Assembly: GCA_030583865.1 (NCBI GenBank)
Contig: CP129479.1
Location: forward strand, 1,314,744-1,378,743
Reading direction: 5' to 3'
Source: Thermodesulfobacteriota bacterium
Lineage (GTDB): Bacteria; Desulfobacterota; GWC2-55-46
Length of the DNA: 64,000 bases
Under the pieces are notes generated by a model. The model made no database searches and was not told where the DNA came from. It saw nothing but the letters and a program-made list of their open reading frames with translations. Position 1 is the stretch's first letter. Every line of letters begins with the position of its first letter. Below, piece after piece: positions 1-64,000 of this stretch. A program made the position numbers and the translations under genes.

Positions 1-2
1 AC

Positions 3-44
3 CTGCAATATCTGACCGGCACCCTTGTCGGGGAGCGCCACTAG
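3..44 (+). CDS. 3' end of upstream gene, possibly TolC-like outer-membrane factor
   Basis: An open frame enters from the left edge and stops at TAG 42-44, reading LQYLTGTLVGERH. A TolC-family outer-membrane factor commonly precedes an adaptor/RND pair, and this short tail would fit one. Only 13 residues are visible, so the family is inferred from context. Confidence 0.3.
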   Translation: MQYLTGTLVGERH

Positions 45-123
45 CAGGGTGTTGAAGAACACCCCTTAGACAATCCGGGGAGGCTGGGGCCCTGCCCATA
101 AATTTTTTCCGGGGGTTTTCGTT

Positions 124-1269
124 ATGAGTTTCCGTTTAAGATTTTTCGTCATTACCGCGGCAATCGCGGTCTTTTCCCTGCAAGGCTGCTCAGGCAAGGA
201 GGCCCCGAAAGGCCAGGCCCCGGACGGACCGCAAAAGAAGGCCGAGGCAGTAAAGATAAGCTCCGGCATGATAGAGGCCCGGACAATCGAAAGGACGGTC
301 GAAGCCACCGGCACCCTCTCCGGGTGGGACGAAACAGTCGTATCGGCCGAGGCCCCGGGAAAGGTGGTAGAGATCAGGGCCGACCTGGGCGACCGCGTCA
401 GGAAAGGCGATATACTCGCCATCCTCGACCGGACCGAGGCCGCCCTTATCCTCGACCAGGCCAGGGCTGCCCACGAGACGAGCCTGAAGGCCCTTCTGCG
501 CGAGCAGGCAAGGCTCGAGGAGGCAAGGACCAATCACGGCAGGTACGAGGAGCTTTTCAAAAGGGAGATGGTCTCCGCCGCGCAGTACGACGATATGAGG
601 ACGCGCCTTGACGTGGCTTCCGCCCAGTTCCATCAGGCCGGGGCCGCCTCGGAGGAAGCGTCGGCGAGGCTCAGGCTTGCCGAGAAGAGGCTTGCCGACA
701 CCTCGATAAGGACGCCAATGGACGGGGAGGTCGCTAAACGCGCCATATCCGAGGGAGAGTACATAAACGACAAGGCCGAGGCATTTACGATAGTCTCCAC
801 AGGAACCCTCAAATTCAGGGGCACGGTTTCTGAGACGAGCGCCCCGATGGTAAAACCGGGCCAGACGGTAAGGGTATCCGTCGAGGCGTACAGGGACAGG
901 GCCTTTAACGGCAAGGTAACGCGAGTGAGCCCGTCGGTTGACGCGAAGACGCGCACGCTCGAGGTCGAGGCCTCTCTTCCGAACCCCGGCGGCGAGCTTA
1001 AGCCGGGCTTTTTCGCCAGGGCCATCATCTCGACCGGCAGGGAATCCGGCGTGGCTTTCGCCCCAGAGGGGGCGGTCTACTCCTTTATCGGGGTAAACAA
1101 GGTCTTCCTGGTCGAGGACGGGAAGGCTTTGGAACGGACGGTAACCATAGGAACGGAGGACAACGGGATGGTGGAGATAAAAGGGCAGGATATCGCCCCT
1201 GGCCGCAAGGTCGCCACATCGAACCTCCCGGGCCTCTTTGACGGCGCACAGGTCGAGGTAAAGGACTAG
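124..1269 (+). CDS. RND efflux periplasmic adaptor (membrane fusion protein)
   Basis: This 381-aa protein is a HlyD/AcrA-type adaptor that should bridge the inner-membrane RND pump to an outer-membrane channel. The N-terminus is a lipoprotein signal ending in a lipobox (FSLQGC, about residues 17-22), so it is probably lipid-anchored in the periplasm. A biotinyl-lipoyl half (GKVVEIRADLGDRVRKGD, about 79-97) is followed by an alpha-helical hairpin rich in Ala, Arg and Glu (about 105-190), the second lipoyl half (TPMDGEVAKRA) and a beta-barrel region (GTVSETSAPMVKPGQTV). The stop lies 3 nt before the start of the RND gene, so the two form an operon. No strong Shine-Dalgarno is visible. The substrate cannot be told from sequence. 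Confidence 0.93.
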   Translation: MSFRLRFFVITAAIAVFSLQGCSGKEAPKGQAPDGPQKKAEAVKISSGMIEARTIERTVEATGTLSGWDETVVSAEAPGKVVEIRADLGDRVRKGDILAILDRTEAALILDQARAAHETSLKALLREQARLEEARTNHGRYEELFKREMVSAAQYDDMRTRLDVASAQFHQAGAASEEASARLRLAEKRLADTSIRTPMDGEVAKRAISEGEYINDKAEAFTIVSTGTLKFRGTVSETSAPMVKPGQTVRVSVEAYRDRAFNGKVTRVSPSVDAKTRTLEVEASLPNPGGELKPGFFARAIISTGRESGVAFAPEGAVYSFIGVNKVFLVEDGKALERTVTIGTEDNGMVEIKGQDIAPGRKVATSNLPGLFDGAQVEVKD

Positions 1270-1272
1270 ACG

Positions 1273-4200
1273 ATGCGGATATACGAGATATGCATAAAAA
1301 GGCCGGTCTTCGCCACCATGCTCATATTGAGCCTGGTGGTCATGGGGCTCGCCTCTTACCGCGACCTCGGGCTCGACCTATTCCCCAAGGTCGAGCTCCC
1401 GACGGTTACTGTCACGACCAGGCTCGAAGGAGCTAGCCCCGAGGAGATAGAGAGCCAGATAACCAAGCCCATCGAGGAGGCCGTAAACACGATAAGCGGC
1501 ATGGACGAGCTCCGCTCGACGACCATAGAAGGGCAGTCTCAGGTCTTCGCGACGTTTATTCTGGAGAAGGACGTCGACACAGCGGCGAACGAGGTGAGGG
1601 ACAGGGTCTCAGGCATGCTGTCGCAGCTCCCGCCGGGGACCGAGCCGCCGGTAATAGAAAAGTTCGACCCGGATTCGGCCCCCATAATCTCGATCGTGGT
1701 ATCCGGGCAGCGTTCCGCCAGGGAGGTCACCGAGATAGCGGACAAGAGGATAAAGCGCCAGCTCGAGTCCGTAAAGAACGTCGGCGCCATAACCCTCGTA
1801 GGCGACAGGAGCCGCGAGATACAGATAGTAGTGGACCCGGACAGGCTCACGGCCTACGGCCTCTCCATATCCGAGGTGGGCGCGGCCATAAGGCGGCAGA
1901 ACGTGGAGGTGCCAGGCGGCAGGCTCACCTGGGAGTCCACCGAGCAGGGCCTCAGGACGATGGGGCGTATGGCATCGGTCGGCGATTTCGAGGACCTCAT
2001 AGTCGCCGACAGGAAGGGCGCGCCGGTCCGCATAAAGGACATCGCGCGAGTTCTCGACGCCGAAGAGGAGCCGAGGACCATTTCCAGGCTCGACGGCAAG
2101 AGCGCGGTATCGCTCCTCATACGCAAGCAGTCCGGGACAAACACCGTCGAGGTCATAGACAGGGTAAAGGAAAAGATACAGGAGATAGAGGCGGCCCTGC
2201 CGGCGGACATCGAGATGCAGGTCGTCATAGACCAGTCCAGGTTCATCAAGAAGGCCATAAGCCAGGTCGAGGAGCACCTGGTGCTCGGCGGACTGCTGGC
2301 GAGCGTCATCATACTCATATTCATCCGCAACTGGCGGGCCGCGCTCATCGCCGCCATTGCCATACCGGCCTCGCTCATATCCACCTTCACTATAATGAAG
2401 TACTTCGGGTTCACTCTAAACAACATGACCCTACTTGCATTGACGGTCTGCACCGGCATCGTGATAGACGACGCCATAATCGTGCTTGAGAACATATTCA
2501 GGCACATGGAGGAGGAAAGGAAGCCCCCCTTCCAGGCGGCGATCGAGGGCACTCGCGAGATAGTCCTCCCGGTCATGGCCACGACCCTTTCGCTTGTAGT
2601 CATATTCCTCCCCATCGCGTTCATGCAGGGGACCGTGGGGCTCTTCTGGAAGAGCTTCGGCTTGACCGCCGCCTTCGCCATCATGATTTCGCTCCTTGTG
2701 GCCCTGACCCTAACTCCCATGCTCTCGTCGAGGTTCCTCAGGGTCAACGAGGGCAAGGCCGCGTCGAGGGACTCTAAGCTCTACTCCATGATGGAGGGGG
2801 CATATTTGAGGCTCCTCGCCTGGTGCCTCGGGCACAGGGCCGTGGTCATGGTCACGGCCCTCGCCATACTCGTGTCGATCGTGCCGTTATCCAAGCTCTC
2901 CAACTTCGAGTTCCTCGCCGAGGACGACATGAGCGAGTTCGAGGTCATAGTCGAGACGCCGCCCGGCTCGTCGCTCGATAGGAGCTCCGAGATTCTCGCC
3001 GGCGTCGAGAAGAGGATCCGGGCCATACCGGAGGTCGAGCATACGTTCACGACCATCGGAGTGCGCGGGCAGTACCGGACGAACGTAACCGATTCCTCTA
3101 TCTACGTGGGCCTCAAGCCTCTCGAGGCAAGGGAGCGCAGCCAGAAGGAGCTGATGCAGGAAGCAAGGCGCGCTCTCGGCGATATCGACGGGCTCAGGGT
3201 GAGCGTCCAGAACATAAACCTCGTCTCAGGAGGCGGTTTCAGGGCAACGCCATTCAACATGGTCCTCCGTGGCCCGGAGCTCGACAAGCTCGACGAATAC
3301 TCGGGAGAGATAATCAACCGGCTCAAGGCCATTCCGGGTTTCGTGGACACGGACACGGGGCAGGCGCTCAAGCACCCGGAGCTCCAGGTGCACATAGACA
3401 GGCAGAAGGCCTCTGACCTGGGCGTGAGCGTGGAGGCGGTGGCAATGAGCCTGAGGACCATGGTCGGCGGAGAAAAGGTCTCGCTTTTCAGGGAAAAGGA
3501 CGAGCAATATAACGTGAGGCTCCGGATTGCGCCCGATAAGAGGAAGGACGCGGGTTCTATTTACTCCCTTACCGTCCCGGGCTCGGGCGGCATGCTGGTG
3601 AGCCTCGACAACGTCGCAGAACTGAGGCCCGGCTCAAGCCCCGGACAGATAGACCGTTACGCCCTTGGAAGGCAGATAACTATAATATCAAACCTCCATA
3701 ACAAGCCGCTCGGCGAGGCGGTTACGGACGTCAACAGGGTAGTGAAGGAGATGAGGATGTCGCCCGAGTACGCGACCTCCTTTCTTGGCTTTGGGAAGCT
3801 CATGGCAGAGGCCTTCAAGAACTTCATGATAGCCTTCGTCCTCAGCATAATTTTCATCTACATGGTGCTCGCGGCCCAGTTCGAGAGCTTCACGCACCCT
3901 GTGAGCATCATGTCGTCCATCTTCCTGGCCATACCGTTCGGCATCCTGAGCCTCATTATCTCCGGAAGCACGGTGAACATCTACAGCGTCATGGGCATGT
4001 TCATCCTCATAGGCGTGGTCAAGAAGAACGGCATCCTGCAGGTCGACTACACCAATACCCTCCGGTCGCGAGGCATGGCCAAGTTCGAGGCGCAGATGCA
4101 GGCCAACAAGGTAAGGCTCCGCCCCATACTCATGACGACCCTTTCCATTGTCGCGGCCATGCTGCCCGTTACATTCGGCAAAGGCGACGGCTCCGCGGCC

Positions 4201-4362
4201 CGGGCTTCGATGGCAATCGTCATAGTCGGCGGGCAGATGCTCTCGCTTATAGTCACCCTTGTCGTCGTCCCGGTCGCATACTCGGTCTTCGACGACCTGA
4301 AAATCCCGGCATTCCTCCAGGCCGCAAGGCTCCCGTGGAGGAAGAGCCCTCAGAAGGCCTGA
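1273..4362 (+). CDS. RND multidrug efflux transporter, HAE1-like
   Basis: This 1029-aa inner-membrane pump has the normal length and layout of the AcrB/MexB superfamily. TM1 (about residues 11-30) follows the typical N-terminus IYEICIKRPVFATM. The large periplasmic porter loop contains SGMDELRSTTIEGQS. TM4 carries the proton-relay aspartate pair in GIVIDDAIIVLENIF (about 399-400). A second porter loop and the C-terminal TM bundle follow, including GVVKKNGILQVDYTN. Proton-driven export through the preceding adaptor is expected. It is cotranscribed with the adaptor (3-nt gap). Whether it moves drugs, metals or lipids is not decidable here. Confidence 0.95.
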   Translation: MRIYEICIKRPVFATMLILSLVVMGLASYRDLGLDLFPKVELPTVTVTTRLEGASPEEIESQITKPIEEAVNTISGMDELRSTTIEGQSQVFATFILEKDVDTAANEVRDRVSGMLSQLPPGTEPPVIEKFDPDSAPIISIVVSGQRSAREVTEIADKRIKRQLESVKNVGAITLVGDRSREIQIVVDPDRLTAYGLSISEVGAAIRRQNVEVPGGRLTWESTEQGLRTMGRMASVGDFEDLIVADRKGAPVRIKDIARVLDAEEEPRTISRLDGKSAVSLLIRKQSGTNTVEVIDRVKEKIQEIEAALPADIEMQVVIDQSRFIKKAISQVEEHLVLGGLLASVIILIFIRNWRAALIAAIAIPASLISTFTIMKYFGFTLNNMTLLALTVCTGIVIDDAIIVLENIFRHMEEERKPPFQAAIEGTREIVLPVMATTLSLVVIFLPIAFMQGTVGLFWKSFGLTAAFAIMISLLVALTLTPMLSSRFLRVNEGKAASRDSKLYSMMEGAYLRLLAWCLGHRAVVMVTALAILVSIVPLSKLSNFEFLAEDDMSEFEVIVETPPGSSLDRSSEILAGVEKRIRAIPEVEHTFTTIGVRGQYRTNVTDSSIYVGLKPLEARERSQKELMQEARRALGDIDGLRVSVQNINLVSGGGFRATPFNMVLRGPELDKLDEYSGEIINRLKAIPGFVDTDTGQALKHPELQVHIDRQKASDLGVSVEAVAMSLRTMVGGEKVSLFREKDEQYNVRLRIAPDKRKDAGSIYSLTVPGSGGMLVSLDNVAELRPGSSPGQIDRYALGRQITIISNLHNKPLGEAVTDVNRVVKEMRMSPEYATSFLGFGKLMAEAFKNFMIAFVLSIIFIYMVLAAQFESFTHPVSIMSSIFLAIPFGILSLIISGSTVNIYSVMGMFILIGVVKKNGILQVDYTNTLRSRGMAKFEAQMQANKVRLRPILMTTLSIVAAMLPVTFGKGDGSAARASMAIVIVGGQMLSLIVTLVVVPVAYSVFDDLKIPAFLQAARLPWRKSPQKA

Positions 4363-4400
4363 TGCCGCCTTGACATCCTCCGGGCCGCGAGCGACACTCT

Positions 4401-4508
4401 ATCAGGATGTTGAAAAAGTCCTTCCGCGGCTTGCCCGGAATTAATCCGTCCAGGCCTCACAAATCGCTCGACTCGGATTGCCTGGCAGGGAGTTTTTCAA
4501 CACCTGAT
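4401..4508. repeat. Imperfect terminal inverted-repeat element (MITE-like)
   Basis: The ends of this 108-bp stretch are imperfect inverted copies. ATCAGGATGTTGAAAAAGTC at the left pairs with the reverse complement of the right end, ATCAGGTGTTGAAAAACTCC. It lies between the pump operon and the CapA-like gene and encodes nothing. A related short hairpin, GGGTGTTGAAGAACACCC, occurs at 47-64 after the first truncated gene. The layout suggests a non-autonomous mobile repeat, but a transcription-end hairpin is also possible. Confidence 0.5.
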
Positions 4509-4554
4509 ATAAGGCCGATTGAATGCGTTAATGCGGTCGCGGAGGAACGCTTCC

Positions 4555-5530
4555 ATGAAGGTCCTTTTCGTCGGGGACGTCATGCTCGGGCGGCTCGTAA
4601 ACCGTGAACTGGGAAGGAAAAGGCCCGAGTATCCCTGGGGCGACACGCTCCGTCTTCAAAAACGCGGACGCCCGCATAATAAACCTCGAATGTGTCTTAT
4701 CCGACAGGGGCGAGCCCTGGTCTGCCACACCCAAGGCCTTCCATTTCAGGTCCGATTCAAGAAATATAAGCGTCCTGAAGGCAGCAGGCATAGACGCTGT
4801 CTCGATAGCCAACAACCATTCCCTCGACTACGGGTATGAAGCGCTCTATGACATGCTCCACGCGCTGGATGCGGCAGGCATAAGGCGCGCCGGCGCGGGC
4901 AGAAACCTCGACGAGGCCGCCGCACCCGCGTTTTTCGAGGTGAAGGGGAAAAGGTGCGCCCTTATCGCGTTCACGGATAACGAGCCCGAATGGGAGGCTG
5001 GGCCCGGGAGCCCGGGGGTATATCATGTCCCGGTGGACGTTGACGACAGCCGGGCAGCGGGGCTCTTTGAAAGGGTCGGGGACGCCAGTAAAAAGGCCGA
5101 TTTCCTCGTGGTTTCTGCGCACTGGGGGCCGAACTGGGGCTACAGGCCGCGCCCGAACCACGTGCCTTTCGGCAGGAAGCTCCTGGAGAGCGGCGCCCAC
5201 GTGGTATTCGGCCACTCCTGCCATGTCTTCCAGGGCATCGAATTCCATGACGAGGGCGCGCTCTTATACAGCTCGGGAAACTTCATCGACGACTACGCGG
5301 TCGACGAGGTCGAGCGGAACGACGAATCCTTCATCTTCACCGCTGATTTCGACGGGCGCGTGAGGTCGATTGACCTCCGGCCCACCGTCATAGACGAGTT
5401 CAGCGCGCATATGGCGGACTCGCCGAGGGCGGAGCTCATTGCAGCGAAGATGAAGAACCTCTGCTCTGAGATGGGGAGCAGGGTGGAGTGGGACGAGGAG
5501 AGGGCGGCTCTCCTTGTCACACCCCGGTAG
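4555..5530 (+). pseudogene. CapA family poly-gamma-glutamate/metallophosphoesterase-like protein, frameshifted
   Basis: The protein is read in two frames. From ATG 4555, preceded by GGAGG at 4541, it reads MKVLFVGDVMLGRLVNREL through PEYPWGDTL. It then continues one base later as VFKNADARIINLECVLSD and runs to TAG 5528-5530. Dropping one C of the CC at 4650-4651 joins both halves into a normal CapA-type protein of about 325 aa. Family motifs are present: GDVMLGR, NLEC, SIANNHSLDYG, AHWGPNW and GHSCHVFQG. Such proteins are metallophosphoesterase-fold enzymes often linked to capsule or polyglutamate handling. The shift may be real inactivation or a base-call error. A downstream ATG at 4604 would give an N-terminally incomplete protein lacking the GDVMLGR motif. 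Confidence 0.8.
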
Positions 5531-5533
5531 CGC

Positions 5534-5562
5534 TTGTCTTTTCATGACGGAAATCATATAAT
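5534..5562 (+). promoter_or_regulatory. Putative sigma-70 promoter for the DUF1858 gene
   Basis: TTGTCT (5534-5539) and TATAAT (5557-5562) are separated by 17 bp and lie 55 bp before the DUF1858 start codon. The -10 is perfect; the -35 matches 4 of 6. Confidence 0.5.
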
Positions 5563-5616
5563 TATGTGTGAAAAACTCTTAAAATAAATCCGAAGTTTGA
5601 TAATAAGGAGGACTAC

Positions 5617-5835
5617 ATGCCAGAAATAACCGGCCATATGACAACCGGAGAGGTCACTACGAGATGGCCCTCGACTAAAGAGGTCTTCTCGAAACACTTC
5701 GGCACCGGCTGCTTCACCTGCCCGGCTTTCGGGAGCGAGCCCATCTCAATGGCCTGCGCAATGCACTCGACCGATGTGAATATGTTCGTATCCGAGCTCA
5801 TCGAGGCTGCAAAAAAGGACGAGGCCAAGGTATAG
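5617..5835 (+). CDS. DUF1858 domain protein (CxxC redox-type)
   Basis: This 72-aa soluble protein fits the DUF1858 family of small proteins typical of anaerobes. The frame starts at an ATG behind a strong ribosome site (AAGGAGG). The family signature is a CxxC pair in GCFTCPAF (C32 and C35) plus a third cysteine (about 47). These suggest a disulfide or metal role, possibly redox sensing. The function is not established. A sigma-70-like promoter lies upstream and a clear terminator downstream, so it is probably monocistronic. It neighbours a sigma-54 module whose activator also has clustered cysteines. Confidence 0.85.
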   Translation: MPEITGHMTTGEVTTRWPSTKEVFSKHFGTGCFTCPAFGSEPISMACAMHSTDVNMFVSELIEAAKKDEAKV

Positions 5836-5863
5836 GTCTTTTAACTATCCGAACGACCAATCC

Positions 5864-5894
5864 GGGGCGGCAATCATATGCCGCCCCTTTTTTT
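5864..5894 (+). terminator. Rho-independent terminator
   Basis: GGGGCGGCA and TGCCGCCCC form a 9-bp stem with a 6-nt loop, followed by eight T residues, just after the DUF1858 stop codon. Confidence 0.9.
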
Positions 5895-6037
5895 GTCAAG
5901 CCGTGTAAGCGGTTTTCCTCAGAATCCTCAATCGACGGTTCTGCTCCATTAACTACTGACACTTTATCTGTCAAAAAATACCCGCAAGGGGTATCTTTTT
6001 CCTTCCAAGGCAAATTCATGTTTCAAAATTAAAATAC

Positions 6038-6053
6038 GTTTCATCTATGGAAC
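6038..6053. promoter_or_regulatory. Palindromic activator site 1 (GTTTCA-N4-TGAAAC type)
   Basis: GTTTCATCTATGGAAC has one mismatch to the palindrome GTTTCA-N4-TGAAAC. It lies about 146 bp before the -24 element of the sigma-54 promoter at 6199, a normal enhancer distance. A further half site, TGTTTCA, lies at 6019-6025. Confidence 0.6.
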
Positions 6054-6105
6054 GTTCAGTTAATTACTTGATTTTATAAGCTAAAGTGCTGATGCGCTGA
6101 AATAG

Positions 6106-6121
6106 GTTTCATTTGTGAAAC
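6106..6121. promoter_or_regulatory. Palindromic activator site 2 (perfect GTTTCA-N4-TGAAAC)
   Basis: GTTTCATTTGTGAAAC is a perfect 6-bp inverted repeat with a 4-bp spacer, about 78 bp before the sigma-54 promoter. It has the same spacing as the sites at 6038 and 6629, which argues for one dimeric binding protein. The adjacent Fis-type activator (6700-8091) is the obvious candidate. Confidence 0.65.
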
Positions 6122-6198
6122 GCTTACGTATTTACTGTTTTTCCAGCCATCATTGAAAAGAGTAATTATTTTAAGGTGTTATGGGTGGAGCAGTGCTT

Positions 6199-6214
6199 TG
6201 GCACGAGTTTTGTA
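6199..6214 (+). promoter_or_regulatory. Sigma-54 (-24/-12) promoter
   Basis: TGGCACGAGTTTTGTA matches the TGGCAC-N5-TTGCA consensus except for T instead of C in the -12 GC. It lies 43 bp before the first tiny membrane-protein gene. Two palindromes stand upstream at enhancer distance, and a sigma-54 activator gene follows downstream. Confidence 0.7.
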
Positions 6215-6256
6215 TATATGAAAGAATTGACACGAACTCCAGAAAAGGAGCATGAG

Positions 6257-6358
6257 ATGAGAACCAAGTACCTTGCCCTTGATTATTCAGCCTTCGTCCT
6301 CGGACTTATCGCAATCACGCTCCTCTCACTCGAGCGCGTGGGCAGGGGGCTTTTTTAA
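6257..6358 (+). CDS. 33-aa single-pass membrane microprotein
   Basis: The frame reads MRTKYLALDYSAFVLGLIAI and then a hydrophobic stretch to LSLERVGRGLF. It has a short basic N-terminus, one predicted transmembrane helix (about residues 10-25) and a basic tail. AAAAGGAG lies just before the ATG, and the gene is about 30 bp after the predicted sigma-54 start site. An in-frame upstream ATG at 6176 would start before the promoter and is less likely. I do not recognise a family. Size and topology recall small stabilising subunits of membrane complexes, but that is only analogy. Confidence 0.6.
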   Translation: MRTKYLALDYSAFVLGLIAITLLSLERVGRGLF

Positions 6359-6404
6359 GGTTTTCAGGCGCGGTATGCGCCTCGGGTAGTTAAAGGAGGG
6401 CGAA

Positions 6405-6482
6405 ATGAAGAAGGCATTCATAGCCGATGTGATCGGCTTCACGATACTGATTGGAATAGCGATGACAATAGCGCTCAGGTAG
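6405..6482 (+). CDS. 25-aa single-pass membrane microprotein
   Basis: The frame has an excellent ribosome site (AAAGGAGG, 5 nt before the ATG) and reads MKKAFIADVIGFTILIGIAM and then TIALR. It is almost entirely one hydrophobic helix with lysines at the N-terminus and arginine at the end. It lies 46 bp after the 33-aa microprotein gene in the same direction, with no terminator between, so both are probably on one sigma-54-dependent transcript. The strong ribosome site supports translation. The function is unknown. Confidence 0.6.
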   Translation: MKKAFIADVIGFTILIGIAMTIALR

Positions 6483-6564
6483 TGTGTTGCGAGACTTTTA
6501 AAAAGAGTATACCGAACCGGGATATCCCTTCAAATTCCGCACATTTCCCGCCAAATCCTTCCAA

Positions 6565-6606
6565 CCCTGCCAGGCAATACCGGTAAGCCTGGCAGGGATT
6601 TTTTCT
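6565..6606 (+). terminator. Rho-independent terminator
   Basis: CCCTGCCAGGC and GCCTGGCAGGG form a perfect 11-bp stem with an 11-nt loop, followed by ATTTTTTCTT. It ends the microprotein transcript before the activator's own promoter. Confidence 0.9.
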
Positions 6607-6628
6607 TCTGTTTCAAAATCGTGACAAT

Positions 6629-6644
6629 GTTTCTCTCCTGAAAC
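6629..6644. promoter_or_regulatory. Palindromic site 3, upstream of the activator gene
   Basis: GTTTCTCTCCTGAAAC matches GTTTCA-N4-TGAAAC with one mismatch and ends 8 bp before the -35 of the activator's own promoter. A half site, TGAAAC, overlaps the -35 itself (6654-6659). The position suggests autoregulation. Confidence 0.6.
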
Positions 6645-6652
6645 AAAACTGA

Positions 6653-6681
6653 TTGAAACTTCTGTATCGAAATCGTATAAT
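6653..6681 (+). promoter_or_regulatory. Sigma-70 promoter of the activator gene
   Basis: TTGAAA (6653-6658) and TATAAT (6676-6681) are 17 bp apart and lie 19 bp before the ATG at 6700. The palindrome at 6629-6644 sits just upstream. Confidence 0.7.
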
Positions 6682-6699
6682 CCATTCAGGAGAAAAGGA

Positions 6700-8091
6700 A
6701 TGGAGACCGAGAAATTAAGGCTTTCCGGCAATAACGAAGCCGTCCACAAGTACATAGAGCTGAATAGCGACGCCATCCTTAACAGCATCGCCGACGGCGT
6801 GGTCGTCATAGGCCTTAATCACGAGATACTCTTCATAAACAGGGCGGCCAGGGAGATATTCGGGAAGGTCGGGCTCAAGGACTTCTCAAGGGGCGGCAAA
6901 TGCAGCGGCATGATCGGGCACACGAGCTGCGCCTTCGACTGCGTCATAAACAGGACCATTAAGACCGGCGAGCACCTCTACAACTACGAGGTGACGCTCG
7001 GCAGGGGCGACAGCAAGGTCACTCTCAGCATAAATACGGCCCTCTTGAAGGATGAGGACGGCAAGATAATAGGCGGCCTCGAGATATTCAGGGACACCTC
7101 GCTTATAAAGGAGCTCAGGGACGAGATAAAGGGCAGATACTCCTTTGAGAACATAATCGGCAAGAACTACCGGATGCACGAGGTCTACGAGCTCTTGAAA
7201 GAGGTCGCGCCGACGAGGGCGACAGTCCTCATAGAGGGCGAGACCGGCACGGGCAAGGAGCTTATTGCGAACGCCATCCACCACAACTCCCCGAGGTGCG
7301 GCGGGCCTTTCGTTAAGGTAAACTGCGCGGCCCTCTCCGAGGGCATACTCGAAAGCGAGCTCTTCGGCCACGTGAAGGGAGCGTTCACGGGCGCCATAGC
7401 CGACAAGCCCGGGCGTTTCGAGCTTGCGGACAACGGCACCATCTTCCTCGACGAGGTCGGAGACATAACCCCGCACACGCAGGTGAAGCTCCTTCGCGTT
7501 TTGCAGGAAGGGGAGTTCGAGCGGGTGGGCGGCACGAAGACCATCAAGGTGGACGTGCGGGTTGTCACCGCGACCAACAAGGACCTGAAGGCCCTCGTCG
7601 AAAAGGGCGAGTTCAGGGAGGACCTCTACTACCGCCTGAAGGTCGTGCCCGTGCGCCTTCCGGCCCTCAGGGAGCGCAAAGACGACATACCGCTCCTTGT
7701 CAAATATTTCATCGGGAAGTTCAATCGCGAGATGGGGCGGGAGACGGGCATGGAGGTCCGCCACGTCTCTCCTTCCGCGATGGAGCTGTTGATGGAGTAC
7801 GGCTATCCGGGCAATATCCGCGAGCTTGAGCACATAATCGAGCACGCGTTCGTGAGATGCCAGGGCAACACCATAAACCCCGAGCACCTGCCGAGGGACC
7901 TCCATGCGCGGGGGCTCGTTGACAAGGCCATGAGCACCGACGAGCCCATGAAGGCGCTCGAACGCGAGGTGATTATTAAGGCCCTCGACGAGACCGGCTG
8001 GAAATACAACGATTGCGCCCGGAAGCTCAAGATGAGCAGGACGACGCTCTGGAGGAGGATAAAGGAGCTGGGCATAGAAAAACCAGCTTGA
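6700..8091 (+). CDS. Sigma-54-dependent transcriptional activator, PAS-AAA+-Fis
   Basis: This 463-aa cytoplasmic activator has a PAS sensor (about residues 20-130), a sigma-54 AAA+ domain and a C-terminal Fis-type HTH. The AAA+ domain shows Walker A GETGTGKE (about 180), the sigma-54 contact loop GAFTGA (about 227-232), FLDEVGD and the ATNKDL/arginine-finger region. The HTH ends [20 protein letters not shown]. The PAS domain has clustered cysteines, C68, C77 and C81, in [14 protein letters not shown], suggesting a metal-, cluster- or thiol-based redox signal. It has its own sigma-70-like promoter and a nearby palindrome. The likely target is the sigma-54 promoter at 6199 that drives two tiny membrane proteins. 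Effector and regulon are inferred. Confidence 0.93.
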
Positions 8092-8226
8092 ACTCTTTTA
8101 GTGTGTTTTATACGCGCCGACTTCACTCCGGTTTACAGCCCCGCCCGCCATTCATTCACCGGTCACTTGACATATCGGCTCCCCGGGAAAAGAATCAACT
8201 ATGCCGGAAAACGGGAGGGCTTAATC

Positions 8227-9225
8227 ATGAAGCTCGCCGTCTTCGAGGTCGAGGAATGGGAAAGGCCGTCATTCGAGCGGCTTGACTCAGGCCATGACAT
8301 AAGGTTTACGAACGAGCCGCTGACGGACGAGAACGCGGGCCCCTATACCGACGTCGAGGTCGTATCGACCTTCATCTGGTCCGAGCTCGACAGGAAGACC
8401 CTGGGCCGGTTCAGGAACCTCCGGCACATAGCCACGCGCTCGACAGGCTACGACCACATAGACATGGTCTACTGCGCCGAGCGCGGCATAAGCGTATCCA
8501 ACGTGCCTACCTACGGCGACAACACGGTCGCGGAGCACGTCTTCGGACTCCTGCTTGCGATAAGCCACAACCTCGTGGACGCGGTCGAGAGGACGCGGCG
8601 CGGGGACTTCTCGCAGCAGGGGCTCCGGGGCTTCGACCTCAAGGGAAAGACCATAGGCGTGCTCGGCACCGGGAGCATCGGCAGGTATGTTATCGACATA
8701 GCAAAGGGCTTCCACATGGAAGTCCTTGCCTTCGACCTCCATCCCAGGGAAGACCTTGCCCGGAGGATCGGTTTCAAATACGTCTCGCTCGAGGAGGCCC
8801 TTCGGAAATCCGACGTCATAACGCTCCACATACCCGCCATCCCGGAGACCTACCATTTCCTCTCGGACAGGGAGTTCGCGATGATGAAGGAGGGCGTGGT
8901 CATCATAAATACCGCACGTGGCATACTCATAGACATACAGGCCCTGCTCCGGGGCATTACCAGCGGCAAGGTCGCGGCGGTCGGCCTCGACGTCCTGCCC
9001 GAAGAGCCTACCATCAGGGAGGAGGCGGAGCTCCTCCGCTCAATTGCCCAGAAAAAGCCGCTCGACGTTCTCCTCGCCGGGCATATACTGCTACGCCTCC
9101 GTAACGTCCTAATAACGCCGCACAGCGCATTCAATACCAAAGAGGCCGTCCAGAGGATACTCGACACTACGATCGAGAATATCGCGGCTTTCGAGAGGGG
9201 CGAGGCGAGGAACAAGGTGGCATGA
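8227..9225 (+). CDS. D-isomer-specific 2-hydroxyacid dehydrogenase
   Basis: This 332-aa NAD-dependent oxidoreductase resembles D-lactate dehydrogenase. The start at 8227 is chosen because GGGAGGG precedes it and MKLAVFEVEEW is the usual N-terminus. It has the nucleotide-binding motif GVLGTGSIGR (from about 144). The catalytic triad is R231 in NTARG, E259 in LPEEPT and H299 in TPHSAF. It should interconvert a 2-keto acid such as pyruvate and its D-hydroxy acid with NAD(H). It follows the sigma-54 activator by 135 bp on the same strand. Whether that activator controls it is unknown. Confidence 0.9.
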   Translation: MKLAVFEVEEWERPSFERLDSGHDIRFTNEPLTDENAGPYTDVEVVSTFIWSELDRKTLGRFRNLRHIATRSTGYDHIDMVYCAERGISVSNVPTYGDNTVAEHVFGLLLAISHNLVDAVERTRRGDFSQQGLRGFDLKGKTIGVLGTGSIGRYVIDIAKGFHMEVLAFDLHPREDLARRIGFKYVSLEEALRKSDVITLHIPAIPETYHFLSDREFAMMKEGVVIINTARGILIDIQALLRGITSGKVAAVGLDVLPEEPTIREEAELLRSIAQKKPLDVLLAGHILLRLRNVLITPHSAFNTKEAVQRILDTTIENIAAFERGEARNKVA

Positions 9226-9248
9226 GGAGCCTGGTGCAGTAATGAGGG

Positions 9249-10868
9249 TTAACCGCCGCTTACCACTCTTATATTGACCACAGGCGAATTGGACCGCCCT
9301 GGCGCAGTCGTGATTATGACATTCCCGGGCGGTATCCCGTGTTTTTCGACCAGCATGGCCTTTATCTTTTCAGCCCTCTCGATAGCCAGTTTTTTCCTCG
9401 TTTTTGCGCTGTCGCCAGAGGACTGGCTGGCCTCTATCCTGACAATGAACGAGGGCTGGCGCGAGTGTATATCGCTTACGGTCTTGAGCGCACCCCTCAG
9501 CTCGTCCGAGGCGAAGGACTTCTCATCCGTCAGGGGGATCGGGTCCAGCAGGGGGATAGTCTCCACCGAGAGGACGACAGGCGCACCGAGCGCCTCGGAT
9601 GCCATCTTTTCGATCCACAGGGCCTCGTCGGGCGTGAAGGGCGTGTCCCTGCGCACCTTTATAACCCCGGCCAGGGCCGCGCTGCCGTGTTTTCGTCCCA
9701 GATAGAATTCCGAGACTTTGTAAGGGTCGAGTATTCTTTCGACCGAAGCCGCGGCGTTCGCCAGGGCGTGAGAGGCTGCATCCATCTCTTTTTTCGGGTC
9801 GGGCTTGGGCTGGGTGAGCCCCGCAATGGAGGCCGTGACTACCGCCGGCTTGAGCCCGCCGGCCTGCATGAGGACCTGCTCGACATCCAGGGTTATCTCC
9901 CTTCCAAGCGCCGCCTCGACAGATCTCTCGGCCTCTGCTATCTGGCCCTCCTCGAGGTATCTGGTCGTGTTTATCGCTGCCCTTACCCTGAGCGCGTCAT
10001 CCGTTTCCCTGTAATCGAAGGCGGAGAGGTACGATACCTTGTCAGCGTCGAATGCGCGCTTGAGGGCGGCGCTTATGCCGCTCCTCAGCCTTATCTCCGA
10101 AAGCGAGACGTGGAGCGTGTAAAGTAGCGGTATCGAGATGACGAAGAGTATCGCGCCGAGCGCGGCTATCCTCTTCTTGAGCTGGTGGACGTCTATTTCA
10201 GTGAGTACGCCGGGCCTGAAGCCGTACACGAAAAAGACCATGCAGGTGCTTATGATGATGGCGACGAAGTTGGTGAAAAAGAGGAAAAAGCCGCCGAGCG
10301 CTATTGAGAAGTTGGCGCTCCCGAGCCCGTACCCGGCGACGCTCAGGGGCGGGATTACCGCGGTCGCTATGGCCACGCCAGGCACTATGGTTATGTAGTT
10401 CCTTTTCGTGCAGATGGCTATCGCGCCGACGAGGCCCGCGAGGAAGGCGACTACAAGGTCGTAGAGGTTGGGCCTCGTCCTCGCGAGTATCTCCTGCGTG
10501 ACCTCGTTCAGTGGAGAAACCCATGTCGCAAAGGCGGCTACCGCAATGGTCGCGGCAACGCTCTTGACTATCGTCGAAAAGGCCTTTTTGCCGATGGCCT
10601 CGTTCCCGGTTATGAAAGCGAAGCCGCTGCTCAATATAGGGCCCATCAGGGGAGATATCAGCATTGCGCCGATAATGACGGCCGTGTTGTTCGTTATGAG
10701 GCCAGTAAGCGCGATAAGGTTGGCTATGGTGAGCACGAGAAAGTAGCCGGCCGAAATATCGACTTCCTGGTATACGGTCTTCATGACCGACGACTGGTTT
10801 ACCTCGGCTGCCTTCTTATGGAGCCATTCGTTTATCAGGCCTATGGCTTTGAGTCTTAAAAGGTCCAC
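9249..10868 (-). CDS. DUF389 membrane protein with OmpA-like C-terminal region
   Basis: This 539-aa protein carries the DUF389 (conserved hydrophobic) domain: several transmembrane helices between about residues 40 and 245, including TGLITNNTAVIIGAMLISPL and VAIATAVIPPLSVAGYGLG. A long, probably periplasmic, C-terminal half follows. Its last 100 residues resemble an OmpA-type domain (IERAEKIKAMLVEKHGIPPG), here attached to an inner-membrane protein. The function of DUF389 proteins is not settled. It converges with the dehydrogenase gene (23-bp gap). Confidence 0.8.
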   Translation of the reverse strand: MDLLRLKAIGLINEWLHKKAAEVNQSSVMKTVYQEVDISAGYFLVLTIANLIALTGLITNNTAVIIGAMLISPLMGPILSSGFAFITGNEAIGKKAFSTIVKSVAATIAVAAFATWVSPLNEVTQEILARTRPNLYDLVVAFLAGLVGAIAICTKRNYITIVPGVAIATAVIPPLSVAGYGLGSANFSIALGGFFLFFTNFVAIIISTCMVFFVYGFRPGVLTEIDVHQLKKRIAALGAILFVISIPLLYTLHVSLSEIRLRSGISAALKRAFDADKVSYLSAFDYRETDDALRVRAAINTTRYLEEGQIAEAERSVEAALGREITLDVEQVLMQAGGLKPAVVTASIAGLTQPKPDPKKEMDAASHALANAAASVERILDPYKVSEFYLGRKHGSAALAGVIKVRRDTPFTPDEALWIEKMASEALGAPVVLSVETIPLLDPIPLTDEKSFASDELRGALKTVSDIHSRQPSFIVRIEASQSSGDSAKTRKKLAIERAEKIKAMLVEKHGIPPGNVIITTAPGRSNSPVVNIRVVSGG

Positions 10869-10944
10869 AAACAGACCGCTCCTTTCATTTAGTAGTGGAA
10901 TATACCAAAAAGAAGGGCATCTTGTCCATTTTCGAGACAGCCAC

Positions 10945-11697
10945 CTACTCCCACTTGCCCTTGAGCAGGGGCTTTACCGGATGCTTCTCGCGTTCGAGTT
11001 TCAGGTCCTTGAAGATGTCAGCCGACGACTCTGTCTCGTCCTTGGGCTTAAGAGCGAGGCCGAGCTCCTTTATGGGTTCTTCGGAAGCGCCGATAAGTAT
11101 CATCTCCGCGCCCTCATAGTCGAGGAAGTCGGGAGGGTCTGCGTCGGCAAACCTCCTGCCGTCGAATTTCTGCATGAGCCTCTTGGGGAAGCCTGCCTTT
11201 TTGCGGCCCTTGAGTCCCGCTCCCGGGGGCGCGGGCTTCTCAGGGTTCTTTATGGTCACGATATAGCTCGCCTCGTCCTCTATCCTGAAGGCCTCCTGCA
11301 CCTCGCCGGGCCTTTCCGGGAGTTCGAGCGAATACGCCAGGTGGGTATGGTCGCCGTGCCTTGCTATCGCGTATACCCCTTCGCCCGCGGGGCGCGCCGC
11401 AGGGAGCTCCCTTTCTCCCCTGGTCTTTGTCCTGTATTCCTTCTCTTCAAGTTCGTCCGCGACCTCCTCGGCCCTTCTCCTGACCTTGTCGACAAAGCCC
11501 CAGCTCCTTTCACCGCCCTCGACGTCCGGCAATGCCTGCCTGCCGACGACAATGAGGCGGTAGATTTTCTTTCCCTCGGGGCTCAGCACCATGTAGAACC
11601 GCTGCACCTCCTTGAGCCCCTTCACCTCCTCTTCCTCGACCTTCGGCCTGTATATGAAATATATGCTCCCTCTCTCAAGCACTTCGGGCTTGGGCAT
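10945..11697 (-). CDS. Conserved hypothetical protein, soluble, 250 aa
   Basis: The protein has no signal peptide or membrane helix. It begins MPKPEVLERGSIYFIYRPKV and is rich in charged residues with several basic patches (GLKGRKKAGFPKRLMQKF). GGAGG precedes the start. I recognise no catalytic motif and give no function. It lies 76 bp from the DUF389 gene in the same direction and could be cotranscribed with it. Confidence 0.75.
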   Translation of the reverse strand: MPKPEVLERGSIYFIYRPKVEEEEVKGLKEVQRFYMVLSPEGKKIYRLIVVGRQALPDVEGGERSWGFVDKVRRRAEEVADELEEKEYRTKTRGERELPAARPAGEGVYAIARHGDHTHLAYSLELPERPGEVQEAFRIEDEASYIVTIKNPEKPAPPGAGLKGRKKAGFPKRLMQKFDGRRFADADPPDFLDYEGAEMILIGASEEPIKELGLALKPKDETESSADIFKDLKLEREKHPVKPLLKGKWE

Positions 11698-12080
11698 AAT
11701 ACACCTCCGTTCCGCTTTGAAGCGGCTTTTATATTAAAGTGTTTTTCCGGTGTAGGTGCGAGTCAAGTAGAAGGGGAGGGCGAATGGGCCGGGCCGGTTG
11801 CCTTATTTAAATTCCGTTTTCTGTCATTCTGAGGGAGCGAAAGCGACTAAAAAGAATCTAACTTGCTTGCTGATTGTCAAAATGCAGTTTCTTGCCATTC
11901 GATTACACCCAGGGCTTTGCTCACTTTCTCAGATTCCTGACAGTTTTCTTTCGGCAGGTTTCCCGGGCTGCTTTTTTGATTTGACACGAGCCGCTTTTTT
12001 TGAGAAACTTAAAAGGTTCCGCCCCTGCCGCACGGCGGGGCTACGAATTACCCGCAAACTGCACCGAAATCCATCCATAT
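11698..12080. other. Non-coding interval with a degenerate dispersed repeat
   Basis: No convincing gene is visible. At 11821-11861 it contains CTGTCATTCTGAGGGAGCGA followed by AAGCGACTAAAAAGAATCTA, a sequence type I recall as a dispersed intergenic repeat in several bacterial phyla. A TTGACA at 11981 could be the -35 of the tRNA-Arg promoter, but its -10 is poor. Confidence 0.4.
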
Positions 12081-12157
12081 GCCCCCGTAGCTCAGCAGGA
12101 TAGAGCAACGGATTCCTAATCCGTGTGTCGGACGTTCGAATCGTCTCGGGGGCGCCA
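12081..12157 (+). tRNA. tRNA-Arg (anticodon CCT)
   Basis: A full 77-nt cloverleaf is visible. The acceptor stem is GCCCCCG/CGGGGGC with discriminator G and encoded CCA. The D-arm contains AGCTCAGCAGGATAGAGC. The anticodon arm is ACGGA-TTCCTAA-TCCGT, giving anticodon CCT. The T-arm is GGACG-TTCGAAT-CGTCT. It decodes AGG, a very common arginine codon in this window. The 3' 45 nt are repeated at 27857-27901, marking it as the integration site of the adjoining element. Integration leaves the tRNA gene intact. Confidence 0.97.
12113..12157 (+). repeat. attL: 45-bp direct repeat in the tRNA-Arg 3' half
   Basis: The 45 bp from TTCCTAATCCGTGTGTCGGA to the terminal CGCCA are identical to 27857-27901. 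The flanks diverge on both sides. This is the usual crossover region of a tyrosine integrase acting on a tRNA gene, and the integrase gene lies 16 bp inside. Confidence 0.95.
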
Positions 12158-12173
12158 TTTTTTCCCACTATAA

Positions 12174-13379
12174 TCAATGCATTAGCTGATTCAACTTCTC
12201 CTCCTCCCTGGCCGTAATCCCCTCTACTTTGCCTAAACTTTGCCCATTGGCCTCTTTGCCCAGGGCGGCGCGCTCCTTGTGGTAGTCAGAGACCTTCCTC
12301 GAAGCCCTCTTGAGGTCCTCCTCATTCACGATGTTGTACCTCTCGAAGACGCTCCTGGTCTTATGACCGGATATGAGCATGGCAACCCTCTCGGGCACGC
12401 CGGCGCGGACCATGTTCCGGACGGCCGTCCTCCGGAGATCGTGGAATATCCGGGTAGGGACCTCCTTACCCGGGTCCCATAGCCTTATCTTCTTTTCGCT
12501 CCTCTCCCAGGCCTTCTTGCAAGCTGTGTCCCAGGACTTGTCAAAGCGCCCCAGAGGCCCTCCACGGTCGTCAAAGAGCACCCAGGGGGTATCAGGCCAG
12601 TCCGCGTCCTTGAGGGCCTTTTGGAAGCGTATGGCGGCCAGCAGCTCGCCTTCCATGTAGACCACCCTGGCCTCGTCGTTTTTCGTGGACCCGGCATTGA
12701 GGGTTATCTTTCCCTCGACAAGGTCCACCTGGTCCCATACAAGGCCCCTCAGCTCGCCCAGGCGCATGCCCGTGTGATAGGCCATGATTATGAGCGGCTT
12801 GAGGCGAGGGGGCAGGGCCTCCTTTAGCGCCTGGTATTCCTCGAACTCGAAAAAGCCGGAGCGCGGAGGGCCTTCCTTCAGGTGAGGGATGTACGGGACC
12901 TGTTTCACCTTGGGAGGGGTCTGCCTGGCTCCCAGGTGGAACATGCGCTTGAGGGCCGAGAGCTCCCTGTTGATGGTGCCGTTCTCGACCTTGTCCTCCT
13001 GCTGCCGTTTGAGAATGTAGATGTTTATCCTGTCCGTCGTTATCTCCGGGACGCGCACGCCCCCGAAGGTTTCCTTCAGGGTCCTTACGCTCAGGCCGGC
13101 GCGATCCTCTGTCTTCTTCCCGTTCACGCGGTAGTCGTTCAGGAGGTCCTCGGCGAGTTCGTCAAAGAGTATCCGCTCGATCCGCAGGCCCTGGAAGCGG
13201 CCCTCTGCAACCTCTCCCTCCCTGGACTTGAGCTTCCTCTCGGCGTCGGTCTTTCTCTTTGAACCCGAGCTCTCACGAAAGGGCTTGCCGTTCCGGTAGT
13301 ACTTGATCCACCAGACCTGGCTTTCGACGTAGTTGTCGTTCTTGTCCCTGTACTTGGGCCGGTAGACGCTTCCCATCAT
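12174..13379 (-). CDS. int: Tyrosine-type site-specific integrase
   Basis: This integrase of about 401 aa should recombine the 45-bp att repeats. The N-terminus has an arm-binding-type segment (YRPKYRDKNDNY...VWWIKYYRNGKPF), followed by a core-binding SAM-like region and the catalytic domain. Catalytic residues are visible in HTGMRLGELRGL (Arg), HDLRRT (His and Arg), GHKTRS (His) and FERYN (nucleophile Tyr). The start at 13379 overlaps the stop of the upstream gene in GGAGGATGATG, implying translational coupling. A longer frame to 13523 would overlap that gene throughout. It lies 16 bp from tRNA-Arg, pointing out of the element. Confidence 0.95.
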   Translation of the reverse strand: MMGSVYRPKYRDKNDNYVESQVWWIKYYRNGKPFRESSGSKRKTDAERKLKSREGEVAEGRFQGLRIERILFDELAEDLLNDYRVNGKKTEDRAGLSVRTLKETFGGVRVPEITTDRINIYILKRQQEDKVENGTINRELSALKRMFHLGARQTPPKVKQVPYIPHLKEGPPRSGFFEFEEYQALKEALPPRLKPLIIMAYHTGMRLGELRGLVWDQVDLVEGKITLNAGSTKNDEARVVYMEGELLAAIRFQKALKDADWPDTPWVLFDDRGGPLGRFDKSWDTACKKAWERSEKKIRLWDPGKEVPTRIFHDLRRTAVRNMVRAGVPERVAMLISGHKTRSVFERYNIVNEEDLKRASRKVSDYHKERAALGKEANGQSLGKVEGITAREEEKLNQLMH

Positions 13380-13885
13380 CCTCCTCCTTTCTCGTTTTTT
13401 TCCTTCCTGTACCCCGTTATATTGTCCCTCAAACAGTTGAAATAAGTATCCACTGTGAGGATCGCAGCGTTGACCTTGTTCTCCGGGGCTTCCCTTATTA
13501 CTCTCAGGTATCTTTCCAGGCATGCTTTTTCTTTGTCTGAAAGCCCGCGAATGTGCTTAAGCCTTCTAACGCCGCGCATCGAAGCTATATGCAGCACCTC
13601 GGCCATGTATCCCTCCAATAAAGAATTCAAGGCCTCTTCTGTTAAGCCCCTGCTCGGGCCTTCATCGGCCTCGAAGATATCCGCGAACTCCTTTGCGCTG
13701 ACCGGAGTCCATATCTGCCACCGCCCGGACGGTATCCAGTTTTCCATCAACATCAGGGCGCCGGAGAGGTTGTGCTCGCAGTAGCAGACTATGAGATCCT
13801 CCTGTGCGATTATCGGCTTCTGAAGGCATTCGGTGCACAGCCCCTCTGCCGGCGGCAGGGTCCAGCTTTCCTCGATCTCTCTCAA
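13376..13885 (-). CDS. Element protein with N-terminal Cys cluster, unknown
   Basis: This 169-aa protein has an N-terminal metal-binding-like cluster: CTECLQKP, then CYCEH (about residues 17-38). An alpha-helical remainder has several basic stretches (MRGVRRLKHIRGLS). The Cys pattern could hold one zinc ion. Its stop overlaps the integrase start by 4 nt, so the two are expressed together. I do not recognise the family. A regulatory or recombination-accessory role would suit the position but is only inference. Confidence 0.7.
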   Translation of the reverse strand: MREIEESWTLPPAEGLCTECLQKPIIAQEDLIVCYCEHNLSGALMLMENWIPSGRWQIWTPVSAKEFADIFEADEGPSRGLTEEALNSLLEGYMAEVLHIASMRGVRRLKHIRGLSDKEKACLERYLRVIREAPENKVNAAILTVDTYFNCLRDNITGYRKEKNEKGGG

Positions 13886-14329
13886 TTACGCTCCCTTCGC
13901 GGCCGCGAGCGGGCCGGGTTTCACTCCCTTTTTAAGGCGACCGTCATTAAGCAGGAACCTGGCGTATAAGAGCTTCTCCAGGGCGTCCTCGGCGAGACTC
14001 TTCATATCCCTGCTGCTTACCTTGAAGTTGAAGTCATCATCTCCGGCCTTAGACTTCAGGAGGCTCCAGACGGCTATCATGTTGTTGACGGTCTGTCTTA
14101 GTTTATCCGCCTCGCCGAACCCGAGCACCGTATCCATCGATAGCGTCATTTCCCGGACCAGACCCATCTCGTGGCCGCCCATTCGGGCCTCTCCTTCAGA
14201 GATCGCCCTTTCGAGGGACTCTACATGCCTTACGCCGGGGGCCAGTTCGTCTATTGCCTTCCTTAATTTATCGAGGTCGATGGTCACGGTCTTCCTGGAG
14301 CCGGGCTTCGCGTCATTCTTCTTTGCCAT
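13886..14329 (-). CDS. Element hypothetical protein, 147 aa
   Basis: The start MAKKNDAKPGSRKTVTIDLD at 14329 is chosen because GGAGG precedes it by 8 nt. The protein is helical and charged, without membrane segments or cysteine motifs, and has a basic N-terminal tail and a basic C-terminus. It begins inside the end of the upstream gene (overlap 17 nt) and ends directly against the downstream gene. No function is assigned. Confidence 0.65.
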   Translation of the reverse strand: MAKKNDAKPGSRKTVTIDLDKLRKAIDELAPGVRHVESLERAISEGEARMGGHEMGLVREMTLSMDTVLGFGEADKLRQTVNNMIAVWSLLKSKAGDDDFNFKVSSRDMKSLAEDALEKLLYARFLLNDGRLKKGVKPGPLAAAKGA

Positions 14330-14576
14330 TTTGAACCTCCGTTTGAATTTGCTTCCGGTAATCGATGCAGTGGTCTCTAAGATAGTCGATATGCTGAAAC
14401 GCCTCCTTCGAGAAAAAGGCGATGCTGTCCGGAGACGTGCCCTCGATTGCATGGCTTTCCCCGAGGGAATACATGATGCTGCAGAAGCTGTTGAGATAAT
14501 TAAGGGAGTGCTCTATCTCGCTCTCGACGTCCTCAGGCTTATTGTCCATCGGGCTTGTGGGTATTTTTTCCAGCAT
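14313..14576 (-). CDS. Element hypothetical protein, 87 aa
   Basis: The start at 14576 (MLEKIPTSPMDNKPED) follows GAGGAGG by 8 nt. The frame could extend to 14621, overlapping the previous gene. The protein is acidic and helical, with HIDYLRDHCIDYRKQ near the end. It resembles the next gene in size and composition (small helical, Ser/Glu-rich). No function is assigned. Confidence 0.6.
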   Translation of the reverse strand: MLEKIPTSPMDNKPEDVESEIEHSLNYLNSFCSIMYSLGESHAIEGTSPDSIAFFSKEAFQHIDYLRDHCIDYRKQIQTEVQNGKEE

Positions 14577-14589
14577 GGTCCGGGCCTCC

Positions 14590-14808
14590 TCAGTGTGCGG
14601 CATGGTTTTCGATTGCGGCAAGCTCGATATCGTCGGCCTCTTTAAACAGCCTGGCGTATCTTTTGGATGCTTGCAGATTGTCCTCGATGATGAAGCTGCA
14701 GGCCAACCTGGCAGCGAGGTCCTTTGCCCGGTCCAGCCTCTCCGTTTCGCTCAGCATCTTCTCTGTTATGTTCCCGTCGATGAACTTCTTGAGCTCCGCG
14801 CTCATCAT
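14590..14808 (-). CDS. Element hypothetical protein, 72 aa
   Basis: This small helical protein (MMSAELKKFIDGNITEKML) contains LDRAKDLAARLACSFIIEDN. It sits in a tight run of small genes leading to the integrase. It has no known motif. Either ATG of the initial pair could be used. Confidence 0.55.
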   Translation of the reverse strand: MMSAELKKFIDGNITEKMLSETERLDRAKDLAARLACSFIIEDNLQASKRYARLFKEADDIELAAIENHAAH

Positions 14809-14854
14809 GATTGGCTCCGTCCCTTCTATGGGTTAGACACTCTCTGAGTCGAGG

Positions 14855-15574
14855 TTATTGAAGGGCGCGCTCCTCTTCCGTTGCCTTTGCCTGGTAATCT
14901 TTCTTGCGGCGCGCTCGCTCCTCTATGCACCTTTTCTTCAGCTCCTGGAGCTTTTCTATCTCCAGGTCTATCTCGGCCATCCAGTGGCTTAAATTATCGA
15001 CGCCCGGCGAGTCCGGGCTTTCGAGGTCAAGGTTGACGAGGAAGTGGATATCTTTTATACGCCCGTATACGTGTTCCTCTCTCGGCTTCTCGGCGGCCAT
15101 CTCGTCCGGGGCCTCGTTTGTGACTATGTATCTCTTCTTGACACATTCAGGCAGGGGATGACCGGCCTTTTTTTTGGCGAGGAAGAACAGCTTTGCCACG
15201 GCCTCATAGGTGTCGGTTGTATGGGTAAGGTATCTCTCGGTTGCGCCGCTTCCCTCGTATGGGTATAGGACCCTCAATGCCTTCATCGCGGCGAGGACCT
15301 CTTCCTCCAGTTCCTTCGCTTTGTTTTCCGGCTCTTCATCCGGGGTCTCCATCTCCCCCTTGAGGAATACCTGGTCCATCTCGGTGAGGAGGTCATTGGA
15401 GATTTCCTTCAGGCCGCAAATAAGCCTGGCCATTACCCTTGTTTGGTATGTGCCTGTTGCGTTCATATTTTCCATGAGGGGCGTGATCATTTCGTGGAAC
15501 GCGAAGAATTTGTTGTGTACCATATCCGGGTAGATTTCCTCGGTCTTTTTCCCTATCGTCTTTTTAACCAGCAT
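14855..15574 (-). CDS. Element hypothetical protein, 239 aa
   Basis: The start MLVKKTIGKKTEEIYPDMVH at 15574 follows GGAGG by 7 nt. The longer frame to 15667 would run through a strong hairpin and is less likely. The protein is mostly helical and highly charged, with a C-terminal coiled-coil-like tract (EIDLEIEKLQELKKRCIEER). I do not recognise it. It stands at the head of the small-gene run before the integrase, just after the hairpin at 15606-15674. Confidence 0.65.
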   Translation of the reverse strand: MLVKKTIGKKTEEIYPDMVHNKFFAFHEMITPLMENMNATGTYQTRVMARLICGLKEISNDLLTEMDQVFLKGEMETPDEEPENKAKELEEEVLAAMKALRVLYPYEGSGATERYLTHTTDTYEAVAKLFFLAKKKAGHPLPECVKKRYIVTNEAPDEMAAEKPREEHVYGRIKDIHFLVNLDLESPDSPGVDNLSHWMAEIDLEIEKLQELKKRCIEERARRKKDYQAKATEEERALQ

Positions 15575-15605
15575 CGCACGTCCTCCGGATTTTGGGCATA
15601 AAAAT

Positions 15606-15674
15606 AGCCCGAGTGTTGTCTGTGGCTCTATACGAAACCACCCCCATACCTCACGATATGGAGACACTCGGGCT
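15606..15674 (-). terminator. Long stem-loop with T-run on the minus strand
   Basis: AGCCCGAGTGT (15606-15616) and ACACTCGGGCT (15664-15674) form a perfect 11-bp stem. It encloses about 47 nt that can fold again (CCATA/TATGG). On the minus strand the stem is followed by ATTTTT, so it can end transcription before the 239-aa gene. The large structured loop is unusual for a simple terminator. Confidence 0.55.
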
Positions 15675-15804
15675 TTCTTCTACCCTGAAATATGAAACAC
15701 CCCTTTCCGCATCAAATATGCGGAGGAGGGGATAGCCCGTATAGAGTTTTAGACACAAGTAAAATACCGCATTCCCCCGTTCGTGTCAAGACCCTTATGC
15801 GGCC

Positions 15805-16293
15805 CTATCTGATAATACCCAGGGCCCGGCAGAGCGCCTTGAGCTCATTGAAGTTCTCATTGTATGCCCTCCGGATCCTCGCGGCCTCGGCGGGCCTGTC
15901 GTTTGCAACGGCCGCTATCAGTTCCCTTTCGAGACGCCTCTCGATTGCCTGGAGCGTCCTCAGGCGGCTTCTGCGCCCGTTCAGTCCCTCAATCGCAGCC
16001 GGGACTTCCTCGGGGTTTACAAGGAGCTCTGGGAGTTCCTTGTGGCATGCGGAATGCACTGTGAGGTCAACAATCGCGCTCTCAGGTTTTTCAGGATCCG
16101 ACGACAGTTCTTCAAGTACCTCTTCGTCACTCTCCATGAATTCGACCAATTCCGGAGAAAGGCTTGAAGTGGGCTCCTCCAAGATCGCCGCCCCGGCGTG
16201 CTCCGCAGGCCCATCATGTTTTCCGCATGTATCTGCAGTCTTAACGCCTGTCGGAAGGCATAGCGCGCCTTTATCTGGACTCTCATCGAGCAC
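15805..16293 (-). CDS. Element hypothetical protein, 162 aa
   Basis: This acidic protein has a low-complexity middle (EFMESDEEVLEELSSD) and a basic helical C-terminus (RRSRLRTLQAIERRLERELI). Two cysteines lie near the N-terminus. It has no membrane segment and no recognised domain. It falls between the putative tail gene at 16436 and the integrase-proximal genes. It could be a DNA- or protein-binding accessory factor, but that is not supported by a motif. Confidence 0.6.
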   Translation of the reverse strand: MLDESPDKGALCLPTGVKTADTCGKHDGPAEHAGAAILEEPTSSLSPELVEFMESDEEVLEELSSDPEKPESAIVDLTVHSACHKELPELLVNPEEVPAAIEGLNGRRSRLRTLQAIERRLERELIAAVANDRPAEAARIRRAYNENFNELKALCRALGIIR

Positions 16294-16435
16294 CTAAGAC
16301 CTCCCCTGCCAATAAGCGCCTGAGGGCCTTGTCTCCCGGGTGAACCGTGGTGCTAATTGAGCTCATTCCGACAGGCAAGGTCCTCAGGCAATCGCGATAC
16401 ATGAAGCCTTATACGGCCCTTGGCTGGACGCCGGC

Positions 16436-16813
16436 TCAGGCGTGGACCCGGAGGCCCTCCTTGAGCTTCAGGGCGCTCTCCATCGCGGTTACGATCTCGT
16501 GGACGAGTTCTGAGGGGGCATGCTCCCATAGCCCCTCTACCGTGGTTATCTCCTTGCCGTCCACGAAAAAGCCTGAGGTGGAGACCACGTTATCGAAAAA
16601 CTGCCTTTTCTGCACGGCCTGGGAAACCTCAGTTACCTTCTCCCTCGGTGCCCCCTGGCCGAGGCGGGCCGCGATGAGTCTGGAGTACTCCTGGGATTTT
16701 ACAAAAGGGACGTACCTGAGCTTTACGATGCAGGGCTTATCGCTTTCCCTGTTTTTCCCGTATTCGGGGATGTACTCTATCGCCACGTCCGGTGAAAATA
16801 CTTCGATTGCCAT
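16436..16813 (-). CDS. Putative phage tail assembly chaperone-like protein
   Basis: This 125-aa protein (MAIEVFSPDVAIEYIPEYGK) has a beta-rich N-terminus, a helical middle and an end reading ITTVEGLWEHAPSELVHEIV. Size, helical C-terminus and closeness to the tape measure gene suggest a tail assembly chaperone. In standard tailed phages that gene precedes the tape measure, whereas here it follows in transcription order. I therefore give only a tentative call. GGAGG lies before the start codon. Confidence 0.4.
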   Translation of the reverse strand: MAIEVFSPDVAIEYIPEYGKNRESDKPCIVKLRYVPFVKSQEYSRLIAARLGQGAPREKVTEVSQAVQKRQFFDNVVSTSGFFVDGKEITTVEGLWEHAPSELVHEIVTAMESALKLKEGLRVHA

Positions 16814-16932
16814 TTTACTGCCTCCTTGGTTTTTTTTTTGCGTCTTGAAAAAAACTCGCTCACTCAGCCGTGTTATGGTAAGCGCATGCCGTATAGAGCC
16901 CCGCTTTCAGAAGGCCTCGCGCCCGAGGGCGC

Positions 16933-17043
16933 CTATCCTCTCGGCCGAGGCAGCATTATTTCCTTCTTTGCCTCTTCCGGGCAGCGTTTCCTGTACTCAA
17001 GCATCCAGAGGCAAGACTCGATGATTTTTTCAGCGTCGTTCAT
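16933..17043 (-). CDS. Small ORF (36 aa) after the tape measure
   Basis: The frame reads MNDAEKIIESCLWMLEYRKR and ends at TAG 16933-16935. It sits between the tape measure and the putative chaperone gene, where phages often encode a second short chaperone segment. The ribosome site is weak (GGAG about 14 nt before the ATG). Composition is amphipathic and helical. It is supported mainly by position. Confidence 0.4.
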   Translation of the reverse strand: MNDAEKIIESCLWMLEYRKRCPEEAKKEIMLPRPRG

Positions 17044-17073
17044 ATATGTTTCCGATCTCCACTCTGGAGGGGT

Positions 17074-18981
17074 TTATTGCTTCGCGATGCGCGTTGCCAC
17101 GAGCTCTACGTCATAGTCCTTGCTCAGCTTCGACATCCTTTCCATAAGCAGGGCTACTGAGCTCTCGTCCAGAAGCTCGATTTTCTCCACATTGAAGACT
17201 ATTTTGGGTCGAGTATCTGCCGGCTCGGTACGAAGCGGTCCGGGATAGGCGTTAGCAGATCCACCTGCATAAGGGGGGTTCGCCATGCCTTCGGCGCTGA
17301 TAGTCTGTCCCGCCGTGGAGGTCCCCCCGGGCTGAGTGGCCAGAATCTGCTGCACACTCGCCATGCCTGCCGCTGTGGCGGCAGTAGCTGCCGCGATGGC
17401 AAGGGCTGGACCGACTACGGGGATAGGCGCAAGGGCCGCATATGCGCCCATTGCCGCCCTGTAGGTTTGTATGGTGGTCTCCCCAATGGCGAAACCCTTC
17501 ATGAGATTGAATGCCTTGCCTCCTTCCTTTCCGGTGAGTACTGTGAGGTTTTGAAGGAGGTTTGCGTTCGCTCCAAACATTGAGGACGCCGTTTGCAGCT
17601 GGAAGGTGCGTTTCTTCTCGGCAAGGCCTATCTCCATTTCGGTCTGGGCTTGCCATAGCTCCTCTTCCGTTGCTCCGGCTTGAGCGAGTAAAGAGAGCCG
17701 TTTGGTGTTGTATTCCTCCTGTGCCCCGAGCTGCTGTTCATACCTGAACCATGCGCGGGAAAATTCGTCATCCGGGCCTTCCTCCTCGGGAGCGCTCAGG
17801 CTCCAGAGCTTTGCCTTAGCCTCCGCTATGCGTTCGTCCTCGGCAAGGGTCTCAAATGTCTCCCTGATGCTGGAGGTCATGGAGTCTATATTCAGCGAAG
17901 TATCCAGTCCGCTTGCAGGTGAGTCGCCTATCATGCCGAGGTCAAAGCCGGTGAGGCCGGTCGAGAGAGAAGGCTGTACGGCCTGGAGGCCGCTCCCGGT
18001 CCAGATAAAATCACCGCTCTCGAAATCTCCGGAAGTTTTTGATCCTCTTTCTCCGCCCCCGGCGGTGCTCAGCTGCTTTCCAGGCAAAGCAGGCTGATAG
18101 GAACTAAGTGGGTACCTCCGGTTGTCTTTCCCGCCCGCCGCGTTCGGGTTTATCCATGCGGCGCCCTTGTCTATCGCTCCGGTTATCGAGTCGAACCATT
18201 CGAACGGCGCTTTGAGGTTCTTCACCGTCATGGCCGCTATCTCAAGGCCGACGTTTCCGATCGCCTCTTTAAGCTGGTTATAGGCGAGCGTTACCTCTTG
18301 GACCTTCCTTTCATGCTCGGTCATTTCATTAACCGCGCCGGAGACCTTCCCTTTGAGTAGGTCCATCGCTTTAGCCGTTTTTTCGGCTTGTGAGGCGTTC
18401 TGGCCGAGTTCCTTGCTTAAGTTTCTTAGTTCAGGTATTAGTTCCCCAAGAGACTCTATGTTGCCGGCCATTGCTTTCCCGATAAGGGTTGCAGCCTGAC
18501 TTTGAGAGATGCTTCTCTGATATGCGAGATCGAAAACAAGGTTGAGGTTCTGGACGGACCCGGCGTAATCGCCTGTGAGGAATATAAGCTGTTGAAGGAC
18601 GGCTGCGACCTCATCGTCCTGGACAAGCGCATAACGGGAGCTCGCCTTGATAACATCCTCGACGTGGCCTTTTAACGAATCGTAGTCAACACCCAGGCTG
18701 TTGATCTGGATCCGGAGCCTGTTCATGGCCTTCTCGCTCTCGAGGGCCTGCTTGCTGGCATCCACGAGCCAGGCGGCAGAGGCTACCACGCCGGCAGCCT
18801 GGAGCCATGCGGCCCTGATGCCCATGATGCTGCCGCCGAGCCCGTCAAGGCTTTTTCCCATTCCCTTGGAGCCGGTCTCTACCTTGCCGGTAAAATCCTT
18901 GAAAGATTTTTCAGCCTGGGTCAGCGGCTTCGAAAAAGAGTCTTGCGCCGCGATCACAACGTCGAGCTTCCGTTCAGCCAT
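17074..18981 (-). CDS. Phage tail tape measure protein
   Basis: This 635-aa protein has the hallmarks of a tail-length ruler. The N-terminus is helical and coiled (FSKPLTQAEKSFKDFTGKVE), with hydrophobic segments (RAAWLQAAGVVASAAWLV). The middle resembles the TMP conserved region (GKAMAGNIESLGELIPELRN). An Ala-rich hydrophobic stretch follows near the C-terminus (ALAPIPVVGPALAIAAATAA). It should fill the tail lumen and set tail length. At 635 aa it is short, implying a short-to-medium tail. No sheath, tube or baseplate gene is seen in the element, so the tail would need helper proteins. Confidence 0.85.
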   Translation of the reverse strand: MAERKLDVVIAAQDSFSKPLTQAEKSFKDFTGKVETGSKGMGKSLDGLGGSIMGIRAAWLQAAGVVASAAWLVDASKQALESEKAMNRLRIQINSLGVDYDSLKGHVEDVIKASSRYALVQDDEVAAVLQQLIFLTGDYAGSVQNLNLVFDLAYQRSISQSQAATLIGKAMAGNIESLGELIPELRNLSKELGQNASQAEKTAKAMDLLKGKVSGAVNEMTEHERKVQEVTLAYNQLKEAIGNVGLEIAAMTVKNLKAPFEWFDSITGAIDKGAAWINPNAAGGKDNRRYPLSSYQPALPGKQLSTAGGGERGSKTSGDFESGDFIWTGSGLQAVQPSLSTGLTGFDLGMIGDSPASGLDTSLNIDSMTSSIRETFETLAEDERIAEAKAKLWSLSAPEEEGPDDEFSRAWFRYEQQLGAQEEYNTKRLSLLAQAGATEEELWQAQTEMEIGLAEKKRTFQLQTASSMFGANANLLQNLTVLTGKEGGKAFNLMKGFAIGETTIQTYRAAMGAYAALAPIPVVGPALAIAAATAATAAGMASVQQILATQPGGTSTAGQTISAEGMANPPYAGGSANAYPGPLRTEPADTRPKIVFNVEKIELLDESSVALLMERMSKLSKDYDVELVATRIAKQ

Positions 18982-19447
18982 AGAGCACCCTCCCTTTCAA
19001 CCTACAAATCTTGAGTATTTTTTTTAGACCTTCGATTCGAAAAGAGCCCCTCTTCCCCCTTACTCTGTTCAGGCCAGAAATCATAACTGCCGGCTGGTGA
19101 GTTCGCGTAATGGCGCGTTCCACGTGGAAAAAATCAGGTGGAAGGGCCGAGATTTTATCCGGGCATGACAAGGCAGGATTTTTGTTTTCGGCAATCATGG
19201 GCAAGCCGTTCCTTATAAGTATTTATTTCTCTTATACTTCTTATTCCTTATTTCTCTTATTATGATAGTAGGATAAAAATCCTATAACTATATAAAGAGA
19301 ATCCCGCCTTAAGCTCTATATGCAAGATATAGGCTCGAAACTCGAAAATCTTGGAAGCGGGGAAAGGCTATCCGTATCCGCCGTTTACAGCCATGATTTT
19401 ACGTATGAAAGGGCATGACGCCATGATTTCCGCTCTCCTTTCGCTCC
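18982..19447. other. AT-rich non-coding interval with 13-bp direct repeats
   Basis: There is no supported gene between the helicase stop and the tape measure start. It contains two copies of TTATTTCTCTTAT (19223-19235 and 19248-19260), 25 bp apart, and a palindrome TAGGATAAAAATCCTA (19269-19284), in a markedly AT-rich patch. These features, next to a P4-type helicase gene, would suit a replication origin or a strong promoter. Neither is shown. Confidence 0.5.
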
Positions 19448-21001
19448 TCAATACAGGTCCGGCCTCAGGCTCAAACCGTAGAACCATACCTGCCCGCCTG
19501 ATTTTTCCTTGCGGAATTTCTTTTCCATAAGCCTGGAGAATCTCTTTTTGCGCGGAGGCTCAGGACCAATGGCTTCTGAGTACCAATCCTGAAAGGCTTT
19601 ATAGACCTCGCTGAATCTCACGCGGTCGTCGCTTGTATCGTCAGGTGGATAACAACAAGACTCAATGAACTCGGCCAGGAGGTCCTCCGTGAAGCGATAC
19701 TCTTCCGTGGCCGCCTTGACTCCCTTGGGCGGGTTGAGCCCCTGGCGCTGCCACTCGATACACCCCCGGACCAGCCAGGCCAGTATACCGGAGGCCTCGG
19801 CCTTGAGCTTCTCCGGTAGTTCCCGGTCCTTGGGGCGTTCGTCTTCGCCTTGAGGGGCGTCTACGAATTTCATTTTAAAAGGGAGCAAGTGTATCCGCTG
19901 CCAAAAGGCGTAATCGTCACCCGGAGCGTGCGGCAGGTGATTCGTAAGAAGGCAGAGGAGGTGCGTTGGCTCAAAGGTCGTCTCATGTTTATCGTAGAGG
20001 TTACGGCCGGTGAGGGTGTCCCCGCTCGATAGCCACTTGGCCTTGGACGTCGAGAAGCGGCGCCCTTCGTCCGTCTCCGAGGCAAGGGCTATCCTGAGGC
20101 CTTTGAGCGTCATAAGGTCCGGCGAGGCGCCGGAGCTCAATCTTGAGTTCCGCTGGTCCAGGAGCATCTCGGACTGGATAGGCTGCACGAGCGGGCCCAG
20201 GGTGTAACGCAGGGCCTCTACAAACGTGCTCTTGCCGTTCCGGCCTTCGCCGTGGAGAACCGACAGGATATGCTCGGTAGCAAGGCCCGTGACGCCGTAG
20301 CCGAAGAGCCGCTGTACATAGGCCACGAGCTCCATGTCGCCGGCGAAGACGTCCTCGAGAAACTTCTCCCAGATAGGCGACGGCGCGTCATAGTCGGTCC
20401 ATTCATGCGGCGCTGACTTGGTGATGCGGTCCTCGGGGCGGCCTTCGCGGAAGCGACCGGTCCGAAGCTCTATAACGCCGTTAGCTACGCCGAGTATCCA
20501 TTGGTCCTTGTCGAGCTCCTCGCCGCAAGCGCTCATGGCCGGCTCCACTATGTGAGCCCAGTCCAGACAATTGCGAGCGCCGCGCAAGGACCTGAGGCGG
20601 TTAACGCGGCGGCGGTAGTCCTTGATCGTGAACTCTATCTTCTTGGCGCGGGCCTCCTGCTCTGAAGCCTCTGCCTGGCGTTGTTCCTCCTTGATCCTGG
20701 CGGCCTCTTCAGTGTACAAAAGGGCCACTTCCTCGACGCCCTGGAAGACCCGGTTGTACACGTCGAATCGCCAATGGTGGCCGCTCCAGATGAACCACTC
20801 GCAGGCGGTCTTATTGAAAAGGTACTTGTCTCGGTTTAATACAGCGAACAGCAAGCCATCCCCGTACTCATTCGCCTGCAGGCAATTATGGATGAACTCC
20901 CGCGGTATGTCGCTCTTTGCGGCTCCTTCAGCTTTTAGTCGCTCGGCCTCTTCCTTGCAGCGCGCCTTCACGGCTTCCGTGATGCTTTTAACGTCCTCCA
21001 T
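19448..21001 (-). CDS. P4/D5-type SF3 helicase (phage/plasmid primase family C-terminal part)
   Basis: This protein of about 517 aa has a D5_N-like region followed by a superfamily 3 helicase core. The core shows Walker A GEGRNGKSTF (about residue 260), the acidic Walker B/B' region (RIALASETDEGRRF), and the sensor stretch LLCLLTNHLPHAPGDDYAFW. A C-terminal D5-type winged-helix tail follows (RFSRLMEKKFRKEKSGGQVW). It should unwind DNA at the element's origin. An N-terminal TOPRIM or archaeo-eukaryotic primase domain, present in many relatives, is not visible. The start MEDVKSITEAVK at 21001 overlaps the upstream zinc-ribbon gene. Confidence 0.88.
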   Translation of the reverse strand: MEDVKSITEAVKARCKEEAERLKAEGAAKSDIPREFIHNCLQANEYGDGLLFAVLNRDKYLFNKTACEWFIWSGHHWRFDVYNRVFQGVEEVALLYTEEAARIKEEQRQAEASEQEARAKKIEFTIKDYRRRVNRLRSLRGARNCLDWAHIVEPAMSACGEELDKDQWILGVANGVIELRTGRFREGRPEDRITKSAPHEWTDYDAPSPIWEKFLEDVFAGDMELVAYVQRLFGYGVTGLATEHILSVLHGEGRNGKSTFVEALRYTLGPLVQPIQSEMLLDQRNSRLSSGASPDLMTLKGLRIALASETDEGRRFSTSKAKWLSSGDTLTGRNLYDKHETTFEPTHLLCLLTNHLPHAPGDDYAFWQRIHLLPFKMKFVDAPQGEDERPKDRELPEKLKAEASGILAWLVRGCIEWQRQGLNPPKGVKAATEEYRFTEDLLAEFIESCCYPPDDTSDDRVRFSEVYKAFQDWYSEAIGPEPPRKKRFSRLMEKKFRKEKSGGQVWFYGLSLRPDLY

Positions 21002-21482
21002 CCTCGTCCATCTCCTCCCCAAAGACCTTGAATTTTCGGAGCCATATCCGTATCGTATCCGGCGAGACGCCGATCATGCCGGCAATGAGCTTTATGTCGA
21101 GGCCGTGTTCCCGGACCTCCATAAGCGCGGCCATGAGGAAGACCTGCCTGAAGGCGAGTTGCGCGCCCTGCAGAAAGGTCCCTGAGACAGCAGTAAACTT
21201 GCGTCCACAGAGCTTGCAGGCACAGCGCTCGCCGGCCCAGAAGTTCCGTACCGCGCCGGGCCCCTCGACCGAAGCCCGGCAGCCTGGGCACCTGGCTTCG
21301 CCGGGGTGAAGGTTCCTGAGGACCCAGGCGCGGCAGGCCGCCTCGTCCAGGAAGTCGACTGAGAAGGCGGCGGCCGCGTCACTTGCGGTAAAATATTTCA
21401 GGGCGCGGGAGGCGTCCTCCACGTGGGCGGCGTCCTTGCCCGAGTTTTCCATGTGGCCTGCTAATGTCCTGTCCTTTTGCAC
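20988..21482 (-). CDS. Zinc-ribbon/HTH protein resembling the IS1595-type transposase N-terminus
   Basis: This 164-aa protein joins a zinc ribbon (CPGCRA at about 65-70, then CACKLCGRKF at about 88-97) to a C-terminal HTH (LIAGMIGVSPDTIRIWLRKF). The ribbon plus the phrase AVSGTFLQGAQLAFRQVFL resembles the start of IS1595-family transposases (CxxC...CxxCxxxFTxxxGTxF). No DDE catalytic domain follows, so it looks like a DNA-binding module put to another use. It overlaps the helicase start by about 14 nt and is likely coexpressed. A role in origin binding or transcription control is inference. Confidence 0.7.
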   Translation of the reverse strand: MQKDRTLAGHMENSGKDAAHVEDASRALKYFTASDAAAAFSVDFLDEAACRAWVLRNLHPGEARCPGCRASVEGPGAVRNFWAGERCACKLCGRKFTAVSGTFLQGAQLAFRQVFLMAALMEVREHGLDIKLIAGMIGVSPDTIRIWLRKFKVFGEEMDEDGGR

Positions 21483-21897
21483 GCTGCCTCGCTTTTCAAA
21501 ATTTTTCAGGGGTATCCCCGTCCGTCACATTTTGCTCAGCTTTCTTTTTAACGCATTTTTGCAAGCCTAAAAAATCTCGGACCGCGCTCGAACTTCGGGC
21601 GTCATTGGACCCGCATTCCCCACCCCTCTGGAAGGACCCGTGAAAATTTTTTGAGCCTTGCCTCTCTATGATTTCACGCTGGCAAGCTGAGTAGGGGGCA
21701 GGGGGGCGGCATAGTTATCAGCTATGCCGCCCTTCAGAGGTGAGGTGCGAGGCTGGCAGCGGGTCATCCTGTCCTGTGCTTCAACACAGGGTTGGTGAGG
21801 TTGATTTCCCTCACGCTGCCGGCCCCATACCTGTTCTCCTCCCTTGCCCTGAAGTCCTGTCTGCAACCAGGGCGATAAACTCTCCCTGGTTTGATAA
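21483..21897. other. Non-coding interval with two hairpins
   Basis: I see no gene. GGGCGGCATAG/CTATGCCGCCC (21704-21732) forms a perfect 11-bp stem, and ACCAGGG/CCCTGGT (21866-21890) forms a 7-bp stem just after the minor-tail gene's stop. Neither has a T-run on the minus strand. The string CTGTCCTGTGCT occurs here (about 21769) and again near 22475. Confidence 0.5.
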
Positions 21898-22467
21898 TCA
21901 CTTCCTTCCTATCTCCCGTTCGAATTCGTGTGCGAGAAGGCTTTCGGCTTTCTCGTGTACTATCTTTTGAGCCGCCCTGATGCCAACGGTCTTCACCATC
22001 GCTACGATATCCGGGCCATACAGTCTTTCAATAGGCTCTCGCATTTTGCCTTTGTACCTGCCCTTTGTCATAGTCCTTGGGAATTCTCCTGTACGCTTCC
22101 AGATAGCTGGAGCTCCCTCGGGGGTGTTGGCCATAAATCCTTTTTTAACTACCTTGCGGCCGCTGGCCTTTTTAACTTTTACAGTGACGCCCTTTCGAGT
22201 CTGTCTGGCGTCGAAATGCTGCAAGCCCGGAGGACGGCCTCTGAAGGCAAGCAGGAATTTCATGTCCTCCCATGATACTCGCTTCACATATAAGCCCGCG
22301 TCGAATCTGTCGCGCTTGATATTGTACTCGCTGCGTACCTCGCGGCTTATGGCCGTCCTTGCCTGAGGCCCGAGCTTGTTCAGGGTACGCGTGGCAATCT
22401 TTTTATACTTTTCGGGATCCAGGGCCTCTTGAAGCTCTTTGAGACCTTTAACTTTAAAGGTAAACAT
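21898..22467 (-). CDS. Prophage minor tail protein Z-like (gpZ) protein
   Basis: This 189-aa basic protein begins MFTFKVKGLKELQEALDPEK. It continues with the pattern ATRTLNKLGPQARTAISREV typical of the minor tail Z family, and ends in a helical tail. In lambda-like phages the related protein joins tail to head. It is flanked by hairpins on both sides. Structural partners such as the head-tail connector are not present. Confidence 0.75.
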   Translation of the reverse strand: MFTFKVKGLKELQEALDPEKYKKIATRTLNKLGPQARTAISREVRSEYNIKRDRFDAGLYVKRVSWEDMKFLLAFRGRPPGLQHFDARQTRKGVTVKVKKASGRKVVKKGFMANTPEGAPAIWKRTGEFPRTMTKGRYKGKMREPIERLYGPDIVAMVKTVGIRAAQKIVHEKAESLLAHEFEREIGRK

Positions 22468-22488
22468 GGCTCTTCTGTCCTGTGCTGT

Positions 22489-22549
22489 CAGGGGCTTCCC
22501 TGGCCTCTCTGCTTCTCACAGATAAGGCCAGGGAAGGGGAAGCCCCCTG
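22489..22549. repeat. Inverted repeat between structural genes
   Basis: CAGGGGCTTCCCTGGCC (22489-22505) and GGCCAGGGAAGGGGAAGCCCCCTG (22526-22549) are imperfect inverted copies around a 20-nt loop, directly upstream of the gpZ-like start. No T-run follows on the minus strand. Confidence 0.6.
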
Positions 22550-22597
22550 GTCCGGCGGGAGGAGTACACCGGAGTTTTTTTATCAACCAAGAGGGAG

Positions 22598-22630
22598 CAT
22601 CCGCCTGGTGAACACCGCACCAGGCGGATG
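22598..22630. repeat. Perfect 13-bp hairpin after the coiled-coil gene
   Basis: CATCCGCCTGGTG and CACCAGGCGGATG pair perfectly around a 7-nt loop, 9 bp after the stop of the gene at 22640-23329. On the minus strand it is followed by mixed sequence, not T residues, so it may be an RNA-stability element rather than a terminator. Confidence 0.65.
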
Positions 22631-22639
22631 GGTATCCCC

Positions 22640-23329
22640 TCAATCCCGTGGAGGTCCGGGATTGCTAAGCCTGTTTAGAAACTCTGCCTCAACCTCCTTC
22701 ATGAGCCCGCGGGCGCGCTCTTCAGCCAGGGCCGCGCCTTGCGGGGTATCGAGTGCGAAGACCTGCCCCTTTTCAGACCGAACCTCGAATATTGACGCGA
22801 GAAAATGCGCGAACCTCGGGGACCCGTGAAAATGCGTTTTTGAATTAAGGAAGGCAGCATACGCCTTTAAGATGAGATCGAGTTGCGGCTGTATTTCGAT
22901 TGTGAGTTCCTCGAGGACATGTTGCCAAAACCGGTGGTCAGCAGCCGCGCGATCTCGGTCAACAACGGACCGCTGCCGCTCCTGGCCCTCGAGGGCGTGC
23001 CCTATAGCCTCCATGAGCTCTGTCAACTCGGCTACCTGAGACTTTGCCCGGTCAGCTTTTGATCTCGCTGCATCAAGGTCCTGCTGTGAAATTTTGCCGA
23101 GAACAAAAGCATCGACCGCAGACCTTCTCTCGCCCTCGGCTCGCTCTGCGGCCGCAGTGAACTCGGGGAATTCCTCCTCGAACTTTCTCCTTTTGCCTTT
23201 GAGCTCTGATAAGGTGTTCTCAAAGTCTTCGACCGCTTGGCGCGAGTCCTGCCGGTCCTCCAATATCTTCGCGAGCTCCTCGCGTTTTTTATTTTGAGCT
23301 GTATTCCTTTTTAAAATCTCTAATGCCAT
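22640..23329 (-). CDS. Coiled-coil element protein, possible scaffold or accessory structural protein
   Basis: The start MALEILKRNTAQNKKREELA at 23329 follows GGAGG by 6 nt. The 229-aa protein is strongly helical and charged, with heptad-like stretches (VEDFENTLSELKGKRRKFEE) through about residue 110. The gene lies just downstream of the major capsid gene. Scaffolding proteins are of this kind, but they normally precede the capsid gene, so the call is tentative. No sequence family is recognised. Confidence 0.6.
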   Translation of the reverse strand: MALEILKRNTAQNKKREELAKILEDRQDSRQAVEDFENTLSELKGKRRKFEEEFPEFTAAAERAEGERRSAVDAFVLGKISQQDLDAARSKADRAKSQVAELTELMEAIGHALEGQERQRSVVDRDRAAADHRFWQHVLEELTIEIQPQLDLILKAYAAFLNSKTHFHGSPRFAHFLASIFEVRSEKGQVFALDTPQGAALAEERARGLMKEVEAEFLNRLSNPGPPRD

Positions 23330-23415
23330 TAGAATCCTCCAATTCGATTTGATTAATGAATTAATTTGGCTCTCACCCGGGGAAACACTGCGGCAGCAGT
23401 CCCGGATGAGAGCCG

Positions 23416-23448
23416 CCCCTTTGGTGGCTGGACGGGCCAGCAAAGGGG
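23416..23448. repeat. Hairpin between capsid and coiled-coil genes
   Basis: CCCCTTTG and CAAAGGGG form an 8-bp stem that extends inward through TGGC/GCCA. It lies between the capsid stop and the next gene's start, with no T-run on the minus strand. Confidence 0.55.
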
Positions 23449-23560
23449 ACCTCCCTGGATGAGGTGAGGGACAGGGTATTAATTAGCTCTCCGGCCCCTC
23501 GTTCTTGACCAGGGCGCGCCTATCAATGGCTTTTGCGGCTGCGTCGATGCGGACCTTGAA

Positions 23561-24610
23561 CTACACGCCGTCCATATTCCACGCCTCTTTCTCTTCGAGA
23601 TAGGGCTCCTGCTCACCGTTTAGAAAGAAGACCTTTATGGTTTTCCCCTTGGGGCCGGCCAGGTACCACGTTTTGGAGCTGTCGGCGTCGAGGCGGGGAT
23701 CGTAGACCCGTGTAAACCTGGTCCCGGCATACGGGTTTGCCCGCGTGGCCGCTTTGTTGTCTCCGGCGAACTGCCCTGAGTTGAAGAATGTCTCGGCCGC
23801 ACCCTCGAGGGCGAGAGGGGCGATAAAGTACTGAGCCCTGATATTGAGGTTTGAAATGCCCTGGAGGTCCTTCTGGAGTCCCATGAGCGCAATGCCCTCC
23901 GCGAGCGTGGTCTCGCCGGGATTTCCGCCGGTGCCTATGTTGTTATGCGCCGCATCGAAGAGCGGGTTGCCATCACCCATCTGGGGGTTGCTTGTGAGTA
24001 CTGCGTATGCTATGTCTCCGATCTTCCTTGCGGCAGCCTCGCCGTGCTTATAGGGAATGTCGGTTAGGGCGCCGAGATCGTCATTGATTATGGCCTGGCG
24101 GGTTATCCTGAAGAGCTTGCCGTATGTGGCGAGTTTGGCGGTCTCCTTTGCGTCAGTAAGCTTGCCGTACTTGTATTCGTCGGACTCGGCTATTTCGTCG
24201 AGGTCGTCGGACTCGGATGCCTTGGCAAACGTATTGGGCTTGAAATCCGGAAGGCTGCCGGGAGCGCACCATATTCTCCAGGTTTCCTCCTGTGTTTCGT
24301 ACCCCTCGAAGAGCATTTTGTTGGCTACGTTCGAGAGGATGGACGGGAAATCGCTCGTGGTGAGAGTCCGGGTCGCTAAATGCTGCTCGGGCGCGAGGGC
24401 GCGGCCCACCATCTCCAAGGCAGTGCCCCCTACGGGAAGACTCTGAAAACGCAGACTCTCGCGAGCCAGTTCTTGCAGGTTGAAGCCTATGAGGTCCCTC
24501 GCTCCGGGGCGCCCCTCAGTCTTCTTGATTTTGCAGGCGCGCATGAGGATCGCGTCCTCCGCGGCCGCCCGGAATTTGTCTCTTTCGTCTCTCGTAATCT
24601 GTGCTCCCAT
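23561..24610 (-). CDS. Major capsid protein, Mu gpT-like / protease-capsid fusion C-terminal type
   Basis: This 349-aa protein matches the C-terminal, capsid half of prohead protease-major capsid fusions and Mu-type gpT. Key stretches are GARDLIGFNLQELARESL (about 35-53), TTSDFPSILSNVANKML (about 83-100), the ITRQAIINDDLGALTDIPY region and the C-terminal beta-rich part. It should self-assemble as a HK97-fold shell. The N-terminal ClpP/S49 protease found in the fusions is absent and no separate protease gene is seen, so maturation would depend on another phage or be skipped. GGAGG precedes the start. Confidence 0.85.
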   Translation of the reverse strand: MGAQITRDERDKFRAAAEDAILMRACKIKKTEGRPGARDLIGFNLQELARESLRFQSLPVGGTALEMVGRALAPEQHLATRTLTTSDFPSILSNVANKMLFEGYETQEETWRIWCAPGSLPDFKPNTFAKASESDDLDEIAESDEYKYGKLTDAKETAKLATYGKLFRITRQAIINDDLGALTDIPYKHGEAAARKIGDIAYAVLTSNPQMGDGNPLFDAAHNNIGTGGNPGETTLAEGIALMGLQKDLQGISNLNIRAQYFIAPLALEGAAETFFNSGQFAGDNKAATRANPYAGTRFTRVYDPRLDADSSKTWYLAGPKGKTIKVFFLNGEQEPYLEEKEAWNMDGV

Positions 24611-24639
24611 TTACTTCCTCCTCTGCTTGTTTATTGTGG

Positions 24640-24843
24640 TTAGAAACAACTCTCTGCCGTCCTGGAATTTTCTATCAACCGGTCAAGATCTCGAATGTCG
24701 AGCTGGACGCGGCCCCCGATGCGTACTACCGGGAGCGTGCCCTTGAAGATCATTTGGCGGAGAGCGCCGGGGGTCCGGCCTAAATATATTGCGGCCTGCT
24801 CGACGCTCAGTAGTCTTGCTGTAAGGGGTTTAGCGGAGGACAT
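24640..24843 (-). CDS. AlpA/excisionase-like HTH protein, copy 1
   Basis: This 67-aa protein has a MerR-like winged HTH of the HTH_17 type (LLSVEQAAIYLGRTPGALRQ, then RIGGRVQLDIRDLDRLIE). Such proteins act as excisionases or as activators of satellite and integrase genes. It is about 60 percent identical by eye to the protein at 27425-27634. It lies 29 bp upstream of the capsid gene and could control the structural genes. Confidence 0.82.
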   Translation of the reverse strand: MSSAKPLTARLLSVEQAAIYLGRTPGALRQMIFKGTLPVVRIGGRVQLDIRDLDRLIENSRTAESCF

Positions 24844-24930
24844 GGCTATGCATCCTCCTTATTTTTCGAGGGGCAAGAAAATCCTGGCGCGCTCGTAAAA
24901 CGCTTCAGTTTTGCGAGCGATCTGTGGCTA

Positions 24931-25212
24931 TTAAAGAGAGGGGATCCTGCCATGAGAACTTCCTCCGTTTTCCATTTCCATTCTCTTTCGTAAGAACATC
25001 TGCGATTTCAGAAATTTTATTGCGTTTGCGAGCTTGATGGCTTCCACCTTGCCGCCGGAATGATAATTCGTGATGTGCTCAGATAAAGCAGGGGTGGAAG
25101 GGAAGACGAAAACGACTTTTGGACCTTCTGAGAGTAACTGTGGGCGATGGCCTTGCAGGACAAGAAATCCCGCGCAGTATGCATCCATCGTGCTGAAGGT
25201 GTTCTCGCTCAT
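24931..25212 (-). CDS. DUF5659-like protein
   Basis: This 93-aa protein has the pattern I associate with DUF5659: FSTMDAYCAGFLVLQGHRP, VVFVFPSTPALSEHI and a helical end with KLANAIKFLKSQMFLRKR. These are found in phages and mobile elements without a known role. GGAGG precedes the start. A minus-strand terminator lies just upstream, so it is transcribed separately from the AT-rich gene before it. Confidence 0.65.
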   Translation of the reverse strand: MSENTFSTMDAYCAGFLVLQGHRPQLLSEGPKVVFVFPSTPALSEHITNYHSGGKVEAIKLANAIKFLKSQMFLRKRMEMENGGSSHGRIPSL

Positions 25213-25230
25213 ATTCGTCCTCCATAGTTG

Positions 25231-25270
25231 AAAAAAACAAAAAGCCAGAAACGATTAAGTCTCTGGCTTT
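25231..25270 (-). terminator. Rho-independent terminator (minus strand)
   Basis: AAAGCCAGA and TCTGGCTTT pair in a 9-bp stem. On the minus strand the stem is followed by TTTTTGTTTTTTT. It ends the transcript of the AT-rich gene at 25316-26215. Confidence 0.85.
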
Positions 25271-25315
25271 ATAGCAACTAAAAGAAAAGCTGTCGCGGAA
25301 TACTGATATCTTTTT

Positions 25316-26215
25316 TTAAGGACTGTTTTCCGTTTCTATTTTTTTCTTTATTTTTCGAACGTTATCCTCCGTAAAACTATCTTTTAATTCTAAGACGCAT
25401 GAAGTAATTTCAGAGATTGAATGGTTTGACAGATTGAAATCCTTTGGCAAAAGCAAAGACTGTTTAGCCTCTTCAATGCTATAAAATAAAAAGCGCACAT
25501 AGTCAGAAGGAGACGCCTCGCGGGAAGCCAGTATTTTTTTCCAATTGTAAATTCCTCTAGACAAAGCGATTGGCTCGTCATTAAACCTGACGATCATATC
25601 TATTTTAGAACGAGAGATGGGTTCAAGTTCAAGTCTTAAGGCGCAAAGGACCTGCTGGATTGATGGGTAGTAGCCTGGTCCCAGATGATCTATCTTTTCT
25701 AAAAGTGGCAAAACATAATTTTCAAACTTATACGCTTGATTGTGGTCTGAGGTATTTCTTCCTGCTCTTTCTATTAGCGTGAGCAAATCTGTATTTGTAT
25801 TATTTTCAAAGTATCCTTTATCTAATGAGGCTTGAAATTCATTGATTTTATTTTCCAGTTCCTCAGCTATCTTATGAATTTCTTGATGCAATTCCAGTGC
25901 ATGCTTCTTATTTTTTCTGATTTCTTTGGTTGATAAAAATAATGAGCTAGGACTTTCGTCTGAATCTATTATAGGTTTTGAAGGATTACAGAGAACTGCC
26001 CCATCAACTATGATAGCCAGAACAGTTTCACGGCCTATATTCTTTTTGTTAGGTGGTATTTTATTGTCAATCTCGCAGAAAATATTTCCAATACTACGGT
26101 ACTCTATTAAGCGGCGGGCAATAATATTTTTTTCAGGCAAAAGTAGCCTATTGAAAAAAATACAAACCCATTCTGGCAAATCCTTATTTGCAACACATGA
26201 CACTTCCTTTTTCAA
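25316..26215 (-). CDS. AT-rich cargo gene of unknown function, 299 aa
   Basis: This soluble, helical protein has no signal peptide or membrane helix (MKKEVSCVANKDLPEWVCIF). I recognise no motif. The C-terminal third is rich in Ile, Ser, Glu and Lys, and the middle has a long charged helix (HALELHQEIHKIAEELENKI). It is much more AT-rich than its neighbours and has its own terminator, as expected for an independently acquired cargo gene. Its position among toxin-antitoxin genes at the element's variable end suggests a host-benefit or anti-phage role, but this is only context. Confidence 0.7.
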   Translation of the reverse strand: MKKEVSCVANKDLPEWVCIFFNRLLLPEKNIIARRLIEYRSIGNIFCEIDNKIPPNKKNIGRETVLAIIVDGAVLCNPSKPIIDSDESPSSLFLSTKEIRKNKKHALELHQEIHKIAEELENKINEFQASLDKGYFENNTNTDLLTLIERAGRNTSDHNQAYKFENYVLPLLEKIDHLGPGYYPSIQQVLCALRLELEPISRSKIDMIVRFNDEPIALSRGIYNWKKILASREASPSDYVRFLFYSIEEAKQSLLLPKDFNLSNHSISEITSCVLELKDSFTEDNVRKIKKKIETENSP

Positions 26216-26253
26216 TTATCATTCTCCATTCTCGTGGACAACCTGATCTCTCT

Positions 26254-26520
26254 TTAGGCTATCTTTTTCACCTTCAGCTTCTTTTTCCGTACCTCCCAAA
26301 GATCATACTGCATCTGCTGATTGAGCCAGCTCTCGGGCGTGGTGTTAAAGGCAATGGAAAGCCTCACGGCCATCTCCGGGCTGCCGGCACGGCCGTTCAC
26401 CAGCTCCGAAAGGGTCTTGCGGCATACGCCCAGGGCCTCAGCCGTCTCGGTGATGGAGAGTCCCAGGGGCTCTATGCAGAGTTTCTTTATGACTTCTCCT
26501 GGGTGAGGAGGATTGTGCAT
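26254..26520 (-). CDS. HigA-like XRE antitoxin, without an adjacent HigB
   Basis: The protein [20 protein letters not shown] shows the HigA/VapA-type addiction-module pattern: HPGE near the N-terminus, the HTH in [37 protein letters not shown] and the end [20 protein letters not shown]. It would bind its own promoter and, in a complete system, neutralise a HigB mRNase. No HigB-like gene lies on either side. The neighbours are the AT-rich gene and TumA. It may be an orphan antitoxin. Confidence 0.85.
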
Positions 26521-26536
26521 ATACCGCTCCATGCCT

Positions 26537-26911
26537 TTAAACCGCTATTTTTATATCGATGGTGTCGTAGTCCACGATCGGCGTTGAAAGCTTCCTGCCG
26601 TCCTTCTTCCGCTTCATGTCCACGAGGCCGTACCGCTCGAGGATGCTTATGTCGGTAACAACGGCCCTCATGTCCCTGTCTGCGAGTCTTGCGAGCTCCT
26701 GGATGCTCTCCGGGCGCTGCTCCCGTATGATGTGAAGCAGCTCGATCCTCCTGGGTGTTAGTGCCTTTCGAAACCCTTCTATGCTCTCAAAGAAAAGGCC
26801 CTCTTGCTTTGAAGCCTTCTGGCCGCGCTCGATAGCTTCCCCGGCCTTTACGAAATCATCCAGGGCCTCTTTTGTGCTTTTTATGCCAACCTTGACTTTC
26901 TTTGCCTTCAT
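26537..26911 (-). CDS. TumA-like antitoxin with winged HTH
   Basis: This 124-aa protein has an HTH in the C-terminal half ([40 protein letters not shown]) of the MarR/ArsR-like type used by antitoxins paired with TumE toxins. The start overlaps the stop of the TumE-like gene by 4 nt (toxin first). The N-terminal segment would bind the toxin. Confidence 0.75.
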
Positions 26912-27204
26912 GACTTTTTCTCCTTTAATGCTTTCAGGCGTTTAATATCATCCTGAAAGTCCTTTACGAGGGCCTTCAGATTCTTGAACCTGTACGGCTT
27001 CTCCTCGCCCCTGAAATGCCGATGGTCCCCTTTGCCTTCGGCGTTGTCATAGCCTATGACTCGGTCTCCGTCCACGATATAAACGAGCGAATATTTATAT
27101 CCATGTGGCCTGTCCGTAGAGGGAGGCACCTGCCATAGCTTCAACTCCACGATGTTACCGGAATCCTCGACCACTTTCTGATGGATTATGCGGCGCGCCT
27201 TCAT
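26908..27204 (-). CDS. TumE-family toxin
   Basis: This 98-aa protein fits the TumE family: KARRIIHQKVVEDSGNIVEL, then HGYKYSLVYIVDGDRVIGYD and GKGDHRHFRGEEKPYRF, where the DNxxGKGDHRH motif is characteristic. A helical end with Lys-rich residues follows. TumE proteins are toxins of type II systems, likely acting on RNA. TumA follows directly. The pair probably stabilises the element. Confidence 0.8.
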   Translation of the reverse strand: MKARRIIHQKVVEDSGNIVELKLWQVPPSTDRPHGYKYSLVYIVDGDRVIGYDNAEGKGDHRHFRGEEKPYRFKNLKALVKDFQDDIKRLKALKEKKS

Positions 27205-27424
27205 TGGTGTTATATTATATCATCAAAAAGATTATTGCAACCTTTTTTGGCATAGGCCAGGACTGCCCGATGCTTGGGGCGAGCGGCGCGGGAAACTCTC
27301 CGGAGCCTCCTGAGAGCTGCTTGAACCTCTGAGCCGCCCCAAGATACAGGCGAGGGGCGCTATCAAGGCTCTGAGGCCCTCCAGTAGCCTCTGAACCGCT
27401 CCTGAAGGCCCTGGGGTCCGCGCC

Positions 27425-27634
27425 TCAGAACACGGCCTCAGTGACCTTGTGCTGCTCTATGATGCGGTCGAGATCGTTCAGGTCCAGATGTATGCGCCTG
27501 TCGAGCTTGACCATCGGCAGGCGGCCTTTGTATATGAGCTCCCTGACAGCACCTGGTGTCCGGCCGAGATATATTGCGGCCTGCTCGATGCTCAATAGCC
27601 GCGGCTTTATCACCGCATTGTCTTTATGCCCCAA
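27425..27634 (-). CDS. AlpA/excisionase-like HTH protein, copy 2
   Basis: This 69-aa HTH_17 protein (LLSIEQAAIYLGRTPGAVRE, then LDRRIHLDLNDLDRIIEQHK) is a paralogue of 24640-24843. It is the first gene from the right end of the element, where excisionase or master activator genes often lie. The two copies probably recognise related sites. One may control excision and the other the structural genes. Confidence 0.8.
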   Translation of the reverse strand: MGHKDNAVIKPRLLSIEQAAIYLGRTPGAVRELIYKGRLPMVKLDRRIHLDLNDLDRIIEQHKVTEAVF

Positions 27635-27856
27635 GGATTTTGTGGCCGGAGGTGCTTTTACTCGGCATGGCCTTTCTCCTGTATTTTTGCTGTATCGACA
27701 GGCTTACTTTGCCCGTTACTTTGCCCAAAAAATTTAAAACTGTGTAAAAACCAGTAAAACCCGGTAAAGTGTCATTTTATAGAAACCTTCCGGATTTTAA
27801 GGGAAATTGTCAAAAAGCATAAGAAATAGGAAGGCGAGAAAAAGCCCCCGGACGTT

Positions 27857-27901
27857 TTCCTAATCCGTGTGTCGGACGTTCGAATCGTCTCGGGGGCGCC
27901 A
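27857..27901 (+). repeat. attR: 45-bp direct repeat of the tRNA-Arg 3' end
   Basis: These 45 bp are identical to 12113-12157 and mark the right boundary of the element. Just upstream, GCCCCCG at 27844-27850 can pair with CGGGGGC at 27891-27897, recreating a 7-bp acceptor stem without D- and anticodon arms. Confidence 0.95.
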
Positions 27902-27910
27902 AATAAATCA

Positions 27911-27945
27911 AGGGGTTACGGGTAAAGGCCCGTAGCCCCTTTAAG
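27911..27945 (+). terminator. Terminator, probably the original one of tRNA-Arg
   Basis: GGGGTTACGGG and CCCGTAGCCCC pair in an 11-bp stem (one G-T pair), followed by TTTAAGTTTT. It lies 10 bp after attR, exactly where a tRNA-Arg terminator would be without the element. Confidence 0.75.
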
Positions 27946-28048
27946 TTTTCTAAGTATTTATCCAACCCTGTCCAACCCTGTTAAGGCAATAAAAGCCGCC
28001 CCAAGGGAAGGGAGCGGCGTGATTGTAATGGGGGATTCGCTTATTCAG

Positions 28049-28285
28049 TCAGACCTTCTCTTTTAACGGCTGGTTCGACTCATACCAGGCACGCCCTCTC
28101 TCTAAAATGTCCTTTGGTATCGTGCCTTCATCGAGCTCGGCATGAGGCGCAAAGTTTTTTTTGCCGCACTCAACGCACTCTGATGAAAACCAGAGTTCAG
28201 GGGGTATGAGCGGCTCGGCGTTATGGTCGACTTTTATCCAGCAATCCCAATTTAACGTGCTGCAAGGGCATATATCTTTCTCCAT
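28049..28285 (-). CDS. Small Cys-rich protein, unknown
   Basis: The start MEKDICPCSTLNWDCWIKVD at 28285 follows GGGGG by 4 nt. The 78-aa protein has CPC, a further Cys, and CVECGKK, a likely zinc-ribbon. It ends with a helical, polar stretch. It lies outside the element, between attR and the AT-rich HNH-like gene. I do not recognise the family. Confidence 0.6.
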   Translation of the reverse strand: MEKDICPCSTLNWDCWIKVDHNAEPLIPPELWFSSECVECGKKNFAPHAELDEGTIPKDILERGRAWYESNQPLKEKV

Positions 28286-28371
28286 GCGGCCCCCCATTTA
28301 TCCCTAATTTAGTTTTTCTTATGGCAATTTCTTAAAATTGCTATTTTCCCCGGACTCTTTGTTGCTGGCGT

Positions 28372-28410
28372 GAATAAAAAATGCTCATATATATGCTCCG
28401 TTTTTTATTC
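28372..28410. terminator. Possible bidirectional AT-rich hairpin
   Basis: GAATAAAAAA and TTTTTTATTC are inverted copies around a 19-nt loop, placed after the stop of the HNH-like gene. Base pairing is A-T rich and weak, so the assignment is tentative. Confidence 0.35.
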
Positions 28411-28435
28411 CCGCACTTCCGGGAAAATTGGATAT

Positions 28436-29239
28436 TTAAATTTTTCTAGGTTTTGCTCTTATTGAGTCCAATCCATCTTTACCAAGTAATATTACATCAT
28501 TGGGACCCACATGTTCTGGCCAATCCCTCTTTCTAATGTTTCTCAAGTCGATTTTCATCTCTATTTCCATTGTTAAATCGAATTCACGATAATAAGAAAG
28601 CTCTGGAAGACTATCATAGCTTTTAAGATTTGTAATTATATAGGCAAGTGGAAAATATTTGATAACATTAAAAAATCCCCATTCATTATAAATTCCCCTA
28701 ATCGCTGGCATCGAAAAATCTCTGAAAATTACGGTTTGATTATATGGATATAGCCAATAGAAAATTGAAATATCATCTGGGAGTAAAGATTTTTCATCTG
28801 CTAGAAATAATCTAATCTTTTCATCGAATGGTGATTCAAAAAATTCGATTTTAGCGGCTAGAAGATGTCCAAGAATACCCCGAATAATCGCATTAGGGCG
28901 CGTTTTGATTTTGATTATGGGGCAAGGTAGGTAGAGATTGGATTTTAAAAGTTTACTGAGTGAAATACTAAATTCATTTAATACCGGATCATATCTTGTT
29001 CCCAATAATGAATTACACTCTTTACAGATGGTTCGATATTTTACGCCGTTTTGAGTGATAACGAACTGCCTTTCTCCTTCATTTTGTTTATTCATCAGTA
29101 TCTTATATATTCCCTCAATTTCCATAGGCAATAATTCAACTCCCCCCTTTGGAGGAATATGATCCCAAGAGAGTTGTGATTTTTTTTTGCAAATGTTGCA
29201 AATATCCTGAATGTTCCTTTTAAACTTTTGATAATTCAT
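28436..29239 (-). CDS. HNH-like metal-binding protein, AT-rich, unknown role
   Basis: This 267-aa protein (from MNYQKFKRNIQDICNICKKK) has CNICKKKSQLSWDHIPPKGG near the N-terminus and CKECNSLLGTRYD (about residue 90). The CxxC...DHxPPK...CxxCN pattern is that of HNH/ McrA-like treble-clef nucleases. The remaining 160 residues are not recognised. The gene is AT-rich, unlike its chromosomal neighbours, so probably acquired. The strongest reading is a nuclease of a defence or mobile system, but the partner genes expected for restriction systems are absent. The N-terminal extension to 29359 would run through palindromes and is rejected. Confidence 0.6.
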   Translation of the reverse strand: MNYQKFKRNIQDICNICKKKSQLSWDHIPPKGGVELLPMEIEGIYKILMNKQNEGERQFVITQNGVKYRTICKECNSLLGTRYDPVLNEFSISLSKLLKSNLYLPCPIIKIKTRPNAIIRGILGHLLAAKIEFFESPFDEKIRLFLADEKSLLPDDISIFYWLYPYNQTVIFRDFSMPAIRGIYNEWGFFNVIKYFPLAYIITNLKSYDSLPELSYYREFDLTMEIEMKIDLRNIRKRDWPEHVGPNDVILLGKDGLDSIRAKPRKI

Positions 29240-29263
29240 AGCTATACTCAAATATTTAGAGAA

Positions 29264-29443
29264 ACGGTCAGAAACCCCCGGCCTTTCAAGGCCGGGGATG
29301 AATGGCCGCCCGTAGCGAAGCCAGCGTAAGCTGGCGTAGCGGAGGCAATATCGCCTCACGGTTTCCCGATACCCCGGCCTTCAGGCCGGGGAGAGGTTCA
29401 TAAAAACTAGGTATTTTTTAAATTATGAACTTCTCCCCGGGCC
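29264..29443. repeat. Cluster of strong palindromes, IS200/IS605-end-like
   Basis: Five hairpins fall within 180 bp. CCCCGGCCTT/AAGGCCGGGG is at 29276-29297, GCCAGC/GCTGGC at 29320-29335, GAGGC/GCCTC at 29342-29357, and CCCCGGCCT/AGGCCGGGG at 29372-29391. A longer imperfect pair, GGCCGGGGAGAGGTTCATAA and TTATGAACTTCTCCCCGGGC, spans 29385-29443. The first and fourth are near-identical, each after ACGGT, like a tandem duplication. Such GC palindromes resemble subterminal hairpins of IS200/IS605-group elements and their small palindrome-associated derivatives. No transposase or TnpB gene is next to it. Confidence 0.6.
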
Positions 29444-29490
29444 TAGAAAGACCGAGGGTTTATGACCGTTTCCCTAAATCCTTTTGTAAA

Positions 29491-30390
29491 CTACTTCATC
29501 AATAGCAAGCTCAACGCCATGACCGCCATCCCCAGCACAAGGCCGAGGATGCTGTCGTGCCCCTTGCCATATGTGCGGCTCGTCGGAAGCAGTTCGTCGA
29601 GGCTTATATACACCATTACCCCGGCGATGCCGCCGAAGATGATGCCCATGACCTCGGGCGGGATTATCATTCCGTCGCCGTTAACGCCCACGAAATAAAG
29701 GATGAGGAGATATCCTATGAGCGCGCCCACTGGCTCGGCAAGGCCGCTAATGAGCGAGTAGGCGAAGGCCTTGCCGCGCTTCCCGGTAGCGTAGTATATG
29801 GGGACAGAGACGCTTATGCCCTCCGGGATATTATGGAGGGCTACCGCGACCGCTATGGCAATCCCCAAGCCGGGGTCGTGCATCGCAGCGAGGAATGTCG
29901 CAAGTCCTTCGGGCAGGTTGTGGATGGCTATGGCGAGGGCGGTAAAGAGCCCCATCCTGTGGAGCTTGCTATTATGGGCCGCGTGGTCGTGTATGCCGCC
30001 TGCCTGGTTATCGTCGTACGCAGCCGCGCCGGGCTCTATCGCGGCTTCGCCCTTAAGCGGGGCCCGCTCCGAGCCTGCGTGGGTCTCGTGCGGGTTCCGG
30101 GCTGCCGGGATGAGGTTGTCGATTACGGCTATGAAGAGTATGCCGCCGAAGAACGAGCCCGCGTTCGCCCAGTGCCCCCAGTAGTCGCCGTAGGCCTCGG
30201 TGAGGGCGCTCCCGCCCTTAAGGAGTATCTCCACGAACGAGACATATAACATAACCCCGGCGGAGAAGCCTGTCGAGACCGAAAGGAACCGGTAGTTGGT
30301 CCTTTTGGCGAAAAAGGCTATGGCGCTACCTATGCCCGTGGCCATTCCGGCGAATAGGGTAAGCCCGAGCGCGAGCCAGACGCCGCTCAT
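29491..30390 (-). CDS. zupT: ZIP-family zinc/metal transporter (ZupT-like)
   Basis: This 299-aa inner-membrane protein has about eight transmembrane helices and the two metal-binding signatures of the ZIP family: [10 protein letters not shown] and [10 protein letters not shown]. Between TM3 and TM4 it has a His-rich cytosolic loop ([19 protein letters not shown]). It should import zinc and perhaps other divalent metals. The full length agrees with ZupT. It is flanked by an acquired region on one side and a divergent helicase gene on the other, and is probably monocistronic. Confidence 0.92.
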
Positions 30391-30713
30391 AAGGCCTCCC
30401 GGATGCGCGATACCGGCCTTATGCCGTCTGCCGGAGCTTCGATTTTTGCGGGGTCACTCATAGTCTTTCTCATCGCCAACATAATGAGATTTGTAACATC
30501 CCGGCGGGCATTCTTTCAAGGGGCATCATTTTTTGCTTGCCATTTGTAATTTATGGTGTTAAGGTAAGCAGGATTTATTTCTTGTCGCCATTCGGTCGGC
30601 GCAAGCTGTGTCATGGTTGGCCTCCCTTACATCAACCTCACCCAGAATAACCTTTAAACGATCCCGCCTAGACCGGCCCTTTATTGGGTAGGCTGTTTCC
30701 GGAGTAATTTATC
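30391..30713. other. Divergent intergenic region between zupT and rhlE
   Basis: This 323-bp stretch has no gene. It must hold the divergent promoters of the ZupT-like and helicase genes. I see no palindrome typical of a zinc regulator and no clear promoter pair. Confidence 0.4.
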
Positions 30714-31958
30714 ATGTCATTTGAACTACTCGGCTTGAGGGCCGAACTGCTGAAAGCCGTGGAAGGCGAGGGCTATACCCAGCCCACACCCATCCAGGCG
30801 AAGACCATCCCCGTTATCCTCGAAGGCCGGGACGTCATGGCCGGGGCGCAGACCGGCACCGGCAAGACCGCCGCTTTCACGCTCCCGATGCTCGATATCC
30901 TCAGCCGGACCAGGCGCGAAGAGAGGGGCAGGGCGCCCAGGGCCCTTGTCCTCACGCCAACACGCGAGCTTGCCGCGCAGGTCGGGGAAAGTGTGCGGAC
31001 CTACGGCAAGAACCTGCGCTTGAGGCCCGCGATCATCTACGGCGGGGTCGGCATAAACCCCCAGATAGACGAGCTACGCCGCGGCGCCGACATACTCGTC
31101 GCTACACCTGGCCGCCTCCTCGACCACGCGGGGCAGAGGACCGTGAACCTCTCGGAAGTAGAGATACTCGTCCTCGACGAGGCGGACCGCATGCTGGACA
31201 TGGGCTTTATACACGACATACGCCGCGTATTGAAGCTCCTTCCGGCAAAGCGCCAGAACCTCCTTTTCTCGGCGACCTACAATGACGAAATAAAGCGCCT
31301 CGCCGACGGGCTACTTCATGAGCCTGCCGTCCTGGAGGCAGCGCGGAGGAACACTCCCGCCGAGGCGGTCTCCCAGGTGGTGCACCCGGTGGGGCAGACC
31401 AGGAAAAGGGAGCTCCTTTCGCATCTCGTGAAATCCGGCGGCTGGCGCCAGGCGCTCGTCTTCACCCGCACAAAGCACGGGGCGAACAGGCTTTCGGAGC
31501 AGCTCCTTAAGGACGGCATAAGCTCGACCGCCATCCACGGCAACAAAAGCCAGTCGGCCCGCACCAGGGCGCTCGCCGAGTTCAAGAAAGGCTCGGTCAA
31601 GGTGCTTGTCGCTACCGACATCGCGGCCAGGGGGCTCGATATCGAGAGCCTGCCGCACGTGGTGAATTACGACCTCCCCAACGTTCCCGAGGACTACATA
31701 CACCGGATAGGCCGGACAGGCCGCGCCGGGGCCGGAGGCACCGCGCTCTCGCTCGTCTCTCCGGAGGAAAGGGAACACCTTACGAACATCCAGCGCCTCC
31801 TCGGACGCAAGATACAGGTTGAGGAAGTGCCGGGTTTTCCGCATGACGCATCTCAAAAGGCCGCGCCTGCCGCGCCCAGGGCCGCGCATCAGAGGGACGC
31901 CGGGAAGGGCCGCTTCAACAGTCCGGGCGGCTTCAGAAGGCCCTCGCGCAGGAACTGA
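30714..31958 (+). CDS. rhlE: DEAD-box ATP-dependent RNA helicase (RhlE-like)
   Basis: This 414-aa RNA helicase has all nine DEAD-box motifs in order: Q motif (GYTQPTPIQ), Walker A (AQTGTGKT), PTRELA, GG, TPGR, DEAD ([13 protein letters not shown]), SAT, the C-terminal [12 protein letters not shown] and [11 protein letters not shown] short basic Gly/Arg-rich tail follows ([10 protein letters not shown]). The N-terminus and size match RhlE, a helicase for ribosome assembly and RNA turnover. A terminator follows, so it is monocistronic. Confidence 0.95.
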
Positions 31959-32000
31959 TCCGGTTTCAGAACGGACCTCAAAGAAAGCTATCATAAGAGA

Positions 32001-32028
32001 CACCCGCCTTGCGGCGGGTGTTTTTTTT
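32001..32028 (+). terminator. Rho-independent terminator of the helicase gene
   Basis: ACACCCGCC and GGCGGGTGT form a 9-bp stem with a TTGC-containing loop, followed by seven or more T residues. Confidence 0.95.
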
Positions 32029-32055
32029 GAGCGCCTCTCCGCGCCGGGTATATGG

Positions 32056-32565
32056 CTATCGATACAGTATGCCGGGCGGGCCGTCCGGAGGCGATGGCCT
32101 CTCGTATGGCGGGGTGGGATCGAAGGTGAAGGGGAGGTCGGGCCTGACCTCCGGTGAAGGTTCCTCTATGTCGATCGTCCGCATAAGCCTTATGGTCTCA
32201 TCCAGGCGGAGGTCGGCAAGCCTTTTAAGCCCGTCCCTCATGTGTCCTTTTTTAGCGCCCTGCGCCTCTCCGAGGCGGGACTCAACCATGCCGAGAACGC
32301 TGCTCGTGTAGGTGTCTACCACCCCGTGCACACGTTCGAGCCGCATCCTGCCGGGCACCTCCGTTACCCGAATTTCCCTGAGCTCGGAGACGGCCCTCTC
32401 TTTCTCAGCCGGCGGGACCTCCGATAGGCCGGCGGCTCCCATTAATATGTTTGCTTCTTTGTGGAAATTCTCTACAATGTCAAGTGCGGTAGAGACCGCG
32501 TCTCCCTGGGCCCACAGGGGCGAGGGGAGGAAGAGAAAAATAAGGAATAGAAGGGCCCTGGCCAT
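32056..32565 (-). CDS. Small exported hypothetical protein
   Basis: This 169-aa protein has a clear signal peptide (MARALLFLIFLFLPSPLWA, cut before QGDA). The mature part is helical and polar, ending in a Pro-rich C-terminal tail (FDPTPPYERPSPPDGPPG). It is probably periplasmic. No catalytic motif is visible and the function is unknown. It is divergent from polA with 41 bp between starts. Confidence 0.75.
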   Translation of the reverse strand: MARALLFLIFLFLPSPLWAQGDAVSTALDIVENFHKEANILMGAAGLSEVPPAEKERAVSELREIRVTEVPGRMRLERVHGVVDTYTSSVLGMVESRLGEAQGAKKGHMRDGLKRLADLRLDETIRLMRTIDIEEPSPEVRPDLPFTFDPTPPYERPSPPDGPPGILYR

Positions 32566-32606
32566 GACACAGTATATACAACCGCAGCCGGGGCTGTCAA
32601 TGGAGC

Positions 32607-35240
32607 ATGACCGATAATACTGGTAGAAGGCTTTTCATCATAGACGGAAGCTCGATAATGTACCGGGCCTTCCACGCCATTCCCTCCACTTTCACCAATT
32701 CCAGGGGGCTTCCGACGAACGCGGTATACGGGTTCACGCAGTCGCTCCGGAAGATCCTCAACGATTTCAAACCCGAGTACATTGTCATCGCCTTTGACGT
32801 CAAGGGGCCCTCGTTCAGGCACGGGCTAATGCCGGGGTACAAGGCCGAGAGGCCCCCCATGCCCGACAGCCTCTCCCTCCAGGTCCCGTACGTGAAGCAG
32901 ATGGCCGGGGCCCTGAACATCCGCACACTGGAGATGGCCACCTTCGAGGCGGACGACGTTATAGCCACCCTCGTTAAAAAGTTCGAGGCCGCCGGCGTGA
33001 AGCTCGCCGTGATAACCGGCGACAAGGACATGTACCAGCTCGTGGACGACAATACCGTGATACTCGACTACATGACCGGCAAGGAGTACGGCCCCCCTCA
33101 AGTCAAGGAGAAGTTCGGGGTCGGCCCGGAGAGGATACGGGACCTCCTTGCCCTTTCCGGCGACGCGACAGACAGTGTACCTGGCGTACCCGGAGTGGGG
33201 CTGAAGACCGCGGCCAAGCTCATAAGCGAATTCGGCTCTGTTGACGGGATTTATGAAAATATAGAGAGCATTTCCAAGCCGAAGTTAAAGGAAAGCCTCA
33301 TGTCGAACAGGGAGCAGGCAGAGCTTTCGCTGCAGATAGTCACGCTCAACCCCGACGTCCCCCTTGAATGCGAGCTTGAGGAGCTTAGATACTCGGGGCC
33401 TGACTACGCCGCCCTCGGCCCGCTCCTTTCAGAGCTCGAATTCAGGAAGCTCATAAGCGAGATGATGCCAGAGGCGCCGAGGCCGGTTGAGGAGGGTGGA
33501 GACTATTCTGCCGTGCTCGACAAGGAGGGGCTCTCAAGGCTTGTCTCAGAGCTCTCGGCCCTTAAGGAGGTGTCAATCACCCTCTCCCTTACCGAAGAGG
33601 GCTTTAACGGGAAGCTCAAGGGCATCGCTTTCGGCCTGGGGCCGAAAAAAGGCAGGTTCGTGCCAATCGTCTCCGGCCATATAGCCCCAGGCGAGCTTAT
33701 AGAGGCGATAAGGCCCCTAATGGAGGACGCCGGAATAGCGAAGCACACGGACAGCTCAAAGGCCCTTTATCTCTTCCTTGGCAGGATGGGCGCGGAGGCG
33801 AGGGGTATTGGCATGGACGTCTCCCTTGCCTCATATCTTGTAAACCCCTCGAAGCCCGACCACACGGTCCCGGCCCTCGGCTATGAGCTCCTGGGCCTTT
33901 CCACCGAGGAACTCCGCGACGGGGCCGATTTCGAGGCCGAAGCGCTCGCGGAATGCAAAAAGGCCTGCAGCATACTGGATATCTCGAAAATAATTAAAAA
34001 AGAGCTTGAGGATAACGGACTCTGGCCGCTTTACGAAGAGCTCGAGCTCCCCCTCTCCAGGGTCCTTGCGGAAATGGAGGCAACAGGCATAAAGCTCGAC
34101 AGGGAGAAGCTAGTCATTCTCTCAAAGGAGATGGAAAAGGAGCTCGCTTCGATGGAGAGGGAGATATACGCCTCTGCCCGGACCGAGTTCAACATAAACT
34201 CCCCGAAGCAGCTCTCAGAGGTCCTTTTCACGACACTCGGCCTTAAGCCCTTGAAGAAGACCAAGACCGGGTACTCGACGGACGAGGAAGTGTTGACCCA
34301 GCTCGCCGCGCGGCACGACGTCCCCAGGCTCATAATCGGCTTCAGGCAGCTATCGAAACTCAAGTCCACGTACGTCGACGCCCTTTCCGGGACAATTAAC
34401 CCGGAGACCGGACGCATACACACCACTTACAACCAGACGGTCACGGCCACGGGCCGCCTTTCGAGCTCAAGGCCCAACCTGCAGAATATCCCCATCCGGG
34501 GCGAGATGGCCGGACGCGTTAGGGAGGCCTTTGTCGCGGAGGACGGCTTCTCGTTCATCTCAGCCGACTATTCGCAGATAGAGCTCCGGATAGTGGCGCA
34601 CCTCTCCGAAGACCCAATCCTTATGGACGCGTTCCTTAAAGACGAGGACGTGCATACGAGGACCGCGAGCGAGATATTCGGCACCATGCCAGGGCTGGTT
34701 ACCCCGGAGATGAGGAGGAGGGCCAAGGCCATAAACTTCGGCATCATCTACGGCATGGGCCCCTGGGGCCTCTCTACCGAGCTCGGGATATCGATGAAAG
34801 AGGCGACCGACTACATAAACATGTATTTCGACCGCTACAGGCTCGTAAAGGAGTTTATAGACAGGACCATAAGCGAAGCCGCCAGGAACGGCTTTACGAG
34901 GACCATCTACGGCAGGCGCCGCTTTATCCCTGAGCTTAAAAGCCCCGTAGAGGCCACGATAAGGCTCGGGAACAGGCTGGCGATCAACACGCCGATACAG
35001 GGCTCGGCAGCCGACATGATAAAGGCCGCGATGATAAGGATATCGGAGCGCCTTAAAGAGAGCGCGTCCCGAACTCGCATGCTCCTCCAGATACACGACG
35101 AGCTGATCTTCGAAGCGCCGGATGGCGAGCTTCCCGCAATGAGGGAGCTTATAAGGGGAGAGATGGAAGGGGTCCTTGAGCTCAAGGTGCCTGTGAGGGT
35201 AAACATAGAATGCGGCCCGGACTGGAGGAGCGTCGAGTAG
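32607..35240 (+). CDS. polA: DNA polymerase I
   Basis: This 877-aa enzyme fills gaps and removes RNA primers in repair and replication. The N-terminal 5'-nuclease domain (about 1-290) contains ITGDKDMYQLV and PGVPGVGLKTAAKL. The central 3'-5' exonuclease region (about 300-470) appears inactive: the expected DxE metal motif is replaced by ITLSLTEE. The polymerase domain (about 480-877) has motif A DYSQIELR (D at about 654), O-helix RRAKAINFGIIYG and motif C IHDELIFEAP (D at about 831). Divergent neighbour at the 5' side; a sigma-70-like promoter for the signalling operon follows. Confidence 0.97.
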   Translation: MTDNTGRRLFIIDGSSIMYRAFHAIPSTFTNSRGLPTNAVYGFTQSLRKILNDFKPEYIVIAFDVKGPSFRHGLMPGYKAERPPMPDSLSLQVPYVKQMAGALNIRTLEMATFEADDVIATLVKKFEAAGVKLAVITGDKDMYQLVDDNTVILDYMTGKEYGPPQVKEKFGVGPERIRDLLALSGDATDSVPGVPGVGLKTAAKLISEFGSVDGIYENIESISKPKLKESLMSNREQAELSLQIVTLNPDVPLECELEELRYSGPDYAALGPLLSELEFRKLISEMMPEAPRPVEEGGDYSAVLDKEGLSRLVSELSALKEVSITLSLTEEGFNGKLKGIAFGLGPKKGRFVPIVSGHIAPGELIEAIRPLMEDAGIAKHTDSSKALYLFLGRMGAEARGIGMDVSLASYLVNPSKPDHTVPALGYELLGLSTEELRDGADFEAEALAECKKACSILDISKIIKKELEDNGLWPLYEELELPLSRVLAEMEATGIKLDREKLVILSKEMEKELASMEREIYASARTEFNINSPKQLSEVLFTTLGLKPLKKTKTGYSTDEEVLTQLAARHDVPRLIIGFRQLSKLKSTYVDALSGTINPETGRIHTTYNQTVTATGRLSSSRPNLQNIPIRGEMAGRVREAFVAEDGFSFISADYSQIELRIVAHLSEDPILMDAFLKDEDVHTRTASEIFGTMPGLVTPEMRRRAKAINFGIIYGMGPWGLSTELGISMKEATDYINMYFDRYRLVKEFIDRTISEAARNGFTRTIYGRRRFIPELKSPVEATIRLGNRLAINTPIQGSAADMIKAAMIRISERLKESASRTRMLLQIHDELIFEAPDGELPAMRELIRGEMEGVLELKVPVRVNIECGPDWRSVE

Positions 35241-35266
35241 GCCCGTATCCGCCTTGTAAAAAGCTC

Positions 35267-35295
35267 TTGACCTTGTATTTCATTAAAGATACTAT
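35267..35295 (+). promoter_or_regulatory. Sigma-70 promoter for the signalling operon
   Basis: TTGACC (35267-35272) and TACTAT (35290-35295) are separated by 17 bp, 77 bp before the HTH-receiver gene. An AT-rich tract follows the -10. Confidence 0.7.
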
Positions 35296-35371
35296 TTATA
35301 ATATAAAAAGTGTAACCATTGGATTCCGCCCCCTTTAGAAGTACTCACTAAAATCTATCGAGTCTGCAGCG

Positions 35372-35941
35372 ATGAACGAGTCAAAAAAGCCGTATACAAC
35401 CGGCGAGATAGCCGCTTTTTGCCATGTTACGATAAACGCGGTCAAGAAATGGATAGCGTCCGGGAAGCTCGTGGCGTTCAGGACGCCGGGCGGTCACTTC
35501 CGCGTAAACCGGGAAGATTTCATGGTTTTCCTTGAGAAATTCAAGCTCGAGGTGAAAGAGGAGATGTTCCCGGAAAGAAAGAAGATACTCATAATAGACG
35601 ACGAACGGGAAGTCGTGGAGTTCATAAAGGGCGCGCTCGTGGCCATGGGCGACGGGTTCTCGATCGAGACCGCGGGCGACGGCTACGAGGCCCTTATTAA
35701 AGTTGGGGACTTCAAGCCAGAGCTCCTTGTGCTCGACTTGAGGATGCCCAAGATAGACGGGTTCGAGGTCTGCAGGCGCATAAAGCAGGACGCCAACACC
35801 AGCAGGATAAAGATCCTCGCAGTCACGGCCTACGGCAGGGAGGACATGGAGAGGATAATCCAGTGCGGGGCCGACAACTGCCTTTCCAAGCCCTTGAAGC
35901 TCAAGGACTTCCAGAAGAACGTTCAGAGGCTGCTTAAGTAA
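35372..35941 (+). CDS. HTH-receiver fusion response regulator
   Basis: This 189-aa protein has a MerR/excisionase-type HTH at the N-terminus (YTTGEIAAFCHVTINAVKKW, GGHFRVNREDF, about residues 8-52). A standard receiver domain follows (about 68-189), with DDE acidic pocket (IIDDERE), phosphoacceptor D122 (VLDLRMPKIDG), TAYG and the conserved Lys (LSKPLK). The DNA-binding part is at the N-terminus, reversed from most response regulators. It starts a four-gene same-strand run with a GAF/PAS sensor, a histidine kinase and a single-domain regulator. Confidence 0.88.
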   Translation: MNESKKPYTTGEIAAFCHVTINAVKKWIASGKLVAFRTPGGHFRVNREDFMVFLEKFKLEVKEEMFPERKKILIIDDEREVVEFIKGALVAMGDGFSIETAGDGYEALIKVGDFKPELLVLDLRMPKIDGFEVCRRIKQDANTSRIKILAVTAYGREDMERIIQCGADNCLSKPLKLKDFQKNVQRLLK

Positions 35942-35988
35942 GGCTGCCGCAGGGCAGCTTTGCCGGGCTGCTTCCGCAAGGCGAGTCG

Positions 35989-37671
35989 ATGAAATCACCT
36001 CTCAGAAGCCTCTCCATTTTCCAGAAGTCCATAATCGCGCTGACGGTAATCTTCGCAGCCGCCGCATTCGAGTACAACTCGTTCCTCGACAAGTCCCGTA
36101 AGCTGGAGTTATACGATACGCTCCAGGCGGAGGTGGGCTCGGCGAGGGCCTCCATCTTCAGGCTCCAGCACCACCTGGAGATGATAGTAGTCGCATGGGG
36201 GATGGAGTACGGCTCCGTCAATATGTTGAAGGCGGGCATGGACCATACCGCCGACAGGCTCGAAGCCGTGGCGGCGGACCCGGCGTATGCCGGGCTACTT
36301 AAAGAGGAAGGCATGCTCGCCGAGTCAGTCCGGGCCGTCCTGAACGATATCTCCACGATAAGGGCGGAGCTCCGGAGGCTCAACGAGGCCATGTCAAGGG
36401 AAGAGATGATACTCCTGCACAACTCCGTGGACACGAACACTGTCCTCGCCGCCGAGAAGGCCGAAAGGCTCCAGTCCTACATATCGCTCAGAAAACAGGC
36501 GGTCTTCCGGGAGTTCAAGTCCCTTGTGCTCAAGAGCTTCGCCGGCTTCGTGGCGTTGGCGCTGGCGGCGGCCCTTATACTCTACGGGAGGGTCTTCCAC
36601 CCCATGCGGAAGGCGGTCCTCACGGCCAGGCGCATCCTCGCCGGAGAGGCGGACGCGAGGTTCGACGCCGACGGCAGGAGCGAAACCGGGAGGCTTGGCG
36701 GGAAGCTCAACCAGATACTCGAATACCTTGGCAAGGAGAAGGCGTTCAAGGACTCGGAAAGCCTGAGGTTTAGGTCCGCGCTCGTCGAGTCCTCGGGGCA
36801 GGTATCCGCAATCGGCGCGGTCATCTCCCTTGGAGGCAGGACCCTTTCCGAAACGGAGGTCTTCGAAGCCGCCCTCAAGGAGGCCGTCCTGAGGACAGGG
36901 GCTTCGGGAGCCGCGGTATACATGCTCGAAGACGGAGGCGCATTGAGGCTGAAGTCGGCTTCCGGGCTGCCCGAGGGGATCGCAGCGCGCCTTGAGGACG
37001 TCTCGCTCAGCGGATGGGAGGGCGGCGCCGCAAAGGTCTTTGACCGCAGTTCATTCCCTGCGGCCTTTTCAGGGATTCTTTCCGGACCAGGTACGGAGCT
37101 GGTGGCCGCAGCCCCTCTTGTCTACAACAGGCAAGCGGCCGGGCTGTTGATAGCTGCCTACGGGAACAGGGAGGGCTTCTCGGTAGAGCACCTTGCCTTT
37201 CTTGAGGCAATCGCCTCGTCCATCGCCGTCATATCCGGGCATTCGGCCCTGTTCAGGAACGAGCGCGCCTCCAGGATACTCCTTGAGCGCCTCATCGGGC
37301 AGCTGCCGCCCGGCCTGGCAGTCTTCGGCCTCGACGGGAAATGCGTCATGATGAACGGCAGGGCAAGGCTAATGCTCGGCGCGAACTCCGGTTTCAACGC
37401 TTCGGCATACTCGGTCCTGGAGGACGAGGTGCTCCGGTCGCAGGGCATGGTCGCCGCGATCAGCAAGTCATACGAAGGTTATTCGACCGAGTTCATCATA
37501 AACTACGCCCCGATGTCCGCAAGGGAGCTGGGGCTGAGCGCGCCTGGGAGGAGGCTCCGGATAAGGAGCTTTCCGGTTTACGGCTCTGGCGGGGAGTTAT
37601 CCAACCTGGCGCTCCTTTACGAGGACATGAGCGAGCCGGAAGCGGTCCAGTCCGGCGGGCAGGCGCGATGA
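35989..37671 (+). CDS. Membrane sensor with HAMP, GAF and PAS-like regions, no kinase domain
   Basis: This 560-aa protein has TM1 (about 17-27), an extracytoplasmic helical sensor of about 150 residues and TM2 (about 181-200). A HAMP-like linker (GRVFHPMRKAVLTARRILAG), a GAF domain (about 285-420, LRTGASGAAVYMLEDGGAL) and a PAS-like segment (about 430-545, GLAVFGLDGKCVMMNGRARL) follow. It ends without a HisKA/HATPase domain. The stop overlaps the start of the next kinase gene in ATGA, so the two are translationally coupled and probably work together. The extracytoplasmic domain resembles that of the kinase that follows in layout. Confidence 0.8.
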   Translation: MKSPLRSLSIFQKSIIALTVIFAAAAFEYNSFLDKSRKLELYDTLQAEVGSARASIFRLQHHLEMIVVAWGMEYGSVNMLKAGMDHTADRLEAVAADPAYAGLLKEEGMLAESVRAVLNDISTIRAELRRLNEAMSREEMILLHNSVDTNTVLAAEKAERLQSYISLRKQAVFREFKSLVLKSFAGFVALALAAALILYGRVFHPMRKAVLTARRILAGEADARFDADGRSETGRLGGKLNQILEYLGKEKAFKDSESLRFRSALVESSGQVSAIGAVISLGGRTLSETEVFEAALKEAVLRTGASGAAVYMLEDGGALRLKSASGLPEGIAARLEDVSLSGWEGGAAKVFDRSSFPAAFSGILSGPGTELVAAAPLVYNRQAAGLLIAAYGNREGFSVEHLAFLEAIASSIAVISGHSALFRNERASRILLERLIGQLPPGLAVFGLDGKCVMMNGRARLMLGANSGFNASAYSVLEDEVLRSQGMVAAISKSYEGYSTEFIINYAPMSARELGLSAPGRRLRIRSFPVYGSGGELSNLALLYEDMSEPEAVQSGGQAR

Positions 37672-39710
37672 AAAAGCTTTTCAGAAGCCTATCAATATCC
37701 AACAAGCTGGCCGTCGTGTTCCTTTTCCTTCTTTTCATGATGGGGGTGGGCGGCCTCGTCGGCCTCTATAACGCCGACCAGCTCGCCAAGGTCACGGAGA
37801 GCCTCTACGTCGACTCGTTCAAGAGGGGCGAAACCCTTTCGTCCGTGGAGAACGAGTTCCTGTCCGCCAGGCAGGAGGTCTTCCTGCACACGATCATCAC
37901 CGACAACTCGTCGAAGCTCTTTCTTGAAGGCTCGATAGACGACCGCATGAGGAGGATGGACAGGCTGCTTGCCGAGTACAGGGCGATGGGCATCGCCTCG
38001 GGCCGGGACAAGACCTACGACGAGCTCATCGAGAACCTCCGGATGTACGCGGCCGTGCACGAGAGGGTAGAGGAGATATCCAGGGCGGGCAACAGGGACG
38101 CCGCCCTGAACCTCATAAGGAGCGAGGGCAACAAGGTCTTCACCGCCTCCCTCAATTCACTTAAGGAGCTTATCAAGGAGGAGAAGGACACGGCCTTCAC
38201 TGCCTACAGGGAGAGCGGTTTCTTCGCAAAGGTAATAATACTCGTGACCCTGGCGTTCACGCTCCTCGCGATAGTGTTCGCCGGCGGGCTGTGGCTGATA
38301 CTTACGCGTTCCATCGTGAAGCCCATACTCGCTATCGAGGAGTCGGCCCGGAAGATCGGCCAGGGGAGCCTCTCGGAGCGCGCGCCGGTCGCCGCCGAGG
38401 ACGAGATAGGCAACCTCGCCGTCGAGTTCAACAGGATGGCCGGGAACCTTCAGGACTATTATACCAGGCTCGAGCACAAGGTCGAGGAGAGGACTGAGGA
38501 GCTTAAGCTCGCGAACCAGGAGCTTTCGAAGAACAAGATATCCCTCGAGTTCGCCAACATGGAGCTCGTGGAGGCCAACAGGATGAAGAGCCAGTTCCTC
38601 GCGAACGTAAGCCACGAGCTCCGCACGCCGCTCAACTCCATAATAGGCTTCTCCGAGCTCCTGCAGGAGAAGGCCTTCGGGGACTTGAACGAGCGGCAGA
38701 TGCAGTATGTCGAGTACGTCCACTCGAGCGGAAGCCACCTCCTTCAGCTCATCAACAACATACTCGACCTTTCAAAGATCGAGGCCGGGAGGATGGAGCT
38801 CTCGATGGAGAGCTTCTCCCTCATGGAGGTCCTCGGCGAGGTCCTCGGCATAATAAGGCCGCTTGCGCACGAGAAGAGCATCGCAATAGAGTCCAAGTCG
38901 GTCCCGGCCTCTCCCAAGCTCATCGCGGACAAGGCGAAGTTCAAGCAGATAATGATGAACCTCCTTTCGAACGCGGTCAAGTTCAACGTCCAGGACGGCC
39001 GCATAAGGGTGGACTGGGAGATAACCGAGGAGCCAACGGGGCTGCGTATCGAGCGCTACATCACACTCAGGATAAGCGACACAGGCATCGGGATAAATGC
39101 CGAGGACAAGGGCAGGCTTTTCAAGGAGTTCGAGCAGATGGACTCCTCGTCCTCGAAGGAGTACGGCGGGACCGGCCTGGGGCTCGTGCTCACAAAAAGG
39201 CTCGTGGAGCTCCATAACGGGACCATATCCGTCGAGAGCGTGCCGGGGAGCGGCACGACCTTCATCGTCAAGCTCCCGCAGGGGACGGACGAGCTGGACG
39301 TCCCGGTCCTTACGACCAGGGCGGCATCATCCTCGGGGCTCGCCTCCCTGCCGCGCGTCCTCGTCTCCAGCGAGAGCGCGGACATAAACCGCCTCATCGA
39401 CATATACCTCTCGGGCAGCGGCTTCGACGTTTTTACCGCGGTAGACGGGGTGGACCTTTTAAGGAAGGCGGGGGAGCACCGCCCTTTCGCCATCATCATG
39501 GGTATAGCCCTCCCGAGGAAGGACGGATGGGAGGTGCTCCGCGAGTTGAAGGAGGACCCAGGCACCGCCGGGATACCGGTTGTCATCATCTCTTCCATAG
39601 ACAATAAGGAGCTCGGGTACTCGCTCGGCGCGGTCGAGTACATGGAAAACGCCGTGAAGAGGGAAAGGCTCCTTGAAGCTCTCGACAGGATACGGCAGAA
39701 GGCCGGCTGA
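37668..39710 (+). CDS. Hybrid sensor histidine kinase with degenerate receiver
   Basis: This 680-aa protein starts MKKLFRSLSISNKLAVVFLF. It has TM1 (about 12-32), an extracytoplasmic four-helix-like sensor, TM2 (about 187-212) and HAMP (SIVKPILAIEESARKIGQGS). HisKA carries H316 (FLANVSHELRTPLN), followed by HATPase (LLSNAVKFN, GTGLGLVLTKRL). The last 120 residues have a receiver fold, but its phosphoacceptor is lost: AIIMGIALPRKDG has Gly (G612) where Asp is expected. The acidic pair and the conserved Lys are also replaced. It is thus a pseudo-receiver. The following gene supplies a canonical receiver. Confidence 0.9.
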   Translation: MKKLFRSLSISNKLAVVFLFLLFMMGVGGLVGLYNADQLAKVTESLYVDSFKRGETLSSVENEFLSARQEVFLHTIITDNSSKLFLEGSIDDRMRRMDRLLAEYRAMGIASGRDKTYDELIENLRMYAAVHERVEEISRAGNRDAALNLIRSEGNKVFTASLNSLKELIKEEKDTAFTAYRESGFFAKVIILVTLAFTLLAIVFAGGLWLILTRSIVKPILAIEESARKIGQGSLSERAPVAAEDEIGNLAVEFNRMAGNLQDYYTRLEHKVEERTEELKLANQELSKNKISLEFANMELVEANRMKSQFLANVSHELRTPLNSIIGFSELLQEKAFGDLNERQMQYVEYVHSSGSHLLQLINNILDLSKIEAGRMELSMESFSLMEVLGEVLGIIRPLAHEKSIAIESKSVPASPKLIADKAKFKQIMMNLLSNAVKFNVQDGRIRVDWEITEEPTGLRIERYITLRISDTGIGINAEDKGRLFKEFEQMDSSSSKEYGGTGLGLVLTKRLVELHNGTISVESVPGSGTTFIVKLPQGTDELDVPVLTTRAASSSGLASLPRVLVSSESADINRLIDIYLSGSGFDVFTAVDGVDLLRKAGEHRPFAIIMGIALPRKDGWEVLRELKEDPGTAGIPVVIISSIDNKELGYSLGAVEYMENAVKRERLLEALDRIRQKAG

Positions 39711-39721
39711 AACGGGGTCCG

Positions 39722-40123
39722 ATGGCTGCTGAGGAACGGAAGATAAAGATCCTCCTCGTAGAGGACAACCACATGAACAAGGTCCTCGTCAAGGAGATAC
39801 TCACCCTTCACGGTTACGAGATAACGGAGGCCGCGAGCGGCACCGAGGCCCTCAAATCATTGATGGAAGAGAGGCCCGACCTCATACTCATGGACCTGCA
39901 TCTCCCCGGCATGGACGGGGTAACCGCGACCAGGATAATAAAATCCGACTCAAGGAACAGCTCCATACCCGTCCTTGCCCTTACGGCATCCGCCATGAGG
40001 GGAGAGGAGGGCGAGCTTTTGTCCAAGGGTTTCGACGGCTACGTGGCCAAGCCCATCGAGCGCAAGAAGCTGCTGGACGCGATAGTGTCGAGCATGTCGG
40101 ACAGGCCCGGCGAAAAGGCCTAA
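39722..40123 (+). CDS. Single-domain response regulator (CheY-like)
   Basis: This 133-aa receiver has the full active site: acidic pair in LLVEDNHMN, phosphoacceptor D58 in ILMDLHLPGMDG, T/S in LALTASAM and the conserved Lys in VAKPIE. It has no output domain. It lies 11 bp after the hybrid kinase and likely replaces its degenerate receiver as phosphate acceptor, then acts through a partner protein. The stop overlaps the convergent transglutaminase gene by 4 nt. Confidence 0.9.
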   Translation: MAAEERKIKILLVEDNHMNKVLVKEILTLHGYEITEAASGTEALKSLMEERPDLILMDLHLPGMDGVTATRIIKSDSRNSSIPVLALTASAMRGEEGELLSKGFDGYVAKPIERKKLLDAIVSSMSDRPGEKA

Positions 40124-42105
40124 GGCCGCTTTAGCTTCCTTATCCTTGCGAGCGCCTCTTCCATCCGCCCCATCGCCTCGATGCCGGGCCTTTCACCGCC
40201 GTACCGTTCCCTGAGGTATATTTCCGTTATTTCGGCTACATCGGCCTGCCCCACCCTGTCGGCGAACTCCCTCGGGGTCTCCCCGGGCCCTTTCCGCATA
40301 CCCTTCACTGAGAGGACCTTCAGCAGCTCCATGTAATAGCGCGGGGCCTTGTGTCCGGCCTTATCTTTACGGGCGAGCCTCCGGGCTATAATGGCCCCGG
40401 ATATTGCGAGCGCCGATACGAGAAGCGCCGCTAGCACGCTTTTTACGCCGGGCCTTTTATCCGGCAGGAGGCCCGCGAGCAGGCCCTTAAGCCCGGATGC
40501 CTTCTCCTCGAAGGCAAGGGCGATGGCGCGCTGGTCGGAGAATGAAAACCGGACGATATGCCTGTTCCACTTGTGACGCATGAGGTCGAGATACATGAAA
40601 AGGGCTCCATGCCTTTCCCACTGCCACGAGGAGGGCGTGGGATCGAACCTCATCCAGCCCTGCCCGTCTATATAGGCTTCCACCCAGCTGTGCGCGTCCT
40701 GTTTCCGCACCATGAAATAGCCGCCGTATTCGTTCCATTCCCCCTCCAGGAAGCCCGTGGCTATCCTGGCCGGCACGCCCACGGACCTGAGCATCATGGC
40801 CATGCCTGTCGCAAAGTGCTCGCACCAGCCCTCTTTCGCGTGGAGGAGGAAGTCCTCAAGCGGGCCGGTTCCTCCACCGCTTTGCGGCGTAAGCGTGTAG
40901 GAGTAGTTTTTGCGGAGGTATTCCTCTATCGCAAGGGCCTTACCGAGCGCGCTCGTCCTCCCCGCGGACGCAGCCCTGGCCAGTTCCGTTATCAAACGTC
41001 CTTCCGGGCTGGATGCGAGATACGAAGCGTCAAGATATGAACCGTCGGGGTCGCTGGCGGGCCTGCCGCCCGAAATATCCGACCACGCGGTGTACTCAAG
41101 CCTCCTGAAAGGCGCGGAGGGGAGGCGGATATTCCCGGAGCCGTCGGTCCAGAGGTTATGCAGCCTACCCTCTATCATGTAGGCGCTGGAAGCCGCGAAG
41201 AGCACCTCGGTGTCGAGCGGCTCGAGCCAGACCTTCTGCTCCAGGTTCCTCTTTCCTGGGCCCCCGAATGTAAAGACCCCGTCCTCGCCCCTTATGAGGC
41301 GGTCCAGGGCTACGCGCCTGCTCCATCCGGAGCCGTCGAAGAAATCGAGCGACGCGCCCCGGAAATAGAGCGGCCCAGGCGGGCTTTCGCCCTTGATTTC
41401 GACCCGCATGACGATGGCGGGGTCGAGCTGCACCCCGGCTATAGAGTCCATCTCCATGCGTTCCGAGAAGCCTGAAATATTGAGCGTGTCGCCTGGTCCG
41501 GCTTCCAGTATCCCGACCCCCATCCTCGGGATGGAGAAGAAGACCCCCAGGGTGAGGACAATGCAGACCGCGGAGAGCGCCGTAAACGCGAGGAAGAGGG
41601 GAAGGCCGAAAAGGTCGTGAGGGGCGCCCGCCCCCGCGCCCGCCAAGTCCATGTCCCTCCGGAGGCTCAGGACGACCATGCCCCATATGACGAATACGAT
41701 ATAAAGCGCGAGGACCGCGAAAAATACGGGGCTTACGGTCGAGGCCGCGGCTGCGAGGATAAGGAAGAACGCAATCGCGAAGATGATCGCGTGGTCCCTT
41801 CCGCCCCTCAAGGACAGGAGCTTCAAAACGAGTATCAACGAGAGGAACCGCGTCCCGGAGGCGATGATATCTCTCGATATTGCGAGGTAATCGGCGATCA
41901 GGAAAACGAAGGCCGCAAGCGCCGCCGCGTTCCAGAACAGGGGGCGGAAGACAGGTTTACCCGACGCGAGATTGTAGGCGATGCCGGCGACGGCGATCAC
42001 GGAAAGAGACGATATGAGCCCGCTGCCTGCCGCCTCGACCAGGCCCGCGGCCCAGAGCCCGAGGAGCGAGATTATTGACGTGACGCCGAGCGCATGGGAT
42101 CTCAT
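40120..42105 (-). CDS. TgpA-like transmembrane transglutaminase-domain protein
   Basis: This 661-aa protein has an N-terminal block of about six transmembrane helices (to about 200, DUF3488 type). A periplasmic transglutaminase-like domain follows, with catalytic Cys in HAKEGWCEHFATGMAMML, His in KQDAHSWVEAY and Asp in RFDPTPSSW. A late transmembrane helix and a cytosolic C-terminus (DUF4129-like, YMELLKVLSVKGMRKGPGET) end the protein. The ATGA overlap with the DUF58 gene shows an operon: MoxR-DUF58-TgpA. The group is common in bacteria and usually linked to envelope or peptide handling, but its reaction is not established. Confidence 0.9.
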   Translation of the reverse strand: MRSHALGVTSIISLLGLWAAGLVEAAGSGLISSLSVIAVAGIAYNLASGKPVFRPLFWNAAALAAFVFLIADYLAISRDIIASGTRFLSLILVLKLLSLRGGRDHAIIFAIAFFLILAAAASTVSPVFFAVLALYIVFVIWGMVVLSLRRDMDLAGAGAGAPHDLFGLPLFLAFTALSAVCIVLTLGVFFSIPRMGVGILEAGPGDTLNISGFSERMEMDSIAGVQLDPAIVMRVEIKGESPPGPLYFRGASLDFFDGSGWSRRVALDRLIRGEDGVFTFGGPGKRNLEQKVWLEPLDTEVLFAASSAYMIEGRLHNLWTDGSGNIRLPSAPFRRLEYTAWSDISGGRPASDPDGSYLDASYLASSPEGRLITELARAASAGRTSALGKALAIEEYLRKNYSYTLTPQSGGGTGPLEDFLLHAKEGWCEHFATGMAMMLRSVGVPARIATGFLEGEWNEYGGYFMVRKQDAHSWVEAYIDGQGWMRFDPTPSSWQWERHGALFMYLDLMRHKWNRHIVRFSFSDQRAIALAFEEKASGLKGLLAGLLPDKRPGVKSVLAALLVSALAISGAIIARRLARKDKAGHKAPRYYMELLKVLSVKGMRKGPGETPREFADRVGQADVAEITEIYLRERYGGERPGIEAMGRMEEALARIRKLKRP

Positions 42106-43133
42106 GCCGACGTGACCCTTAAAACCGGCTGTCCCTCGACAGGCGCGGGCGATATGAGCGCGAGCTCTTTTAATATCTCCGACAGTTGCGCGCGCCCGGG
42201 CCCGGGAGGGATGTCCCTGCCGATGGTCTTTAGTCCCACTGACCCTCCTGCTTCGATATGGAAGGCCGCCGTAGAGGCGGCCCTGTCCACAAGCTCCTCG
42301 AATTCGCCGTCGGTCCCCCCGCGCCGGTTCTCGAAAATCACGATCACCCGCTTCCCGGCCCCTCTCTCGAACTCCTTCGTAAGTAGCCTCTCCTTCCGTG
42401 CGGCCGATTTCCAGTGGATGTGCCGGGCGTCGTCCGCGAGCCCGTATTCCCGGAGCCCATAAAAATCGCTACCCGCGCCCCTCTGAGAGCTACGCCCGTC
42501 TCCGTAGATCGTCGAGATACCCTGGGCCTTGATCGCGAGCGCGCGGTCAGTGGATGGGAGTACGAGGACGCTCTCGTCCTCGCCGCCAGGCTCTGTTTTT
42601 CCCTTTATAAAGAACCCGAAAGGGAACCTTGTCGAGATCCTCACCGGACCGGGCGTTACGAGCCCCCTTTCCCGGAATAAGCAGTCAAGGCGGAGCTCCG
42701 TTGATTCTCCCGGCCTGAGCCTTACTACATAGGCAGGGGCGGAAATCCGGCCCTCGATCCCGACCACGCTGAAGGAATACGAGGAGAAAAGCCGTTTGGT
42801 GTTCTCGATCCGTAATGTCATGGAGGAAGGCGAGCCCTTGTATGCGGACCGCGGAAGTGCCCTCTTTACGCGAAGCCCCCTGAGGGTCGCCTCGGACATC
42901 AGGCCCGACACAATGATTATCGAGAGCATGGCCGAAACGACAAGATAGAGGAGGTTATTGCCGGTATTGACAGCCGCGAGCCCGATGGCGAGCAGGACCC
43001 CGATGAAGGCCTTGCCTTCCCTTGTTACCGAAAGGGACCTCGGGAACTTCAGAAAACGGCGGAGGCCGGTCACCCTCCTGACAGACCCTGCCTTCGCCGG
43101 GTTTATGGAGGGTATGAGGCCCGGATCAGGCAT
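42102..43133 (-). CDS. DUF58 domain protein
   Basis: This 343-aa protein has two N-terminal transmembrane helices (about 36-70) and the DUF58 (vWA-like) domain. Its hallmark is DFYGLREYGLADDARHIHWK (about 225-245), followed by KSAARKERLLTKEFERG. It is the middle gene of the MoxR-DUF58-TgpA operon. MoxR ATPases and DUF58/vWA proteins usually act as pairs in maturation or chaperone roles. Its start overlaps the MoxR stop by 1 nt (TGATG). Confidence 0.9.
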   Translation of the reverse strand: MPDPGLIPSINPAKAGSVRRVTGLRRFLKFPRSLSVTREGKAFIGVLLAIGLAAVNTGNNLLYLVVSAMLSIIIVSGLMSEATLRGLRVKRALPRSAYKGSPSSMTLRIENTKRLFSSYSFSVVGIEGRISAPAYVVRLRPGESTELRLDCLFRERGLVTPGPVRISTRFPFGFFIKGKTEPGGEDESVLVLPSTDRALAIKAQGISTIYGDGRSSQRGAGSDFYGLREYGLADDARHIHWKSAARKERLLTKEFERGAGKRVIVIFENRRGGTDGEFEELVDRAASTAAFHIEAGGSVGLKTIGRDIPPGPGRAQLSEILKELALISPAPVEGQPVLRVTSA

Positions 43134-44188
43134 CAGAGAGGGACTTTTGCGGTGCCGAGTATTTCCATTATGAGGGAGAGGCCGGTCTCGAACCCTGCTT
43201 CGAGCGCCCGCTCGGCAGGGACTATCCTGTGCGCGAAGACCGGGCCCGAGAGGGTTTTTATGTCGTCAGGTATGCAGTAATCCCTGCCCGAAGCGAGGGC
43301 AAGGGCCTGCGCCGCCCTGTACATGGCCATAGCGGCCCTGGGGCTCAGTCCGAGCCTTATCGCGCGGTGGCTGCGGGTCGCGGAGACTATGGAGAGGATA
43401 TAAGTGACGAGGTCCTCGTCCACTCTGACCCTCGATGAGAGGGCCTGGAGCGCCTCTACGTCGCCGGAGTCAAGCACCGGACCCAGGCCTTCGAGCGGGC
43501 CTTTTTCACCGGAGGACCTTATTATCATCCTCTCGTGCTCCACGTCAGGGTAGCCCATCCTGAGGCAGATCATGAACCTGTCGAGCTGCGATTCGGGGAG
43601 CGGAAAGGTGCCTGAGAACTCTATCGGGTTCTGCGTCGCAAGCAGCACGAACGGGGAGGGGAGCGGGTATGTCGCCCCGTCGACCGTGACCTGCCTTTCG
43701 TTCATGGCCTCCAGAAGCGCGCTCTGGGTCTTGGGTGTAGCCCTGTTTATCTCGTCCGCAAGGACGATATTGGCGAAGACCGGACCGGGCCTGAACTCGA
43801 ATGCGCGGGCCGCCTGGTTGAAAACTGTCACGCCGACGATGTCCGACGGGAGGAGGTCGCTTGTGAACTGTATCCGCTGGAAGGAGCAGTCGAGGCTTTT
43901 CGCGAGCCCGTGGGCGAGGGTGGATTTCCCGACGCCCGGGACGTCCTCGATAAGGAGATGTCCCCTTGCCAGTAGCGCCGTTATCGCAAGGTCAATGACC
44001 GCGGGCTTGCCCATCACGGCCCTTTCGAGGTTTGCCCTTAGCGCGCCGACCCTGGCTGAAGCCTCTCTCAAGTCCATTCCCGTGGTATTCAGCACGGGTG
44101 AAATCTTAGCAGATACTCGTTTCCCAGTCAAACAGGAGCAGGAAGAGGAGGTGGTTAAAAAAACCCCGGCAATTTTGTTGCTTTTCAA
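43133..44188 (-). CDS. MoxR-family AAA+ ATPase
   Basis: This MoxR ATPase has Walker A (GVGKSTLAHGLA), the MoxR hallmark FEFRPGPVFANIVLADEINR with Walker B, ATQNPIE as sensor 1, and PEAQLDRF-like PESQLDRFMICLRMGYP. The sequence from residue 38 (MDLREASARV, start 44077) matches the family N-terminus. The first 37 residues are of low quality (TTSSSCSCLTGKR), so the true start may be 44077 although its ribosome site is weak. It leads the operon with DUF58 and TgpA. It probably acts as a chaperone for the vWA-like partner. Confidence 0.88.
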   Translation of the reverse strand: MKSNKIAGVFLTTSSSCSCLTGKRVSAKISPVLNTTGMDLREASARVGALRANLERAVMGKPAVIDLAITALLARGHLLIEDVPGVGKSTLAHGLAKSLDCSFQRIQFTSDLLPSDIVGVTVFNQAARAFEFRPGPVFANIVLADEINRATPKTQSALLEAMNERQVTVDGATYPLPSPFVLLATQNPIEFSGTFPLPESQLDRFMICLRMGYPDVEHERMIIRSSGEKGPLEGLGPVLDSGDVEALQALSSRVRVDEDLVTYILSIVSATRSHRAIRLGLSPRAAMAMYRAAQALALASGRDYCIPDDIKTLSGPVFAHRIVPAERALEAGFETGLSLIMEILGTAKVPL

Positions 44189-44309
44189 GCCCGCGCCGGC
44201 CCGGGCAGGCCAATTCAGGTTGACAAAAGCCGCATTTTTTCATATTATTGCCGGAATTTACTCGTCGATTTTTCTTCTTCATCAACCACCAGGAACCGAG
44301 CAACCTGAC

Positions 44310-46448
44310 GTGAACCGTTTTCAGATTATCGCCCTTTCCATCATAGCGGCATTCTTCCTACTGACATCCCTTAATCCACGGGTGGCCTTTTCGGAGACCG
44401 GAAGCGCCTCCGGCAAGGCCAGGGCGCCATCTCCCGAAAAGTCTTCAGCGGGAAAGAGCGGCCTGCCTGAGGAGCTGCTTCACGAGCGCGAAAGGGTATC
44501 AGGCCCGGATTACGAGTCCTCCTTCGAGAAATACCTGGCCGGGAAGACACCGGGACTCGGGCATTTCGGCTACGCCCTCTTCAGGTCCGTCCCTTTTTCT
44601 TTTCAGCCGTCCGACAATATCCCCGTGGACCCGGATTACGTCCTCGGCCCGGGCGACGAGCTCAGGGTAAGCATCTGGGGCAGGCTCAACGCCGAGTACT
44701 CGGTCGTCGTGGACCGCGACGGAAAAGTGAACCTCCCGGAAGCCGGAATCCTCTTCCTTAACGGGTTGACGTTCAGCGAGGCGAGGGAATTCCTAAAGAA
44801 GGAGCTTGCGAGGTATTACCTTCCGTCCGAGGTCAAGATGAACGTGAGCATCGGCGCGCTCCGTTCCATCCGCGTCTACGTGGTCGGAAACGCCGTCCGG
44901 CCCGGGAGCTACTCCATTTCATCCATGTCAACGGTGCTGAACGCGCTCTTCGCGGCAGGCGGGCCCTCAAAGACAGGTTCCATGAGGAAGATAGAGCTTA
45001 AGCGGAACGGAGCGACAATAGCCGCCCTGGACCTCTACGACCTCCTCCTCAAGGGAGACAAGTCGACGGATTTGAGGCTTGCCGCTGAGGACGTCGTCTT
45101 TATCCCTCCGGCTGGGCCGCTCGCGGCCGTAGCGGGAGAGGTCAGGTCGCCTGCTATCTATGAGCTCAGGGGCGAGTCGAGCGCCGCGGAGATATTTGCC
45201 CTCGCGGGCGGGCTGAACGAAACGGCCATCAGGGGAAGGCTCCGCATAGAAAGAATCGTTGAGAACACCAGGGAGGCGATGTTCGAGACGGACCTCTCGG
45301 CAAAGGACCCGGCTGACGTAAAGGTGCAGCCGGGAGACCTTCTCACGGTATATCCGGTAATCCCCGATAAAAAGGTAGTAAGGATCGAAGGCGCTGTCGA
45401 GAGGGGCGGCGAGTTCGGTATCGGCTCGGGCCTCAGGGTCAGCGACCTCGTAGCGCTTGCCGGCGGGCCGAGGTACTACGCCTACACCGAGGAGGCCGAG
45501 CTTACGAGGATAACGCCCGAGCAATCGGGGCCTGTGACGACCAAGATACCAATAAAGCTCGTCAGGGCGCTCGAAGGGGATCCCGAGCACAATATCGAGC
45601 TTCTGGAAAACGATTACCTCTTCGTCAGGGCCGTGCCGGAATGGGAGCTTTACAGGACCGTAAGGATTACCGGAGAGGTGAGGTTCCCCGGCGCGTATAC
45701 CATTAAAAAGGGCGAGACAGCCTCGTCGCTCATCGAGCGAGCAGGGGGCTTTACCGGGAAGGCCTATCTCCGCGGCGCGGTCTTCACGAGGGAATCCGTA
45801 AGGGAGCTCCAGCAGGCCCAGCTCGACGAGGCGCTCGACAGGCTTGAAAAGGAGATACTCGCTCAGTCGGCGTCCGGCATCGGGTCGGCCCTTGACGAAG
45901 AGGCGGCCAGGATCGAGGAAGTCGCGCTCTCGAACAGGCTGGCGGTGCTAGCGAAGATGAGGGCCGCAAAGGCCAGGGGCAGGATAAGCATAAGGATCGA
46001 ATCGCCTGCCGATTTCAGGGGAGGCGAATCCGACCTCGTGCTTGAGGAGGGCGACCATATCCATATACCCGAGCGGGCCGCACACGTGCAGGTCATCGGA
46101 GCCGTCCACAACCAGACCGCATTCGTGCACCGGGCCGATTTCAGCGTGAAGGACTACATGAGGAAGGCCGGAGGCGTTACCAGGAGCGCCGACAGCGGCG
46201 GGATATACATACTGAAGGTAGACGGGACCGCGATAAGCCGGAACGACGCCGGGTCCCTTTTAGGCTGGGACCGGGATACGAGGAGATGGACCGGAGGAGG
46301 CCTCATGTCAGCGGCCCTCGATCCGGGCGACACCATAGTCGTTCCCGAGAAGGTCGACAGGACGGCGTTCCTCCGGGACTTCAAGGACATCACTCAAATA
46401 TTGTATCAGATAGCCGTGACAGCAGGCGTCCTTATCGTCGCATTTTGA
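44310..46448 (+). CDS. SLBB-domain polysaccharide export protein
   Basis: This protein of about 712 aa should form or control the outer-membrane channel for exopolysaccharide. The GTG start at 44310 gives a typical signal peptide (FQIIALSIIAAFFLLTSL, cut after AFS). No lipobox is seen, unlike Wza. The Poly_export domain (DPDYVLGPGDELRVSIWGRL) is followed by at least four SLBB domains (VYVVGNAVRPGSYSISS, AGEVRSPAIYELRG, RITGEVRFPGAYTIKKGETA, VIGAVHNQTAF). A C-terminal hydrophobic helix (ILYQIAVTAGVLIVAF) ends the protein. It begins an export operon with a glycosylphosphotransferase, Wzi-like and Wzz proteins. A longer upstream frame would overlap moxR and is rejected. Confidence 0.9.
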   Translation: MNRFQIIALSIIAAFFLLTSLNPRVAFSETGSASGKARAPSPEKSSAGKSGLPEELLHERERVSGPDYESSFEKYLAGKTPGLGHFGYALFRSVPFSFQPSDNIPVDPDYVLGPGDELRVSIWGRLNAEYSVVVDRDGKVNLPEAGILFLNGLTFSEAREFLKKELARYYLPSEVKMNVSIGALRSIRVYVVGNAVRPGSYSISSMSTVLNALFAAGGPSKTGSMRKIELKRNGATIAALDLYDLLLKGDKSTDLRLAAEDVVFIPPAGPLAAVAGEVRSPAIYELRGESSAAEIFALAGGLNETAIRGRLRIERIVENTREAMFETDLSAKDPADVKVQPGDLLTVYPVIPDKKVVRIEGAVERGGEFGIGSGLRVSDLVALAGGPRYYAYTEEAELTRITPEQSGPVTTKIPIKLVRALEGDPEHNIELLENDYLFVRAVPEWELYRTVRITGEVRFPGAYTIKKGETASSLIERAGGFTGKAYLRGAVFTRESVRELQQAQLDEALDRLEKEILAQSASGIGSALDEEAARIEEVALSNRLAVLAKMRAAKARGRISIRIESPADFRGGESDLVLEEGDHIHIPERAAHVQVIGAVHNQTAFVHRADFSVKDYMRKAGGVTRSADSGGIYILKVDGTAISRNDAGSLLGWDRDTRRWTGGGLMSAALDPGDTIVVPEKVDRTAFLRDFKDITQILYQIAVTAGVLIVAF

Positions 46449-46478
46449 CCCTGGACGCTGCAACTGGAGAGGAACCGG

Positions 46479-47891
46479 ATGCTGAGGGAAAACACCAAGA
46501 TCATCTCCGGCGGCCTTAAGACCGCGGACCTTGTCATCACCGCCCTTTCGTTCCTGGCGGCCTACGCCATAAGGGGGTCCATAACGGAACTCCCGGCCCT
46601 GAGGCCTTTCTCCGAATACTCGTTTCTCCTCATATTCATACTGCCGCTCTGGGCCGGGCTCCTCCGGTATTACGGTGCCTATGGCACGATGAGGACCAAG
46701 AGCCTTCTGCAGACGCTCGTTCCGGTGCTTAAGGGCTCGTCAGCGGCAGTGATAGTCCTCATGACCCTTCTCTACGCCTTCAAGCTCGAATACGTGAGCA
46801 GGGCGCTCATCATTATCTTCTTCGTCGTGAACTCGGCGTTTCTCCTGGCCTTCAAGGCGTTTGTCCTGTTCCTTACGCGCTACTTGAGAACAAAGGGCTA
46901 CAACTTCAGGACCATGATAATAGTGGGCACCGGGAGGAGGGCGCTGGAGTTCGCGAGGTTTATCGATGAGCACAAGCAGTGGGGCGTGCACGTGCTCGGG
47001 TTCGTGAGCGTGGGCAAAAATGACGAGCCCGGGCCCGCGCCGGCCCCGGAGCGCGTACTCGGGGAGGTGGAAGACCTAGAGCGCCTGATAACCACCGTTC
47101 AGGTCGACGAGGTCGTGTTTGTCGTCACGAGGAAGCTCCTCGACAGGATAGAGGGGCCGGTCATGGCCTGCGAGCAGGTCGGCATAAAGGCGAGCATAGT
47201 GATGGACCTTTATCGGCACGAGATAGCCAGCATGCAGATGGGCGAGCTCGCGGGCAGGCCGGTCATGACCTTCAACCCGGTCGCCACGCACGAGCGGGGG
47301 GTCGTCCTTAAAAGGGCGCTGGACGTCGTCTTTTCGGCTCTCGTACTTCTTCTGGCCTCGCCTTTTTTCTTGTTCGCGTCTATCGGAGTGAAGCTTACCT
47401 CGCCTGGCCCGGTCTTTTTCCGGCAGGAGAGGTGCGGGAAGAACGGCAGGCGCTTCAAGGTGCTTAAGTTCCGCACCATGGTAGAGGGCGCGGACAAGGC
47501 GCTCGCATCGCTTAAGCATTTGAACGAGATGAGCGGGCCCGTTTTCAAGTCGCGTAACGACCCGAGGGTCACGCCCTTCGGGAGGTTCCTCCGTAAATAC
47601 AGCATAGACGAGCTCCCTCAGTTCGTTAACGTACTTAAGGGGGACATGAGCATCGTGGGGCCGAGGCCGCCGCTCCCGTCTGAGATCACACAGTATGACC
47701 TGGCCCAGCGGCGGAGGCTTTCGGTGAAGCCAGGGATAACCTGCCTCTGGCAGGTGAACGGCAGGAACAAGATAGGGTTTACGGATTGGGTTAGGCTCGA
47801 CCTCGAATACATCGATAAATGGAGCTTCTGGCTGGACCTGAAGATAATCCTGAAGACCGTGCCTACGGTCTTCAGGGGTACAGGCATTTAG
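46479..47891 (+). CDS. Polyprenyl-phosphate sugar-phosphotransferase (initiating glycosyltransferase)
   Basis: This 470-aa membrane enzyme loads the first sugar phosphate on undecaprenyl phosphate to start exopolysaccharide repeat synthesis. It has four or five N-terminal transmembrane helices and a CoA-binding-like domain (MIIVGTGRRALEFARFIDEH). A last transmembrane helix and the PHPT catalytic domain follow (KRALDVVFSALVLLLASPFF, FRQERCGKNGRRFKVLKFRT, KYSIDELPQFVNVLKGDMS, IVGPRPPLPSEI). Domains and length fit WbaP/WcaJ-type proteins. It follows the SLBB gene by 30 bp. The sugar cannot be told. Confidence 0.93.
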   Translation: MLRENTKIISGGLKTADLVITALSFLAAYAIRGSITELPALRPFSEYSFLLIFILPLWAGLLRYYGAYGTMRTKSLLQTLVPVLKGSSAAVIVLMTLLYAFKLEYVSRALIIIFFVVNSAFLLAFKAFVLFLTRYLRTKGYNFRTMIIVGTGRRALEFARFIDEHKQWGVHVLGFVSVGKNDEPGPAPAPERVLGEVEDLERLITTVQVDEVVFVVTRKLLDRIEGPVMACEQVGIKASIVMDLYRHEIASMQMGELAGRPVMTFNPVATHERGVVLKRALDVVFSALVLLLASPFFLFASIGVKLTSPGPVFFRQERCGKNGRRFKVLKFRTMVEGADKALASLKHLNEMSGPVFKSRNDPRVTPFGRFLRKYSIDELPQFVNVLKGDMSIVGPRPPLPSEITQYDLAQRRRLSVKPGITCLWQVNGRNKIGFTDWVRLDLEYIDKWSFWLDLKIILKTVPTVFRGTGI

Positions 47892-48025
47892 GGGCGGGCT
47901 GCGCGGATTTCGCGCTCTCGTCCGATGCAATTGAGGCAACCTCTCAAAATCAGAGATTTTTCCCCGCATCCGAATCCGAGGAAAGATTGATTTTTAGAGG
48001 TGGCCTTGAAAGGAACGGTAGTTTT

Positions 48026-49543
48026 TTGTTTCGTAAGCTCTTTTTTCTTAGCGCTCTTTTTTTGTCCGCATACGGGCTCTCCATGCCCGATGGCGCACAT
48101 GCCGGCAGCTCGATAAACATACCGGTCGATAGCTGGATATACCGCGACCTTGAGCGCCTGGAGGTGAAGGGGTTAATAGAGAGCGGGATACTCACGACCC
48201 GGCCCTTCACCAGGCAGGAGGGCGCAAGGCTTGCCGGCGAGGCCGTCCGGAATTTGAAAGGGGACGGAAGAGGAGGTCCGTGGCGGTCCGCGGAGCCCAT
48301 AGCGTTACGGCTGAGGGCGGCCCTCGGCGATAACGAAGGGTCAGGCCCGGACACCTATTTCAAGCCTATAGAGCGCGCCTATGCCGGTTTCGTGTACTCT
48401 GACGAGAGGCCTTATTTCCCGTCCGTCAACAACGACGGGCACGAGTTTCGCGAAAACGGCAATGCATGGGCCGGTCTGTCGGCAAGCGCCGGGCTTCTCG
48501 GCTTCACTTCCATAGAGCTCAATCCCGAGTACAGGGCCGGCTCGTCCTCCGAACTCAGGCTCGTCCGCGGTTACGCGAAGGCGGACATCGGCTTTATCGA
48601 GCTCCTGGCCGGCAGGGAATCCATGTGGTCGGGCCCAGGCTATCACGGGAGCCTCCTCCTTTCCAATAACGCGGAGCCGCTTGAGATGGCCAAGGCTTCG
48701 ACGGGCCGCCCGGTGCTACTCCCCTGGGTCTTTAGGAAGCTCGGGCCGTTCAGGCCGTCCGTCTTCCTGGCAAGGCTCGAAGAGGACAGGGACTTTCCAC
48801 GCGCGAACCTCCTCGGCATGAGGCTTGATTTCAGGCCTCGCCCGTCTTTCAGGTTCGCGCTCTCAAGGGTAATCATGTTCGGCGGGGAGGGCCGGCAAAG
48901 CCTGAGCGCCTCGGACTGGGTAAAGGTCTTCTTCGCCTCGGACAGCGCTGAGCACACGAGCTCGCCCATAGACGGCAACCAGCTCATGTCGATCGACGCC
49001 TCATACATCCATGTCGACAGGAACGGCAGTCTGCCCTGGACAGGGCTTAAGCTCTATACCGAAATAGGCGCGGAGGACTCATCCGGCAACAGGACCCCGA
49101 CGGTGAGGGGCTACCTCTTCGGCCTCTACGTCGACGAGCCGCTGGGGCTTAAAGGCCTCGATTTCAGGGCCGAGTACGCCTATAACGCGCACGGCGACCG
49201 GTTTTCCTTCGCCCAGTGGTACAGGCATCACATATATGATTCAGGTTACACCTATAAGGGCCGTGTGATAGGGCACCACATGGGGCCGGACGCCGCCGAC
49301 CTCTTCATCCGCGCCCAGTACCATTTCCAGGGCGGCGCAACAATCGGAGCGGAAGCCGACTGGGAGCGGTCCCTCATACACGAAAGAGGCGAAACGAAGC
49401 GGAGCTGGCTTGCGGCTGACGCAAGCGTTATATTCGGCGAGGCCCTCAGGGTGAGGGGGAGCGCGGGGATCGAGAAGACGGACGGCCCCTCGGGAAGCTC
49501 CGCGAACCCGGTTGCCGCGATTTCCATAGAAAGGCATTTCTGA
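48026..49543 (+). CDS. Capsule assembly Wzi-family outer-membrane protein
   Basis: This protein of about 505 aa has a signal peptide (FRKLFFLSALFLSAYGLS, cut after AHA) and the Wzi family start (SSINIPVDSWIYRDLERLEV). The rest alternates short beta-strands and ends IERHF, typical of an outer-membrane barrel with terminal Phe. It should help anchor or assemble capsule/exopolysaccharide at the cell surface. A TTG at 48026, preceded by AAAGGA, is the best start; no ATG lies at a suitable place before the signal peptide. A Wzz-like gene follows 1 bp downstream. Confidence 0.85.
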   Translation: MFRKLFFLSALFLSAYGLSMPDGAHAGSSINIPVDSWIYRDLERLEVKGLIESGILTTRPFTRQEGARLAGEAVRNLKGDGRGGPWRSAEPIALRLRAALGDNEGSGPDTYFKPIERAYAGFVYSDERPYFPSVNNDGHEFRENGNAWAGLSASAGLLGFTSIELNPEYRAGSSSELRLVRGYAKADIGFIELLAGRESMWSGPGYHGSLLLSNNAEPLEMAKASTGRPVLLPWVFRKLGPFRPSVFLARLEEDRDFPRANLLGMRLDFRPRPSFRFALSRVIMFGGEGRQSLSASDWVKVFFASDSAEHTSSPIDGNQLMSIDASYIHVDRNGSLPWTGLKLYTEIGAEDSSGNRTPTVRGYLFGLYVDEPLGLKGLDFRAEYAYNAHGDRFSFAQWYRHHIYDSGYTYKGRVIGHHMGPDAADLFIRAQYHFQGGATIGAEADWERSLIHERGETKRSWLAADASVIFGEALRVRGSAGIEKTDGPSGSSANPVAAISIERHF

Positions 49544-49544
49544 A

Positions 49545-50678
49545 ATGGAAGACTTGCGAGACGAACTGACGATTCGCGATTACATATCCGTAATCTCCAG
49601 GCGCCGGAAGATGATAGGGGCCGTTACTGCCTCCGCCTTCGTGATCGCTGTAATCGTAAGCCTTCTCCTCCCAGTGCAGTTCGCCTCCACCGCGAGCATC
49701 ATGCCGCCGCAAGACGATAGGGGGGTGGGTTCCTTGGCCGGGCTTTCGCAGGTGCCGGGGATCGCGGCGCTCTCCGGGAGCTTTTTGGGGCTGAAGTCGC
49801 CTTCCGACCTCTGGGTAGGGATACTGAAGAGCCGGAGCGTCGCGGACCCGATAATAGAGCGCTTTGGACTCCGCGAGCTTTACGGCAGGAAGACGCTTGA
49901 AGAGACGAGATCGGCGCTCTCCAAAAGGATTAGGATTGAAAAATCGAAGGAGGAGATAATCTCCATAACCGTCTTCGACACGTCGCCCGAACGGGCAGCC
50001 CTGATCGCCAACGCTTTTGTCGAGGAGCTCGACAGGATCCTCGGCCGCTCCGCAATGACCTCCGGCCAGAGGATGAGGACGTTTGCCGAGAAGAGGCTAA
50101 AGGAATCCAGGCAGGAGCTCGAAAAAATAGAGGCCGAGCTCAGGGGCTTCCAGGAGAAGCACAAAACGGTGAACCTCGACAGCCAGTCAAGGGCGATAAT
50201 CGAGGCCATAGGCACAGTAAAGGGGCAGCTCATGGCCAAGGAGGTGGAGCTCACGGCACTCCTTTCCTTTGCAACCGAGGAGAACCCCATGGCGGGAGTC
50301 CTGAAGGCCGAGGTACTGGGGCTGAAGGAGAAGCTGAGCGAGCTTGAGTCCGGGAAGCCCGCCGGAAGGGGAATATTCATACCCACAGACAATATCCCGG
50401 GCATATCGTTCGAATACGCCAACCTTTTGAGGGACGCGAAGGTACAACAGACGCTTTTTGAGCTCCTTACGCAGCAGTACGAGGTCGCCCGCCTGCAGGA
50501 GGCCAAGGACAGCCCCACCGTCCAGGCGCTCGATATCGCGATGCCGTCGGACAAGAAAGCCAAGCCGAAGCGCGCCATGATCGTAGTCTTGGCAACTGTT
50601 TCTGCGTTAATTTTTTCGATATTTGCCGTATTTTTCACAGAATATATAGAGGCATTGGGGAGAAGAGGCGAATCTTGA
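49545..50678 (+). CDS. Wzz/GumC-type chain-length regulator
   Basis: This 377-aa inner-membrane protein has TM1 (MIGAVTASAFVIAVIVSLLL, about 23-42), a Wzz-type proline-rich start and a long periplasmic coiled region (MRTFAEKRLKESRQELEKIE, about 165-260). It ends with TM2 (MIVVLATVSALIFSIFAVFF, about 345-365). The signature IAMPSDKKAKPKRAMIV precedes TM2. It sets polymer length with the Wzy-type polymerase that follows. No tyrosine kinase domain is attached. Confidence 0.93.
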   Translation: MEDLRDELTIRDYISVISRRRKMIGAVTASAFVIAVIVSLLLPVQFASTASIMPPQDDRGVGSLAGLSQVPGIAALSGSFLGLKSPSDLWVGILKSRSVADPIIERFGLRELYGRKTLEETRSALSKRIRIEKSKEEIISITVFDTSPERAALIANAFVEELDRILGRSAMTSGQRMRTFAEKRLKESRQELEKIEAELRGFQEKHKTVNLDSQSRAIIEAIGTVKGQLMAKEVELTALLSFATEENPMAGVLKAEVLGLKEKLSELESGKPAGRGIFIPTDNIPGISFEYANLLRDAKVQQTLFELLTQQYEVARLQEAKDSPTVQALDIAMPSDKKAKPKRAMIVVLATVSALIFSIFAVFFTEYIEALGRRGES

Positions 50679-50779
50679 GGAACGGGCCCGTAGGCGCGCG
50701 ATAGTTCTTCTGGCTCAGTCTTTTCACAAAAGGAGAGCCGCTTTTAACAAAATTGACGATATTTTATTTCCTGGGTAAC

Positions 50780-50808
50780 TTCACAAAAGCATTTTAGCAA
50801 GCTATACT
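50780..50808 (+). promoter_or_regulatory. Sigma-70 promoter of the AT-rich cassette
   Basis: TTCACA (50780-50785) and TATACT (50803-50808) are 17 bp apart and about 120 bp before the lipoprotein gene, suggesting independent transcription from the upstream export operon. Confidence 0.6.
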
Positions 50809-50930
50809 GTCTTTGATTGGAGGATTTTGACGTATGGGCTTTCGCGACCTTTGGCAACCCTCTATCCACTTTTGGGAAATCTTAGCATTCTGTTCTGGAC
50901 AAATCGCTTATAGGTGCCAGAAAAGGAACA

Positions 50931-52043
50931 ATGCTAAACAGGCGCTATTTCATAAAATTTCTATTATCCAGTATTGTAGCGGCTGGATGTGGCTCAGATA
51001 TTGGAAGGGGCAGTTTTACTGAAGATAACTCACACGATAACAAAAAAACTTTTAAAATTTATGCTGTTACTGATACTTCAAATTGGGTTATAAAGGATGG
51101 TGTTCGCATAAATTTATATGATTATAAATTTATTGATGGAGTCACAAACTATATTAAATGGTCCTATATTGAGAGTGAGGAGGGAATTTACAATTGGAAG
51201 GGCTTAGATAGACTTTTAACCGAAGCTGCTCTATCGGGAAAAAAGCTATCTTATAATATTCTTGGAGGTGATCACGCGCCAGATTGGGCCTTTGATAAAT
51301 ATTTAATACCTGCTTATCATTGTTGGTGCTGTGAGACAGAGACTGAACGCAGGACATATTTCCCCTGGATTGAGACACAGAATGGACGTTATTTAAATAC
51401 AAAAATTCTTGAGATTTGGGAAAGGACTGTTGAAAATTTTGCTGGATTTTTAAAATCGCATCAGTTTAGAAATTGTATTTCGTATATAACAATTACTGGG
51501 GGACCAACTTCGAATGGGCTCGAAATAATGTGGAGTAAATTGTATAACGCACCGGAACTTAATTGGGGAAGTCATGAAGAGGAATTATTCATTGAATTCT
51601 GGAAAAGACTTATAGATATTTACATCCGAAATTTTTCAGATTTCCCTTTGGGGATTGCATTTGCTGATGTTTTCCCAAATAGTAGTGAAAGTTGCCAAAT
51701 TAGTAGAAATATTTCTATCTCCAATGAGATTGTCAAATATGCATTGGCTGAAGCTGAACAAAAGAATGCCATTATTAGACCACTAGGGCTCTGGTTTGGA
51801 AATATCCCGCCAGAATTGTTAAGTTCACATAGCTTAGTAGAACAATTTTGGAATCTTGGTGCACCTTTTGCTGTTCAGGGTCATATCAGAACAGAAGATT
51901 CATCAAGGCTAGAAAATATGCTATATGCTGCAATTGATTTTGGCGCGAATTGGATAGAACTCTGGCATTCAGATGTGATTGACCCAAATTTTCAAGAAGT
52001 ACTTATCAAATTCCGAGAAGAAATTAATTTTGAGCTCAATTAA
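50931..52043 (+). CDS. AT-rich lipoprotein resembling a glycoside hydrolase (TIM barrel)
   Basis: This 370-aa protein has a lipoprotein signal (LLSSIVAAGC, lipobox at Cys 20). The mature part reads like a GH-A-clan barrel: WSYIESEEGIYNWKGLDRLL (as in GH42/GH5 enzymes), NILGGDHAPDWAFDKY, YITITGGP and IELWHSD. The catalytic Glu pair cannot be fixed by eye. It could trim or modify the exopolysaccharide at the cell surface. Base composition is much more AT-rich than that of the preceding genes, so it was probably acquired with the next gene. Confidence 0.65.
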   Translation: MLNRRYFIKFLLSSIVAAGCGSDIGRGSFTEDNSHDNKKTFKIYAVTDTSNWVIKDGVRINLYDYKFIDGVTNYIKWSYIESEEGIYNWKGLDRLLTEAALSGKKLSYNILGGDHAPDWAFDKYLIPAYHCWCCETETERRTYFPWIETQNGRYLNTKILEIWERTVENFAGFLKSHQFRNCISYITITGGPTSNGLEIMWSKLYNAPELNWGSHEEELFIEFWKRLIDIYIRNFSDFPLGIAFADVFPNSSESCQISRNISISNEIVKYALAEAEQKNAIIRPLGLWFGNIPPELLSSHSLVEQFWNLGAPFAVQGHIRTEDSSRLENMLYAAIDFGANWIELWHSDVIDPNFQEVLIKFREEINFELN

Positions 52044-52055
52044 AAACACCCTAAG

Positions 52056-53321
52056 ATGCTAATTTTTTCAATCAATCTGTTTTTCTTAAGTTTTTTAATC
52101 ATATACTCATTGTACTCAAGCAGAAAAGGTAATTTGCATTTCTTTTCTCCTTTCTTTTTTCCTTTTATAATTTTTTCAGTATTCTACCTTATCCCATCCT
52201 CAATAAATGTTTTAATAACAGGAAAGGATGTGCTCGAAACTCACCACTATCTCTATTTTATTGCAATTTTGTCTTTTGTGATAGGCGTTTTAATTTCAAG
52301 AAAATTATTTCGGCATAAGGAAGATGCCGCAGCACACGAAATAGGTTTTGCAAAAGGAAAAGAAATTCCTCTATTAGCGCTAAATTTATTTGGAATTTTC
52401 CTGCTTCTATTGTATGGGGTCTGGTCTGGTATAACGTATGGCCTTCTTACGGGCAATGACATCGAGGATCTAAGAAGAACTGCGGAAATTGGCAAAGGCT
52501 TTATAAAAGAACCTGGTATTTATTTTGTCTCAATATCAAGTCTTCTCCTTACTGGCTGTTATATGAAGGCCGGGAAGAAAAAAATTTTTGGCATAAAAAG
52601 CCTTTTTATAATCGTCTATTCGTGTTTTGTAATTTTTATCACCGTTGCGCATAAGGTGGCTCTTTTTTTACCGCTCTTACTACTGCTTGGTCTTTATAAT
52701 AAATATTGTAAAATTTCAATAAAGAAATTGTGCTTTATAGGATTTATTTTTATAGTTGGAATAGGCGTTGTAAATTTTATGAGAACTGGCTTGGAAAAAA
52801 CTGAATTTATTAATGATCTTATGTGGAAGTCAGTCGTTGTGTTTGCTATTTATGATGCCAATTATGTTCCTATTGTGAAGCAAGTTGAGCGAGGAGAAAT
52901 TGAGTTGCAGAAGGGGCGTGAGTATTTTCAGAGTGCAATTTTAATTATTCCAAGATTTCTTTATTCTGAAAAGCCTGTCAGCTTTGATTATTTTCTTAAA
53001 GAAAAATTGAATAGAACTTTTAGTGGTGGTGGGCTTCCGCCAACTCCTGTTGGTAGTCTATTCCTCAATTTTGGATTGTTTGGCGTAATAATTGGGATGC
53101 TTACAATTGGTCTTATCTATAATTATTTATATATATTGTACATAACTAGTTCCTATTCTAAAAGTGTGCTTTTGCTATTTTTAATATATTATATTATGAA
53201 TCCTTCTCAGCTATTTGGTTATCTTTTTATTTTTCTGGTCTCTTTTATTTTTATTGCTTTCACAAGTTCTATTATATATAAAGCTGCAAGTTTTCGAAAA
53301 AGGATAGCGCTTAGTTTGTAA
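52056..53321 (+). CDS. Oligosaccharide repeat-unit polymerase-like (Wzy-type) membrane protein
   Basis: This 421-aa AT-rich protein has about eleven or twelve transmembrane helices, a short start (MLIFSINLFFLSFLIIYSLY) and a large soluble loop with KGREYFQSAILIIPRFLYSE, then PPTPVGSLFLNFGLFGVI. This is the pattern of O-antigen/oligosaccharide polymerases. It should polymerise undecaprenyl-linked repeat units with Wzz. The gene lies 12 bp after the lipoprotein gene and shares its AT-rich composition. A broken GC-rich ligase-like gene follows. Confidence 0.75.
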   Translation: MLIFSINLFFLSFLIIYSLYSSRKGNLHFFSPFFFPFIIFSVFYLIPSSINVLITGKDVLETHHYLYFIAILSFVIGVLISRKLFRHKEDAAAHEIGFAKGKEIPLLALNLFGIFLLLLYGVWSGITYGLLTGNDIEDLRRTAEIGKGFIKEPGIYFVSISSLLLTGCYMKAGKKKIFGIKSLFIIVYSCFVIFITVAHKVALFLPLLLLLGLYNKYCKISIKKLCFIGFIFIVGIGVVNFMRTGLEKTEFINDLMWKSVVVFAIYDANYVPIVKQVERGEIELQKGREYFQSAILIIPRFLYSEKPVSFDYFLKEKLNRTFSGGGLPPTPVGSLFLNFGLFGVIIGMLTIGLIYNYLYILYITSSYSKSVLLLFLIYYIMNPSQLFGYLFIFLVSFIFIAFTSSIIYKAASFRKRIALSL

Positions 53322-53337
53322 AAGACAGGGCCTTCTA

Positions 53338-53592
53338 GTTCATTCAACGCCTCTCCTTAGGCCTCTTCTTGGCCGGCTCCGGGCCGCTTGCCTTTTTTTC
53401 CGCGAACTGGGTGATATGTACATGTACAGGCTCGGCAGGGCATTGACCGGCTTTACCCTCGTCATCGTCATAATGGGCTTTGCAGGCGGGCTCAACAGCG
53501 CCTTCGTCATCGTGAGCTTCCTCGGGACGTCAGGGATATACCTCTCGCGCTTCCATGAGGCATCGAGAAAACATGCCGGCGGGCCCGGTTAA
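53338..53592 (+). pseudogene. 3' fragment of a GC-rich O-antigen ligase/polymerase-like gene
   Basis: The frame ending TAA 53590-53592 reads FFRELGDMYMYRLGRALTGF, then TLVIVIMGFAGG and IYLSRFHEASRKHAGGPG. That is a transmembrane segment and basic tail like the C-terminus of O-antigen ligase family proteins. It has no 5' part and no start. Composition is GC-rich, like the chromosome and unlike the AT-rich genes directly upstream. It looks like the remnant of a native gene replaced by the AT-rich cassette. Confidence 0.55.
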
Positions 53593-53662
53593 TGAGGATA
53601 TTAAAAAAAAACTCAGCAGCCTACCTATCATCACTTCGAAATATCCCCCAAAAGACGCTAAT

Positions 53663-53698
53663 CTGACAAAAAATGTCATATGCACTGACAAAAATTGT
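53663..53698 (+). promoter_or_regulatory. Two 14-bp repeats, likely enhancer sites for the pilin promoter
   Basis: CTGACAAAAAATGT (53663-53676) and CTGACAAAAATTGT (53685-53698) differ at one base and are 22 bp apart, two helical turns. They lie about 68-103 bp before the sigma-54 promoter, as expected for an activator such as PilR. Confidence 0.55.
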
Positions 53699-53764
53699 TA
53701 CTCCAAGCTGGGTAAAACTCGGCCTGTTTCCTGAAAGATGCTGATTTACTTACAATTCCAGATT

Positions 53765-53780
53765 TGGCACGCCAGGTGCA
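53765..53780 (+). promoter_or_regulatory. Sigma-54 promoter of the first pilin gene
   Basis: TGGCACGCCAGGTGCA has GG and GC exactly 10 bp apart (53766-53767 and 53778-53779). It lies 100 bp before the pilin start. Type IV pilin genes are commonly sigma-54-dependent. Confidence 0.75.
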
Positions 53781-53879
53781 TATAGAAAGAATCAACAAGA
53801 AGGCGGCTCAAGTTCCAAAAAGTTATTCCGAAAAGAAAGAAATAAAAAACATCACCAAAGGGTGAAAGGAGGAAGTAAA

Positions 53880-54326
53880 ATGCTGCAGAGGATATTGAAG
53901 AACATGAAGAGGGAGGACGGCTTCACGCTGGTCGAGCTCCTGATAGTCGTGGCCATCATAGCCATACTGGCGGCCATAGCCATCCCGCAGTTCTCGGCCT
54001 ACAGGGAGAGGGGCTCAAGGGCTTCGATGGTCGCGGACGCGAAGAACACGGCCACCCAGCTTGAGGCGCTCTTCACGGACGAGAGCTCGTATACGGACGC
54101 TGATGGAGTTTCCGTAGGCCCCGGACCTGCTTTTACTGACGTGACCGGCACCAACAGCGGCCAGACCGTCAGGTTCCTCGCCAGCAAGAATAACACCATC
54201 ACCATAACCGGCAACGCCCTTGACTGGTCTATCGATGTTGACAACCCTGGAGCCGGAGCCGGCAAGAGCCCTCTCACGCTCGCGAGCGATGGCAGCTGCG
54301 CCTACGCCGACGCCACTAATTGCTAA
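53880..54326 (+). CDS. Type IV pilin (major-type)
   Basis: This 148-aa protein has a class III signal: MLQRILKNMKREDG, cut after Gly, then FTLVELLIVVAIIAILAAIA with Glu5 of the mature protein. A globular head of about 115 residues follows, ending with a Cys pair (GSCAYADATNC). AAAGGAGG precedes the ATG. It should polymerise into type IV pili after PilD processing. A sigma-54 promoter and paired upstream repeats indicate PilS/PilR-type control. A strong terminator follows, so it is mainly monocistronic. The head shares PLTxxxDGSCxxADxxxC with the next gene. Confidence 0.92.
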   Translation: MLQRILKNMKREDGFTLVELLIVVAIIAILAAIAIPQFSAYRERGSRASMVADAKNTATQLEALFTDESSYTDADGVSVGPGPAFTDVTGTNSGQTVRFLASKNNTITITGNALDWSIDVDNPGAGAGKSPLTLASDGSCAYADATNC

Positions 54327-54353
54327 CACACGGCATGCAGCATTGAAGTGAAA

Positions 54354-54388
54354 AAGGGCCTGTTAATTAAGCAGGCCCTTTTTTTTTG
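54354..54388 (+). terminator. Rho-independent terminator between pilin genes
   Basis: AAGGGCCTG and CAGGCCCTT form a 9-bp stem with a 9-nt loop, followed by eight T residues. Confidence 0.95.
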
Positions 54389-54418
54389 CTCTACTCACAT
54401 GCTGCCTGGGAAACAAAT

Positions 54419-54850
54419 ATGGCTGAAAAAAAGGCATATGCGTGCCGGAGGATGGGCGGATTCACTTTGGTCGAGCTTCTCATAGTCGTCGCGATAATCG
54501 CCATACTCGCCGCAATAGCCATACCGCACATGCAGTCATCCTCCATGAAGGCCGCTCGGGCAGCCATGCTCTCAGACGCGAGGAACGCCACGAGCCACGA
54601 AGAGGCGTATTTCCTGGAAAACCAGACCTATCTGGCCATAGCGGCAATTACCGGGCCTGCGCTCGTCCCGATCGGGAGTGGGGCCGTTAACGTAAGCAGG
54701 GGGAATACCCTCGAGGTATCGGCTGGAGGCAGCGGCATAACCGATTCTTACGTCATGACCGTATCCAACCCGAGGGCAGGCGCGGGCATGTCTCCGCTTA
54801 CCAGGACCACGGACGGCTCTTGCAGCTGGGCTGACGGGAGCGCCTGCTGA
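54419..54850 (+). CDS. Second type IV pilin / pilin-like protein
   Basis: This 143-aa protein has a class III signal (MAEKKAYACRRMGG, cut before FTLVELLIVVAIIAILAAIA). It shows the same C-terminal pattern as the first pilin, PRAGAGMSPLTRTTDGSCSW ending in Cys. The cognate head region differs strongly. It lies 30 bp after the terminator, so it depends on read-through or an unseen promoter, and no strong ribosome site is visible. It is probably a minor or alternative pilin from duplication. Confidence 0.88.
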   Translation: MAEKKAYACRRMGGFTLVELLIVVAIIAILAAIAIPHMQSSSMKAARAAMLSDARNATSHEEAYFLENQTYLAIAAITGPALVPIGSGAVNVSRGNTLEVSAGGSGITDSYVMTVSNPRAGAGMSPLTRTTDGSCSWADGSAC

Positions 54851-54894
54851 CAACGGGCAGAAAGCCAGGCGTGCCAACGGTAAATCTCCCCTGA

Positions 54895-54915
54895 CCCCTC
54901 TTTAGCAAAGAGGGG
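54895..54915. terminator. Perfect hairpin after the second pilin gene
   Basis: CCCCTCTTT and AAAGAGGGG form a 9-bp stem with a 3-nt loop between two convergent genes. There is no long T-run, so terminator function is likely but not certain. Confidence 0.5.
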
Positions 54916-54930
54916 AATTAATGCCCTTTC

Positions 54931-55410
54931 CTAAATATTCCTCAGCGCTTCCCTGCAGAGCCCTGCCGGGTCGTAACCCCTCTTTTCAAGCATCCTTTTC
55001 CTTATGAAGAACTCGAGGAATGAGTGCGCCCTCAGGAACGGGACACCGTGAGCGGCCAGATTCACTATGTCCAGTATGACATGGAAAACGAACCCGAGCC
55101 AGACCGCGAAGAGCGGGGCCGAGCCGGTCCAGTAGGATATGAAGAAGAGAGGCACGAGGAACTCGAGTGTGTGGAATATCTCGAGGTTAAGAAAACCCGG
55201 CCTGTAAAGGTGCCTTTCAAGCCAGGCGTGGTATGCGAACATCCTCCTGATGCTGAAGTCCGTGAAGCGGTTGTGCCAGAGGAAATCCAGGTAATGGTCA
55301 AGGTCGATAAGCAGCGAGGCCGCGAAAAAGATGACGCTGTCTCTTCCGATGAAGGGATACAGGACGGCCGCCCCGATTGCGCCGCCTATCACATGGTCTC
55401 TCGGTTTCAT
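54931..55410 (-). CDS. Hypothetical membrane protein with metal-ligand-like residues
   Basis: The start MKPRDHVIGGAIGAAVLYPF at 55410 is preferred over 55446 because it gives a regular N-terminal transmembrane segment. The 159-aa protein has three or four hydrophobic helices and conserved-looking acidic/His residues (IDLDHYLDFLWHN, EIFHTLEFL, FHVILDIVNL). These recall YdjM-like membrane-bound metal hydrolases, though the similarity is weak. Function unknown. Confidence 0.6.
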   Translation of the reverse strand: MKPRDHVIGGAIGAAVLYPFIGRDSVIFFAASLLIDLDHYLDFLWHNRFTDFSIRRMFAYHAWLERHLYRPGFLNLEIFHTLEFLVPLFFISYWTGSAPLFAVWLGFVFHVILDIVNLAAHGVPFLRAHSFLEFFIRKRMLEKRGYDPAGLCREALRNI

Positions 55411-55667
55411 GCCTCTCCTCTCAAGGTGCGCGTGTGAGGACTGCAAATTCTATTATACACCGCCATTCCGGACCTGAGGAGGCTTTAAGTCAAAATTTGC
55501 CACGCCCTGCAGCGTCCTCCGGCGACGCAACATGAAATTTAACACATGATGGAATTCCGGGCAATGCAAATTCCCGTAACGTCCCGGCGTCCTCTCCCTT
55601 TTAAGGAAACGCATATGCGCCTGTGATATAATATTTTTGAACTTTTTAAGTTTTTTTCGGAGAAGAT

Positions 55668-58148
55668 ATGGCCAACGTAAAATCAGGCGATGGGTCCGCG
55701 CCGGCAGCCCGTACAGTAAGCGTGAATATCCCAGTTACCGGCATGAACTGCGCCTCCTGCGCGTCCAAAATCGAGAAGGCGCTAAGGGGACTTGGCGGAG
55801 TCGTATCAGCTTCCGTGAACTTCGCATCAAATAAGGTTAGCGTCTCCTACGACCCGGCCAGCCTGCGTCCTGACGACATAATCCGCGCGATAAAAGGGCT
55901 CGGGTACGGCGCCGGGGCAGCACACGTCACTATCCCGATACAGGGGATGAGCTGCGCTTCCTGCGTAAGGAAGATTACGGGCGTGCTTGAAGGCGTCGAC
56001 GGGGTCTTGGGCGCTGATGTGAACTTCGCATCCGGCAGGGCGGAGGTGAGCTATCTGCCGGAGACGACCTCTCCTCAAGCTCTGGTCAGTGCCATAAGGA
56101 ACGCCGGGTACGGCGCGGAGGCGCTGTCAAGGGATGAGGACCTTCTCGAGCGGGACGCAAGGCTCAAGAAGGCCGAGATGAAGGGGCTCGTCGCGAGATT
56201 TCTCCTGGCCGCGGTTGTATCCGTGCCCCTGATGCTCGGCTCGATGGGGGAGATGCTCCACTGGGTCCCTTCCGTTTTCGGCAACCACTTCGTGCAGCTC
56301 CTGTTAGCTGCGCCGGTCCAGTTCTTTAGCGGCGGAAGGTTCTACAGGGGCGCTTGGGCCGCGGCAAAAAGAGGCTACGCGGACATGAACACGCTCATAG
56401 CCGTCGGCACCTCCGCCGCGTTCTTCTTTAGCGCGGCCGTAACGCTTTTTCCAGGCTTTTTCGCCTCAAGCGGGCTTGCGGGAGGCGTCTACTACGAGAC
56501 GGCCGCGGTCATCATCGCCCTCATACTCCTTGGCCGTGCGCTCGAGCTCCGCGCGCGCGGGCAGACAGGCGAGGCCATAAGGAAGCTCGTCGGCCTCGGC
56601 GCGAAAACCGCACGGGTCGTAAGAGGCGGCATTGAGTCCGCCGTCCCGGTCGAGGAGGTGATCCCGGGCGACATCGTTGTCGTAAGGCCGGGCGAAAAGG
56701 TCCCGGTTGACGGCGTAGTGGTCGACGGGTACTCGTCCGTTGACGAATCCATGATAAGCGGCGAGAGCATGCCCGTCGATAAGAAGCCCGGCGACCAGGT
56801 CATAGGCGCCACAATGAACACTACCGGCTCGTTCAGGTTCAGGGCGACCAGGACAGGAAAGGACACGGCCCTTTCAAGGATAATCAGGCTCGTCGAAGAG
56901 GCGCAGGCCGCAAAGCCGCCCATTGCGCGCATGGCCGACGTGATCGCGGGCTATTTCGTTCCCGCTGTCATTGCCGTCGCGGTAATCACGTTTATCGTCT
57001 GGTACGTCTTAGGCCCGGAGCCTGCCCTTGCCTTCGCCCTCATGAACTTCATAGCCGTCCTCATCATAGCCTGCCCGTGCGCGCTGGGGCTCGCGACGCC
57101 GACTTCGATAATGGTAGGCACCGGAAAGGGCGCCGAGAACGGGATACTCATAAGGGGCGGCGAATCGCTCGAGACGGCGCACAAGCTCGACACGATAGTC
57201 CTCGATAAAACCGGGACGCTCACGAGAGGCAAGCCGTCGGTCAAGGAGGTGATCGCGCTCGCGGATACGGGGGAGGCGGACGTCCTTTTCCACGCGGCCT
57301 CGGTCGAGAGGAAATCCGAGCACCCGCTCGGAGAGGCGGTAGTCAGGAAGGCCGAAGAGCTCGGGATAAGCACTGTTGAGCCCGGCGTGTTTGAAGCGGT
57401 CCCGGGCCGAGGAATAAGCGCCGCCGTAAACGGGAAAAAGGTGCTGCTGGGCAACGAAAGGCTCATGGCGGAACGCGGCATCGACATCGACAGGGCGAGG
57501 GGAGAGGCCGAAAGGCTAGCCCTCCGTGGCATGACCCCCGTTTATGTAGCTCTCGACGGCAAGGCCGCAGGGTTGATCGCGATAGCGGATACCCTCAAGG
57601 AGGGCTCAAGGGACGCGGTTATGGCGCTCAGGAAGATGGGCCTTGACGTGGTAATCCTGACCGGCGACAACAGGAGGGCGGCTGCGAGCATAGCAGGGGA
57701 GCTAGGCGTCGAAAAAGTGCTCGCCGAGGTGCTTCCAGAGGACAAGGCCAGGGAGATAAAGAGGCTCAGGGACGAGGGCAGGGTGGTCGCCATGGTCGGG
57801 GACGGGATAAACGACGCCCCCGCGCTCGCCCAGGCCGACGTCGGCATAGCCATAGGGACAGGCGCTGACGTCGCCATGGAGGCCTCGGACATAACCATCA
57901 TCGGGGGCGACCTCAAGGCCATAGCCGCGTCGATCTCCCTCAGCAGGGCCACCATAAGGAACATCAGGCAGAACCTCTTCTGGGCCTTCGTCTACAACGT
58001 GCTCCTTATCCCGGTGGCCGCAGGGGCGCTTTATCCCTCCTTCGGCATCCTCCTTGACCCGATGTTCGCGGCCGCTGCAATGGGGCTCTCGTCCGTAAGC
58101 GTAGTGGCCAACGCGCTTCGCCTGAAGAGGTTCAGGCCCGCGGCATGA
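55668..58148 (+). CDS. copA: Copper-exporting P1B-type ATPase
   Basis: This 826-aa enzyme has two N-terminal heavy-metal domains (GMNCASC with C28/C31, and GMSCASC at about 98). Eight transmembrane helices include the CPC metal site ([13 protein letters not shown], about 468-470). The cytosolic ATPase has [11 protein letters not shown] (D at about 513), HPLGEA in the nucleotide domain, TGDN and [16 protein letters not shown]. It should export Cu(I) from the cytosol. No CueR/CsoR-like gene is adjacent. A TATAAT at 55627 could be its -10, but the -35 is poor. Confidence 0.97.
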
Positions 58149-58227
58149 TTGGTTCTTTCAGAGGACCGTATCGGCAAACTCAATCCATCTCCTTCAAAAT
58201 CCATGTAAGCATACATAGAACGCGCTC

Positions 58228-58256
58228 TTGACACTTCTCCTCCGTGGAAGGATAAT
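58228..58256 (+). promoter_or_regulatory. Sigma-70 promoter, near consensus
   Basis: TTGACA (58228-58233) and GATAAT (58251-58256) are 17 bp apart, 28 bp before the ferritin-like/receiver gene. It is the best sigma-70 match in the window. Confidence 0.85.
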
Positions 58257-58284
58257 GTGATTAGCCTGAGTCAGGAGACCGGTC

Positions 58285-59133
58285 ATGCGTGAGACGCTGT
58301 GCTGGATGGGCTCGCTCGCCATTATTACTTCGAAGAACTATGCAGACGCTTCGGCGAAATTCGGCTTTCGGAGCGAGACAAGGAGTTTTCTCAAATCTCT
58401 CGCAAATAGCGAAAAGAGGCTTGCGCGGGCGCTCCTTGAGTCAGCCGCGCGCATTGAAAAAGCCAAGCGGAGGGCGATTGCGCCTTCAGCGCTTAAAGAT
58501 TCAAGGAATTCAAGGGAGATCGTCGAAGACTCGTATTCCTTTCTCAGGTCGGCCCTTTTCACTGACGAGCACGCCTTTCTTGAAGGCCTCCTGCAGTGCG
58601 AATACCTGAAGTGGAACCGCCTCACAGCGCCCATCTCAGAAGGGCTCAGGGCCGGTCCGGAAGGGCCGGCAGGCGTACTTGCCGCCTCTCAGAGGCATAA
58701 GAGGCGGATAGAGCGTTTCCTCGAATCCATAGGCCATTCCAGCCCTGCCGCTTTCAGGCTCAGGGCATCCGAGCCGGTTTGGGTCGAGAGGCTCCTTGTT
58801 GTCGGCGACTTCGACCCCGAGGTCTTGGATCTCCTCCGGGCCGAGGGCAGGGTTGACCTGGCCCGGAACGGCAGGGACGCCGTGGAAAGGCTTTCGGACC
58901 GTTACTACGCGCTCGTAATGACCGAGACAGGTCTTCCGCTCCTCGACGGCATAGAGCTCTGCAAAAGGGCTTCCAGGAAATATCCCGGCATAGAAGAGCG
59001 GTTCCTTTTCATGTACGACTCGCTGACCGGACAAGACCGCGATTTCATTGTCCGGAAGCGTATAAGGCGCCTTAAGAAGCGGTCGCGCCCCGAGAAGGTC
59101 AGGAGCGAGGCGGCCCGGATACTGGAGCGCTGA
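58285..59133 (+). CDS. Ferritin-like helical protein fused to a degenerate receiver domain
   Basis: This 282-aa protein has a mostly helical N-terminal half (about 1-160), like a rubrerythrin/ferritin-type four-helix domain (FLKSLANSEKRLARALLESA, FTDEHAFLEGLLQCEYLKW). The metal ligands are not complete. The C-terminal half (about 170-282) is a receiver fold whose phosphoacceptor is Glu (E214 in ALVMTETGLPLLDGIELCK) and whose acidic pair is altered (LVVGDFDPEV). AGGAG precedes the ATG. Glu at this site often mimics phospho-Asp, so it may be always active. It likely binds or signals rather than stores iron. Confidence 0.65.
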   Translation: MRETLCWMGSLAIITSKNYADASAKFGFRSETRSFLKSLANSEKRLARALLESAARIEKAKRRAIAPSALKDSRNSREIVEDSYSFLRSALFTDEHAFLEGLLQCEYLKWNRLTAPISEGLRAGPEGPAGVLAASQRHKRRIERFLESIGHSSPAAFRLRASEPVWVERLLVVGDFDPEVLDLLRAEGRVDLARNGRDAVERLSDRYYALVMTETGLPLLDGIELCKRASRKYPGIEERFLFMYDSLTGQDRDFIVRKRIRRLKKRSRPEKVRSEAARILER

Positions 59134-59167
59134 GAGGTTGCCTTGATTCTATTCCAGGAGGAGCGGG

Positions 59168-59401
59168 ATGTCAGTCGAAGCCTATGTCTTCATTGAATGC
59201 GAGCACGCCAAATCCAAGGAGGTGCTCGACAAGATACTCCAGATAGGCGGGGTAAAGGAGGCCAGGATAGTCACCGGCCCCTACGACCTGATAGCCCTCG
59301 TCGCGGCTTCGAATTTCAAGGTGCTCGGGGACGTCGTCATATCCAAGATACAGTCGGTCGAGTACGTCAAGAGGACCCTTACCAACGTCATCATAGACTG
59401 A
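59168..59401 (+). CDS. Stand-alone AsnC/Lrp-type ligand-binding (RAM) domain protein
   Basis: This 77-aa protein is a free-standing RAM domain (MSVEAYVFIECEHAKSKEVL, GVKEARIVTGPYDLIALVAA, SVEYVKRTLTNVIID) without an HTH. Such proteins form ring-like oligomers and may sense amino acids or modulate full-length Lrp proteins. GGAGGAG precedes the start. It lies 34 bp after the ferritin-like/receiver gene and may share its promoter. Confidence 0.88.
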   Translation: MSVEAYVFIECEHAKSKEVLDKILQIGGVKEARIVTGPYDLIALVAASNFKVLGDVVISKIQSVEYVKRTLTNVIID

Positions 59402-59459
59402 AGCCCTCCTGCTGCGGGCCGCCAGGCCCCGCCCAAGGGACCCGTGCTATACTTTCTTT

Positions 59460-60332
59460 ATGAGAAGCAGGGTCTCGATATCGCAAAACCACGAAATAGA
59501 GACTGCAATGAGGGGCGCCCTCGACGTGCTGGACGGCCTTTCAGAGCTTTTTGTCGGGAAGCACGTCGCCATAAAGCCCAACGAGACCTGGGCGTCGCGG
59601 GACGACCTGTCCGCCTGCGTCCAGGCCGATACCGTCCGGGCCGTAATCAGGTACGTGAAAGCGTACTTTCCCAGGAAGATAACCGTCTCCGGCGGGGCAG
59701 GGGCAGGGGAGACGGACGAGATCTTCAGGCTCCTCGGCATTGACAGGGTCATAAGGGATGAGGGGGTCGAGTTTTTCGACCACAACAGGCCGCCCTTCAG
59801 GCCCGTCCCCCTCGAGCACGGGCCGCACAGGGAGGTGATGGTGAACGGGCACATATTAGACTACGACACCGTCATCTCTCTCGCCGCGCACAAGGAGCAC
59901 CATCTCGCGGCTGTCACGCTCACCATGAAGAACATCGCCATGTCATACCCCGCGGGAGACTTTTACGGGCACCCGAGGGCAAAAAGCCTCCACCCGCACG
60001 GCATGTTCGACGACATACACTCGTTCATAGCGGCCATGTGCAGGAGGTTCCCCATTGGCCTCGGCATAATCGCCGGGCACCCTGCAATGACCGGGACCGG
60101 CCCTATTGGAGGCTTTACCTTTGAGAGCGGCATGGTGATCGCGAGCAAGGACTGCGTTGCCGCCGATTCCGTAGGCGCGCACATACTGGGTCACGACAGG
60201 GTGGCGCATGTAATCGAAGCGGAGAGGCTCGGGGTGGGAACAGCCGACCTTTCAAATATCGACATATCAGGTGTCCAGCTTCCGGAAGCCGTAAGGATAT
60301 TCAGGGAAAGGGAGCGGAAGGCCGCCGCTTAG
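59460..60332 (+). CDS. DUF362 domain protein
   Basis: This 290-aa protein fits the DUF362 family: IKPNETWASRDDLSACVQAD, TVSGGAGAGETDEIFRLLG, SLAAHKEHHLAAVTLTMKN, IAGHPAMTGTGPIGGF and VIASKDCVAADSVGAHILG. These are soluble proteins found mostly in anaerobes, often near Fe-S proteins; no ferredoxin domain is attached here. The biochemical role is unknown. It overlaps the convergent HDOD gene by 4 nt. Confidence 0.88.
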   Translation: MRSRVSISQNHEIETAMRGALDVLDGLSELFVGKHVAIKPNETWASRDDLSACVQADTVRAVIRYVKAYFPRKITVSGGAGAGETDEIFRLLGIDRVIRDEGVEFFDHNRPPFRPVPLEHGPHREVMVNGHILDYDTVISLAAHKEHHLAAVTLTMKNIAMSYPAGDFYGHPRAKSLHPHGMFDDIHSFIAAMCRRFPIGLGIIAGHPAMTGTGPIGGFTFESGMVIASKDCVAADSVGAHILGHDRVAHVIEAERLGVGTADLSNIDISGVQLPEAVRIFRERERKAAA

Positions 60333-61207
60333 TCGTAGAAGGCCCGGATCTCGTCCCTCTTCGCGGCGATCTTTTCGGAGAAGCCCAGGAGCTCGTCCCC
60401 GGTGAGCTTGAGAGACGCGAGTATGTGAGCGTGCACGGGCGAGCAGTAGGCGTATTTTTCCCTCGGCTCGGTGACGATGAGGTTCGCGAGATAGATTATC
60501 TGCGCAAGCGGAGGTATGGCTTCCATCTCCTCGAGGCATTTCTCGGGCCTGTGGTGGTACTTTACGGCGAGCGTGCAGTCCTCAGGCAGCTTGCACTTGT
60601 CCACGAACCATTCGCCGACCTCGGCGTGGTCCGCCCCGAAGACCTCAGCTTCCCTTTCAATGCAGTTCCTGTCGAACGAGCACACCTCGAGGTATTCCTT
60701 GCTCAGTATCTGAAGAAGGAGCGGCCTGCCGATGTCGTGGATCAGGCCCGCGAGGAATGCGGTTTCCTTGCTGACCATGCCTGTCCGCCTTGCCAGCATG
60801 CCGGCGGCCATCGCAACCTCGAATGAATGCCCCCAAAGAGACGAGATGACGGAGTTGGTCTTGTTGTTCTTGAGGAAACTGAAGAGGGTGGTCGATATGG
60901 CCAGCCCCTTCACCATCTCAAAGCCCAGAACGAGGATGGCCTGGTCTATCGTGTTGATTTTCCTGGGAAAGCCGTAGAAGACCGCATTCGAGACGGCGAC
61001 GACACGGGTGGCGATGGCCTGGTCGCGCTCGATGATATTCTCCAGGTCGGAAATACCGGACTTTGGGTCCTCGGTCACCTCGATTATCCTCTTGAGTACG
61101 GCAGGGACAGTGGATATCTTGAGGACCTCGAGGACCTTCGAGCGTAGAGTTTCCCTCTTCGCCTTCCCGGTCTTTCCGGAATGGATTTCTTTTACCGTAT
61201 TACCCAT
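60329..61207 (-). CDS. HDOD domain signalling protein
   Basis: This 292-aa protein has the HDOD (HD-related output) domain: LKISTVPAVLKRIIEVTEDP, AIATRVVAVSNAVFYGFPRK, LWGHSFEVAMAAGMLARRTG and AFLAGLIHDIGRPLLLQIL. HDOD proteins lie downstream of two-component or c-di-GMP signalling and often lack nuclease activity. It has no receiver or GGDEF domain attached. The N-terminus is a short basic tail. It is monocistronic by position. Confidence 0.9.
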   Translation of the reverse strand: MGNTVKEIHSGKTGKAKRETLRSKVLEVLKISTVPAVLKRIIEVTEDPKSGISDLENIIERDQAIATRVVAVSNAVFYGFPRKINTIDQAILVLGFEMVKGLAISTTLFSFLKNNKTNSVISSLWGHSFEVAMAAGMLARRTGMVSKETAFLAGLIHDIGRPLLLQILSKEYLEVCSFDRNCIEREAEVFGADHAEVGEWFVDKCKLPEDCTLAVKYHHRPEKCLEEMEAIPPLAQIIYLANLIVTEPREKYAYCSPVHAHILASLKLTGDELLGFSEKIAAKRDEIRAFYD

Positions 61208-61470
61208 ATAGTCACTGTATACTTCTTATCGGACAGGGGCATACAAACTTGAGCGCAAAAACGGGACGATATCGAAAAAAGGCTGTTCGGGCAACCCATA
61301 TGCAAGTATTCGAAACAAATATGTTTTTTTTAGCCTGGGCCCTGGGCTGATATCCGGCAGCCTGAAAGGGACCTCCGGTTGAAAAAGGATGGGCTATAAA
61401 AAATCAAGCGGACAGAGTTCAGCCCTTTTTGATGAGATAGCATGGATGAGTAGACCAAAGGGAGGTCGCA

Positions 61471-61786
61471 ATGGCTGGAGCGCGAAAAAACTCGCATAAG
61501 GCCTCAAATGTCACGACCGACCACGAGGAAATAAAAAACTGGGTCGAGTCCAGGGGAGGGCATCCGGCGTCAGTTAAGCGGACGCGCGAGGGGGACGGCT
61601 CAGGCATACTCCGGATCGATTTCCCCGGATACGAAGGGGGGCGGGTCGCTTGAGCCAATATCCAGGGAGGAGTTCTTCGAGCAGTTCGAGAGCCGAAAGC
61701 TCGCATTCCTCTACCAGGAAAAAACGGCTTCCGGAGAGGTCAGCCGCTTCAATAAGATTGTTTCGAGGGAGGAATCTTACTTATGA
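61471..61786 (+). pseudogene. Small conserved protein, frameshifted at a G-run
   Basis: The first part, from ATG 61471 with GGGAGG before it, reads SHKASNVTTDHEEIKNWVES and GSGILRIDFPGYEGG, then goes off into RVA and stops. One base later the frame continues SLEPISREEFFEQFESRKLA, FLYQEKTASGEVSRFNKIV to TGA 61784-61786. Removing one G of the six at 61636-61641 gives a protein of about 104 aa. It resembles small conserved proteins that read ...IRIDFPGY..SLE.ISWDEFF...LAFLYQ...... It is either inactivated or a base-call artefact. Confidence 0.75.
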
Positions 61787-61933
61787 AAAACTCGTGTTTG
61801 TTGCTGGTTAGCGCACTTTCCTCATGCAGAGTATGAGGCGCGCCGATGAGTATGTGATGATGCATTCGCCGTCACCCGGAAAGACAAAGAGAGGCTCCAT
61901 GGTTTCAATCCATTTCAGGAAAAAGGAATACCC

Positions 61934-62334
61934 ATGGAGAAGCAGTTCAGGAACTGGTCTGACCTTAACAGCAAGCCTTTCAACAAGAACGAGGTCCATC
62001 CGTACACACGGTGCCGCGGCATCCTGATGAACGGGATTGAGACCGAGGCAACGATATTCCTAAATCAATTAGCGCGGCATAGCAACGATATGGACGTAAA
62101 GAGGAGCGTCGCGGCCACCCGCAGGATTGAGCAGCAGCAGCAAAAGGCGCTGAACTGGATGATACCGGCGTCGCGTACGAGCAGGTGGCGGTGGAGCTTA
62201 CGGCCTGGCTGTGCCAGAACGAGCCGGACCCTTATCGGAAACCGAGTTCGTGCCGAGAGGCGAGCTTAAGAAGGATTCACGCTTATCTCCTGAAAGGAGA
62301 GCATCCTGTAGACCGCCTCAGGGAAGCTGCCTGA
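61934..62334 (+). pseudogene. Degenerate ferritin-like family gene
   Basis: The 5' part (from ATG 61934 with AAAAGGA before it) reads LMNGIETEATIFLNQLARHS and RRIEQQQQKALNWMIP. In another frame after about 62165, TGVAYEQVAVELTAWLCQNE and PDPYRK follow, then to TGA 62332. The two parts are adjacent pieces of one known helical family, with some residues between them lost and the C-terminus replaced. It lacks the long C-terminus that I recall for the family, so it is not functional. It neighbours another broken gene. Confidence 0.55.
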
Positions 62335-62353
62335 GAAATATCAGTCAGCCACA

Positions 62354-62390
62354 AAAAAGGGCTATGGCGCATGCCGTAGCCCTTTTTTTT
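62354..62390 (+). terminator. Rho-independent terminator
   Basis: AAGGGCTATGGC and GCCGTAGCCCTT pair (one G-T), followed by eight T residues. It ends the broken-gene region. On the other strand, AAAAAA follows. Confidence 0.85.
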
Positions 62391-62621
62391 CGTGGTATTC
62401 AGCCATTAAAAGCCCGTCACCGCCACATGGCGTTTATGTCGCATAATGGATATTATGTCAAATCAAGGATGGTTCGGCTGGAGAGTGACAGATAAGCGGG
62501 CCCCCTTCCGTGAAGTCCATCCTCATCTTTGAATTTGTTTGTTATCTCAATATGTTGACAGAGGTTGTTGAGAAAGAGTCTTATATTTTTAGCAACGGCC
62601 TTCCTAAGTTACACGCGCCTT

Positions 62622-63515
62622 CTATCCCCTCGGGTGCTTTCCCTTATGCAGGTTCTTGAGTCGTTCGTTCGTTATGTGGGTATATATCTGGGTGGTGGAT
62701 ATGTCCGCGTGCCCCAGCATGGCCTGGACTATCCTCAGGTCGGCTCCCCTTTCAAGGAGGTGTGTGGCGAACGAGTGGCGTATTATGTGGGGCTTGCACC
62801 TGGCCCTGCCTATCCCTGCCAGAAGTGCGTACTTCTTTATCAGCGCCCAGAAGTTCTGGCGGGTCATACAGGCGCCTCTTGCGGTAAGAAAGAGCGCCCC
62901 TGTCTTCCTGTTGCCGGGGAACGAGGGCCTGGATTCGTCGATATACCTCTTGAGCCAATGCATCGCCGCGTCCCCGAGCGGGACCATCCTTTCCCTTGAG
63001 CCCTTGCCAAAGGCAGTGAGATAGCCGCCCTGGAGGCTTATGTTGTTTGTATGGAGGTTCGTAAGCTCTGACACTCGTAGGCCGGTGGCGTAGAGCGTCT
63101 CAAGCATGGCCTTGTCGCGCAGCCCCAGCGCGTTATCCAGCGAAGGGGCAGAAAGAAGCCTCTCAACCTCGTCTATAGAAAGGAACTCGGGGAGCTTCTG
63201 GCGGACCTTGGGCATGTCCACCCTGGAGCATGGAGACTCGTTTACGGCCCCCCTTCCGGCAAGGAACTTATAAAACCCCCTCAGGGTCACAAGGGCCCTG
63301 GCGTACGACCGCGCTGAAAGGCCCCTTTCGCTCGAATGTTTCAGAAAGGACGATATGTCACCGGGGGTCGCCTGAAGCAGGTCCTTTCCGGCCATGTACT
63401 CGCTGAAATTAGAGAGGTCTTTCTTATAGCTCAGGCGGGTATTCAGGGAGAGGCCCTTTTCCACCACGATGTGGTCGAGGAAGGCCTGTACAGGGTCCCT
63501 CCCCAGGCAGCTCAT
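62622..63515 (-). CDS. xerD: Site-specific tyrosine recombinase XerD
   Basis: This 297-aa recombinase should resolve chromosome dimers at dif, with XerC. The N-terminal core-binding domain (FLDHIVVEKGLSLNTRLSYK) is followed by the catalytic domain with Arg in TGLRVSELTNL, Lys in GKGSRERMVPLG, HxxR in HIIRHSFATHLLERG, and GHADISTTQIYTH with nucleophile Tyr. The length and the ending are typical of XerD. Its start overlaps the GlnD stop by 4 nt, so the genes are coupled. Confidence 0.93.
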   Translation of the reverse strand: MSCLGRDPVQAFLDHIVVEKGLSLNTRLSYKKDLSNFSEYMAGKDLLQATPGDISSFLKHSSERGLSARSYARALVTLRGFYKFLAGRGAVNESPCSRVDMPKVRQKLPEFLSIDEVERLLSAPSLDNALGLRDKAMLETLYATGLRVSELTNLHTNNISLQGGYLTAFGKGSRERMVPLGDAAMHWLKRYIDESRPSFPGNRKTGALFLTARGACMTRQNFWALIKKYALLAGIGRARCKPHIIRHSFATHLLERGADLRIVQAMLGHADISTTQIYTHITNERLKNLHKGKHPRG

Positions 63516-64000
63516 TTCGCCTCCGGCTCAGAAGGCTCGGTAAGTACCTTATACAGCTTATCGGCTATGTCGTTCAGGCGGTCCTTGAAAAATACCTTCT
63601 GCCCGAATATGTCCTTTACGTAGAAGATGTCCGCGGCCTGGTCGCCTTTTGTCGATATCTTGGCGACGAATATATAAAGGCCGAGCTTCGAGAGAGTGCT
63701 CGTGATGTCGTAGAGAAGCCCGATCCTGTTCTGTGTATGTATGTCCAGCACGGTGTAGGCCTCCGAGACCTCGTTGTCTATCTCGACGGTCGTCTTGACC
63801 CTGGGCCTGGCCTTGCTGTCGAGTATCGACGGCTTCCGCTTCCTTACAAGCGTTTCGACCTTTACGCGGCCCGAGAGCACCCCGGCAAGGTCTCCCTCGA
63901 TCTTCTCAAGCCTTGTCTCGTCGGTTATGAAGCCTCCCAGGGGGCCTGTAACCTGGAGTATGTCGAGCGCGATGCCGTTCCGGAGCGTATTAATCTGCGC
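63512..64000 (-). CDS. glnD: GlnD, bifunctional PII uridylyltransferase/UR enzyme, C-terminal part
   Basis: The gene enters from the right edge and is cut: about 162 C-terminal residues are visible. They include ITDETRLEKIEGDLAGVLSG, the linker RKRKPSILDSKARPRVKTTV and the second ACT domain EAYTVLDIHTQNRIGLLYDI, KISTKGDQAADIFYVKDIFG. The end matches GlnD closely. GlnD adds or removes UMP on PII protein in response to glutamine. XerD is translationally coupled downstream. Confidence 0.93.
   Translation of the reverse strand, partial: AQINTLRNGIALDILQVTGPLGGFITDETRLEKIEGDLAGVLSGRVKVETLVRKRKPSILDSKARPRVKTTVEIDNEVSEAYTVLDIHTQNRIGLLYDITSTLSKLGLYIFVAKISTKGDQAADIFYVKDIFGQKVFFKDRLNDIADKLYKVLTEPSEPEAK

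Follow-up and report, generated by a model that had tools for sequence, protein, structure and literature searches.

Organization of the locus

The window, that is, the whole 64-kb stretch of DNA that was analysed, contains a compact regulatory locus in which a sigma-54 promoter, two very small reading frames and an intrinsic terminator are followed by the gene for a sigma-54 activator. The original prediction had placed a sigma-54-driven operon here, and each element that it named, namely the promoter at 6199, the palindromes at 6038 and 6106, both frames and the terminator at 6565, was recovered at its position; the sigma-54 activator that it gave as the next gene is likewise present. The features are listed below (strand given where one applies).

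5617–5835, + strand: gene for a DUF1858 / hybrid-cluster-protein-associated redox disulfide domain protein, 72 aa; upstream neighbour that has a terminator of its own
6038–6053: enhancer site 1, GTTTCATCTATGGAAC; 9/10 match to GTTTCN6GAAAC
6106–6121: enhancer site 2, GTTTCATTTGTGAAAC; 10/10 match
6199–6213, + strand: sigma-54 −24/−12 promoter, predicted +1 at 6225; conserved in orthologous loci
6257–6358, + strand: micro-ORF A, 33 aa, one hydrophobic helix; Shine-Dalgarno AAGGAG
6405–6482, + strand: micro-ORF B, 25 aa, one hydrophobic helix; Shine-Dalgarno AAAGGAGG
6500–6606, + strand: conserved 3′ RNA, a single strand rich in C and poor in G, then the terminator; from sequence conservation and an RNA model
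6565–6604, + strand: intrinsic terminator, 11-bp stem and T-run; from covariation
6629–6644: enhancer-like site 3, 10/10 match; just upstream of the activator's own promoter
6653–6681, + strand: sigma-70 promoter of the activator, TTGAAA-17-TATAAT; 11/12 consensus matches
6700–8091, + strand: sigma-54 activator, 463 aa, with a PAS domain, an AAA+ domain carrying GAFTGA and a Fis-type HTH (Pfam)

The product of the upstream neighbour matches Pfam PF08984 (E 1.3e-9) and, just under the cutoff, TIGR03980 (E 7e-11). Its gene lies outside the transcript and is syntenic upstream in many relatives. A few kb downstream of the locus, an ORF resembling a tyrosine recombinase and the small ORFs that follow it (12174–13523 of the window) suggest an integrated element.

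Conservation across relatives

A search of 59 genomes recovered close orthologues of the activator in about 20 of them. At the loci of the window's family, a matching promoter, between one and four micro-ORFs equipped with ribosome sites, and a terminator lie ahead of the activator gene. The number and sequence of the micro-ORFs differ among genera, the extreme being a single divergent micro-ORF in G009, and the architecture is kept in another family of the order (G036), there with a 55-codon frame. Relatives that keep the activator also keep the promoter and the micro-ORFs, as expected if the original prediction holds. Because promoter, micro-ORFs and terminator recur in front of the activator orthologues of the window's family, we consider the operon real and, on this comparative evidence, the segment 6199–6606 to be almost certainly a genuine sigma-54 transcription unit; a pure sequence artefact is ruled out by conservation. 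The initial reading of the operon was supported but incomplete, as it had overlooked the conserved 3′ RNA, the third palindrome, the sigma-70 promoter of the activator gene, the fact that micro-ORFs vary in number, and the link to nitrite and NO genes.

Promoter and enhancer sites

The sigma-54 promoter (TTGGCACGAGTTTTGTAT) carries GG at 6200–6201 and GT at 6212–6213. The −12 element is thus GT and not the canonical GC, and relatives show TTG[T/A/G] there too. The pattern TTGGCACGN4TTG[T/A], including the GG and G spacing, is conserved across the orthologous loci (in G014 and G029 the promoter deviates from the strict pattern) and has a single exact match in the 2.75-Mb genome, which also encodes sigma-54.

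Enhancer sites 1 and 2 are located 161 and 93 bp before the promoter, and these positions are kept in relatives at about −160 and −92, respectively. The enhancer sites have the form TGTTTCA-N4-TGAAACA and stand at about −178, −160 and −92 in the operons of the window's family. Palindromes matching at 9/10 or better occur three times in the 64 kb, always at the operon locus, and the exact motif has two copies in the 2.75-Mb genome; since both of these copies fall at the operon locus, the activator looks dedicated. A counterpart of site 3 is found about 70–120 bp upstream of the start of the activator match in most relatives, and its placement suggests that the activator probably regulates its own gene. 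When the exact motif was searched across the 59 genomes, its off-locus matches were at background level, so that no wider regulon can be claimed from the exact motif; a wider regulon with degenerate sites may exist.

The activator and its signal

By analogy, the system would work most like the NorR regulon. NorR, the activator of norVW in Escherichia coli, is also a sigma-54 activator with AAA+ and HTH domains, it likewise uses several enhancer sites, three in number, and it adjoins a flavodiiron gene, as do relatives of the present activator (PMC2941729). The enhancer sequence is different, however, and the target here is a micro-protein operon. Assignment of the activator to NorR itself was rejected because the sensor differs, being a GAF non-haem iron domain in NorR and a PAS domain with a C/H/C/C set in the present protein; the score against the NorR model (340.6 bits) is also under the cutoff of 476.

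An alignment of eleven orthologues revealed that residues C68, H74, C77 and C81 of the PAS domain are invariant. The PAS profile is nearest by sequence to CitA/DcuS-type PAS domains. The AlphaFold model of this part displays a PAS-like order of helices and strands at a modest pLDDT of 63 with a poorly modelled Cys region, and it was given no weight in judging whether a metal site is present. The activator gene is split over two reading frames in G003 and interrupted by an internal TGA in G001; both disruptions may be assembly errors.

Distant orthologues came to light when named genomes were scanned with the PAS portion of the activator, and indications of the signal come from neighbouring genes. 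In three loci (L064–L066), the activator follows a gene for a copper nitrite reductase-like protein (nirK) and two cytochrome c genes, with the gene for a haem-copper oxidase subunit lying divergent to them in L065. In two further loci (L069 and L071), a divergent sigma-54 promoter leads to a 27-codon micro-ORF and then to a gene whose flavodiiron product is a relative of flavorubredoxin, the anaerobic NO reductase, a relationship that was tested in L069 and assigned by resemblance in L071. A 27-codon micro-ORF also adjoins the activator in L048, where a tRNA-like sequence and not a flavodiiron gene comes next. Enhancers at about −178, −160 and −92 are present before the nirK promoters of L064 and L065; L066 has two of these sites. 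The same geometry, which is also that of the operons in the window's family, is seen before the micro-ORF promoters of L069, L071 and L048. Sites of this kind have a background of 0.34 per kb at 8/10.

Because this spacing recurs upstream of nirK and flavodiiron operons beside distant orthologues, nitric oxide or nitrite is the probable signal; we rate a signal of this type as moderately likely. Phylogenetic profiles against COX1-family and flavodiiron genes did not discriminate, as both are too common to correlate, so that what ties the activator to NO are the gene neighbours and enhancers of other genomes, not of this one. The MAGs that contain L064, L065 and L066 are labelled Nitrospirae or Nitrospinota and carry close orthologues of the activator, which may reflect either horizontal transfer or labelling.

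The alternative that survives best leaves the operon otherwise as described but assigns the activator to another signal, such as general redox state, oxygen or a metabolite, the NO genes beside distant orthologues being incidental. It is in line with the resemblance of the PAS profile to CitA/DcuS-type domains, with the modest confidence of the PAS model and with an operon that here contains no NO enzyme; what it accommodates poorly is that neighbourhoods unrelated to one another share this enhancer geometry, before nirK in some and next to flavodiiron genes in others. We regard another signal as a serious possibility, although a doubtful one.

Two families of micro-proteins

Frames A (MRTKYLALDYSAFVLGLIAITLLSLERVGRGLF) and B (MKKAFIADVIGFTILIGIAMTIALR) are the only ones on either strand of the whole window that pass a filter demanding an ATG start, a length of 20–45 codons, a hydrophobic stretch of 17 residues and a match to the Shine-Dalgarno sequence. 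Among the four closest genomes, dN/dS of frame A was 0.07–0.27 in five of six close pairs and 0.61 in the sixth, and that of frame B was 0.04–0.27 in close pairs, values that derive from few substitutions. Ka/Ks had been proposed as a check of the original prediction, and the outcome, mostly below 0.3 for both frames, agrees with it. To judge from these ratios, both frames are under purifying selection.

HMM searches of Pfam, NCBIfam and PHROGs gave no match for either frame, and the earlier statement that no matching family was known holds for these three collections; both micro-protein families are new. Members of family A share a conserved acid, a glycine and often a GRG end. Across the 59 genomes, the family was detected at 18 loci (E <1e-7), all at this operon type, and nothing comparable was found outside the operon; because most of the sequences were already in the query alignment, it is this absence elsewhere that is the informative part of the search. 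Family B is characterized by a conserved E, often accompanied by H, in the helix. It is present at further loci beyond the activator operon and, in a 395-genome sample of the phylum, was seen only in the window's family. Homology between the two families was considered and is unsupported (profile comparison probability 5%).

Some of the additional occurrences of family B have distinctive surroundings. In two genomes, G002 and G007, a family B micro-ORF lies just upstream of the genes for a histidine kinase and a sigma-54 response regulator, at a distance from the PAS activator; the loci concerned are L084 (6319–6405) and L085 (9809–9901). On the minus strand at L091 (6030–7203; G007:C9), outside the activator locus, family B forms a tandem array of four micro-ORFs, with a DEAD-box helicase gene on one side and a DNA polymerase IV-like gene on the other.

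In being shorter than 40 aa and consisting of a single hydrophobic helix, the predicted products resemble CydX, a subunit of a respiratory oxidase, and YohP, which is stress-linked (PMC4325964, PMC12719787). They differ from these proteins in that frames A and B have no family match and that the operon contains no oxidase gene.

A conserved C-rich 3′ RNA

The segment 6506–6610 (105 nt) is 97% identical to its counterpart in each of G001 and G005, compared with 85–92% for frames A and B and 61–70% for the upstream region; in the fourth genome of the genus, the 3′ RNA reaches 85% against 73–75%, and this within-genus conservation rests on the four close genomes. Upstream of the terminator, the RNA is a weakly structured strand. 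Its last 45 nt before the terminator contain 17–23 C and 1–5 G in 15 of 15 family loci, and a C excess as large as in the 3′ RNA is seen in 0.17% of the window's 50-nt stretches. Motifs of the type CCTCC, CTCC or CCTTCC occur in most, not all, of the 15 loci, and the C-rich, G-poor bias is absent from G036. The terminator stem displays compensatory changes in nine of its 11 pairs over the 15 loci.

A covariance model (R1) detected the 3′ RNA at operon loci, including those of G005 and G009 and the second copy in G018, on which it had not been trained; outside the operon it gave weak matches only. Those that were examined (G040, E 1e-6; G002; G015; G055) are located within or next to coding regions, look like chance matches or ordinary terminators, and were rejected. 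The G040 match (L123, G040:C88) occurs in a genome that has no close activator orthologue. A search of 5800–6800 against Rfam returned a chance snoRNA match alone, with no match to a RoxS/RsaE covariance model, and an antisense target search with one 16-nt piece of the C-rich core yielded the sequence itself and one match with two mismatches, no better than the control.

Two known systems suggest what such a tail might do. RoxS/RsaE of Bacillus and Staphylococcus is NO-induced and contains C-rich regions that are proposed to pair with Shine-Dalgarno sequences (PMC4409812); the C-rich regions and, if the proposed signal is right, the NO-linked control have counterparts here, but RoxS/RsaE is an independent sRNA under ResDE/SrrAB, whereas the present RNA forms the 3′ end of a sigma-54-controlled operon that codes for proteins. 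In the Vibrio VcdRP system, one transcript provides both a 29-aa protein and a conserved pairing segment that needs consecutive cytosines (PMC8672173). This system differs in its control by CRP and in that VcdP binds citrate synthase, and it is likened here by layout. We rate a regulatory activity of the 3′ RNA as about as likely as not; its C-richness could also be a Rho-loading or stability feature.

The latter option belongs to an explanation in which the transcript serves its peptides only: these would be stress-induced membrane micro-proteins like CydX and YohP, and the C-rich tail would be a conserved UTR or Rho/terminator context. Purifying selection on the frames, the extra micro-ORFs of relatives (up to four) and the occurrence of family B outside the activator operon all fit such a role. 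Against this, conservation within the genus is higher in the tail than in the frames, and a similar tail composition precedes an already strong terminator in 15 of 15 family operons. We consider the explanation unlikely, but one that must be reckoned with.

The opposite emphasis, with the 3′ sRNA as the main product and the micro-ORFs minor or decaying, gains from the peak of conservation in the 3′ RNA and from a precedent in Desulfovibrio vulgaris, where sigma-54 activators have been assigned to several ncRNAs, several of them adjoining the regulator gene (PMC4641369). Those activators are mostly two-component response regulators, and the likeness is one of description. Such a role is improbable given that the frames are under purifying selection, keep their ribosome sites and are multiplied in relatives, and that L069 and L071 keep the micro-ORF in genomes (G058 and G048) without a match to the RNA model. 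Least probable by our assessment is a type I toxin–antitoxin system with the micro-proteins as membrane-depolarising peptides, for which peptide size, hydrophobicity and the four tandem family B frames of G007 would speak, but which fits badly with a dedicated sigma-54 activator, a polycistronic layout with good ribosome sites and conserved acidic and His positions in the helices; a check for an antisense RNA found only weak (9/12) promoter-like matches on the minus strand at 6468, 6533 and 6627.

Proposed mechanism and implications

As a whole, the locus is best explained by a dedicated, NorR-like activator of the nitrosative-stress response that controls a dual-output transcript, an explanation to which we assign about an even chance of being correct. 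The activator would be produced from its own sigma-70 promoter, and its Cys/His-bearing PAS domain would respond to a signal of nitrosative or redox type, nitric oxide or a nitrite-derived species being the likeliest. It would then bind two or three TGTTTCA-N4-TGAAACA sites and remodel sigma-54 polymerase at 6199, giving rise to one short RNA. The first output would be the two one-helix micro-proteins, probably residing in the inner membrane and conceivably modulating a respiratory or membrane process. The second would be the C-rich 3′ RNA, which would probably act as a riboregulator by base-pairing with Shine-Dalgarno regions. In its most specific form, a nitrosative-stress transcript that combines variable micro-proteins of new families with a trans-acting C-rich 3′ UTR RNA under a PAS-type, NO-responsive activator, the proposal is offered tentatively. 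The levels of confidence given for this explanation and for its rivals overlap where these are not mutually exclusive.

A whole regulatory operon of this kind is one that gene callers skip, and ordinary annotation would leave the stretch blank. What it holds are two new families of micro-proteins together with a conserved 3′ RNA, and the PAS-type activator to which these are tied is NorR-like in layout and not in its sensor. The transcript would add a sigma-54 case to the few believed to combine the roles of mRNA for very small proteins and of regulatory RNA, and the locus makes it testable how uncultivated deltaproteobacterial lineages deal with nitric oxide.
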